In this document: piece after piece, positions 1 through 36,633 of the stretch | Numbering within the stretch: the first letter of the stretch is position 1 | Layout of the letters: each line of letters starts with the position of its first letter | Assembly (NCBI GenBank): GCA_003158875.1 | Contig: PMLK01000089.1 | Location: forward strand, 79,724-116,356 | DNA: 36,633 bases | From: Chloroflexota bacterium | Lineage (GTDB): Bacteria; Chloroflexota; Limnocylindria; Limnocylindrales; CSP1-4 | Direction of reading: 5' to 3' | Translations under genes and position numbers: made by a program | Notes under the pieces: generated by a model | Seen by the model: the letters and a program-made list of their open reading frames with translations, nothing else | Told to the model about the DNA's origin: nothing | The model's database searches: none

Positions 1-576
1 GTCCAGCGCCTCGTAGTCGCGGATGAGCTCGAGAAGCTCGCGCCGCGAATAGACGCGGCCGGGCTTGCTGGCGAGGTGGCGAAGAATCTCGAACTCGGTT
101 GCGGTGAGGGCGATGCGCCGCTCGCCGCGTTGCACGCGCCGTCGCTCGAGATCGATGAGCAGATCGCCGTGACGCAGAAGCCGCCCGCCGCCGGCATCCG
201 CCAGATCGCCATAGGCCCGCCGGAGCATGGCTTTGATACGGCTCATCAACTCCCGCAGGCCGAACGGCTTGGTCATGTAGTCGTCCGCGCCGAGTTCCAG
301 ACCTATGACCTTGTCCATTTCCTCGTCGCGCGCGGTCAGGATCAGGACAGGTGCCTTGGAGCCGCTTGTGCGCAGACGGCGGAGGACCTCAAAGCCGTCG
401 ATCCCCGGCAGTCGCACGTCCAGGACGATGAGATCCGGCCCCTCGCGAAGGGCGAACTCGACCCCTTCCTCGCCAGAACGTGAGACCGCGACCTGGTAAC
501 CCTCTTGCTGGAGGGCGTACTGGATTCCCCGTGCGACGGCGTATTCGTCCTCGACGATCAGGATCGTGGCTGCCAC
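1..576 (-). CDS. OmpR/PhoB-family response regulator (3' end cut by window edge)
   Basis: Two-component response regulator, probably a DNA-binding transcription factor phosphorylated by a partner kinase outside the window. The receiver domain spans residues 2 to about 118, with the acidic pair E9/D10, phospho-acceptor D53 (in VLDVRLPG) and conserved K103 (in DDYMTKPFG). A winged-helix domain follows from about residue 130, with the typical run LTATEFEILRHLASKPG and then YSRRELLE. The reading frame is still open at base 1, so roughly the last 30-40 residues are missing. I chose the GTG at 574-576 because the receiver motif begins directly after it and a TAGGAT hexamer lies exactly six bases upstream, suggesting a leaderless mRNA. 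The gene is divergent from the L25 gene. Family assignment is firm; the signal and targets cannot be inferred. Confidence 0.93.
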   Translation of the reverse strand, partial: MAATILIVEDEYAVARGIQYALQQEGYQVAVSRSGEEGVEFALREGPDLIVLDVRLPGIDGFEVLRRLRTSGSKAPVLILTARDEEMDKVIGLELGADDYMTKPFGLRELMSRIKAMLRRAYGDLADAGGGRLLRHGDLLIDLERRRVQRGERRIALTATEFEILRHLASKPGRVYSRRELLELIRDYEALD

Positions 577-582
577 CGCGCG

Positions 583-588
583 ATCCTA
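583..588 (-). promoter_or_regulatory. -10 element TAGGAT for leaderless response regulator mRNA
   Basis: TAGGAT read on the minus strand, then six bases (CGCGCG), then the GTG start. A CCGACA at 606-611 sits 17 bases upstream and is a partial -35 match. This spacing puts the transcription start at the start codon. No Shine-Dalgarno sequence is present. Confidence 0.6.
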
Positions 589-615
589 CACCCCAGCCGT
601 TCCGTTGTCGGCGGA

Positions 616-629
616 AGGCCACGTGGCCT
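616..629. repeat. 14-bp perfect palindrome in divergent promoter region
   Basis: AGGCCACGTGGCCT is self-complementary over 14 bases and lies between the divergent response regulator and L25 genes. A second inverted repeat, CCTACC-CGT-GGTAGG, is at 650-664. Either could be an operator, but palindromes of this size are expected a few times by chance in a GC-rich window of this length. Confidence 0.3.
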
Positions 630-727
630 CATGAAAGGCGCGCCACATGCCTACCCGTGGTAGGCTCCTAGGCCGAAGCGCCACCGCCGCGGTGGTTGGC
701 TCGCCGAACCGTCAGAGAGGTTCCACA

Positions 728-1369
728 GTGTCTAGCAAGACAGAACGATTCTCATTGGCCGCGACGTCGCGGACCGTGACGGGCAAGAAAGTCGCCCTTC
801 TCCGCAAAGGCGGCCAGATTCCCGCCATCGTCTTCGGGCACGGGATCGAGTCGACCCCGGTTTCCCTGGACGCTCACGAGTTCGACCACATTCGTCGGAC
901 GGCCCATTCAAACACGATCGTTGACCTGAAGATCGACGGTAAAGCGTCCCACAAGGTCATGATCCACGGCCTGCAGATCGATCCTCGCAGCCGGAGCCTG
1001 CTCCACGTCGACCTCTTCGAACTAAAGAGCGGCGAGGAAGTCACCGTCGAAATCGCCCTCCACTCGACCGGCGAGTCCTACGCCGTCGTTCGGCTGGGCG
1101 GCACGCTCCTGCACAACGTGGACCGGGTCAAGGTCCGCGCCCTGCCCGAGAATCTGCCGGATGCGATCGAGTACTCGATCGAGTCGCTGAACGACTTCGA
1201 CACCGCCATCCATCTTCGCGATCTGACCCTGCCGGCCGGCGTGACCCTTCTCTCCGAGCCCGAAGAAGTGGTCGCCAAGGTTGCCGCTCCGAAGGTCGAG
1301 GAGGTTGCCGCTCCGGAGGCTGAGGTTGTTGCCGAAGCTCCCGCGGCCGAGGCCAAGCCCGAAGCCTAG
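728..1369 (+). CDS. rplY: 50S ribosomal protein L25/Ctc (TL5 type)
   Basis: Ribosomal protein L25 of the long CTC/TL5 type, which binds 5S rRNA in the large subunit. The N-terminal domain (residues about 5-95) carries the family run KKVALLRKGGQIPAIVFGHG and the segment HKVMIHGLQIDPRSRSLLHVD. The second beta domain follows (about 100-185, including LHNVDRVKVRALPENLPD). The tail is about 25 residues rich in Ala, Glu, Val and Pro, as in many long L25 proteins. I chose the GTG at 728, giving 213 residues, because AGAGAGG ends seven bases upstream and family similarity begins there. An in-frame ATG at 647 would add residues with no family match. A strong terminator follows the gene. Confidence 0.95.
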   Translation: MSSKTERFSLAATSRTVTGKKVALLRKGGQIPAIVFGHGIESTPVSLDAHEFDHIRRTAHSNTIVDLKIDGKASHKVMIHGLQIDPRSRSLLHVDLFELKSGEEVTVEIALHSTGESYAVVRLGGTLLHNVDRVKVRALPENLPDAIEYSIESLNDFDTAIHLRDLTLPAGVTLLSEPEEVVAKVAAPKVEEVAAPEAEVVAEAPAAEAKPEA

Positions 1370-1417
1370 AACCCACGCCCCGATCGGCGTCGCCGCCATC
1401 GGACCACGAGATCTCAT

Positions 1418-1460
1418 ACAACCGGCCCAGCCGCGAGGCGAGGGCCGGTTGTTGTTTCTC
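1418..1460 (+). terminator. Rho-independent terminator after rplY
   Basis: An 11-bp perfect stem: ACAACCGGCCC (1418-1428) pairs with GGGCCGGTTGT (1442-1452) around a 13-base loop. A T-rich run (TGTTTCTC) follows. It lies 49 bases after the L25 stop codon. Confidence 0.85.
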
Positions 1461-1591
1461 GCTCGGGCCGGGCGGGCGGTCGGCGGGCCGGCGGGCGAGC
1501 CAGCGGAAGGGCGAGCCAGCGTCGAAGCGCGACCGTGACCCGCGCGATCGCGGAACGCGGATAGGCCGTCGCCCGATCAACGTGCGGTGGC

Positions 1592-1597
1592 TAGGAT
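1592..1597 (+). promoter_or_regulatory. -10 element TAGGAT for leaderless MFS mRNA
   Basis: TAGGAT, then six bases (TGGCGC), then the GTG start at 1604. This is the same hexamer and spacing as for the response regulator at the left edge. There is no Shine-Dalgarno and no clear -35. Confidence 0.6.
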
Positions 1598-1603
1598 TGG
1601 CGC

Positions 1604-2956
1604 GTGGCGAGCATTTCGATTTCCCGCACCGGTCTCCGTCGGACGGTGCCGGCTCTCGCCGCCTTCGTCGTGGGTGCGCTGGCCTATGCGCCGCTGTATT
1701 GCTACCCGCTCCTCGCACCCCAATTCGAGGCCACGTTCCACACCTCGCGCGAACTGGGCCAGATGCCGTGGACGATGTTCCTCGTCGTCTCGGCCCTGTG
1801 TTCGCCGATCCTGGGCCGCGCTTACGACCTCGTGGCCGACAGGTGGCTCCTGATGCTCGGGGCGGCGCTGCTGGGCGCGGGCTGGTTCGTCACCTCGATC
1901 TGCACGGACGTCGCCTTCCTGATGGCGGCCTACGGGACGATGCTCGCCATCGGCACCCAGCTCGTCTTCGTGGGCACGACCACGGCCATCGCCCGTCGCT
2001 ATGCCGGGATTGCGGGTTTGGCTCTGGGCGTCGCGTATGCGGGACCGGGCATCGGCGTGGCGCTGGCACTGCCCCTGGCCGCCGGGGTCATCCCCGATAT
2101 CGGCTGGCGATCTATGGCTGCCATATTCGGCGGCCTCTCGCTCCTGGCACTGCCGTTTGCCTGGATCATGACCATGGGCCCCGCGATTCTCGTGTCGGGG
2201 TCGCGGGCGAGTTCCAAGGACGGCGCGTTCGGGTCAGTGGTCACGTCCGGTGCCGGGCTGCATGAGACGTCCGGGCCGGGCGCGATCGCAGCGTCCCACG
2301 AACCACTTCCGCCCGGGAGTCGCACTCGCGGCGAGGCGCTCCGTCGCTCCATCCGGACTCGCCGCTTCTTGATCCTGCTGATCGGGGCGATTGGCATCGG
2401 CTGCATAGACGAGGGCATATTCCAGATGTCCTCACGCCATGCCGTGGCCCAGGGCATCGACGTCGGCTTCGCGGCTTCGCTGCTTGCTCTCCAGTCGTAT
2501 GCGTATGTTGCCGGCCAGGTCATAGGCGGCGGTCTGTCGGACAGGTTCGGCCGCCGCTTCGTAGGTTTGATGTGCGCCGGTCTGATGTTCGTCGGAGCGA
2601 CCGCGATCTTCACCGCGACCGGCTCCCTGCTGCCGCTCGCCGTGGCCGGCAACGCGCTGTACGGCTTCGGCATTGGCGCCACGATCGCCATAAGGTCGGC
2701 GACCTTCTCCGACGTGTTCGGCGGTCACAACTTCGGAGCCATATTCGGCATCACGGCCATGGCGTATCCGGCCGGCGGCGTCATCGTGATGAACGTGGGC
2801 GGTCTCATGTACGACCGGGTCGGCAACTACTGGCCGGTCTACGGCGTGGCCGTGGTCTCGATACTGGCCTGGTCTACGGCCCTGCTCATCGCCGGCCCGC
2901 GACGCCACGGACTTCGCAAGCGGCTCCGCCGAGCGCGAGCCCGGCTGCCGATCTAG
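1604..2956 (+). CDS. Major facilitator superfamily transporter
   Basis: Twelve-helix secondary transporter of the inner membrane, 450 residues. The N-half has helices from about residue 12 (VPALAAFVVGALAYAPLY) and the loop-2/3 signature GRAYDLVADRW. A long hydrophilic central loop (about 200-245) separates the halves. The C-half repeats the signature as GGGLSDRFGRRFVG near residue 310. The order of motifs resembles the oxalate/formate antiporter-like branch, but the substrate cannot be read from the sequence. The GTG start follows directly from the leaderless promoter layout. Its TAG stop shares the bases CTAG (2953-2956) with the stop of the convergent ABC permease gene. Confidence 0.88.
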   Translation: MASISISRTGLRRTVPALAAFVVGALAYAPLYCYPLLAPQFEATFHTSRELGQMPWTMFLVVSALCSPILGRAYDLVADRWLLMLGAALLGAGWFVTSICTDVAFLMAAYGTMLAIGTQLVFVGTTTAIARRYAGIAGLALGVAYAGPGIGVALALPLAAGVIPDIGWRSMAAIFGGLSLLALPFAWIMTMGPAILVSGSRASSKDGAFGSVVTSGAGLHETSGPGAIAASHEPLPPGSRTRGEALRRSIRTRRFLILLIGAIGIGCIDEGIFQMSSRHAVAQGIDVGFAASLLALQSYAYVAGQVIGGGLSDRFGRRFVGLMCAGLMFVGATAIFTATGSLLPLAVAGNALYGFGIGATIAIRSATFSDVFGGHNFGAIFGITAMAYPAGGVIVMNVGGLMYDRVGNYWPVYGVAVVSILAWSTALLIAGPRRHGLRKRLRRARARLPI

Positions 2957-4101
2957 ACCACTTCCCGTCGAATCGTGGCCGTGGCCAGGACTACGAATAT
3001 GGCGGCGATGCCGGCCAGTACGCCCAGATCCAGCAGGACCGCCGGCGACGTTAGGTCAGCGCCAGCAATCATCACCTGGCGCAAACCGTCGATGGCGTAA
3101 GTAACGGGCAGGATTCGGGCGAGCGGCTGGAGCAGGCCGGGCAGCTGGTCGATCGGCCAGAAGAAACCGCCGAGAAGGCCTTGCGGCACGATCACGATGG
3201 GGATGAACTGCAGGATCTGAAACTCGGAGCGGGCGAAGGTCGAGATGAAGATGCCCAGCGACACGGCCCCAAGACCCAGGACTAGCACGATCAGATAGGC
3301 GATCAGCGGGCTGCCGATTGCCTTCACGCCCAGCCCGATGGCGAACGCCGGAACGGGTCCGAGCGCCGGAACGTCCAGGCGACCGATGACGAAGGCCAGC
3401 ACAAGGGCGATCTGCAGCGTGGCGAAGAAGCCGAAGCCGAGGCTGTAGCCGAGGACGATTTCGGACCGGCTGACCGGAGTCGCCATGAGCCGCTCCAGCG
3501 TTCCGCCCATGCGTTCGCGCAGGAAACTCACGCCGGTCAGGATGAAGACGAAGAAGTAAACGAAGAAACCCACGACGACCGGAGCGAGGGTGTCGAGTTG
3601 AGTGGCGTCGGGCGAACCGTAGACGGTGGAACGTTCGATCGTGGGCAGCGCGCCGCCGGCGTCCTGAACCACCGCGCCGATGAGCGCCTGCTGGATCGCG
3701 GGAATCACGGTCGACTCGCCGGCGGGGTTCAGGCCGAGTGTCGTCAGCTGGATCTTGCGGTTCTGGAGACTGAAGTCGGCGGGCACCGAGACGACGAGAT
3801 CGAGCTTGTTGTCGATCAGCATCTGACGGGCGGTCGCGGAGTCCCGGACGTCCACGACCTGGACCTTTGGCTGGCCGTTCAACGCGGCGGTGAGCTTGAG
3901 GACGATGGCGTTCCCCGCCGGATTGCCCGAGGCGTTGACGATGGCCACTCGGGAGGTCGTGGCGCCGGAGCTACTCAGGACCCAGCCGAGCAGGGCGATG
4001 ATGGCGATCGGGGCGCCGAAGAGGAGAGCCAGGGTTCGGCGATCGCGGCGGAACTGGGCCACGATACGAAGGAACACGGCGGTTACACGGCGGGGGTTCA
4101 T
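2953..4101 (-). CDS. ABC-2 type transporter permease
   Basis: Membrane subunit of an ABC exporter, 382 residues. A first transmembrane helix (about 28-42, LLFGAPIAIIALLGWVL) is followed by an extracytoplasmic domain of about 150 residues. Five hydrophobic segments then occupy the C-terminal half, containing the ABC-2 run FLRERMGGTLERLMATPVSR. This is the YhgE/DrrB-like layout. The ATG overlaps the stop of the ATPase gene as ATGA (4098-4101), so the two are translationally coupled and form one exporter. Likely substrates in the family are drugs, lipids or polysaccharides; none is indicated here. The gene ends in the CTAG shared with the MFS gene. Confidence 0.92.
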   Translation of the reverse strand: MNPRRVTAVFLRIVAQFRRDRRTLALLFGAPIAIIALLGWVLSSSGATTSRVAIVNASGNPAGNAIVLKLTAALNGQPKVQVVDVRDSATARQMLIDNKLDLVVSVPADFSLQNRKIQLTTLGLNPAGESTVIPAIQQALIGAVVQDAGGALPTIERSTVYGSPDATQLDTLAPVVVGFFVYFFVFILTGVSFLRERMGGTLERLMATPVSRSEIVLGYSLGFGFFATLQIALVLAFVIGRLDVPALGPVPAFAIGLGVKAIGSPLIAYLIVLVLGLGAVSLGIFISTFARSEFQILQFIPIVIVPQGLLGGFFWPIDQLPGLLQPLARILPVTYAIDGLRQVMIAGADLTSPAVLLDLGVLAGIAAIFVVLATATIRREVV

Positions 4102-4883
4102 CGGGCGGCTCCGTTCTTGTCCTGGGCCGCGGCGGTGGGCGTGCCGCCGGACCCGTCCGGACCCGGTCCTTCGGCGAACCTGAGGAACGCCGTTTCGATG
4201 TCGTCCGTCCCGGCGCGCTTGCGGAGTTCTTCGGAAGTGCCCTGAGCCAGAACTCGCCCGCTGCGGATGAACAGCAGCTCGTCGCAGCGGTCGGCCTCGT
4301 CCATGACGTGGCTCGAGACGAGGAGCGTGGCGCCGTCCGCGGCGAGTCTGCGGAAGTGCTGCCAGAACTGGACGCGCAGGGCCGGATCCACTCCCACTGT
4401 TGGTTCGTCGAGGAAGATCACCCGGGGATGGTGGACCAGGGCGCAGGCCATCGATAGCCGCCGCCGCATTCCGCCGGAGAGGTCCTGGGCGGGCGAGTCG
4501 AGCCTGTCGGCGAGGTCGACCAGCTCGAGGGTCTTGATCATCGCCGCTCGATCCGTCTGGCCGTAAAGCGCGCCGAAGAAGCTGAGGTTTTCCCAGACCG
4601 ACAGTTCGGGGTAGATCCCGTCGGCCTGGGTCATGTAGCCGATGCTCGCCAGGTTCGTCCGAGACGGCATGGCCACGCCGTTGACCCGGACGGTACCGCT
4701 CGTCGCCGACGCGAGCCCCGTCAGAAGGCGGATGAGCGTGGTCTTGCCCGACCCGTTGGGCCCCAGAAGTCCGTAGATCTTGCCCGCCGGCAGCGCCATG
4801 TCGATGCCGTCGACCGCATGGATCGGCCCGAAAGACTTGCGGAGCGCGATCGCTTCCACAGCAATGGGTGAGGCGACGGCCAT
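4098..4883 (-). CDS. ABC transporter ATP-binding protein
   Basis: Cytoplasmic ATPase of the exporter whose permease is the next gene, 261 residues. Walker A GPNGSGKT is at residues 41-48, the signature LSGGMRRRLSMA lies near 135-150, Walker B is VIFLDEPTVGVDP, and the switch histidine is in LLVSSHVMDEADRCD. The C-terminal part resembles the DrrA/CcmA-type antibiotic exporter ATPases. The ATG has a good Shine-Dalgarno (GGGAGGT, seven bases away) and overlaps by one base the stop of a short upstream frame that looks like the end of a TetR regulator. All ATPase motifs are intact. Confidence 0.95.
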   Translation of the reverse strand: MAVASPIAVEAIALRKSFGPIHAVDGIDMALPAGKIYGLLGPNGSGKTTLIRLLTGLASATSGTVRVNGVAMPSRTNLASIGYMTQADGIYPELSVWENLSFFGALYGQTDRAAMIKTLELVDLADRLDSPAQDLSGGMRRRLSMACALVHHPRVIFLDEPTVGVDPALRVQFWQHFRRLAADGATLLVSSHVMDEADRCDELLFIRSGRVLAQGTSEELRKRAGTDDIETAFLRFAEGPGPDGSGGTPTAAAQDKNGAAR

Positions 4884-4999
4884 CAGCTACCTCCCGCGCC
4901 GGTATCGGCGCTGCTGGCGACATCCTCGGCCGGCAAGATGCCACGCAGAAGGAAGTCGACGTATTCCTCGACGTTGTCGATGCTAGTCGGTCGCCTCGA
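4883..4999 (-). pseudogene. Possible C-terminal remnant of a TetR-family regulator
   Basis: A 38-residue open frame, closed upstream by TGA at 5000-5002, ends in TGATG, sharing one base with the ABC ATPase start. Its peptide IDNVEEYVDFLLRGILP has the look of the last amphipathic helix of TetR/AcrR regulators. Such regulators commonly sit directly upstream of ABC-2 exporter pairs and are coupled to them. No start codon or helix-turn-helix remains, and the 5' part overlaps the end of the membrane protein gene. The reading as a gene relic is inference from a short peptide and context. Confidence 0.4.
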
Positions 5000-5792
5000 T
5001 CAATAGACCTTCGTCCGCCGCCCCGGGCAAGTGCGCCCGCAGGGCCGATCTCAATTCGATGGCTTGGACTACCACGACTGCGGCCAGAGCCAGCAGGAAC
5101 GAGGCCGCGATTCCCAGCCGAACGAGCGTGGCGGCAACGACCGCCAGAAACGCCGCGAATCCGAGAAGGCCGTGGGTCATCCCGCGCATGACCCCGATCG
5201 TTCGGTCCGGACCTTCTTGAGCGTGGGTGAAAATAGCCAGAACGGCCGATATGGTCGGGATCGTGGTCAGCATGCCGCTGATCGCAGCGCCGAAATTCGG
5301 CCCGGCCGTGGTCACGAAGACGACCATCGCCGCGCCGGCCGTCATGCGAATCGGCAGATCAGAGCGGGTCATCTCGCGCCGCGGCGTTGGCGGCGCAACC
5401 GGCAGGAGCTGCCGCGATGCGACCAGGATCGCCGCGGCGGCCACGAACGCCGGAACGAGACCCCAATCCTCCAGCGGGACCATGCCCGCCCATATGACGA
5501 GGAAGGCTCCGTAGGACACGAGTCCAGCGGCCGGCCAGTTCATGCGGTGACAGACGCGGGCGTAAACCAGGCAGAAGACGCCGCAGCCGGCCGCGCCACC
5601 GAGGGCCGTGACGGCCGACGAGGCTGCGAAAGCGGTGCCCTGCTCCACGGCGAGGAAGATGAGAATCGGGCCGCCCTTGGAAGGAACGGCCCCGAGCACG
5701 CCGCCGACTGCCGGCCCCCACCGGTGGGCGGCGACCGTGACGATGCCGATCATCATCACCGGCAGGATGATCTTGAAGAAGAGGTCGACCAT
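4983..5792 (-). CDS. Membrane protein with duplicated halves, unknown function
   Basis: Integral membrane protein of 269 residues with about eight hydrophobic segments and no family I can name. The halves look like an internal duplication. The stretch from residue 3 containing WGPAVGGVLGAVPSKGGPIL, then FLAVEQG, lines up with the second-half stretch containing GPNFGAAISGMLTTIPTISA, then IFTHAQEG. Both have a helix, Gly-rich turn, helix, and end in an acidic EQG/QEG. This is typical of small transporters built from inverted or direct repeats. A weak -10 (TATCTG) lies six bases before the ATG. The gene is divergent from the DNA ligase and ends beside the TetR-like remnant. Confidence 0.75.
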   Translation of the reverse strand: MVDLFFKIILPVMMIGIVTVAAHRWGPAVGGVLGAVPSKGGPILIFLAVEQGTAFAASSAVTALGGAAGCGVFCLVYARVCHRMNWPAAGLVSYGAFLVIWAGMVPLEDWGLVPAFVAAAAILVASRQLLPVAPPTPRREMTRSDLPIRMTAGAAMVVFVTTAGPNFGAAISGMLTTIPTISAVLAIFTHAQEGPDRTIGVMRGMTHGLLGFAAFLAVVAATLVRLGIAASFLLALAAVVVVQAIELRSALRAHLPGAADEGLLIEATD

Positions 5793-5824
5793 CTCGATCA
5801 GATAAGCGAGTTGAGATTAGGCTG

Positions 5825-5913
5825 CCAATCCTGACCGAGACCGTGTCTCGCGTCCAATCCGAGCCGGCGTGCGGGCGACTCCGGGGACGCCGGCCGTCGA
5901 ACGCTTCGCGTTC
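5825..5913. repeat. Repeat-rich divergent intergenic region
   Basis: The divergent region between the membrane protein and the ligase holds an inverted repeat CGAGAC-CGT-GTCTCG (5836-5850). It is flanked by a direct repeat CCAATCC at 5825-5831 and 5854-5860. A second inverted repeat, GAACGC-TTC-GCGTTC, is at 5899-5913. These could be regulator sites for either gene, but single inverted repeats of this size occur by chance. Confidence 0.3.
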
Positions 5914-5984
5914 AGGACCGCGACGACGCGGGGCCCCGGCCGCGCCATGGTTCCACAGAGTGCGGCACGTGCAACCTCGGGCGG

Positions 5985-5990
5985 TATAGT
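5985..5990 (+). promoter_or_regulatory. -10 element TATAGT for leaderless ligase mRNA
   Basis: TATAGT, then six bases (CGGGGA), then the GTG start at 5997. This is the closest to consensus of the six such sites in the window. Confidence 0.65.
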
Positions 5991-5996
5991 CGGGGA

Positions 5997-7085
5997 GTGA
6001 AACTGCCGTTCCAGCCACCGATCGAGCCCATGCTCGCCAAGTTGACCGAAGCGATCCCGACCGGCGAGGGCTGGCAGTACGAACCCAAGTGGGATGGATT
6101 TCGAGCGGTCGTCTTTCGCGACGGCGACGAGGTCTTCATTCAGAGCCGGGACCTCAAGCCCCTCGATCGCTACTTCCCGGAGTTGCCGCCGGCGCTCAAG
6201 GCCGCCCTTCCGGATCGCTGCGTCCTGGACGGCGAAGTCGTGATAGTCGGCCCGCACGGTCTCGACTTCGACTCGCTTCTTCTGCGCATCCACCCCGCCG
6301 CGTCGAGGGTCAACATGCTGGCCGCCGAGACCCCGGCCTCGTTCGTGGCCTGGGATTTGCTGGCATTCGACGATCGCGATTTGCGCGGCGTTCCCCTGGG
6401 TGAGCGCCGGCAGTTGCTCGAACGAGCGCTCGCGGGCGCCGAGCCGCCGGTACACCTGACGCCAGCCACTGCCGATCCCGCCACTGCCGCCGACTGGTTC
6501 AACCGATTCGAGGGCGCGGGCCTGGACGGCGTGGTGGCCAAGCGTCTGTCGGAGCCGTACATGCCGGGCAAGCGAGGCTGGTCCAAGATCAAGCATGCCC
6601 GCACCGCCGACTGCGTCGTGGCCGGTTTTCGCTGGCACAAGAACGGCCCGGGCACCATGGTGGGGTCGCTGCTGCTGGGCATCTACGACGCCGCGGGCCA
6701 TCTCAACCACGTCGGCATTACGTCGAGCTTCACCAACGAGAAGCGAGTGGCGCTCGTGGAGGAACTGGCGCCTCTGCGGGTCGGCGCCCTCGACGGACAT
6801 CCTTGGGCAGAATGGGCGGAGTGGGAAGCCGCGGCCCGGGCCGGCGGCCAGCGCATGCCCGGGGCCCAAAGTCGCTGGAACCGCGATCGCGATCTGACGT
6901 GGGAGCCGCTGCGGGCGGAACGGGTCTGCGAAGTCGCGTACGACCATCTGCAAGGCGATCGCTTCCGCCACGCCACCACATTCGTCCGCTGGCGGTCCGA
7001 CAAGAGTCCGTCGGACTGCCGTTACGATCAGCTCGAAGTGACCGCCCCGTTCGAACTGCAGGCCATATTCGGCCGCCAGGGCTAG
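5997..7085 (+). CDS. ATP-dependent DNA ligase (LigC/LigD ligase-domain type)
   Basis: Joins DNA nicks or ends using ATP, 362 residues, matching stand-alone LigC-type ligases. The adenylation motif is EPKWDGFRA with nucleophile K31. The domain continues with motif III (FVAWDLLAFDD), motif IV (LDGVVAKR) and motif V (GWSKIKHART). The C-terminal OB-fold starts near residue 205 (DCVVAGFRWHKNGPGTMVG). All catalytic motifs are intact. The neighbouring convergent gene encodes a LigD-type polymerase, so both probably act in end joining or gap repair. No Ku gene is visible in this window. The start follows from the TATAGT-N6-GTG layout. The stop overlaps the polymerase gene stop in CTAG (7082-7085). 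Confidence 0.93.
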   Translation: MKLPFQPPIEPMLAKLTEAIPTGEGWQYEPKWDGFRAVVFRDGDEVFIQSRDLKPLDRYFPELPPALKAALPDRCVLDGEVVIVGPHGLDFDSLLLRIHPAASRVNMLAAETPASFVAWDLLAFDDRDLRGVPLGERRQLLERALAGAEPPVHLTPATADPATAADWFNRFEGAGLDGVVAKRLSEPYMPGKRGWSKIKHARTADCVVAGFRWHKNGPGTMVGSLLLGIYDAAGHLNHVGITSSFTNEKRVALVEELAPLRVGALDGHPWAEWAEWEAAARAGGQRMPGAQSRWNRDRDLTWEPLRAERVCEVAYDHLQGDRFRHATTFVRWRSDKSPSDCRYDQLEVTAPFELQAIFGRQG

Positions 7086-8458
7086 CGCCGCGGGTCCGTC
7101 ATTCCCGCCCACGGGTCGTAGTCCGAATCGCGAGGCTCCTGCGGCGGTCGGTCCGCTTCCGGCACGTGCTCGAGATTGACGCGGATCCGATACCAGAGCT
7201 TGTAGCGGCCGCGCATGCCGTCGACCAGGATGTCGGTGGGCTCGAGCAGCGCGGCGACCGACGCGTGGCGCGACTTCCAACGTTCGAAGGCGGCGAGTGC
7301 CTGTTCCTTGGTTTCCGCCCTGGCAATCTCGATGAGTGGCTTGGTGGAGATGCGGCGGCCGGTGGGCATAGCGGCTTGCGCCTCTCCGGCGACGCGGCCT
7401 GAGGCAGACGCGGACTCGCCGCTCGCCCCGGAGCCGCCACTCGTTCCCGGCCCACCGGCGGAGCGAGCCCGCGACGGAGACACTCTCGGCGGCTCGCCGG
7501 GGGCCTTGGCGTAGTTGGGTGGCCACGGTGCGTCGCCCTGGCCCGCCTTCTCCTGCCGAGCCGAGAGTTCGAGCAACCCGTCGAGCGACCCGACAGCCGC
7601 GTCGATGCCTTCGCCGGGGTCGCCGATGCGACCAAATCGGGGCGGCACCGTGACGATCGTGAAATCGCCCAGCTCGCAGTCGGGCAGTTCATCCCACGTA
7701 ACCGGAGCGGACACGCGGGCATCGGGCACGGGCCGTACGGAATACGCGGACGCTACCGTTCGATCCTTGGCGTTCTGGTTGTAGTCGATGAAGACGCCGT
7801 GGCGCTCTTCCTTCCACCACTTGCTCGTGGAGATGGCCGGCGCCCGCCGTTCGACCTCACGAGCCAGGGCCAGCGCGGCTCGCCTGACTTCGTCGAAACT
7901 CCAGCGGTGCTCGATCCGGACATTCACGTGGATCCCGCGAGACCCGGAGGTTTTGGGCCAGCCCACCAGCCCATGGTCGACCAGAACCTCGCGCACGACG
8001 AAAGCCACCCGCCGGATGTCGTCCCAGGGCACGCCCGGCATTGGATCCAGATCCACCCGCAGTTCGTCGGGGTGGTCCATGTCCGTCGTTCGGATGGCAT
8101 GCGGGTTGAGGTCCAGGCAGCCCAAATTGGCGACCCAGGCGAGACCCGCGGCGTCGTCCAGAACCACTTCGTCGGCCGTGCGGCCCGACGGGAATGCCAG
8201 CTCCACGGTTCGGATCCACGCGGGCCGAGACTCCGGAGCGCGCTTCTGGAAGAAGTACTCGCCTTCGGCGCCGTTCACGTAACGCTTGAGTGCCATCGGA
8301 CGGTCTACGGCGCCGCGCATGGCGCCGTCGGCGATGGCCAGGTAGTACATGACCAGGTCGCGCTTGGTATAGCCGGGACCGCTGAAATACACCTTGTCCG
8401 CGTTGCTGATCGCCACTTGCCTGCCGGCGACTTCGACGATCTCGCTGCGAGCTGCCAT
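7082..8458 (-). CDS. LigD-type primase-polymerase (PolDom) with C-terminal extension
   Basis: Archaeo-eukaryotic primase-like polymerase that fills or extends DNA ends in bacterial non-homologous end joining, 458 residues. The catalytic aspartates are in ELRVDLDPMPG, the nucleotide-binding run is KTSGSRGIHV, and the late motif is VASAYSVRPVPDARVSAP. After a linker rich in Gly, Ser and Ala (about 325-365) comes a conserved-looking C-terminal block (PLIEIARAETKEQALAAFER, later EPTDILVDGMRGR). I recall this block from actinobacterial LigD-Pol relatives. Nuclease and ligase domains are absent; the ligase is the convergent neighbour. The ATG is preceded by TATGGT-N6, a leaderless layout. Confidence 0.93.
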   Translation of the reverse strand: MAARSEIVEVAGRQVAISNADKVYFSGPGYTKRDLVMYYLAIADGAMRGAVDRPMALKRYVNGAEGEYFFQKRAPESRPAWIRTVELAFPSGRTADEVVLDDAAGLAWVANLGCLDLNPHAIRTTDMDHPDELRVDLDPMPGVPWDDIRRVAFVVREVLVDHGLVGWPKTSGSRGIHVNVRIEHRWSFDEVRRAALALAREVERRAPAISTSKWWKEERHGVFIDYNQNAKDRTVASAYSVRPVPDARVSAPVTWDELPDCELGDFTIVTVPPRFGRIGDPGEGIDAAVGSLDGLLELSARQEKAGQGDAPWPPNYAKAPGEPPRVSPSRARSAGGPGTSGGSGASGESASASGRVAGEAQAAMPTGRRISTKPLIEIARAETKEQALAAFERWKSRHASVAALLEPTDILVDGMRGRYKLWYRIRVNLEHVPEADRPPQEPRDSDYDPWAGMTDPRR

Positions 8459-8464
8459 GTTCGA

Positions 8465-8470
8465 ACCATA
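8465..8470 (-). promoter_or_regulatory. -10 element TATGGT for leaderless polymerase mRNA
   Basis: On the minus strand TATGGT is followed by six bases (TCGAAC) and the ATG at 8458. This is the same geometry as the convergent ligase gene, which suggests the two repair genes share a promoter class. Confidence 0.6.
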
Positions 8471-8618
8471 GCGCCTGTCACAACAGTTTCGGCACCGTTC
8501 CGCGGTCTGGTGGCGACGGGTGCGGCCGTGGTAGGGTTTCCGTGCGTAGAGTCATCGAGGTCCCCGAGTTGGGCCTGTGCCTCCACTTCCGTGGCGCTTC
8601 GCGGCGTCGTGAGGACGA

Positions 8619-9545
8619 ATGTATCTGGTGGTTCTGGCAGCCGGAGACAACCCTCGGCTGCGTCCGTTGAACGAGGATCGCCCGGCGGCCCTGGTGCCGT
8701 TCCAGGGTAGGCCGCTGCTGGAGAAGACTCTGAGCGCTGCCACGTCCTGCGGGCTGACCGACGTCCTAGTCGTAGGTGGCTACCGCTACGAAGCGTTCTC
8801 CGGACACGAGGCCCACCTGCTCAAGAACCCGGACTTCGCCACTTCTGGACCGGTTGGCACTCTGATGATCGCCGACGGCGTGTTCGGCGACGCCTTCGTG
8901 GCGAGCGACGGCGACATCGCCTACAAACCCGAAGTACTCCAGGCCCTGCTGGCGTCTTCGGCGGAGATCGCCGTCGTCGTGGATCTGGACTGGCAGCGTT
9001 ACTGGGAGCGTCGGTTCGGCGAGGACCTCAGCGATGCCAGGAGTCTGCGAATGGCGCCCGACGGCACGATTCGATCAATTGGTCAGACGATCAATCGTCT
9101 CGAGGACGCTCAAGGCCAGTACATAGGCCTGGTGATGTTCCGCGGTCGCGGAGTCAAGGCCCTCCGGCGAGCGTGGCAGCGGGCAACGGGCGACGCAGCC
9201 TACCGGCGCCCCATCCTGGGCCACGTCAACGCCATGGCGAAACTCAAGATCGGCGACGTGCTGGACGAACTCGTGAGCGGCGACGTTCCGATCAAGGCCG
9301 TCCCGGTTCACGGTGGCTGGGTGGAAATCGATACTCCCTCCGACGTGGCCGCTGCCGAAGAGCGCTGGAACAGCGCTGGATCGCCGGTATCCACGGCCGA
9401 TGCCGCCGGAGCCGCCGCTGTTACCGGAGCCGGATCCGCCGCGGGCCCCGCTCCAGCCAATGCTCCTCAGGCGCCGGCCGCGAGTCCCTCGCCGGCCCGC
9501 CCCGAGTTCGAGCTACCCCAAATCTTCCGCGCCCCGCGGCGCTAG
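8619..9545 (+). CDS. Nucleotidyltransferase-like protein with altered signature
   Basis: Rossmann-like NTP_transferase fold related to sugar-phosphate and phosphocholine nucleotidylyltransferases, 308 residues. The N-terminus MYLVVLAAGDNPRLRPLNED matches the LAAG-x-G-x-R-L-x-P family signature, but the second glycine is replaced (DNPR). The usual Pro-Lys pair is Pro-Ala (RPAALVPFQGRPLLEKTL). The acidic site SDGDIAYKP and the late motif GGWVEIDTPSDVAAAEERW are kept. The last 60 residues are a disordered Ala/Pro tail. The missing lysine normally contacts the substrate phosphate, so the activity may be changed or lost. Start: ATG with GTGAGGA just upstream. The gene is convergent with the MarR gene, 24 bases apart. 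Confidence 0.82.
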   Translation: MYLVVLAAGDNPRLRPLNEDRPAALVPFQGRPLLEKTLSAATSCGLTDVLVVGGYRYEAFSGHEAHLLKNPDFATSGPVGTLMIADGVFGDAFVASDGDIAYKPEVLQALLASSAEIAVVVDLDWQRYWERRFGEDLSDARSLRMAPDGTIRSIGQTINRLEDAQGQYIGLVMFRGRGVKALRRAWQRATGDAAYRRPILGHVNAMAKLKIGDVLDELVSGDVPIKAVPVHGGWVEIDTPSDVAAAEERWNSAGSPVSTADAAGAAAVTGAGSAAGPAPANAPQAPAASPSPARPEFELPQIFRAPRR

Positions 9546-9569
9546 AACCACCGGCGCCAGGCCCCGGCG

Positions 9570-10109
9570 CTAATCCACGGGGAATCGGCGATCCATCAAG
9601 CCAGCCAGATATTCCAGCTCGCCACGTGTGAAGGCTGCCAGGAAGTGGCGCCGGACCGATTCGAAGTGGCCGGGGCGGGCCCGGTCGAGTCGCTCGTGGC
9701 CCTGTTCAGTCAGCACGGCGTAGGCGCCGCGCGCGTCCGAGGCGCACTTGAGTCGGGCCACGAGCCCATCGGCGACCAACCGGTCCACGAGGCGTGTCAT
9801 TCCGGCCCGGCTGAGGACGACGCGATCCGCCAGTTCGCTCATGCGCAACCGGTGGCCCTCGGCGATGTCGAGCTGGAATAGCACGTCGAATTCCGCCAGG
9901 GGCAGATTGCTGGTCGCCAGCAAGTCGGTCTCGAGGCGCCGCGCAACCTGGGCATGGGCTACGAGAAAGGTTCGCCAGGCGCGGTGTTCGAGTTCGTCCA
10001 GTTCGGTGGTCGGATCGACGACGTCCAGCGCGGCTATCTGCGCGGCTATCTGCGTGGCGTTCGCTGCCTGCTCGCTCGAACCGGGTCCAGCCGCGATGTC
10101 ATCGGCCAC
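9570..10109 (-). CDS. MarR-family transcriptional regulator
   Basis: Dimeric winged-helix regulator of about 179 residues. Helices around WRTFLVAHAQVARRLETDL and LAEFDVLFQL lead into the DNA-binding core MSELADRVVLSRAGMTRLVD. The wing contains the family hallmark CASDARGAYAVLTEQGHERL, and the protein ends in a dimerisation helix. I chose the GTG at 10109 because GAAGGGA lies eight bases upstream and the residues before it (up to an in-frame start at 10241) are Arg/Pro-rich and unlike the family. The ligand is unknown. Nearby candidate targets are its own promoter and the genes on either side. Confidence 0.88.
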   Translation of the reverse strand: MADDIAAGPGSSEQAANATQIAAQIAALDVVDPTTELDELEHRAWRTFLVAHAQVARRLETDLLATSNLPLAEFDVLFQLDIAEGHRLRMSELADRVVLSRAGMTRLVDRLVADGLVARLKCASDARGAYAVLTEQGHERLDRARPGHFESVRRHFLAAFTRGELEYLAGLMDRRFPVD

Positions 10110-10234
10110 TCCTGCGTCCCTTCGCTTCTGCGACTCGCGCCGTGTCGCGGAATTGCCGTCGCGCCGAGCGACTGCTGGCCGCATATTGGGCCCTCGGCCC
10201 GGTGGAAGTCGTGGCGGTCTCGCGAGACGCACCG

Positions 10235-10276
10235 GTTCCACACAACAACGGCCGCCGGACGTGCCGGCGGCCGTTG
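10235..10276 (-). terminator. Terminator after the AIM24 gene
   Basis: A 13-bp perfect stem (10246-10258 with 10264-10276), with arms CAACGGCCGCCGG and CCGGCGGCCGTTG and a five-base loop, is followed on the minus strand by a T-rich TTGTTGTGTGG. It lies about 30 bases after the AIM24 stop codon and upstream of the MarR gene. Confidence 0.85.
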
Positions 10277-10306
10277 GTCTCTCCCAAGTCCGAGATCTGC
10301 GGCGAG

Positions 10307-11014
10307 CTACTCTTCCGTGGGCATGTGGAGGTACATGCTCTGAATGCCGATCCGACCAGGTCCGGTGAAGCGGTTGAATACGAGGTTGCCTGAACCGCCC
10401 AGGATGCCCATACGCAGGCCGGTCACTTTGACGTCCATCGCGACCTGGGGGTCCTTGTAGACCCAGCCGCCCGGCTCGACATCAAAGACCTCGCCCGGAC
10501 CGAGGACCTTCTCGAAGACGTTGCCGTAGCCGTGGAGCCAGAGGAGGCTGCCGCCCTGGCCGCCGGTGAACGTGTCGATGAAGATGCCGCTGCCGCCGAA
10601 GAGCATGTTCGCCATGCCCTTAAGCCGCCGGAAGCTGTATTCGGTGTTGCCCGTGGCCGCCAGGAACTGGTGCTCCCTGACCTCAACGGTCTGACCTGGG
10701 GCGAGCGGCAGATGGAAGACGTGGCCAACGCCATCGCGACTGAAGGCGATCTGTCCGGCGCCTTTGGCCTCCGTCATGAAGATGGGCATGCCGGCCATGA
10801 CGCGCTTGAAGGTGCCCTTCATCTGATGAATGCCGATCTCGAGCGAAGGCGTTTTCCATAGAACGATGTGATGTTCGAAGTACACGGGCATCGAGCCGTC
10901 GAGTTCCATCGTCAACGCGGGAACGAGCTCTCCGTCAGTGCGGAACTGAACCCCAGGGCCTACCCCTTCGTCGATGGCGGTCGGGAGCAACTTCGGCAGG
11001 TACTCAGTGTGCAT
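10307..11014 (-). CDS. AIM24-family protein (TIGR00266-like)
   Basis: Beta-rich protein of 235 residues in the AIM24 family. Bacterial members are widespread but poorly characterised; the yeast namesake is a mitochondrial inner-membrane organiser. Recognisable stretches are FEHHIVLWKTPSLEIG, AGMPIFMTEAKGAGQIAFSR, GSGIFIDTFTGGQGGSLLW and the ending VFNRFTGPGRIGIQSMYLHM. The repeated Gly-rich turns fit the family's two-layer beta barrel. There is no signal peptide or membrane helix. I chose the ATG at 11014 because AGGAGGG lies five bases upstream; an earlier in-frame start at 11080 has no such site. The gene is a single transcription unit with its own terminator. Confidence 0.87.
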   Translation of the reverse strand: MHTEYLPKLLPTAIDEGVGPGVQFRTDGELVPALTMELDGSMPVYFEHHIVLWKTPSLEIGIHQMKGTFKRVMAGMPIFMTEAKGAGQIAFSRDGVGHVFHLPLAPGQTVEVREHQFLAATGNTEYSFRRLKGMANMLFGGSGIFIDTFTGGQGGSLLWLHGYGNVFEKVLGPGEVFDVEPGGWVYKDPQVAMDVKVTGLRMGILGGSGNLVFNRFTGPGRIGIQSMYLHMPTEE

Positions 11015-11313
11015 CGGACCCTCCTGATGGCCCGCTCCAGGCGGCGCGGCGTCCCACACTGTAGGGCACTGCGCCGGCACTGAATAGACGTTTGCGCGCG
11101 GATCAGCGAGACATGAATAGCCGCGGAACGGAGCCGAAGCCCGTCCGTGGCTAGACGTTGCGCTGCTCCTGTTCGGTCAGCGTGCCGGCCGCAGTCTGGC
11201 AGTGGGCGATGATCGGGGTGTGGGCGGCGACGGCGGCGTGGGCGGGGCGTACGGCGTGGAAGTCGCGGGCCCGGTTTCTCGCCGACGGGCGAGCGTGATA
11301 CGATCCCGCTCGC
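11015..11313. other. Intergenic stretch before tRNA-Thr
   Basis: About 300 bases between the AIM24 start and the tRNA. I see no convincing coding sequence. A minus-strand frame ending in the residues LTEQEQRNV stops near 11153 but has no start codon or recognisable family. The upstream part should hold the AIM24 promoter and the last 60 bases the tRNA promoter. Confidence 0.5.
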
Positions 11314-11388
11314 GCCGACATAGCTCAGCGGTAGAGCAGCTGTTTCGTAAACAGCAGGTCCTCGGTTCAAATCCGAGTGTCGGCTCCA
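11314..11388 (+). tRNA. tRNA-Thr (anticodon CGT)
   Basis: A 75-base cloverleaf. The acceptor stem GCCGACA pairs with TGTCGGC; the D arm is GCTC/GAGC; the anticodon arm GCTGT-TTCGTAA-ACAGC places CGT at positions 34-36; the variable loop is five bases; the T arm is CTCGG-TTCAAAT-CCGAG. The discriminator is T and the terminal CCA is encoded (11386-11388). It reads ACG threonine codons. A relic of a tyrosine recombinase lies just downstream, so this gene probably served as an integration site. Confidence 0.95.
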
Positions 11389-11460
11389 CTCCCCCGATCC
11401 ACGCTCAGGACGAGCCCATCGCGACGCCGCGCGGCCCGAACTTTGGCTCGGCCACAACGG

Positions 11461-11712
11461 CCCGGTCCGGAGCGACGGCATCGGCGACACCTCGAACGAC
11501 GATCCGAAGCGGCAGGCTTGCCGCGTATCGGCGCCCACGCCTTCCGGCACCTTTTCGCTCATACACTGCTGTCGGCCGGCATGCAGGAGACCGACCTCAT
11601 GCGCCTGGCCGGCTGGCGAAGCCGCCAGATGGTGGCTCGTTACGCAGCCTCTGCTGGCACCGACCGGGCGATCGCCGCCTACCGAAGAATTGCCCCAAGC
11701 GACAAGTGCTGA
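11461..11712 (+). pseudogene. C-terminal remnant of a tyrosine recombinase/integrase
   Basis: Only the last 70-80 residues of a phage-type integrase are recognisable, in the frame ending with TGA at 11710-11712. Visible are a helix HLERRSEAAGLPRIG, the catalytic H-x-x-R box in AHAFRHLFAH, the segment DLMRLAGWRSRQM and the nucleophile tyrosine in VARYAAS. It ends in a tail (DRAIAAYRRIAPSDKC) like that of actinobacterial integrases. No N-terminal SAM-like or core-binding domain and no start codon can be found between the tRNA and this stretch. The fragment is therefore a decayed relic of an element that inserted at tRNA-Thr. It starts less than 100 bases after the tRNA end. Confidence 0.75.
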
Positions 11713-11845
11713 TGCTTTCTTCCACTGCGCACGCTGTGAAGCGCATGCCAATCGAGCTGGTGTGCCTATCCGGTTGCCTTAGGTGGTCACAAGATGTAGC
11801 GGTCGAGACCTTGCCCACCGGCCGAGATCGCACGACACTGAGCGC

Positions 11846-12277
11846 ATGGCTTCCTGCATCTTCTGCGACATCATCGGCGGCACGGCCGGCGCGACGGTCG
11901 TGTATGAAGACGAGTCCGTGCTCGGCTTCCTTCCGCTCCCCGAGGGTAGGCTCGCCGACGGACATGTGCTCGTCGTCCCGAAGCGGCATGTAAGCGACCT
12001 GTTCGACGCGACCGAGGCGGACCTCCACGCCCTCATTCTCGGGGTGCGGCGCGTCTCGGACGCGCTCCGCTACGCACTCGGCGCGTCCGGGGTCAACGTC
12101 CTCAACGCCTCAGGACCGAACTCCGACCAGTCCGTCTTCCATCTCCACTTTCACGTAGTCCCTCGGTGGAAGGGGGACGGCCTCTGGACCTGGCCGGCGG
12201 GGAGGTCCGAGCACCGTGTTCCGGGAGACTCAGCCGCGCTGATCCGTAAGCACGTCGCGGGCCTCGGGGGACGATAG
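11846..12277 (+). CDS. HIT-family nucleotide hydrolase
   Basis: Histidine-triad protein of 143 residues, likely a dimeric nucleotide phosphoramidase or hydrolase acting in the cytoplasm. The N-terminus CIFCDIIGG has the zinc-type Cys pair. Next comes the nucleotide-binding part (LADGHVLVVPKRHVSDLFD). The catalytic triad is HLHFHVVPR near residue 107, with the upstream run SDQSVFHLH. Length and order match bacterial HinT. I chose the ATG at 11846 because similarity starts at MASCIFCD; a GTG at 11783 would add an unrelated leader. A weak -10-like GACACT sits six bases before the ATG, so this mRNA may also be leaderless. Confidence 0.92.
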   Translation: MASCIFCDIIGGTAGATVVYEDESVLGFLPLPEGRLADGHVLVVPKRHVSDLFDATEADLHALILGVRRVSDALRYALGASGVNVLNASGPNSDQSVFHLHFHVVPRWKGDGLWTWPAGRSEHRVPGDSAALIRKHVAGLGGR

Positions 12278-12457
12278 GACCGTCAGCGGGAACCGCTCAC
12301 CTCCACGCCTGTCACAGTGGCAGTTCTTCGCCCCAGCAAGAGGCGGACGTTGTGGTGGGCGCTGCGACCCATTCCGCGTGACCCCTCCGGCGATCGCACC
12401 GTCGAGGGTCAGTTCTTGGGTCTACGGGAGTGGCCAGGCCGCACGCTGCCGACGGTG

Positions 12458-13906
12458 TTACGGGGACGGCGAGTCCGTCGGCGCTATTGACGGCGTCGGA
12501 GTCGGGGTCGGTGTTGCCGTCGCGGTCGGTGTCGCGCTGGCAGTGGCCGAGGCGCTGACTACGGGCGTGGGCGTAGCCACAGGCTTGGGACAGCTCATCT
12601 TCTTGGGCGTTGCTCCCGGCTTCATCTTGTCGAGCGGGATGTCCAGCCTCGACAGACCCGTATCGTTGGCTGCCCAAACCTGGCCATTCACCGCAACGAT
12701 CCAGCGGGTGATTGGCACCAGCCAGTGCCGCCCGTCCTTTCCGCCGAACGGCTCGACCTGATTGATGTACGTCCCATCGTCCGACACGACCCAGAAGGTG
12801 TCGCCGAGCACGTACGGATCCGAGGCAATCCAGTCCGTCTCCATCTCTCCGCATGACGTGCCGAGCCGGAACAGGAACACTCCTTGGACGCCAGGGACGC
12901 CAACAGGGTCCGTTGTTGAGTTGACGGCGCCCCAGCAAGTGCCTCCGGCTTGCACGACGTCCACCAGAGAGCCATCGTCCTGATAGGTGTAAATCCTGGT
13001 CAGCGGGTATCCGTTCGATGAGCTGCCCATCTGGGTCAAGACGTCCGTAGCCGGGTTCACCCGAAGGATCTGACCGTTCTTGGCGATCTGCCCCCAGAAC
13101 ATGCCGCACGCGCTCGTCACGAACTCGTCCGGTTTGCTAAGCAGTCCGGCCGCGTTGGGCCCGGCAGGGGAGATCCCCCCGGTCGCCGTGTCAACCTTGA
13201 CGATGCCCCCGTTCGCCTGAGACACCCAGATAGTTCCAGAGACGTCGGCAATCATTGAGCCGATGAGATCCTTCGATTGCTGGCCGGTCGCTACTTGCTT
13301 GCCCGTGGTCAGATCGTAGCGCTGCACGTCATCGCCCGCGCCCCCCAAGCTCAAGCTCACCCACAACCCGTTGTCGACGATCATTTTGTCGGGTTGGGCT
13401 CCGCCTTCGCCGGCCCATTTGTTGTCCAGCGCATAGGTCTGGGCCACCGCGTCTGTCTTGAGGTCGATCGCGACCACCTTGGAGCCGTTCCCGCATGAGA
13501 CGTAGAGCCTGCCACCGGACGTGACCGGCCACGTCCGGTCCGGGCTGCAGTCGGCGACCTTGGCGAGAACGGCGGGTACGCGCGGCGACACGCCGTCATC
13601 CGGTCCCTGAGGCGTCGGCGACGTCGACTGAAGTGCCGAGCCGGAGGTCGAGGCGGATCCGATAGATGAGGCGGACGCGGACTCCGCAGCGATCCCAGGA
13701 GTCCCTGTGGCGGCAGGCCCGTTGGCGCTGTGGCTTGATAGCGGCCCGAGTACCAGTCCGGCGAGGAGCACCAGCACCAGAACCGCGGCTCCGCCGCCCT
13801 CGGCCATCCGCTGCGTTCGCATCGGCAACGCGGCCCACTTGGTACCCAGCCCGGAGGCGGCAATGCGGGCACTGATCGCAGCCAGACGTAACTTGAACGA
13901 ATCCAC
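12458..13906 (-). CDS. Membrane-anchored extracellular beta-propeller protein
   Basis: A 482-residue protein with one membrane helix near residues 38-56 (GGGAAVLVLVLLAGLVLGPL), a Ser/Ala/Gly-rich spacer, and a large exported domain of repeated four-strand blades. Blades contain runs such as GGRLYVSCGNGSKVVAIDLKT, NGLWVSLSLGG, GTIWVSQANGGIVKVDTATG, NGQILRVNPATD, DTFWVVSDDGTYINQV and NGQVWAANDTGLSRLD, typical of PQQ/NHL/Vgb-like propellers. The C-terminus is a repetitive Thr/Pro/Ala/Ser tail (TPTATATPTPTPTPS) resembling a wall-spanning or glycosylated stalk. The GTG start has GAAGGGG six bases upstream. The binding partner is unknown. It is followed on the same strand logic by a second propeller gene upstream. 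Confidence 0.82.
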   Translation of the reverse strand: MDSFKLRLAAISARIAASGLGTKWAALPMRTQRMAEGGGAAVLVLVLLAGLVLGPLSSHSANGPAATGTPGIAAESASASSIGSASTSGSALQSTSPTPQGPDDGVSPRVPAVLAKVADCSPDRTWPVTSGGRLYVSCGNGSKVVAIDLKTDAVAQTYALDNKWAGEGGAQPDKMIVDNGLWVSLSLGGAGDDVQRYDLTTGKQVATGQQSKDLIGSMIADVSGTIWVSQANGGIVKVDTATGGISPAGPNAAGLLSKPDEFVTSACGMFWGQIAKNGQILRVNPATDVLTQMGSSSNGYPLTRIYTYQDDGSLVDVVQAGGTCWGAVNSTTDPVGVPGVQGVFLFRLGTSCGEMETDWIASDPYVLGDTFWVVSDDGTYINQVEPFGGKDGRHWLVPITRWIVAVNGQVWAANDTGLSRLDIPLDKMKPGATPKKMSCPKPVATPTPVVSASATASATPTATATPTPTPTPSIAPTDSPSP

Positions 13907-14134
13907 TCGAAACCCCTTCGGCTCCCCAATGCCCCTAGACCGGCGAATTATGGCTAAGAGGGTCCTTGGCTTCTGGCGCTAGGCGGCCCCAATTGGCCCT
14001 TCCGAACGGACCCCTTGCGCCCCGAGGGGAAGCGCTGCCCGAACCTGGATCGAGCACTTGCGAGGCCGAGCCAGCGGCATAGTGGGCGCTTGGTGATCGA
14101 CGTGGCACGTGCTGCCCGGGTGGCCGCCGGTTCC

Positions 14135-15382
14135 TCATGGCCAGTACAGGTCGGCGGATATCGGCGCGTCGAAGTTGCCGACTACCAGGACGCCGCCGTC
14201 CGGCAAGGTTACGGCCCAAGGAATCCACCGTGCCACCGTCATCGAGCCGGTCTGCGAGAACGTGCCCAGCGAGGGGTCGTATATCTCTGCGGTGTCCGTC
14301 GGATCGTCGCTTGTCGAGCCGCCCGCAATCAGCACGCGGCCGTCGGGAAGCAGAGCGGCGGCCTGCTCACTGCGAGCTATCGACATGGACCCGGTCTTCG
14401 TGAACCTGCCGGTGGTTGGGTCATACAACTCGGCCGAAGAAAGCGTGCGGCGGTCATCATCAACGCCACCCGTGACGAGCACCTTGCCGTTGGTAAGAAG
14501 GGTGGCAGTCGCGTCGTAGCGCGATGTTGTCATGGAGCCGGTCCTGCTCCACTTGCCCGTGGCGGGTTCGTATATCTCGGCTGATGCGTAGGCCGACCCC
14601 GCATCCGTATCCTGCGTTTCACCGCCGGCCACGAGGACTCGGCCGTCGCGCAATCGGGTCGCGGTGAAGCTGTCGCGCCCGGTCTTCATCGAGCCCGTGC
14701 GACTGAACTTGCCGGTCGTTGGATCGAATATGTCTACGGTTGCCCCAGAGGACTCCTCATCTGGCACCTCGACTGCCCCTCCAATTGCGAGGACGCGCCC
14801 GTCCTTCAGGAGCACGGTGGCCCCGAGGCTATGAGACGAAGCTTCCTGGCCCTTGATGGTGAAGGCTCCGGTCGAAGGGTCGTACACCTGTACGTCCGAG
14901 CTGCCGGGCGTCAGCACTCGTCCGTCGGCGAGTAGCAGGGGCTCGTTCCCGCTCGGCTCGAACGCCATCTCCGGATAATCCGAATCACTGGAGTTTGGAA
15001 CAGGATCGCCCGTACTCCGGAATTTTCGCGTCGTCGGGTCATAGAGCACCGCCGCACCTTCGCCAACTACAAGCACCTCGCCGTTCTTCAGCAGCACCGG
15101 CTCGGCCGGGTCCTGGTCGGGCAAATCTGTCGGTCCGGTCGCCGTGAACGTGCCAGATCGGACGGTAGGCTTTGGCAGCGGCGCACCAGTTGGCTTCGGC
15201 GAAGTCTCAGACGGACCTTGAGAACTGCCGGACGCCGATGTCGATGCGACCGCGCTCGAGCAGCCGGCCACGGCAATCGCCAGCCCCAGCCCCAGCAACC
15301 AGCTCGCCCGTCTGCTCGATGCCTCGATCCTGGGCGCCCGGCTCCAGCTGCCGCGACGTTGACCGCCCATAGCAGACCTCAT
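14135..15382 (-). CDS. Kelch-like beta-propeller lipoprotein
   Basis: Exported lipoprotein of 415 residues. After a basic N-terminus, the hydrophobic stretch WLLGLGLAIAVAGC ends in a lipobox cysteine, so the protein is anchored to the membrane by lipid. A Ser/Pro linker follows, then about six kelch-type repeats of roughly 50 residues. Each has the form LLxDGRVLVAGG followed by a polar loop, SAELYDPTTGRFTKTGSM and a helix-breaking turn. The repeated Gly pair and the Tyr/Trp spacing fit kelch blades. Galactose-oxidase-like catalytic residues are not evident, so binding rather than catalysis is more likely. The ATG at 15382 has AGGGAG upstream. It lies 109 bases after the MFS gene and may be cotranscribed. 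Confidence 0.85.
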   Translation of the reverse strand: MRSAMGGQRRGSWSRAPRIEASSRRASWLLGLGLAIAVAGCSSAVASTSASGSSQGPSETSPKPTGAPLPKPTVRSGTFTATGPTDLPDQDPAEPVLLKNGEVLVVGEGAAVLYDPTTRKFRSTGDPVPNSSDSDYPEMAFEPSGNEPLLLADGRVLTPGSSDVQVYDPSTGAFTIKGQEASSHSLGATVLLKDGRVLAIGGAVEVPDEESSGATVDIFDPTTGKFSRTGSMKTGRDSFTATRLRDGRVLVAGGETQDTDAGSAYASAEIYEPATGKWSRTGSMTTSRYDATATLLTNGKVLVTGGVDDDRRTLSSAELYDPTTGRFTKTGSMSIARSEQAAALLPDGRVLIAGGSTSDDPTDTAEIYDPSLGTFSQTGSMTVARWIPWAVTLPDGGVLVVGNFDAPISADLYWP

Positions 15383-15491
15383 CCCTGTCTCCCTCTTCGG
15401 CGCCGGGCACCGACGTAGTCCCCCGCGTTGCCGTCGCAATGATGGGGCGTCGTTGCCGACATAGCCAGGAACCCGCCCGCCGTCGCTCCAA

Positions 15492-16691
15492 TCAGTCGGA
15501 CCGAGGCGTGACGGCCAATACAGCCAGGGCCGCCACGGCGAGACCTGGGATGATCGTCCACGCCCCCGCGACGCCGACGTAGTCCGCGGCCAGGCCAAGT
15601 GCGGAGGGTGCGAGCAGAACCGCAAACCCGGACGCGAGAGAGGCCCTGGCGGCTGCCTGCAGCTGAGCCCTCGGCGCGATTTGAAGCGCGACACTCAAGC
15701 CAACCGGCCAAATTCCAGAGGTCCCCAGGCCGCCGAGGAAGAGTCCGATCGCCGACAAAACTGGTAAGGTCGAGACCCAGACAATTCCCGAGCCGGCCAG
15801 CACCACCACAAGACCCGCGGCAATGATGCTTCGCGCCGGACGCCCGGCGCCAAGACCGCGGCCGATGGCTGCTCGACCGACGAACATCCCCGCGACGAAG
15901 AGACTCGCCAGAATGGACGCGTCGGCCCCCGCGAGTCCGGTTTGTCTTGCGACCATCGTCGAGCCCCAGAAGACGAAAGAGAACTCGATCGAGACGCCCA
16001 GAACCAGGAGAAGCCAGGCGAACCAGTACGCCCCGGGGAGCGTGGCATGGGGGGTTCTGACCTGGTTTCGCGTGTCCGACCCGCGTGGGCGAATGATAGT
16101 CAGTACCACGAACGCGGCCACGGGCACGATCAATGCCACGCGCCAGGCATGCAGCACGGAGGCGGCAAGGCCCAGCACGACCGGCGCCGAGGCGGCGGTC
16201 ACCATCGAGACCGCATTGATCTGGCTGAGCATCCTGCGGGCCTTGCTCGCGCCGCCGCTACCCATTCGAACATTGATGTGGATGCTTAGGTAGCTGCCGC
16301 CGAGGCCCATTAGAAAGGCTCCGGCAAGTGACACCGGCAGGCTCGGTGCTAGCACAACCATCGCGATCGCGATCGTCAAGTCCGCGACCGCCAGGTCCAG
16401 CAGCCAGCTGGAGCCGAGTCTACGGGCGACCAGATCCGCGCTGATGCCGGCTGTCAGCGTGCCGAAGGCCAGCGCCGACGCGTGCAACCCCGCCTGGAAA
16501 TCGGTCAAGTGCAGGTCCAGGCGCAGGTATGGAGTGGCGTTGCCCAGACCGTAAAGGAGGTACGCCCATACGGCAAGGTAGGAAAAGAGGATCCAGATGT
16601 TGCGCGTCGACGAGGCGGCATCCGGCGGGAAAGCGGCATCCGGCGGCGAGTCGGCATTCAATGGGGCCGCGGCCGTCGTCTCGGGACTCAA
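15492..16691 (-). CDS. Major facilitator superfamily transporter
   Basis: Twelve-helix inner-membrane transporter, 399 residues. A soluble N-terminal tail with a small repeat (SPPDAAFPPDAAS) precedes helix 1 (NIWILFSYLAVWAYLLYGLG). The loop after helix 2 reads ADLVARRLGSSW, a degenerate form of the MFS signature. The second half contains RAAIGRGLGAGRPARSI as the matching loop. The substrate is unknown. The only in-frame starts after the upstream stop codon are a TTG at 16691 and another TTG shortly after, so the exact start is uncertain. It is the first of three minus-strand genes with the two propeller proteins. Confidence 0.83.
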   Translation of the reverse strand: MSPETTAAAPLNADSPPDAAFPPDAASSTRNIWILFSYLAVWAYLLYGLGNATPYLRLDLHLTDFQAGLHASALAFGTLTAGISADLVARRLGSSWLLDLAVADLTIAIAMVVLAPSLPVSLAGAFLMGLGGSYLSIHINVRMGSGGASKARRMLSQINAVSMVTAASAPVVLGLAASVLHAWRVALIVPVAAFVVLTIIRPRGSDTRNQVRTPHATLPGAYWFAWLLLVLGVSIEFSFVFWGSTMVARQTGLAGADASILASLFVAGMFVGRAAIGRGLGAGRPARSIIAAGLVVVLAGSGIVWVSTLPVLSAIGLFLGGLGTSGIWPVGLSVALQIAPRAQLQAAARASLASGFAVLLAPSALGLAADYVGVAGAWTIIPGLAVAALAVLAVTPRSD

Positions 16692-17058
16692 CGATGAACC
16701 CCTATCTGCGTCTTGTAACTGTGTCGGTGATCGGATGCAAGCAGTCTAGTCCTGGGCGGCATTGCGGCCCGAGACCCCATACGGGTGGGGGATCTCCCGA
16801 TACGTATGGCTCCGGCGACAGGGACGATTGGCGTCATGCAACACGGCCGGCACCACATACGATCCACGAATGCGCTCACTTCGACGACCGTCGGTTGCGA
16901 TTGCCGGCGCCACGGCATGGTGCAGTGCGAGGGGACACGAAGTGGTGCGTACACGCGACGCCCGTACTTACGTATGAGTGGCCCGGCGGCATTGGGGAGG
17001 TAGTCTCGCAACACGTTCGGAGGGGTCAGCTTGGACCCCGAGAGCGTGAGGAGGCTGA
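16692..17058. other. Divergent intergenic region
   Basis: This stretch of 367 bases separates the MFS gene from the tandem-domain protein gene. I see no convincing gene. It holds a 6-bp hairpin GGGGTC-AGCTTG-GACCCC (17022-17039) about 20 bases before the rightward start codon, in what would be the 5' leader, and a TAGTCT (17001-17006) that could act as a -10. Neither is strong enough to call. Confidence 0.4.
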
Positions 17059-17613
17059 GTGCTCGTCCCGTTTGTCGGGTACGCGTTGGGTCACCGTCTC
17101 ATCGGTCGTGTCGAGTGCGATGGTGGGCGGATGGCCGAATTGCTCGATCGGGTCGATTCGATCGTCGTCCACGAGGCGTACGTCGAGGCCTTCACCGACG
17201 ATACGGTCACGAATCTGGGCGCGTTCGCAGTCGATCGCTCGAGCCTGTTTGCCGTCGAGGCTGTGGATGCCGTCGAGGCTGTGGAGGACGTGTACGGCCG
17301 GCGAACGTTCCCTCAGCCACGTCCTTCCGTCAACCGGCAGGTGCGTGGCCACAGACTGCAGATCCAGCTCGGCCCGTACAGCGCTCTGGGTCTGGTCGAT
17401 GCTTCTCCGAGCGAGCTATCTCAGCCCCTCCAGGCCAGCGGTAGCATGATCCCACTACACCAGGCCACGATCGGATTTGCCGCCCGGGCTGGAGTTCAGC
17501 TGCGCGACGTCGGCACGCTTCTGGTGAATCGGGAGATGATCGATTGGGTCCGAGCGAACGACGACGACGCCTCCGCCTTCACCGGCTTGCCCGTTCATGC
17601 CGACCCCAGCTGA
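17059..17613 (+). CDS. Hypothetical protein with two copies of a small domain
   Basis: A 184-residue soluble protein with no signal peptide and no named family I am certain of. It appears to contain one domain twice. Copy 1 (about 10-70) runs from GHRLIGRV through VVHEAYVEAF to LGAFAVDRSSLFAVEA. Copy 2 (about 105-170) runs from YSALGLVDAS through IPLHQATIGF to VGTLLVNREMIDWVRA. The shared pattern is an L-x-G-x-V strand, an Arg/Ser-Leu helix, a short H/D-A strand and a final V/L-[D/N]-R strand. The 272-residue protein encoded beyond the hydrolase gene shows the same pattern twice. The GTG start has GAGGAGG close upstream. A role linked to the hydrolase is only suggested by position. Confidence 0.7.
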   Translation: MLVPFVGYALGHRLIGRVECDGGRMAELLDRVDSIVVHEAYVEAFTDDTVTNLGAFAVDRSSLFAVEAVDAVEAVEDVYGRRTFPQPRPSVNRQVRGHRLQIQLGPYSALGLVDASPSELSQPLQASGSMIPLHQATIGFAARAGVQLRDVGTLLVNREMIDWVRANDDDASAFTGLPVHADPS

Positions 17614-17678
17614 CGCCGCGGGGTACCATCGCTCTCGTTCGTGGCAATGATCCGAACTCGATCTCGAGGGGCGCGTAG

Positions 17679-18494
17679 ATGAGCACACTCAGGGTCGCTC
17701 TCGTACAACTGGCAGCGGACCAGGATGTGGCTGCCAACGTGGACCGCGCGGTGGCTCTCATCCGTGAGGCGGGCGAGTCCAAGCCCGGGTTGATCGCCTT
17801 GCCAGAGATGTTCCAGTACCGCGGCCCGCTGACCGGTTTTCGCGAGTCGGCGACGAAGCTCCCCGGCTCACTGACGCAGCCGTTCGCTGCGCTGGCCCAC
17901 GAGCTCAACTGCTGGCTGCTCCTCGGCAGCCTGGCCGAGCGCTCAACGGACCCCCTGCGGCCGTTCAACACATCGGTGCTGCTTGATCCGGCCGGCCGCA
18001 TCTCCGCTACGTACCGGAAGCGACATCTCTTCGACGTCTCGATCAAGGACGGTCCTTCTGACCAGGAATCGGCCCGGATCACGCCCGGCGACACCAGCGT
18101 CGTGGCGCTGATGGAGGGGTTGGCCCAGGAAGTGGACGTTCGCCTCGGGCTCAGCATCTGCTTCGATCTGCGCTTTCCGGAGCTTTATCGCGAACTCGCC
18201 GCCGACGGCGCCGTGATCATGGCCGTTCCCGCCAACTTCACCGAGACCACCGGCCGCGATCACTGGGAAGTCTTGCTGCGAGCCCGCGCCATCGAGAACG
18301 GGGCGTTCGTGATCGCCCCCGCTCAGTGCGGCATCGGTGCCGGCGTGCCGACACATGGCCGCAGCATGATCGTCGACCCGTGGGGAACAGTCGTCGCCCA
18401 GGCGCCGGACGGGCCCGGAGTGGTCGTAGCGGACCTGCGTCTGGAGAAGGTCGTCGAGGTCCGCCGGCAGCTACCGACTCAGCCCTCGCGCTGA
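17679..18494 (+). CDS. Carbon-nitrogen hydrolase (nitrilase superfamily, Nit-like)
   Basis: Cytoplasmic amidase of the nitrilase superfamily, 271 residues, closest in layout to Nit1/Nit2 omega-amidase-type enzymes. The catalytic triad is visible: E43 in IALPEMF, K114 in YRKRHLFD and C161 in SICFDLRFPELY. Further family runs are HWEVLLRARAIENGAFVIAP and GRSMIVDPWGTVVAQA. Nit-type enzymes hydrolyse deaminated glutathione or alpha-ketoglutaramate; the true substrate here is unknown. ATG start with GAGGGG about eight bases upstream; a TACCAT near 17621 may be the -10. It lies between two genes for tandem-domain proteins and converges on the second, 25 bases apart. Confidence 0.92.
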   Translation: MSTLRVALVQLAADQDVAANVDRAVALIREAGESKPGLIALPEMFQYRGPLTGFRESATKLPGSLTQPFAALAHELNCWLLLGSLAERSTDPLRPFNTSVLLDPAGRISATYRKRHLFDVSIKDGPSDQESARITPGDTSVVALMEGLAQEVDVRLGLSICFDLRFPELYRELAADGAVIMAVPANFTETTGRDHWEVLLRARAIENGAFVIAPAQCGIGAGVPTHGRSMIVDPWGTVVAQAPDGPGVVVADLRLEKVVEVRRQLPTQPSR

Positions 18495-18519
18495 GCGGCG
18501 CCCGACATCACTCGGCGCC

Positions 18520-19338
18520 TCAGGCCGCCCCAGACCGGCGCATCTGCTCCGAATCCTCTTCGTCTCGGGCCGAACTTCCGGCCGGCGAGGTCGAGTCGTC
18601 GAGCACGGTGACGATCTGTTCGCGGTTGATCAGGGCAAACGGGTAGCGGCCCACCACCGCCGGGTCGGACAGCCAGCGAACCGTGATGTCCGTGATCGGC
18701 AGGAAGTGAGGGTCGGGCGTCTCCAGGAACTGGGAGATCGAACCGTACGCCACGAGGTGGATGGTGCCCTTGATGACGTATCCGGGAGTGACGATCGAGA
18801 CCCGCGTCCGCTGCTTCTGCACGACCGGGGCTCCGGGGCGGGCTTGGCGGACGGGATTCTTTTCGGCGACCAGGATGACCTGGTTGAGCCTCACCCAGAG
18901 CGTGCCTTTGCGATCGTCCTGAGCGGGCGCCCGTGTCTGGCCCAGATGGACGTGCCACGCGTCCTGGACCTGGACGAAGCCCGACTTCATGTTCAGCCAG
19001 TCGGACAGCCGATCGAACTGGCCCGTGCTGATACCGCCGGAGATCTCGAAGCCGTCGCCGAAGACCTCGACCTCCTGGGTGGTCCCGGTGGGTTCCTCGC
19101 TGGCGCCGATCAGCCAATCGTTGCCGGCCGGCCCCACGGGTGAACCGAGCGTGCCCCAGACGGGGTCGAATCCGGGAGGCGTGTCGAATCCGCCGTCCTG
19201 GCGACCGCCGTTCGGATCGCCCAGTCGAATCATGGGTGAAGCACCGATCAGCCCGCCCGGGCCGATCACGAGGTCGGGATCGAACTCGGTGCTATCGGTC
19301 TGGCGCGCCCCCCCGAAGAACCCGGGTCGTCCAGCCAT
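18520..19338 (-). CDS. Hypothetical protein with two copies of the same small domain
   Basis: A 272-residue protein. The first 90 residues are Gly/Pro-rich and probably disordered (MAGRPGFFGGARQTD). Two domain copies follow. Copy 1 (about 95-165) contains FEISGGISTG, RLSDWLNMKSGFVQVQDA and LWVRLNQVILVAE. Copy 2 (about 185-250) contains YVIKGTIHLV, ISQFLETPDPHFLPITDI and FALINREQIVTVLD. The pattern I/V-x-G-x-I, R-L/I-S-D/Q-x-L, F-x-x-[I/V]-x-D, then [V/I]-N-R-x-x-I-x-x-V matches the protein encoded at 17059-17613. The linker in copy 1 is basic and polar. A short acidic tail ends the protein. Function unknown; the shared domain is inferred by eye. Confidence 0.72.
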   Translation of the reverse strand: MAGRPGFFGGARQTDSTEFDPDLVIGPGGLIGASPMIRLGDPNGGRQDGGFDTPPGFDPVWGTLGSPVGPAGNDWLIGASEEPTGTTQEVEVFGDGFEISGGISTGQFDRLSDWLNMKSGFVQVQDAWHVHLGQTRAPAQDDRKGTLWVRLNQVILVAEKNPVRQARPGAPVVQKQRTRVSIVTPGYVIKGTIHLVAYGSISQFLETPDPHFLPITDITVRWLSDPAVVGRYPFALINREQIVTVLDDSTSPAGSSARDEEDSEQMRRSGAA

Positions 19339-19628
19339 TTCCGTCTCTAAGTAGCATCAACTAGGTGCGTCCCTGCACCCACCTGAGTAATCGGCAGCCC
19401 GCTTCGGGAAGTGAACTCGGGACGGTGAGCAATAGGTTTCGGAGGCAGCCGTAATCGAATTGTGTGCCCTTCCCTGTCAGGCAACTATGGCCCACGAGGG
19501 GCAACTCGATCTGCGGCGGTCGTCTAGGCGTAATGGCCTATCTCTAGTGCGGACCCTGGTCTTGCCGCGAGCTGCCTCGAATCCGGCGTCGCGGCCCCCG
19601 GCGGATCAGCGGTGACGCGTCGCGCCAC

Positions 19629-21107
19629 TCAGCCTTCGTCGTCTGGGGGTTCGCCGGGCAGCGAAATCGTGAACGCGGCCCCGACATCCTTCCGGGCCGG
19701 CTCGAGACGTAGACTGCCGTCCATGGCGATGAGCAGCTGGCGGGAAACGTAGAGCCCGAGGCCGGTTCCGTCGCCGCTCGTGCGCTCTTCGCCACGCGTG
19801 AAGCGTGCGAACAGCCGCTGCCGATCCGACTCACTCACGCCGGGGCCGTGGTCGGCGACCGTCACTTCAAGCTGATGTTCAGCCTCGTTGGGGCGGATCT
19901 CCACTTCCACTTTACCGTCGCGGCCGCCGTACTTGACCGCGTTGTCCAGGATCGCCCACAGCACCTGATCGACCTGATCTGGATCGCCAACCGCCAGCCA
20001 GCCACGAGAGGCGTCGTGCATCCGGAACACGACCCCGGTGGCGTTGAGCGCCTCCCAGGTCTTCCGGACGCGTGGTCCCATGGCCATTACTTCGGCATCG
20101 GCGCGCAGGGCTCCGGCCTCCAGGCGCGTCATCGTCAGGAGCTGGCGGACAAGTCGGGTCAATCGGTCCGCTTGCTCGGAAACGATCTGGAGGCGTCGGT
20201 CCGCGCCCGCCTCTTCGGATGACGTCCGGATCTGATCGACATAAGCGCGAATGCTCGTCAGCGGCGTCTGCAGGTTGTGGCTCACGCCGCGCAGAAACTC
20301 ATCCTTGGCCGCGTCGAGTTCCAGCAAGCGCGAGTTTTGGCGCTCGATCTGGCCGAACAGCTGGGCATTGCGCAGCGCTACTCCAACCTCGCTCGCGAAC
20401 AGGTCGAGCAGGTCCTGATCCGCACGCTCCCAGCCGCGTGTCGCGGGTAGATGCCCGGCCAACAGGCCGAGGGTCTCGCGGCCGGCCTTGACGGCGGCGC
20501 GGACGGGGCGCGGCATGCCCGGGATCAACTCTTCCGGCGCCACATCATCGGGGTCCTCAGGCTGGATCGAGCAGTCGATAAGACCGAAGATGCCGCTCGC
20601 GTCGGTTTCGGCGCGCGTCGCCAGAGGCTCGACCCCGTCGGCCGGGTTGTAGCCAGCCACGGCCACCAGCAGTGCCGCCAGCTCCCGGTTGCGGCGCGCG
20701 GCTTCGGCCGCGATCCTGTTGTGGCTCTCGGCAAGCCGAGCCAGCTCGTCGTCGCCGCCGATGTGAATCGGTCCGCTGGGCTCTCCGGCGGCGACGCGCT
20801 CGACCGCGATGGTGATGCGCCGCAGGGGCGAGGTCATGCTCGATCCCGCCACAGCCGCCGCGAGCAGGCCAAAGAACGCCGCCGCGACCAGGGCCGCGAG
20901 AAGCAACGTGCCCATGACGGCGGCGTTCGAGTAGAGCTTCGCCACCATGACGATGCCGCCGAACGCAGCGAGTGGGACGACCGAGGCGGCGATCAGGCTG
21001 GCCGTGAGCACGACTCGAAATGACATCCCGAAACCGTGGTCCTCGTTGGATCCGGCCGTAACGTGTCCGGCCGAAGTGTCGGCCGACTTCTCGGGCCTGT
21101 CAGCCAT
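19629..21107 (-). CDS. Sensor histidine kinase (HAMP-GAF-HisKA-HATPase)
   Basis: Membrane sensor kinase of 492 residues, partner of the response regulator just upstream. Two membrane helices (about 31-55 and 64-88) are separated by only a few residues, so there is almost no external domain and the signal is probably sensed in the membrane or cytoplasm. A HAMP linker (88-145) and a GAF-like domain (about 145-255, ending FASEVGVALRNAQLF) follow. The H box is VSHNLQTPLTS with phospho-acceptor H277. The ATPase domain has the N box DNAVKYGG, G1 DHGPGVS and G2 GTGLGLYVS. I chose the ATG at 21107, which overlaps the regulator's end by eight bases; a TTG at 21122 is possible. Confidence 0.93.
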   Translation of the reverse strand: MADRPEKSADTSAGHVTAGSNEDHGFGMSFRVVLTASLIAASVVPLAAFGGIVMVAKLYSNAAVMGTLLLAALVAAAFFGLLAAAVAGSSMTSPLRRITIAVERVAAGEPSGPIHIGGDDELARLAESHNRIAAEAARRNRELAALLVAVAGYNPADGVEPLATRAETDASGIFGLIDCSIQPEDPDDVAPEELIPGMPRPVRAAVKAGRETLGLLAGHLPATRGWERADQDLLDLFASEVGVALRNAQLFGQIERQNSRLLELDAAKDEFLRGVSHNLQTPLTSIRAYVDQIRTSSEEAGADRRLQIVSEQADRLTRLVRQLLTMTRLEAGALRADAEVMAMGPRVRKTWEALNATGVVFRMHDASRGWLAVGDPDQVDQVLWAILDNAVKYGGRDGKVEVEIRPNEAEHQLEVTVADHGPGVSESDRQRLFARFTRGEERTSGDGTGLGLYVSRQLLIAMDGSLRLEPARKDVGAAFTISLPGEPPDDEG

Positions 21108-21807
21108 CGTCTCTCGCCGCAACGAGCTTGTAGCCGAGACCCCGGGCCGTCAGGAGGTGGACCGGGTGATCGGCATCGACTTCGATCTTCTGGCGGAGGC
21201 GGCGCATCGACACCCAGACATACGACGGATCGGCCTCCTCTGTGTCCGTCCAGCCGCGCGACAGGAGCGTTTCTGTGGCGACTATCTCGCCGAGATTGGC
21301 GGCCAGCACATTCAAGAGACGAGCCTCAGTAGGGGTGAGCTGGACTTCCTTTGCGGCTACCGTGGCCGCCCGGCGATACAGGTCGAGAGTTAGATTCGGT
21401 CCGAGCACTAGCGACTGGCGCGGTATCCGATCTCCCAGCCGGCTCAGGACGCGCTGGATTCTGGCCCGTAGCTCCGGGTAGTGGTATGGCTTGGTGACGT
21501 AGTCCTCGGCCACTTCGTCGAGCAGCCTGGCCTTGCTGTCGGCGCTGTCTACCGCCGAAAGAACGATGATCGGCAAATCCGCGTCGGCCTTGATCTGGCG
21601 CGCCAGGGCCAGGCCATCGACGCGCGGCATCATCAAGTCGAGCAGGATCAAGTCCGGCCAGCCCGACTCGAGCCTGTGGACAGCCTCCTGACCGTCTCGA
21701 GCTGTGGCGACCTCGTAACCGTCCTCGCTGAGCTGTTCGGACAGCACCACGAGCAGACTCGGGTCGTCGTCGACCAGCAGGATCCGTCGCGGTCGGTGGT
21801 CCATCAT
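21100..21807 (-). CDS. OmpR-family response regulator
   Basis: Response regulator of 235 residues, first gene of the pair with the sensor kinase. Receiver domain: acidic cluster D13-D15, phospho-acceptor D57 (DLILLDLMMP) and the lysine in AEDYVTKPYHYPEL. This last run lacks the usual GAD before the DY and has YHY in place of F. The C-terminal winged helix (about 135-230) contains LTPTEARLLNVLAANLG and DPSYVWVSMRRLRQKIE. The partial regulator at the right edge has a closely similar effector domain (DPAYVWVTVRRLRQKLE), so the two are paralogues and may bind similar sites. ATG with a GGGGGAG-type site upstream. Confidence 0.94.
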   Translation of the reverse strand: MMDHRPRRILLVDDDPSLLVVLSEQLSEDGYEVATARDGQEAVHRLESGWPDLILLDLMMPRVDGLALARQIKADADLPIIVLSAVDSADSKARLLDEVAEDYVTKPYHYPELRARIQRVLSRLGDRIPRQSLVLGPNLTLDLYRRAATVAAKEVQLTPTEARLLNVLAANLGEIVATETLLSRGWTDTEEADPSYVWVSMRRLRQKIEVDADHPVHLLTARGLGYKLVAARDDG

Positions 21808-21850
21808 CCGTGCTCGCTCCCCCGAGGGTCCGGTTGCGGTTCTCCCGCCG

Positions 21851-21856
21851 AGTATA
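21851..21856 (-). promoter_or_regulatory. Candidate -10 (TATACT) for the two-component operon
   Basis: TATACT on the minus strand, about 44 bases before the response regulator ATG, in the 72-base gap after the endonuclease III-like gene. It would give a short leader with a normal Shine-Dalgarno, unlike the leaderless genes elsewhere in the window. Confidence 0.45.
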
Positions 21857-21879
21857 GGTGGGGCGAGAGCGGCTGTGGC

Positions 21880-22797
21880 CTATTCGGCGTTCCGAGTGAA
21901 CAAGCGGCAGCGGGCGGCGAGCGGGCAATGTTCGCAGTCGGGGCGCTGAGCGTGGCAGGTGCGGCGCCCGTGTTCGATCAGCAGGACGTGGGTCTCGTAC
22001 ATCCGGTCGGGCGACAGCATCGCCAGGAAGAAGTCGTGGGCCTGGTCCGCGTCCGACTTGGGCGGAACGAGCCCGATGCGATCGGCGACGCGGAAAATGT
22101 GGCGGTCGACGGGCATCAGCGGCGTCCCGAAGCTGAACATCAGCACAACCGAAGCGGTCTTCTTACCGATCCCCGGGATCGCCGCGAGCCAGTCGCGCGC
22201 CGCCAGGGGTTCCATGTCGCGCAGGAACTCGAGGGAGTAGCCGCCGTTGGCGGACAGGGCGCGGAGGGCGGCCTGGATTCGGGGCGCCTTCTGATTGGCC
22301 AGGCCGCCCGGCCGGATGACGTCAGTGAGTTCCTCGATCGGGGCCGCTTCGACGGCCTGCCAGTCGGGTCCGGGCAGGTCCGGCAGCCCGACGCCGCCCC
22401 AGCCCGGGAAGTGGCGAGGCTCGAGTGAGGCGCCCTGTGGCGTCGGCGCCGATGGGTAGCGGTTCCGCAGAGCGCCGAACGCGACTTCGGCGTTGATGTC
22501 AGCGCTATTGGCGGTGAGGATCGTGAGAATCAACTCGCTGGTAGGTTCCAGGCGGTGCTGCCAGACCGGCCGGCCATTGATTTCCCCGAGCCGATCGAGC
22601 ACGAACGACATCAGTCCGGGGCGCTTGCGCTCGAGTTGGGTGGCCCAGCGTCTGGCCACGGCTTCCGGACTCGGCTTGGGCCGCTTTCTGGGCTTGGATC
22701 CGAATGCGGGCTTGGGCGATCTCGCGGGCGATTCATTGGCCGCCGATCCCTCGGGAGCCGGGTTCGGCGCAGCGGAGGCCGCCCTCGACGGAATCAT
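21880..22797 (-). CDS. Endonuclease III-like HhH-GPD DNA repair protein
   Basis: Base-excision DNA glycosylase/lyase-like protein, 305 residues, with an extra N-terminal basic, disordered segment of about 60 residues. The helix-hairpin-helix is LAAIPGIGKKTASVVL, where the lysine after GIG corresponds to the catalytic lysine. The catalytic aspartate is in PVDRHIFRVADRIG. The [4Fe-4S] cluster cysteines are spaced C-x6-C-x2-C-x5-C near the end (CHAQRPDCEHCPLAARC). The core is longer and more divergent than E. coli Nth, with an insertion before FLRDMEPLAARDWL. The ATG overlaps the glycerate kinase stop as ATGA (22794-22797), making it the last gene of a four-gene operon otherwise devoted to glycerate glycosides. 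Confidence 0.9.
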   Translation of the reverse strand: MIPSRAASAAPNPAPEGSAANESPARSPKPAFGSKPRKRPKPSPEAVARRWATQLERKRPGLMSFVLDRLGEINGRPVWQHRLEPTSELILTILTANSADINAEVAFGALRNRYPSAPTPQGASLEPRHFPGWGGVGLPDLPGPDWQAVEAAPIEELTDVIRPGGLANQKAPRIQAALRALSANGGYSLEFLRDMEPLAARDWLAAIPGIGKKTASVVLMFSFGTPLMPVDRHIFRVADRIGLVPPKSDADQAHDFFLAMLSPDRMYETHVLLIEHGRRTCHAQRPDCEHCPLAARCRLFTRNAE

Positions 22798-23996
22798 TCC
22801 GGGCGTGCTCCGGTGGCTCGTCGTTCGCGGACGGCGACGCCGATCTCCACGAGGCGCGCGAGCCTCTCGCCGGCCGCGGCAACGAGTGGCTTGGCTCGGC
22901 TCATCGCGTCGTCGAGCGGCATCGGCCCGTCGACGACGGGCACGGCTACGGCTCCGGCCGCGGCCAGCGCCGCCACACCCTCGCGAGTGGCCGCTCCACC
23001 GACCGCGAGACAGGGCACGCCGGCCACGGCCGCGCGCCTGGCCACACCCAGGGCCGTCTTGCCGTATGCGGTCTGATCGTCGATGCGGCCCTCGCCAGTG
23101 ATTACGAGGTCGGCCGTCGCGAGCCGCTCGTCGAAGTTCGTCTCCTCCATCACGACGTCCACGCCCGGCACCAGTTCGAATGAGTGCAGGTGTCCAGCGA
23201 TGCACATCAAACCGAATCCGGCGCCGCCGGCCGCGCCCGCTCCGGGCAAGTCGCGGGCCGTTGTCCCCGAGGCCTTTTCCAGTAAGTCGGCGAAGCGCCC
23301 GAGCCATGCCTCCAGGGCGGCGACATCCTCCGGCCAGGCGCCCTTCTGCGGACCGTACGTGGCCGCGGCGCCATGGTCGCCGAGGAGTGGATTGGTGACG
23401 TCGCAGGCGACTCGAAAGTCGACCTCGCGAAGCCGGATGTCGAGGGCCGCCAGGTCCATCGCGACGAGATCGGGAATCGGACCGGGCAGCGCTTCCGCCG
23501 GATCGCTGCGATACCAGGCGCCCAGGGCCCGCAGCAAGCCCGCCCCGCCGTCCGTTGTGGCACTGCCGCCGACTCCCAGAAGCACTCGGCGGACCCCGGT
23601 GTCCAGAATGTCGGCCAGAATTTCGCCCGTTCCTTCGGTGGTGGCGATGAGTGGGCTGCGTGGCTCGCCCTCGGGCAGTCGGGACAGCCCCGAAGCCTCC
23701 GCCAGCTCCACAGCCGCGCGCTGTCCGTCACTGGAAAGGAGCCACCGCGCCGTCAACGGCCGTCCCAGCGGATCGTGGGTCGAGCACTCCTGCCACTCCC
23801 AGCCGCCCGTTTCGGCGATCGCAGCCAGCGTTCCCTCACCGCCGTCGGCAAGAGGAGCCAGTATCAACTCGTCGTCGGGGCGGGCGGCCGCCCAACCTTG
23901 CGCCAGCGCGTGGGCGACTTCCACCGACGTCAACGAGCCCTTGAACGAATCGGGGGCGAGTACCACTCGGAGCGGCCCAATTCCGCGGCCGGTCAT
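22794..23996 (-). CDS. Glycerate kinase (GlxK/GarK family)
   Basis: Phosphorylates D-glycerate with ATP, 400 residues, about the family's normal length. Recognisable runs are VVLAPDSFKGSLTSVEVA at the N-terminus, LADGGEGTLAA, the phosphate loop GVGGSATTDGGAGLLRALG and the conserved TNPLLGDHGAAATYGPQKGA. A later acidic motif is ITGEGRIDDQTAYGKTALGVA. E. coli members make 2-phosphoglycerate, so direct supply of 3-phosphoglycerate to the upstream GpgS is not certain. It overlaps by ATGA both the GpgS fusion gene (23993-23996) and the repair gene after it. In context it probably returns glycerate, for instance from glucosylglycerate breakdown, to central metabolism. Confidence 0.94.
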   Translation of the reverse strand: MTGRGIGPLRVVLAPDSFKGSLTSVEVAHALAQGWAAARPDDELILAPLADGGEGTLAAIAETGGWEWQECSTHDPLGRPLTARWLLSSDGQRAAVELAEASGLSRLPEGEPRSPLIATTEGTGEILADILDTGVRRVLLGVGGSATTDGGAGLLRALGAWYRSDPAEALPGPIPDLVAMDLAALDIRLREVDFRVACDVTNPLLGDHGAAATYGPQKGAWPEDVAALEAWLGRFADLLEKASGTTARDLPGAGAAGGAGFGLMCIAGHLHSFELVPGVDVVMEETNFDERLATADLVITGEGRIDDQTAYGKTALGVARRAAVAGVPCLAVGGAATREGVAALAAAGAVAVPVVDGPMPLDDAMSRAKPLVAAAGERLARLVEIGVAVRERRATGARPE

Positions 23997-26032
23997 CGGC
24001 CTCTAACCTCGGCGGGGGTTGCGTCGTCAGGCGCCGCCACGCCAACCGGCGCCACTGCACCGCCCTCCGCCTCTCCGTTGGCCGCGTCTCCGGTGGCGGC
24101 GTCTGAAGGCGCCGCACTCGTTCCGCTGCGCCGGGCCAGATATTCGGGGATCGTGATCATCGGCGGCCGCTCATGATCGGCCAGCTCGATGACCTCGAGA
24201 CTCAGCTTGCCGCCACCCGAGCGCGGCAGCTTCATCGTCGAGCCCAACTCGGCGAACAGGCGGGTCTTGCGCTTCTGTTCGAGTCGCTTGACCACGGCCT
24301 GGATGATGACGAAGCTCATCCGTGAGAGGCCTTCGAGGTCCTGGTTGCGATGGATCCGGCGTTCCAGGTCTACCTGACCCAGGCCCTCCAATCCAACCTG
24401 CTCGGAGACGTCGATGAGGTGGCCTATCTCGACGGCGTAGCTGGTGAAGAACGGAATCGCTTCGAGCAAGGTCCGGCGTCCCGCGTACTCACCTGCCAGC
24501 GGCTGGATCAAGCCCGACAGCTCCGGGTAGAAGAGGTTGATCAGGGGTCGGGCCACGAGTTCCGTAACTCTGCCGCCGCCGCCTTCCTTGAGCACGCCGC
24601 CTTCTACGATCGGTCGACGGTAGTAGCCCTTGACGTACTGAATGCGCTCCTCGGCGATCAGCGGCCCCACGGTCCCGTAGACCATACGCGGATGCCAGTT
24701 TCGGACGTCCGTATCGCACCAGACGACGATGTCGCCGCTGGTCTCGTACAGGCTCTTCCACAGGGCCTCGCCCTTGCCGCGAAAGCTGCCCAGACCGGGG
24801 AGCACCTTCGAGTGAGTCGCCACTCGCACGCCTTCGGCGGCCGCGATCTCGCACGTGGCGTCGTCTGAGTCGGAGTCCATGACCAGTATCTCGTTGACAA
24901 GGGGATGTCGCTCCATCAAGTCCCGCCGAGCGCGCCGCACGATTGCCCCGATCGTCTCGGCCTCGTTCAGCGTCGGCAGAACGAGACTGACGGTCAGCCC
25001 GGCCTGCTCCTTGAGCCTGACAAGGCGGTCGAGATCCGCGAATTCGCGATGATGGAAGTTAGACTCGCCGAACCACCGTTCCACCCGCAGCGGAACCTCG
25101 CGCATGTCGTTGGCGGCTCGCTCGGCCGCGGCGAGTGTCTCCGCGGTGCTGGCCAGCTGGGCGAACGTCGCCTCGCCGATGGGCGTGCCCGTCTTGACGA
25201 CGATCACCGTCCTGGCGGATTGAGTCGCGATGGCCTCGGGTAGCGCCCCGAACAGGAATCCCCCCGCGCCGTCGGCCGAGGTTCCGGAGGGCGGAGCAGA
25301 CGCGCCCATGATCACGACGTCCGTCGTGTTTGCGACCCGCAGAATCTCGTTGCGGACGTTGGCCGCCTCGGAGACCACCTTCTCGATGTCGCCCTCGGCG
25401 TGCTGGCGAATGAAGTGCGAGAGAGCCCGTTCTGTCTGACCGCGAATCGCATCCGTGACGCCGGTCGGCATCAGGTGGAGGACCTTGATCCTGGCTCCGT
25501 TCTGGCGAGCCAGAGCGTCGGCGAAACGCAAGGCAAGTTCGGCGTGCGGGCCACCTCGAACCGGGACCAGGATGCTCTGGACTTCCGACGGGCCGCCTTG
25601 CTTGACGACGGCGATGTCGCAAGGTGAGTCGCGGACGACCTCGTCGATGGTGGAGCTGAACACGGGTGCTTCGGCCCCGGGCTTTGGCTGTGTCGGCTTG
25701 CCGCCCCAGCCGAACACGATCAAGTCCGCATCCAGCTCCGTGGCCGCTTCCAGGACACCCTCCGCCGCGCGGCGTCCGATGCGGACGATCGGGTGAATCG
25801 TGGTGCCGTCCGGTGCGAAGTCCAGGACACGCTGCAGCAGCCGGCGAGCCTGACGGGCGCGCGTGGCTCCGTCGGAGAGCGGCGTTCCCTCGGGCACCTC
25901 CACGATACCCAGCACGGTCAGGATGCCGTCCTTGCGGTCCATCAACGCTGCCCCGACCCGAACCAGCTCCTCGGCCGTATCTGGATTCGCAACCGGAATC
26001 AGGACTCGGGACGGCAATGCCTTGCGAATCAT
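23993..26032 (-). CDS. gpgS: USP-USP-glucosyl-3-phosphoglycerate synthase fusion
   Basis: A 679-residue fusion. Two universal stress protein domains (about 8-145 and 150-282; second-domain run VVIMGASAPPSGTSADGAGG near the nucleotide loop) precede a GT81 glycosyltransferase domain (about 345-585). GpgS transfers glucose from an NDP-glucose to 3-phosphoglycerate, giving glucosyl-3-phosphoglycerate, a precursor of glucosylglycerate and of actinobacterial methylglucose polysaccharides. The match to mycobacterial GpgS is strong: LVLPTLNEAETIG, GKGEALWKSL, the DXD motif D440-T-D442, GGGRVTELVARPL, QPLAGEYA, YAVEIGHLIDV and H561 in the HRN run. The USP ATP loops look degenerate. The Ala/Gly-rich tail is disordered. 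Overlaps by ATGA at both ends couple it to a second glycosyltransferase and to glycerate kinase. No phosphatase gene is nearby. Confidence 0.93.
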   Translation of the reverse strand: MIRKALPSRVLIPVANPDTAEELVRVGAALMDRKDGILTVLGIVEVPEGTPLSDGATRARQARRLLQRVLDFAPDGTTIHPIVRIGRRAAEGVLEAATELDADLIVFGWGGKPTQPKPGAEAPVFSSTIDEVVRDSPCDIAVVKQGGPSEVQSILVPVRGGPHAELALRFADALARQNGARIKVLHLMPTGVTDAIRGQTERALSHFIRQHAEGDIEKVVSEAANVRNEILRVANTTDVVIMGASAPPSGTSADGAGGFLFGALPEAIATQSARTVIVVKTGTPIGEATFAQLASTAETLAAAERAANDMREVPLRVERWFGESNFHHREFADLDRLVRLKEQAGLTVSLVLPTLNEAETIGAIVRRARRDLMERHPLVNEILVMDSDSDDATCEIAAAEGVRVATHSKVLPGLGSFRGKGEALWKSLYETSGDIVVWCDTDVRNWHPRMVYGTVGPLIAEERIQYVKGYYRRPIVEGGVLKEGGGGRVTELVARPLINLFYPELSGLIQPLAGEYAGRRTLLEAIPFFTSYAVEIGHLIDVSEQVGLEGLGQVDLERRIHRNQDLEGLSRMSFVIIQAVVKRLEQKRKTRLFAELGSTMKLPRSGGGKLSLEVIELADHERPPMITIPEYLARRSGTSAAPSDAATGDAANGEAEGGAVAPVGVAAPDDATPAEVRGR

Positions 26033-27474
26033 CGCCCCGACTCCGCGGAAGCGTCCGGAACCATGGTTTGGGCAGCGGCTCGGGCAGCGGCGGCCTCGCG
26101 CCAGCGGTCGACAAGATACGGCTTGAGCAGCTCGAATTCGCGAGCCTGGCGCTCGACCCTCTCCTCAGCTTGCTCGCTCGAGAGCCGGCGATTCTCGATG
26201 ATGAACCGACCGACTCGGCCGAAGTAGATCGGGACGAATGCCGCCACGAGGCGTTCGAGCGGGAGCTCCCCGAAGCTCGCCGAAAGCATCAGGTCGTAGA
26301 CGACGCGAACCCACAGGTCGTCCGGGAAGTGGAAATCGGCCACGGCGTCGGACAGGTCGTCAGTCGAGGGGAGACCGCCGTGTCCGGCTGAGCCCTCGCC
26401 CGATTCGGCGTCCATACCGAGTTTGTTTGCCGCCGCCTCAGCCATCCGCCCGGCGTCCCTGGCAAGCGCCACGATGCATTCGAAGTTGTCGGGCCGGAGC
26501 ATCTGCTGCCACGTGTCGGCCAGGGTCAGCGAGCCGGCGTGGAACTGGGCCAGCAACCGCAGCGTGTTTACCTCGAGCGGGCTCGGGTCGACGAAGCGCT
26601 CGAAGCCGTAGGCGGGGACGTCGTGACTGCCCGTGATGTCCAGCCACCGGTCGGCGTTGTCGCCGGCCATGGAAATCATCGTTCCCACGACCTGGCGGAA
26701 CATCGGCCCCAGATCCGACCCGGGGTCCTTGGGGTCGTGGATCTTGGCTCCGAGTCGCGTCTGGCAGACGGCAAATCCGCCGGTCAGGGCCGTCGTCGTC
26801 ATCCAGATGTCGATCCCGAAACGCGAGACGTCCTCGGTCCAGGTCTTCTGCGACAGGTAGTGACGGATCAGGTCGCCGCTGACGCCAAAGTCGCCGCCGA
26901 TCGGCTGGCGAATGCGATGACCGTAGAGCGCCCGAGTTACCGGATAGGTGACGGTGTTCGTGATCGTGCCGTCGTACTTGTACCTGGAGTAGAGCGGCGC
27001 CACGAAGTCGTAGCCGCCTTTGATGACCGGGCCGGCCAGCAGTTCGATCCACTCCGGCACGATCGACCTCAAGTCCGAGTCCACGATGACGAGCGCCTCG
27101 ACCTCGAGCGCAGCCGCCATCTCGAACAACGTTCTAAGGGCCGCACCTTTGCCGCCGACGCCGTCAACCTCGGGGTAGGTGAGGCTAACCCGCTGCAAGC
27201 GGTTCGTCGGCCTGACCAGGAGTATCTGCTCGACGTAGCCGGGCGGCTCAGTCTCTACAACTACGCGTTGCGTACCGTCCGGCGATCCGGCATCGGCATT
27301 GACCAGAACGGGCCGCAGATCGGGGAAGTACTGGACCAGGCCGGCCTGAGCCGCCCGAACCACGTGGCCGATCGTCGCCGCGTTCCGATAGCTCGGAATG
27401 CCGACCATGATGTCGGCGCTGCCGAGCCGGGCTACCTCATCCTTGATCGCTTGCGTGAGCGGGCTGGATGGCAT
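26029..27474 (-). CDS. Glycosyltransferase resembling mannosylglycerate/glucosylglycerate synthase
   Basis: GT-A glycosyltransferase of 481 residues, first gene of the operon. Visible parts: MVGIPSYRNAATIG at the N-terminus, GGKGAALRTLF (K109), the metal motif D132-S-D134 in VIVDSDLRSIVPEW, then YKYDGTITNTVTYPVTRALYG and QPIGGDFGVSGDL (190-202). Next comes FGIDIWMTTTALTGG and a helical C-terminal region of about 170 residues. The order and spacing recall Rhodothermus mannosylglycerate synthase (QPLGGE, WGID) and glucosylglycerate synthases, which act on glycerate directly. That comparison is from memory. With GpgS next door, substrates could be glycerate or glucosylglycerate. ATG start with TACGGT six bases upstream; ATGA overlap downstream. 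Confidence 0.85.
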   Translation of the reverse strand: MPSSPLTQAIKDEVARLGSADIMVGIPSYRNAATIGHVVRAAQAGLVQYFPDLRPVLVNADAGSPDGTQRVVVETEPPGYVEQILLVRPTNRLQRVSLTYPEVDGVGGKGAALRTLFEMAAALEVEALVIVDSDLRSIVPEWIELLAGPVIKGGYDFVAPLYSRYKYDGTITNTVTYPVTRALYGHRIRQPIGGDFGVSGDLIRHYLSQKTWTEDVSRFGIDIWMTTTALTGGFAVCQTRLGAKIHDPKDPGSDLGPMFRQVVGTMISMAGDNADRWLDITGSHDVPAYGFERFVDPSPLEVNTLRLLAQFHAGSLTLADTWQQMLRPDNFECIVALARDAGRMAEAAANKLGMDAESGEGSAGHGGLPSTDDLSDAVADFHFPDDLWVRVVYDLMLSASFGELPLERLVAAFVPIYFGRVGRFIIENRRLSSEQAEERVERQAREFELLKPYLVDRWREAAAARAAAQTMVPDASAESGR

Positions 27475-27480
27475 ATGGCC

Positions 27481-27486
27481 ACCGTA
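27481..27486 (-). promoter_or_regulatory. -10 element TACGGT for leaderless glycosyltransferase operon mRNA
   Basis: On the minus strand TACGGT, six bases (GGCCAT), then the ATG at 27474. This would drive the four-gene glycerate glycoside operon. The TTGACT at 27497-27502 is too close to be its -35. Confidence 0.5.
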
Positions 27487-27547
27487 CCACGTTGACAGTC
27501 AAGCGATCCGCCGCTCGTCGGGATGCCCCGCGCTGGGAGCCGCGCGA

Positions 27548-29029
27548 CTAAGGGCAGGTATTCGCCGGTTTCGACTTGCCGGAGTAGAGGCTGTCCGTAC
27601 CGAACAGCTTGATCGATTCGGTTGCCACCATCGAAACGTTCAGGCAGATCGAGGCCTTGCCTGAGATGGACCTCGGGATGGTGGTCGTGTATGGCGGACC
27701 GAGGACGATGTTGGTGAAGTTGTTGGCGGGAACCTGCTCGGCGATAGCGATGTAGTCCGCCACCATGCTCGGCACGAACGGATGCGTGGGATCTGTCGAG
27801 CCCACGTCCACGCTCGATCCAACCCGGGCGATGATGTTATCCAACTGGAAGATCTCGCCCGGCGAGGACATCTTCTTGAGAAGAGCGAGCATGACCTGCT
27901 GCTGGCGGGCGGCTCGCTTGTAGTCATTGCCGCCACCATGGCGCGAGCGGGCATACGCCAGGGCATAGGCGCCGTTTAGGTGCTGCTGGCCAGCGTTAAT
28001 GTATACGCCGTAGTCCCTCATGTTGAGCCAGTCGTAAGTTGGGTCGCTGACGGCCTGGGCGTTGATGTCGATGCCACCAATGGTGTCGACCATCTGCACG
28101 AAGCCCTGGAGGTTCATGACCGCCCAGTAGTCGATGTGGACGCCGATCAGGAACTGGACCTCATTGAGGAGGCTGATGTACGGGCTGTCGGGCGAGCCCT
28201 TGATGTGGCCGCTCCGCAGGTAGTTGGGCATGTAAGTGATCCAGTCCGAGGCCTTGTCCTTGCCGCCCCAGTAGAACGGGAAGGCCGCGATCTCGCGCGG
28301 CAGGCTGACCATCTGAACCGTATTCGACTTCGGATCGTACGAGACCACCATGATGGAGTCGTAGGAGCGAGTGTCGCGGGTAGAGGCGGAGTCCACTCCG
28401 GTGAATAGCATTGTGACTCGGCCGTCCGTCGTCGACGTCGGGGACGCTGCCGGCGTGTTGGAGGCTGCCACCACATCCTCCGGCGTCGCTGTCGGGACCG
28501 GTGTTGCCAGATCGCCAGCGATGAGATCGTTGTTGGTGTTGAACACGTTGGAGGTGGCGGTGTAGGTAGTCGCCAGGACCATGCTCGCGAAGCCGTGAGT
28601 GGCGACGATTACAGCGACCAGGGCCACCAGAACGACGCGATTGAGCTGGCGCCACTTCGGGTCGCGGTGGCCTGTTATGTAGGCGTGAGCGACCGCTATG
28701 AGCCGCCACAGGCCGAACAGCACCACGATGACGATTGCGCCGAGGCAGAACGCGGGGTCAGCGAACCGGGCGCCGAACACGACCGGGCCCTGGCGCATGG
28801 CATAGGCGACGATGCCGATGACGATCAGCGTAGGTGCGAGGAAGATCGCGGCCAAGCGACGGTTGCCGGCGTAGAACTGGCCGAGTCCGGGCCAGAGGAA
28901 GGACAATAGGGCGCCTAGAGACGGCGACTTACCCTCCTTCGTGACGAGGGCTCGAAGGGAAGTCATGAGATTCGGCTTGCCTTTGTCGGGGGCCGACGAG
29001 TCTTTAGTATCCAAAGTGTTTGAGACCAT
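27548..29029 (-). CDS. LCP (LytR-CpsA-Psr) family protein with N-terminal membrane domain
   Basis: LCP enzymes attach glycopolymers to the cell wall or glycan lipids. This one has 493 residues. The N-terminal part holds several hydrophobic helices, beginning with LGALLSFLWPGLGQFYAGN, a TM2/DUF5683-like pair of helices that is unusual in front of LCP domains. A Thr/Ser/Pro linker leads to the LCP core (from about residue 205). The core contains RSYDSIMVVSYDPKS, VQMVSLPREIAAFP, a long middle part and GQQHLNGAYALAYARSRHGG with the conserved Arg pairs, then DYKRAARQQQVMLAL. Start: ATG with GAGGG six bases upstream. Likely handles surface polysaccharide; the neighbouring glycosyltransferase operon is transcribed separately. 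Confidence 0.9.
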   Translation of the reverse strand: MVSNTLDTKDSSAPDKGKPNLMTSLRALVTKEGKSPSLGALLSFLWPGLGQFYAGNRRLAAIFLAPTLIVIGIVAYAMRQGPVVFGARFADPAFCLGAIVIVVLFGLWRLIAVAHAYITGHRDPKWRQLNRVVLVALVAVIVATHGFASMVLATTYTATSNVFNTNNDLIAGDLATPVPTATPEDVVAASNTPAASPTSTTDGRVTMLFTGVDSASTRDTRSYDSIMVVSYDPKSNTVQMVSLPREIAAFPFYWGGKDKASDWITYMPNYLRSGHIKGSPDSPYISLLNEVQFLIGVHIDYWAVMNLQGFVQMVDTIGGIDINAQAVSDPTYDWLNMRDYGVYINAGQQHLNGAYALAYARSRHGGGNDYKRAARQQQVMLALLKKMSSPGEIFQLDNIIARVGSSVDVGSTDPTHPFVPSMVADYIAIAEQVPANNFTNIVLGPPYTTTIPRSISGKASICLNVSMVATESIKLFGTDSLYSGKSKPANTCP

Positions 29030-29453
29030 ACCACACCCTCTGCAGTCAACGCCGGATGACGCTGTTGTCGTACACGCTTGATTCGCTCGTTACGTTGCGC
29101 TGCTACCTCATCTGGATCGACATTATCGACCACTCATGGCTGCGGACCCCGGGCTGGACCTGCTGTCGGCCGCCTTGGAGGCCAGTTCCACCAGGCCCAA
29201 GCCTCGCCACGCGGTATGAAACTGTTGATCGGCGGTCAGTTCTGCGGTGCGGTCGATGCCGTCATCCTCTCGGATCGGATCTGGCCGTTGTAACGGGCCA
29301 GCACCGGCCCGCCCCTCCGGGCCGACTCCACGATAGTATCCCGAACCAAAGCGAAGCCGCGATCGTAGCGTTGCGTCGCCAGTCCTCTGGGGCAGGCGTG
29401 GAAACCGGAGTGGAGACCGGTGCCGGCTTACGACCGTGGCGGGCATGGGGCGC
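29030..29453. other. Long intergenic stretch
   Basis: A stretch of 424 bases between the TPR gene end and the LCP gene start, both on the minus strand. I see no gene with family features. A TACTAT near 29335-29340 (minus strand) could be a -10, and CGGCCCG/CGGGCCG near 29310-29330 could form a short stem without a T run. A TTGACT lies just before the LCP Shine-Dalgarno, but no -10 stands at the right distance. Confidence 0.4.
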
Positions 29454-30998
29454 TCAGTTGCCTCGAATGCGGCCGAACAGGCCACGCTTCCGCGGCGCCG
29501 ACTCGGCCGGTGCGGTGGACTCCGCGGGTGCGGTGGACTCGGCGGGTGCGGTGGACTCGGCGGGTGCGGTGGACTCCGCGAGTGCCGTGGCTGCCTGTTC
29601 GATGGTTTCCGCTTCGGTCCCTGGCTCCGCGCCCGCGGTCAACTCCGACACGGCCGCCGCATTCGGAGCCGCTGCGGACGACTCGTCTCCGGCGAGAACT
29701 TGGGCCAGAGCTTCCCTCAGGGCTTGAGCCTCGGCCTCTTCCTCCGACGGCTCGCTGCCGCTGCCGCGGGTGTCGGTGTCGGCGGCTTCGGTAGTGTCGT
29801 TCTGCTCGTCCTCGATCGGGTGTTCAGATTCGGGGCTCGCGACGGGGCTCGCGACGGGGCTCGCGACGGGGCTCGCGACGGGGCTGGTGTCTTCGTCGAG
29901 GTCGTCGCCGACGATGTACGTCGGACGAGATTCGACGTGCTGCCGCGGCGCCCGCCGCAATGCCGTGGAGGCGACCGCTTCAGCGGCCTCGAACGAGTCG
30001 TCGTCAAGCTCCGGAATGCGCTCTGGAATAAGTTCCCGATTAGGTTCCGTGGGGCTCCACCCGGCGGCGCCAAGTTCGCCCGCCTCTCGCTCCGCGGCCT
30101 CGAGATCGAGCGTCTCGTTCATGAGAGCCAGTCGCAGGGCCACGCTATCGTCGGGAGCGGTCGCGTCCACGGCTCCCAGCAATTCTGCCTGGCGGTCCAG
30201 CTCGCGTTCCGCGCGGGCGGCGGCGGATGCGGCCTCGGCGACCGCGATCTCAGCATCGTCGACGGAATCTACGGCTTCGACCGCGGCGGCCATCTCCGCC
30301 TCCGCGAACTCATCTGGGCCGGTCGCGGTGAGTTCTGCCGGCTCGAAATAGCGCCGCCCGATCGGCATGGCGTGGTGCGGTTCGTGGCGTGCTCGAACGG
30401 GTTCGCGGGCAGCAGCCGCTGCTGCCGCTGCCGCCGCTGCCAGTCGACCGGCCTTGCGGCGTTCGCGGAGTGGCTCGGCCGGAAGGGGCGTCTGATCGGA
30501 CCGCGATTTCGATGCTTCCTTGGCGCGACTCTTTGGCGCGGCGGTTTCACGCTGTGGTCCCGTGAGCTGGTCCCCGTCAGCAGGTTCTGCCGCGCCGCCG
30601 GCCTTCTTGCCCGGTCGGCTGCCGGTCTGTTTGGCCGATCTCGGGGCGGGCTCGACCCGATCTCCGGCAACCGGCGTTCGCCGCCGACTCATGGCATCCA
30701 GTTGTTCGGCGCCCGCGATCGGCAGGTCGTTCGACTTCGCCGCTGCGCCTTTGCCCTTGTTCGAGACGGTGTCGAGGACGCGCCGCGCCGCGATGCTCTC
30801 GCCGTCGATAGCCAGAGCGCGGTCGGCGAAGTCGCGGGCGGCCTTCTCGTCGCCGCGTTCGAGTGCGATTCGCGCTAATCCGGACATCGCTATGGCGTTC
30901 GACGGATCGAGATCTATTAGCTGCCAGTAGGTTCGCTCCGCCTGGTCGAGCAAGCCGTCTGCCAGCGCTTTGTCGGCCTGCAATAAGAGTTCAAACAC
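29454..30998 (-). CDS. TPR-domain protein with long disordered, repeat-rich C-terminus
   Basis: A 514-residue protein. The first 75 residues form two tetratricopeptide-like helix pairs (LLDQAERTYWQLIDLDPSNA, then MSGLARIALERGDEKAARDF). The remaining 430 residues are low-complexity, rich in Ala, Glu, Pro, Ser and Thr, and probably disordered. They include four tandem SPVA units (from the 12-base repeat at 29832-29885) and four AESTAP units (from the 18-base repeat at 29509-29580). The last residues are basic (RKRGLFGRIRGN), like a membrane- or nucleic-acid-binding tail. GTG start 20 bases after the CCA-adding enzyme gene, so probably the last gene of the HNH-cca operon. A scaffold role is inferred from the layout only. 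Confidence 0.72.
   Translation of the reverse strand: MFELLLQADKALADGLLDQAERTYWQLIDLDPSNAIAMSGLARIALERGDEKAARDFADRALAIDGESIAARRVLDTVSNKGKGAAAKSNDLPIAGAEQLDAMSRRRTPVAGDRVEPAPRSAKQTGSRPGKKAGGAAEPADGDQLTGPQRETAAPKSRAKEASKSRSDQTPLPAEPLRERRKAGRLAAAAAAAAAAAREPVRARHEPHHAMPIGRRYFEPAELTATGPDEFAEAEMAAAVEAVDSVDDAEIAVAEAASAAARAERELDRQAELLGAVDATAPDDSVALRLALMNETLDLEAAEREAGELGAAGWSPTEPNRELIPERIPELDDDSFEAAEAVASTALRRAPRQHVESRPTYIVGDDLDEDTSPVASPVASPVASPVASPESEHPIEDEQNDTTEAADTDTRGSGSEPSEEEAEAQALREALAQVLAGDESSAAAPNAAAVSELTAGAEPGTEAETIEQAATALAESTAPAESTAPAESTAPAESTAPAESAPRKRGLFGRIRGN
29509..29580. repeat. Tandem repeat, 18-bp unit x 4
   Basis: Four copies of GGTGCGGTGGACTCSGCG inside the TPR protein gene, differing only at the C/G position marked S. 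The unit is in frame and encodes the Ala-Glu-Ser-Thr-Ala-Pro repeat on the minus strand, so copy-number change would not shift the frame. Confidence 0.9.
29832..29885. repeat. Tandem repeat, 12-bp unit x 4.5
   Basis: Four identical copies of GGGGCTCGCGAC plus half a unit, in frame within the TPR protein gene, encoding Ser-Pro-Val-Ala on the minus strand. The perfect identity of the copies points to recent expansion. Confidence 0.92.
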
Positions 30999-31018
30999 CA
31001 GGTCGCCTCGCGCGGGGG

Positions 31019-32464
31019 CTATCGATCGCGATTCTCCACCAACTGGAGCTCGAGGATTCGCTCTCTGGCGAGATCGAGCAGAACTGGCTTGACGTTCAGC
31101 GCCGGCTCCGAGACAACGCGTTCGGTCAGGTAGTCGAGAATGCTACCCAGGATGGGACCTCGAGGCAGGCCAAGGTCCACCATGAGGTCGTTGCCGTCGA
31201 CCTCGAGCTGGCCGCGGCCCAGGACGAAGCCACTCGCGAGTTCCGTCCGGATGCGCGCCGCGAGTTCCGGCAGCCCGCCCGTTTCCGGCGGTTGACCGCT
31301 GCCCTTGTTGTCCGCGGCTCGAAGAGCCAGCAGGTCCTCGACGCCGTCTGGAGTGACTTTACGGACGAAGCGGCGAACGGCGGCATCACTCCAGCCCGCA
31401 CCGTAATTGAACATGTGGAGTCGTACCAGGTGGGCGACACTCTCCTGGAACTCGCGAGGGGCGTGGAGTTCCGACAGGTATTTCGCGGCCATCGCTGCGC
31501 CGATGGCTTCGTGGCCGTGGAACGGACCGTCGGAGATCGTGTCCGGCTTGCCGACGTCGTGGAGCAGTGCGGCAAGTCGAACGACCGGCCGATTCGGGGT
31601 GGCGTCGACGGTGCGGATGGTGTGATCCCATAGATCCTCGCCGGCGATCTTGTTCTGGGGGATGCCGCGCTGGCGATCCAGATCGGGGGCGATCACCGCC
31701 AGAAGCCCCGTTTCGGCCATCAGCCGGAGCCCGATCGAGGGCCGTTCGGCGGCGAGAAGCTTGAGCAGCTCGGAGCAAATTCTCTCGCCCGACAGATGTG
31801 CGGCCAGTGGAGCGTTGCGGGCGATCGAGGCCAGCGTCTCAGATTCCACGTCGAACTGAAGCGTCGCGGCCAGCCGGACGGCCCGAATCATTCGCAGGGC
31901 GTCCTCGTTGAAGCGTCGATCCGGATCGCCGACGGCACGCAGCAGATGCCGCTCCAGATCGCCCCGGCCGTCGTGAGGGTCAACCAGGCGCGCGTCGTTG
32001 GGGACGCTCGCAACCCCCGGCACGCCGCCCGAAACGGCCCCCCCCGAAACGCCTGAGGCGTCATTGACCGAGTGCGCGCCCCAGGCCATGGCGTTGACTG
32101 TGAAGTCGCGGCGCGCCAGATCCTCCTCGATCGACTGCCCGAACTCGATGGCGTCCGGGTGGCGGTGGTCAGAGTAAGTGGCGTCGCGGCGGAAGGTGGT
32201 GATCTCGTATTGGGTGCCGCGGTGTCTGACGACGACCGTACCGAACCGATTCTCGTAAAGAGACCTGGGGAAAATGGACTGGATACGGTCCGGACGCGCG
32301 TCCGTCGTCAGGTCCCAATCCGCGGGCGCGCGGCCCATCAAGGAGTCGCGCAGGCAGCCCCCGACTATGTACGCGGAATGGCCGGCTGCATTGAGGGCCG
32401 CGAGCAGATCCGCGACCGCTTCGGGGATGGCCGGTCTTCCGGGCGAGCCCGCCTCAGTGGCCAA
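31019..32464 (-). CDS. cca: CCA-adding tRNA nucleotidyltransferase with HD domain
   Basis: Builds or repairs the 3' CCA end of tRNAs, 481 residues. The head domain has GG at 35-36 (AYIVGGCLRDSLMGR) and the catalytic D49-W-D51. Next come the neck helices (EDALRMIRAVRLAATLQFDVE) and an HD phosphohydrolase domain (RLAALLHDVGKPDTI with HGHEAIGA). An unusual insertion of about 25 Gly/Ala/Val/Pro-rich residues (GVSGGAVSGGVPGVASV) lies just before LVDPHDGRGDL; its DNA includes eight C in a row (32038-32045). I chose the TTG at 32464 because similarity begins there and it overlaps the HNH gene stop. Upstream in-frame codons read through the HNH gene. Some local tRNA genes encode CCA, so a repair role is likely. 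Confidence 0.93.
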   Translation of the reverse strand: MATEAGSPGRPAIPEAVADLLAALNAAGHSAYIVGGCLRDSLMGRAPADWDLTTDARPDRIQSIFPRSLYENRFGTVVVRHRGTQYEITTFRRDATYSDHRHPDAIEFGQSIEEDLARRDFTVNAMAWGAHSVNDASGVSGGAVSGGVPGVASVPNDARLVDPHDGRGDLERHLLRAVGDPDRRFNEDALRMIRAVRLAATLQFDVESETLASIARNAPLAAHLSGERICSELLKLLAAERPSIGLRLMAETGLLAVIAPDLDRQRGIPQNKIAGEDLWDHTIRTVDATPNRPVVRLAALLHDVGKPDTISDGPFHGHEAIGAAMAAKYLSELHAPREFQESVAHLVRLHMFNYGAGWSDAAVRRFVRKVTPDGVEDLLALRAADNKGSGQPPETGGLPELAARIRTELASGFVLGRGQLEVDGNDLMVDLGLPRGPILGSILDYLTERVVSEPALNVKPVLLDLARERILELQLVENRDR

Positions 32465-32966
32465 GGAAGAGGTAAGAGCGCCAGCTCTCGTTGCGATCGT
32501 CGCGCAGGTACGGAGTGAAGACCGAGTAGACGTCGCAGCGTGGCTCGAACGGCCGTCGGGCAAGCCTCAGCCGTGCCTCATCGAGCAGCTTGCTGCCCTT
32601 GCGGTGGTTGCAGGCCTTGCAGGCGGTGACGAGGTTGTCCCACGTGTCGGACCCGCCACGGTGACGCGGCACGACGTGGTCCAGGGTGAGCTCAACGCCC
32701 TTGCGGCCACAGTACTGGCACGTGTGGCCGTCTCGGGCGAAGACCTCGCGGCGCGTCAGCTTGACGCGTGGCCGCGGCCGGTGGATCTGGTGCTGGAGCC
32801 GGATCACAGCCGGCGCGCGGTATTCCGCCCGCGGCGTCCGGATCGACTGGTGGTCGTACTCGAGCACTTCGGCCCTCTCGCCGAACACCATTCGAAAGGC
32901 ACGTGGCAGGTTGCACACGTTGAGTGGCTCGTAGTTCTGATTGAGTACAAGGACCACGCCGTCCAT
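32454..32966 (-). CDS. HNH endonuclease
   Basis: Small HNH nuclease of 170 residues of the kind found as single chromosomal genes in many bacteria. The N-terminal part begins VVLVLNQNYEPLNVCNLPRA, a signature of this HNH subgroup. The zinc-bound HNH core starts with CQYCG, followed by LTLDHVVPRHRGGSDTWDNLV and then ACKACNHRKGSKLL. The catalytic His is in LDHV, the Asn in WDNLV and the last His in CNHRKG. Two Cys pairs hold the structural zinc. The biological substrate is unknown; a restriction or homing role is not indicated by context. The ATG follows TACGAT by six bases. It is first in an operon with cca, overlapping its TTG start. Confidence 0.93.
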   Translation of the reverse strand: MDGVVLVLNQNYEPLNVCNLPRAFRMVFGERAEVLEYDHQSIRTPRAEYRAPAVIRLQHQIHRPRPRVKLTRREVFARDGHTCQYCGRKGVELTLDHVVPRHRGGSDTWDNLVTACKACNHRKGSKLLDEARLRLARRPFEPRCDVYSVFTPYLRDDRNESWRSYLFLGH

Positions 32967-32972
32967 AACTGC

Positions 32973-32978
32973 ATCGTA
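32973..32978 (-). promoter_or_regulatory. -10 element TACGAT for leaderless HNH-cca operon mRNA
   Basis: On the minus strand TACGAT, six bases (GCAGTT), then the HNH gene ATG. This matches the leaderless layout seen at five other genes in the window. Confidence 0.55.
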
Positions 32979-33040
32979 GCAGAGGATGGGCGCGCGCCCG
33001 ACTCAAATGGCCTCCACGGCGTGCATCGGCGGAGGAATGT

Positions 33041-33070
33041 GAAAAGGCCCCGTCTGGTCGGGGCCTTTTC
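33041..33070. terminator. Rho-independent terminator after the Tad-like operon
   Basis: A 12-bp perfect stem: GAAAAGGCCCCG (33041-33052) pairs with CGGGGCCTTTTC (33059-33070) around a six-base loop. It lies about 20 bases past the end of the TadG-like gene. A-T arms at the base give a T run on either strand, so it can stop transcription from both sides. Confidence 0.88.
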
Positions 33071-33088
33071 GTTATTGGCCTAGGAAGA

Positions 33089-34834
33089 TTAGTTGATCGG
33101 CACGAGGTGGACCGGGTTGCCATTCACGTTCACGGACCAGGTGGTGGTGTCGTTGCCGCCGCTGACGTTGTACTGAACCTGCCACCAACCGCCTTGCCAG
33201 AGTCCGGGGTCCGGCGTTCCTGAGGCGACGATGGGAGCGGTGCCGCCGGCCGAGCCGTAGCTACTGGGCAATGGGATCGTAATCTCGATCCAGGTGTTGT
33301 TGAAGCTGCTCTTGGTGCTTCCGCTGACCGTCTTCGCGACCGTTATCATCGACCGGTTTGAGCCGGAGCACGTGTCCGAATTCCCAGAGGCGCAGTTGCC
33401 GTTGTTCACGCGCACGCCGGCGGTGTTGTAGTTATACGTCGTGTAGCTGAAGTTGCTGACCACCGTAGGGCTAGTCGGGTTCAAGGTACCTGCGTCCGGG
33501 CTGAGTATCTGGATGAAGCCAGCTGTGGAGTCGCCGACGTCGAAGAGGTCGATGGTCAGGGTCTTGCCGGCGCCCGTCTCCCGATCCACCTTGGCCAGGT
33601 AGAACTGCTGGAGAACGCCGTTTCCGGACAGGTTGTTGTAGACGGCCATCTTGTCGTAGCCGTAGACGGTGGGGGAGCCGCCGCCGGTCACCATGATGGC
33701 GAACATGTTTTCCGCGTTGACGTCTGCGTTCTCGGTTGAGTCGGTGGGCTTGGTTGTGGAGACCTCGACCTCGTAGGTTCCGGCTGCCAGGCCGCTCGCC
33801 AGCGTCCACCACTTGTTGTGATAGGCATCGCATGCCCCGCTGCCGTTTGCCCCTCCGTCCGTCCCCTTCTGATTCTCGAAGGTGGAGCCTGAGAACGTGC
33901 CTGGAACTATCGTCCAGCCGTTCTTGTTGAGTGGAACGTTGTGGGTGTCCAGGAGCGTGTAGTAAGTCGACACCGCGTTATACGTGCTGTTGACCTGGGC
34001 GATCCAGTGGTCGCCCGTGCCGTAGTACGTAGAACCGTTGACTTTGTTCTCGCAGAATCCCGGATCGAATATCTGGACACTACCGCCCGCTGGAAGCACG
34101 GCCGTGTAGTAATAGCCGTTGGGGTCATAGGAAACGTTGTTGTTCATGTCGACCGTCCAGGTGGTAGCAGGAGTGTTGTTCGCGGGCGAGTAAGCGTCGC
34201 CGTTCTCCTGGTTCCCGCCTTTCGTGATGACTGCTCCCCATGCGCCCAGGCTTGAGAGCTTGGTCCCACCGGAGGTACCGGCCGTCGTAACGCCGCTATC
34301 GCCGGTCCCCGCCGAGTTGCATGCCGGCGCGGTGACGCCGGATTGGACCAGGCACCCCACGCCCATGTAGCTCAGGGGACTTCCCATGGGGACGGGCATG
34401 ATGTAGGCCGCCCGGGCCGATCGAGACACGGTCCACTGGTTGATCCCGAAAAGCCTGACGAAGAAGGTCTGAACCGGTGCAGTGATGGTTACGTCCAGCT
34501 GGCGATTGTCCGTCGGGTTTGGGGACACGGCAACCGTGAGGCCGGAGCCGCTCGTGTAGCCGTTTGACGTCGCGACGGCATCCGCACGCGACGTGGCGGT
34601 CGTCAGATCGCCGGGCATGTACACGACGCCGGCCATGGCCGCGGCATCAGCCGCGCGCTGAATCTGCAGGCCGTTGCGCCATGCATATGTCACGTCGATG
34701 GCAATTCCAACGAGACCGATCAGCACCGTGAGCATCAGGGCGAAGATGACGATGATCTGGCCCGCCTCTTTGACGCCCACGTCTATCGGGTCCGCGCCGG
34801 TGCCGATGGGGATGCGGATCTTGGGCAAGCTCAT
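33089..34834 (-). CDS. TadG-like secreted/pilus-associated protein
   Basis: A 581-residue protein whose N-terminus matches the TadG/TadE membrane-anchor region. A Gly/Gln run (EAGQIIVIFALMLTVLIGLVG) starts the helix, followed by the conserved IDVTYAWRNGLQIQRAADAA of pilus-assembly TadG proteins. From about residue 120 to the end it is a large exported domain rich in Ser, Thr, Asn, Gly and Tyr with beta-strand character (for example FDPGFCENKVNGSTY, and WTLASGLAAGTYEVEV). There are few Cys residues. It may be a surface beta-sandwich domain. Its ATG overlaps the second TadE stop as ATGA (34831-34834). No pilin, prepilin peptidase or ATPase gene is present in the window. The gene is followed by a strong terminator. 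Confidence 0.85.
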   Translation of the reverse strand: MSLPKIRIPIGTGADPIDVGVKEAGQIIVIFALMLTVLIGLVGIAIDVTYAWRNGLQIQRAADAAAMAGVVYMPGDLTTATSRADAVATSNGYTSGSGLTVAVSPNPTDNRQLDVTITAPVQTFFVRLFGINQWTVSRSARAAYIMPVPMGSPLSYMGVGCLVQSGVTAPACNSAGTGDSGVTTAGTSGGTKLSSLGAWGAVITKGGNQENGDAYSPANNTPATTWTVDMNNNVSYDPNGYYYTAVLPAGGSVQIFDPGFCENKVNGSTYYGTGDHWIAQVNSTYNAVSTYYTLLDTHNVPLNKNGWTIVPGTFSGSTFENQKGTDGGANGSGACDAYHNKWWTLASGLAAGTYEVEVSTTKPTDSTENADVNAENMFAIMVTGGGSPTVYGYDKMAVYNNLSGNGVLQQFYLAKVDRETGAGKTLTIDLFDVGDSTAGFIQILSPDAGTLNPTSPTVVSNFSYTTYNYNTAGVRVNNGNCASGNSDTCSGSNRSMITVAKTVSGSTKSSFNNTWIEITIPLPSSYGSAGGTAPIVASGTPDPGLWQGGWWQVQYNVSGGNDTTTWSVNVNGNPVHLVPIN

Positions 34835-35451
34835 GGGGTCGGTGGCTCCATTGCCATAACTGTTTGATCGACCATGGTGATTTGGCCGCTGCTGAAGGCT
34901 GTGAGAATGGCTCCCAGGGGCGTAATGAACTTGTACGTGTAGGTAATCCGGACGCCGATCTGCTGGGCCGGAGCCGCACCATTGCGCTGCCATGTGTTCC
35001 AGGTGCCACCCGCCTGGGGCTTGAAGTCAAGGTATTGGGCGGGCGACGTGCCCGGAACCTGCGGCCCGGTGTGGCCCGGCGCTGGGATCCAGGTGTTGAC
35101 CGTTGCAGACATCGATCCATTTGTCGTAAGGAAGATCTCGATCTTCTGAACCTGCGAGATGTTCACCGGCGAGCCGACCGAGATCAAGACGCCTTCAACG
35201 GCGGCGATGATCTGAGGATCCACGCTGTCCGAAGCTACGGATTCCAGGTGAGTTCCGCTTCGGTCGACGCCGTCGACGAGTTCCGAGCCAACCCGCGCTC
35301 CCTGGCGAGTCGCGGTCACGATCGAGGTGTTGTGATTGATCGCGAAGCCCATCTCGAGCATGCCCAAGATGAGGAACATCATCACCGGAAGGATTATCGC
35401 GAACTCGACCAGAGATTGACCGCGCTTGGACCGGAAGCGGCGCAGCTTCAT
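34831..35451 (-). CDS. TadE-like pilus assembly protein (second copy)
   Basis: A 206-residue protein with the TadE signature near the start: KRGQSLVEFAIILPVMMFLI, one membrane helix, then GMLEMGFAINHNTSIVTATRQGARVGSE. The rest is an exported domain with beta-rich runs. TadE proteins are pilin-like subunits or assembly factors of tight-adherence systems. Coupled on both sides by ATGA overlaps: with the first TadE gene (35448-35451) and the TadG-like gene (34831-34834). Confidence 0.9.
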   Translation of the reverse strand: MKLRRFRSKRGQSLVEFAIILPVMMFLILGMLEMGFAINHNTSIVTATRQGARVGSELVDGVDRSGTHLESVASDSVDPQIIAAVEGVLISVGSPVNISQVQKIEIFLTTNGSMSATVNTWIPAPGHTGPQVPGTSPAQYLDFKPQAGGTWNTWQRNGAAPAQQIGVRITYTYKFITPLGAILTAFSSGQITMVDQTVMAMEPPTP

Positions 35452-36023
35452 TGGATCGGCTCCAGACGGCTGGTGCTGGTCTGCACGAACGTTGGCGGAG
35501 AGGATCCCAGGCCAACCAGGTTCGGCAGCGGAGTGACCCATGAGTATTTGTAGGTGATCGTGACGCCGATCCACTGCACGCCGCCGCAGACGCTGGTGTC
35601 CACGGTGTTGCACCGACTCGTCTCCGTGTAGCCCTTGGCACCTGAGAGCTGGTAGGGGATCGTCACGGTGTTCAGCGTCCAGGATCCGTTTCTCGTATAT
35701 GTATCGGCGCCTTTGTTGGCTCCGGTCAGGTCTGTCTGGAATATGGAGACGGACTGGATCTGGTTCCGGTCTATTGGCGCACTCATGTCCTTCTCGACCA
35801 GCTGAAGGATGTAGAAGTCCGCGTTGGCCGTCTGGCCCAACTCGGATGCGTATTGGACCGCATCCTGAGCCGCGTCCGTGGTGCCGACTTTCACCACTAG
35901 CAAGAACGAGAACTCGCCGATTGCGACGACCAGGGTCATGAAGATCGGGATGATGAGCGAGAACTCCACGAGCGCCTGACCGCGTGAGCGGCGGCGCCTC
36001 GCTGTAGTTCTGCGTGATCTCAT
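35448..36023 (-). CDS. TadE-like pilus assembly protein (first copy)
   Basis: A 191-residue protein with the same layout: a very basic leader (MRSRRTTARRRRSRGQA), the TadE core RGQALVEFSLIIPIFMTLVV and helix, then an exported domain. It differs from the next gene in its exported part (GADTYTRNGSWTLNTVTIP, then two Cys in RCNTVDTSVCGG). First gene of the three-gene operon. The ATG at 36023 has GGGAG about four bases upstream. The operon's -10 is not certain; a TATGGT about 90 bases upstream is a weak candidate. Confidence 0.88.
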   Translation of the reverse strand: MRSRRTTARRRRSRGQALVEFSLIIPIFMTLVVAIGEFSFLLVVKVGTTDAAQDAVQYASELGQTANADFYILQLVEKDMSAPIDRNQIQSVSIFQTDLTGANKGADTYTRNGSWTLNTVTIPYQLSGAKGYTETSRCNTVDTSVCGGVQWIGVTITYKYSWVTPLPNLVGLGSSPPTFVQTSTSRLEPIQ

Positions 36024-36228
36024 ATCCCACTCCCAAAGTCCTTGGCTGTGAGCTGATCCCAGGCGTCTGAGACTACCGGCCGCTCCTTGCAGACACCATA
36101 ACCGAGACGGCCGCAGGGGACCTCTCACCAGTGGTTTCGGTGCTTTTGGTCCACTACGGTACCAATTGCTGCCGTTCCCTCGCGCATCGTCCTGCCTCAG
36201 TCCTGCCTCGCAGGGTAGCCAAAGGACG

Positions 36229-36633
36229 TCACGGCTTCCGCTTCCCGAGCTCGCGACGCAATTCCCAGGCCGCCAATCGGTAGCCGCCGGACGGATCCGT
36301 TATCAGATGATGAGGATCGTTGGCGTCGAATTCGAGCTTCTGCCGAAGCCGGCGCACCGTGACCCAGACGTAGGCCGGGTCCACGGCGTCCGAATCCGCC
36401 CAGACCTTGTGGAGTAGCTGATCGGTCGAAACGGCCTTGGGCATGCCGGCCGCGAGTGTCGCCAGGAATCTGGATTCGGTGGGCGATAGGGACACGTGCC
36501 GGCCGCGGACGATGGCCTCCCGCTTGCGCGGAATCAGGGTGATGTCGCCGAGCGCCAGCTCTTCGACGGGGATCTGGTCTTGCAGGCGACGAAGCACGCG
36601 CCGGATCCGGGCGACCAGCTCGGCGTAGTCGTA
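36229..36633 (-). CDS. OmpR-family response regulator (5' part beyond window edge)
   Basis: C-terminal 134 residues of a response regulator whose receiver domain lies beyond the window. The first visible residues (YDYAELVARIRRVLRRL) are the receiver-effector linker. The winged helix follows, with LSPTESRFLATLAAGMP, DPAYVWVTVRRLRQKLEFD and the final strand GGYRLAAW. This matches the effector domain of the regulator at 21100-21807 closely (shared pattern D-P-[SA]-Y-V-W-V, then M/V-R-R-L-R-Q-K). The open frame runs in phase to the last base. It lies about 200 bases from the TadE operon and could regulate it; that is a guess from position. Confidence 0.88.
   Translation of the reverse strand, partial: YDYAELVARIRRVLRRLQDQIPVEELALGDITLIPRKREAIVRGRHVSLSPTESRFLATLAAGMPKAVSTDQLLHKVWADSDAVDPAYVWVTVRRLRQKLEFDANDPHHLITDPSGGYRLAAWELRRELGKRKP

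Follow-up and report, generated by a model that had tools for sequence, protein, structure and literature searches.

The window analysed here, a stretch of 36,633 nucleotides from an uncultured Chloroflexota bacterium, contains two genes, P1 and P2, on either side of a hydrolase gene, NIT, and next to P2 the genes of a histidine kinase (HK) and a response regulator (RR). Their positions, with those of the domains discussed below, are as follows.

17059..17613, forward strand: P1, a 184-residue tandem DUF6812, predicted Sm-like protein; open reading frame with a GTG start
17089..17268, forward strand: P1 domain a (residues 11-70), comprising beta2, the helix and beta3-beta5; from the secondary structure of the model and alignment A2
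17347..17562, forward strand: P1 domain b (residues 97-168), C-terminal LLVNREMIDWV; from the secondary structure of the model and alignment A2
17679..18494, forward strand: NIT, carbon-nitrogen hydrolase of the Nit branch (PF00795, E = 4.6e-58)
18520..19338, reverse strand: P2, a 272-residue tandem DUF6812, predicted Sm-like protein (PF20660, 7e-12, two stretches)
18592..18816, reverse strand: P2 domain b (residues 175-249), ending FALINREQIVTV; from the Pfam stretch 189-242 and the model
18856..19089, reverse strand: P2 domain a (residues 84-161); from the AlphaFold2 model and alignment A3
19629..21122, reverse strand: HK, histidine kinase HAMP-HisKA-HATPase_c (Pfam), directly upstream of P2 and co-oriented with it
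21100..21807, reverse strand: RR, OmpR-type response regulator, Response_reg and Trans_reg_C (Pfam)

An AGGAGG-like ribosome site lies just 5' of the GTG start of P1, and beta1 of P1 domain a starts ahead of residues 11-70. The first ~84 residues of P2 are acidic and modelled with low confidence. The reading frames of RR and HK overlap by 23 bases; a promoter and terminator scan of positions 16900-19800 found none.

Membership of P1 and P2 in DUF6812

P2 matches the Pfam family DUF6812 in two stretches with a score of 45.6 bits, against a gathering cut-off of 27.1. P1 alone has no Pfam match even when E-values up to 1 are admitted and stays below the DUF6812 gathering score, but 35 of its 42 aligned relatives match the family, so that the search of DUF libraries recommended in the earlier note succeeds outright for P2 and only through relatives for P1. 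The Pfam model spans ~53 residues, versus ~70 for the domain as predicted here; the family has no stated function, and a literature search found no paper on it.

The earlier note, aligning four segments by eye, had proposed that both proteins carry two copies of one small domain ending in a V/I-N/D-R strand. This ending recurs in three of the four copies (FAVDRSSL, LLVNREMI and ALINREQI) but fails in the first copy of P2 (WVRLNQVI); the family helix motif, R-L-[ST]-D-x-[LI]-N, is degenerate in P1 domain a (RMAELLD). The reading frames of P1 and P2 were confirmed at the positions listed above, and both genes, like NIT, are conserved. A close ortholog of P1 (E < 1e-40) is present in 15 of the 20 same-genus genomes sampled, and identities among same-genus orthologs are 49-61% for P1 and 48-64% for P2. 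With profiles of close orthologs none of the four segments is significantly similar to another (the best pair, P1b-P2b, has an hhalign E of 0.002 and a probability of 13%), because those profiles are shallow; likewise, HMMER found zero matches between the P1 orthologs and the P2 orthologs when these were compared directly, because the sequences are too alike within each set. The result changes with deeper sets, consisting of the first-round relatives of each protein (39 for P1 and 46 for P2, with zero sequences in common): hhalign then aligns both domains with a probability of 97.6% and E = 3.7e-12, and crosswise sub-optimal hits are obtained for P1b-P2a (E = 7.5e-4) and P1a-P2b (E = 0.017).

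The alignment of these disjoint profiles, the DUF6812 matches and both AlphaFold2 models agree in placing the same tandem domain in the two proteins, and the common family and tandem architecture are direct results of the computations. Judged by Pfam's own cut-off for P2 and by profile comparison for P1, the two are two-domain members of DUF6812 (PF20660) that appear to have diverged anciently. In a tree of 110 tandem members a deep, supported split has P1 and P2 on opposite sides, and the pair is therefore not the product of a recent local duplication.

Predicted fold of the domain

AlphaFold2 models built with family alignments reach a mean pLDDT of 83.5 (P1) and 76.4 (P2), the cores of the domains exceeding 90. 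Both models show one order of elements, beta-beta-alpha-beta-beta-beta, in two copies per chain, as expected from the earlier claim. When the two models were run against the PDB with Foldseek, the 50 top matches of each were almost exclusively Sm or LSm proteins (archaeal and eukaryotic Sm proteins in the case of P2); the output does not assign a match to one or the other of the two domains. Probabilities were mostly 0.99-1.00, and the better matches had TM scores of about 0.6-0.66 by target length; the best E-values were modest (1.9e-3 and 1.2e-2), and none was below 1e-3. Since nearly all the best matches are of this one type, the domain is most likely a predicted Sm/LSm-like small beta-barrel, present as a fused pair in each chain of P1 and P2.

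The Sm-type barrel is thus a feature of the predicted models. At the level of profiles, the single-domain members of the family align to Sm with an hhalign E of 0.004, the best value obtained, and a score of 20.8, compared to a maximum of 16.1 among 60 column shuffles, which is suggestive; no Sm1/Sm2 or Hfq sequence profile was recognized, and neither P1 nor P2 nor their relatives have a Pfam match to LSM or Hfq. No sequence in the PDB matched the P2 profile, and a viral fold library returned weak, uninformative matches to small phage proteins. Given the modest Foldseek E-values and the suggestive profiles, we regard the Sm assignment as strong but predicted.

One alternative takes the fold at face value and makes the tandem proteins RNA-binding post-transcriptional regulators in Hfq's place, with three tandem chains forming a six-domain ring. 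Hfq is indeed missing from the genomes searched (0 of 41 relatives and 0 of 152 good-quality Chloroflexota genomes), there are 2-8 DUF6812 paralogs per same-genus genome, and the conserved Asn of the helix motif and the last-strand [VI]-N-R might loosely occupy the places of the Sm1 and Sm2 motifs. Such a role is nevertheless unlikely in our view: both proteins are acidic (pI 4.9 for P1 and 4.85 for P2), the helix motif is unlike Sm loop 3, and the link to Hfq or LSM does not extend to a sequence match. Moreover, cyanobacterial Hfq, in its complex with EbsA and the pilus ATPase PilB, illustrates that an Sm protein can serve such an ATPase; RNA substrates of this Hfq had not been identified when the work was reported (PMC8092324).

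It is also conceivable, if rather improbable, that the domain represents another type of small beta-barrel, SH3-like or otherwise, acting as a structural or ligand-binding module, which Foldseek placed among Sm proteins from general similarity alone. E-values of only 1e-3 to 1e-2 with a TM score of about 0.6, the extra helix between beta2 and beta3, a sequence link to Sm that is not significant and a case built from models would all accord with this; but two separate models drew nearly all of their 50 best PDB matches from Sm-type structures, and not from SH3, OB or PilZ folds, and the order of elements, with a short turn ahead of beta5, is Sm-like.

Gene order in the genus and across the phylum

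In all 14 complete same-genus loci RR, HK and P2 lie on one strand and face P1 and NIT on the other, so that P2 is co-oriented with the two-component genes and convergent (tail to tail) with NIT. The gap between HK and P2, ~170-560 bp, allows a separate promoter for P2. A sister paralog clade of P2 likewise adjoins a kinase, in the order RR-HK-DUF (L083, L103), and an OmpR-type regulator adjoins DUF6812 in another Chloroflexota family (L150, L154). Overall, wherever a kinase, regulator or secretion ATPase gene and a DUF6812 gene are no more than 1.5 kb apart, the two share a strand (49 of 49 cases, which are not independent, many being orthologs). A third paralog closes a run of RR, hybrid histidine kinase, PAS-EAL protein, sigma-70 factor and DUF6812 protein (L082:1016-7264, contig C98 of genome G000), in which the sigma factor gene overlaps the tandem Sm-like gene.

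The earlier note had correctly recognized the gene between P1 and P2 as a Nit-type hydrolase. With the Nit/deaminated glutathione amidase branch NIT shares PF00795 and the motif C-F-D-L-R-F-P-E around the catalytic Cys; deaminated glutathione amidases are its best NCBIfam equivalogs, but it falls far below their cut-offs (158.7 of 500 and 144.2 of 355 bits). The further suggestion of a functional set around this gene, under which P1 and P2 would regulate or scaffold NIT, is consistent with the constant order in 14 of 14 loci and with the short P1-NIT gap, which measures 65 bp in the window and ranges from 24 to 109 bp in six relatives. Such a set nevertheless appears very improbable: P2 and NIT are convergent; in 8 of the 14 loci (L066, L067, L068, L070, L072-L075) an opposite-strand HD-domain gene (~190 residues) stands between P1 and NIT; NIT lies directly against HK, with no P2 in between, in one same-genus genome (G002, L213) and in loci from other genera (L214, L229, L231); and P1 relatives from other genera have different gene neighbourhoods. 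The conserved HD-domain gene is absent from the window. The abutting NIT and HK genes suggest that this genus acquired P2 between them, loss of P2 elsewhere being the alternative; NIT probably stands between P1 and P2 by accident of gene order, and the partner found consistently with P2 is the two-component system rather than the hydrolase. P1-type paralogs adjoin PlsY, PanE and TPR genes, and P1 most likely represents a separate, older DUF6812 branch that has no fixed partner.

The gene order and its phylogenetic extent are likewise direct results of the computations. DUF6812 was found in 88 of 400 sampled Chloroflexota genomes, about a fifth, with single-domain members (~100 residues) in other Chloroflexota families; a scan of the genome collection with a narrow alignment yielded close relatives alone, each of them labelled a Chloroflexi MAG. 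The family also occurs in Thermus composti, a control genome. We compared 20 DUF6812 loci from 19 other families with 20 regions chosen arbitrarily from Chloroflexota genomes. A T2SSE-family (CpaF-like) ATPase occurs within ~6 kb in 7 of the 20 loci and in none of the 20 controls (Fisher p = 0.008), versus 7 and 4, respectively, for HK or RR (p = 0.48). As the latter are not enriched phylum-wide, the signalling link is a trait of certain branches. The CpaF-like secretion ATPases adjoin single-domain members; none is found near P1 or P2.

Some further observations concern the surroundings of these genes. Single-domain DUF6812 genes are followed by a gene for a ~460-residue protein that has no Pfam match (L149:1726-3108, L162:1714-3129; the L149 protein contains ...IEETGLGKGFLTDLVLKVIYF), and in wider stretches (L170, L176, L182) the secretion ATPase comes next after it. 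Tad pilus genes (TadE-like, TadG-like) are present in the window at 33092-36036 on the reverse strand, about 14 kb from P2. In several genera (L094, L097, L098, L100, L102) the genes of one DUF6812 branch come after an ATP-dependent DNA ligase gene and share its strand; the window, too, has a ligase gene, at 5997-7082. A single open reading frame at 23996-26032, reverse strand, combines universal stress protein domains (two stretches) with a glycosyltransferase family 2 domain.

Proposed role and relation to known systems

Taken together, we find it reasonably probable that P1 and P2 carry a tandem pair of DUF6812 Sm-like domains, that P2 is an accessory of RR and HK, that P1 belongs to a separate branch, and that NIT is a mere neighbour. 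Coming third in the RR-HK-P2 signalling cluster, P2 would most likely encode a cytoplasmic accessory of the two-component system, whose tandem Sm-like module, perhaps ring-forming, may bind a partner, protein or RNA, and thereby adjust the output of the kinase or of the regulator. Taken by itself the signalling role is a tentative proposal, to which we give somewhat less than an even chance, and ring formation and a ligand are likewise inferred. For the family at large, the models and gene neighbourhoods suggest that DUF6812 proteins most likely serve signalling and pilus systems as adaptor or regulatory modules with an Sm fold. A bolder scheme would make DUF6812 the Chloroflexota counterpart of LSm/Hfq, with paralogous tandem chains (P1, P2 and others) forming homo- or hetero-oligomeric pseudo-hexameric rings that carry two-component and pilus-motor output via RNA or protein binding; we consider it a long shot. 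A Pfam family that had no assigned function acquires a predicted fold together with a role that can be tested. Since the phylum is nearly Hfq-less, single-domain and tandem Sm-like proteins with ties to kinases, regulators and secretion ATPases would raise the question of whether they are signalling and pilus adaptors or RNA chaperones.

Among known systems, the best structural matches are Sm/LSm proteins and the archaeal SmAPs (AF-Sm1, 1i4k/1i5l; Pyrococcus abyssi Sm, 1h64), with which P1 and P2 have a predicted five-stranded beta-barrel in common; unlike these, P1 and P2 have two barrels per chain and a helix between beta2 and beta3, are acidic, and lack a detectable Sm sequence signature. 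The association of an Sm fold with a pilus ATPase in the cyanobacterial Hfq-PilB-EbsA complex parallels the location of single-domain DUF6812 genes beside CpaF-like genes, although DUF6812 has no Pfam Hfq match and its link is one of gene neighbourhood; the cyanobacterial case is a functional parallel, and is not evidence of homology. A precedent for Hfq-annotated proteins in appendage systems is also provided by FlgV/BB0268, formerly annotated as Hfq, which was found to control flagellar assembly (PMC11607428).
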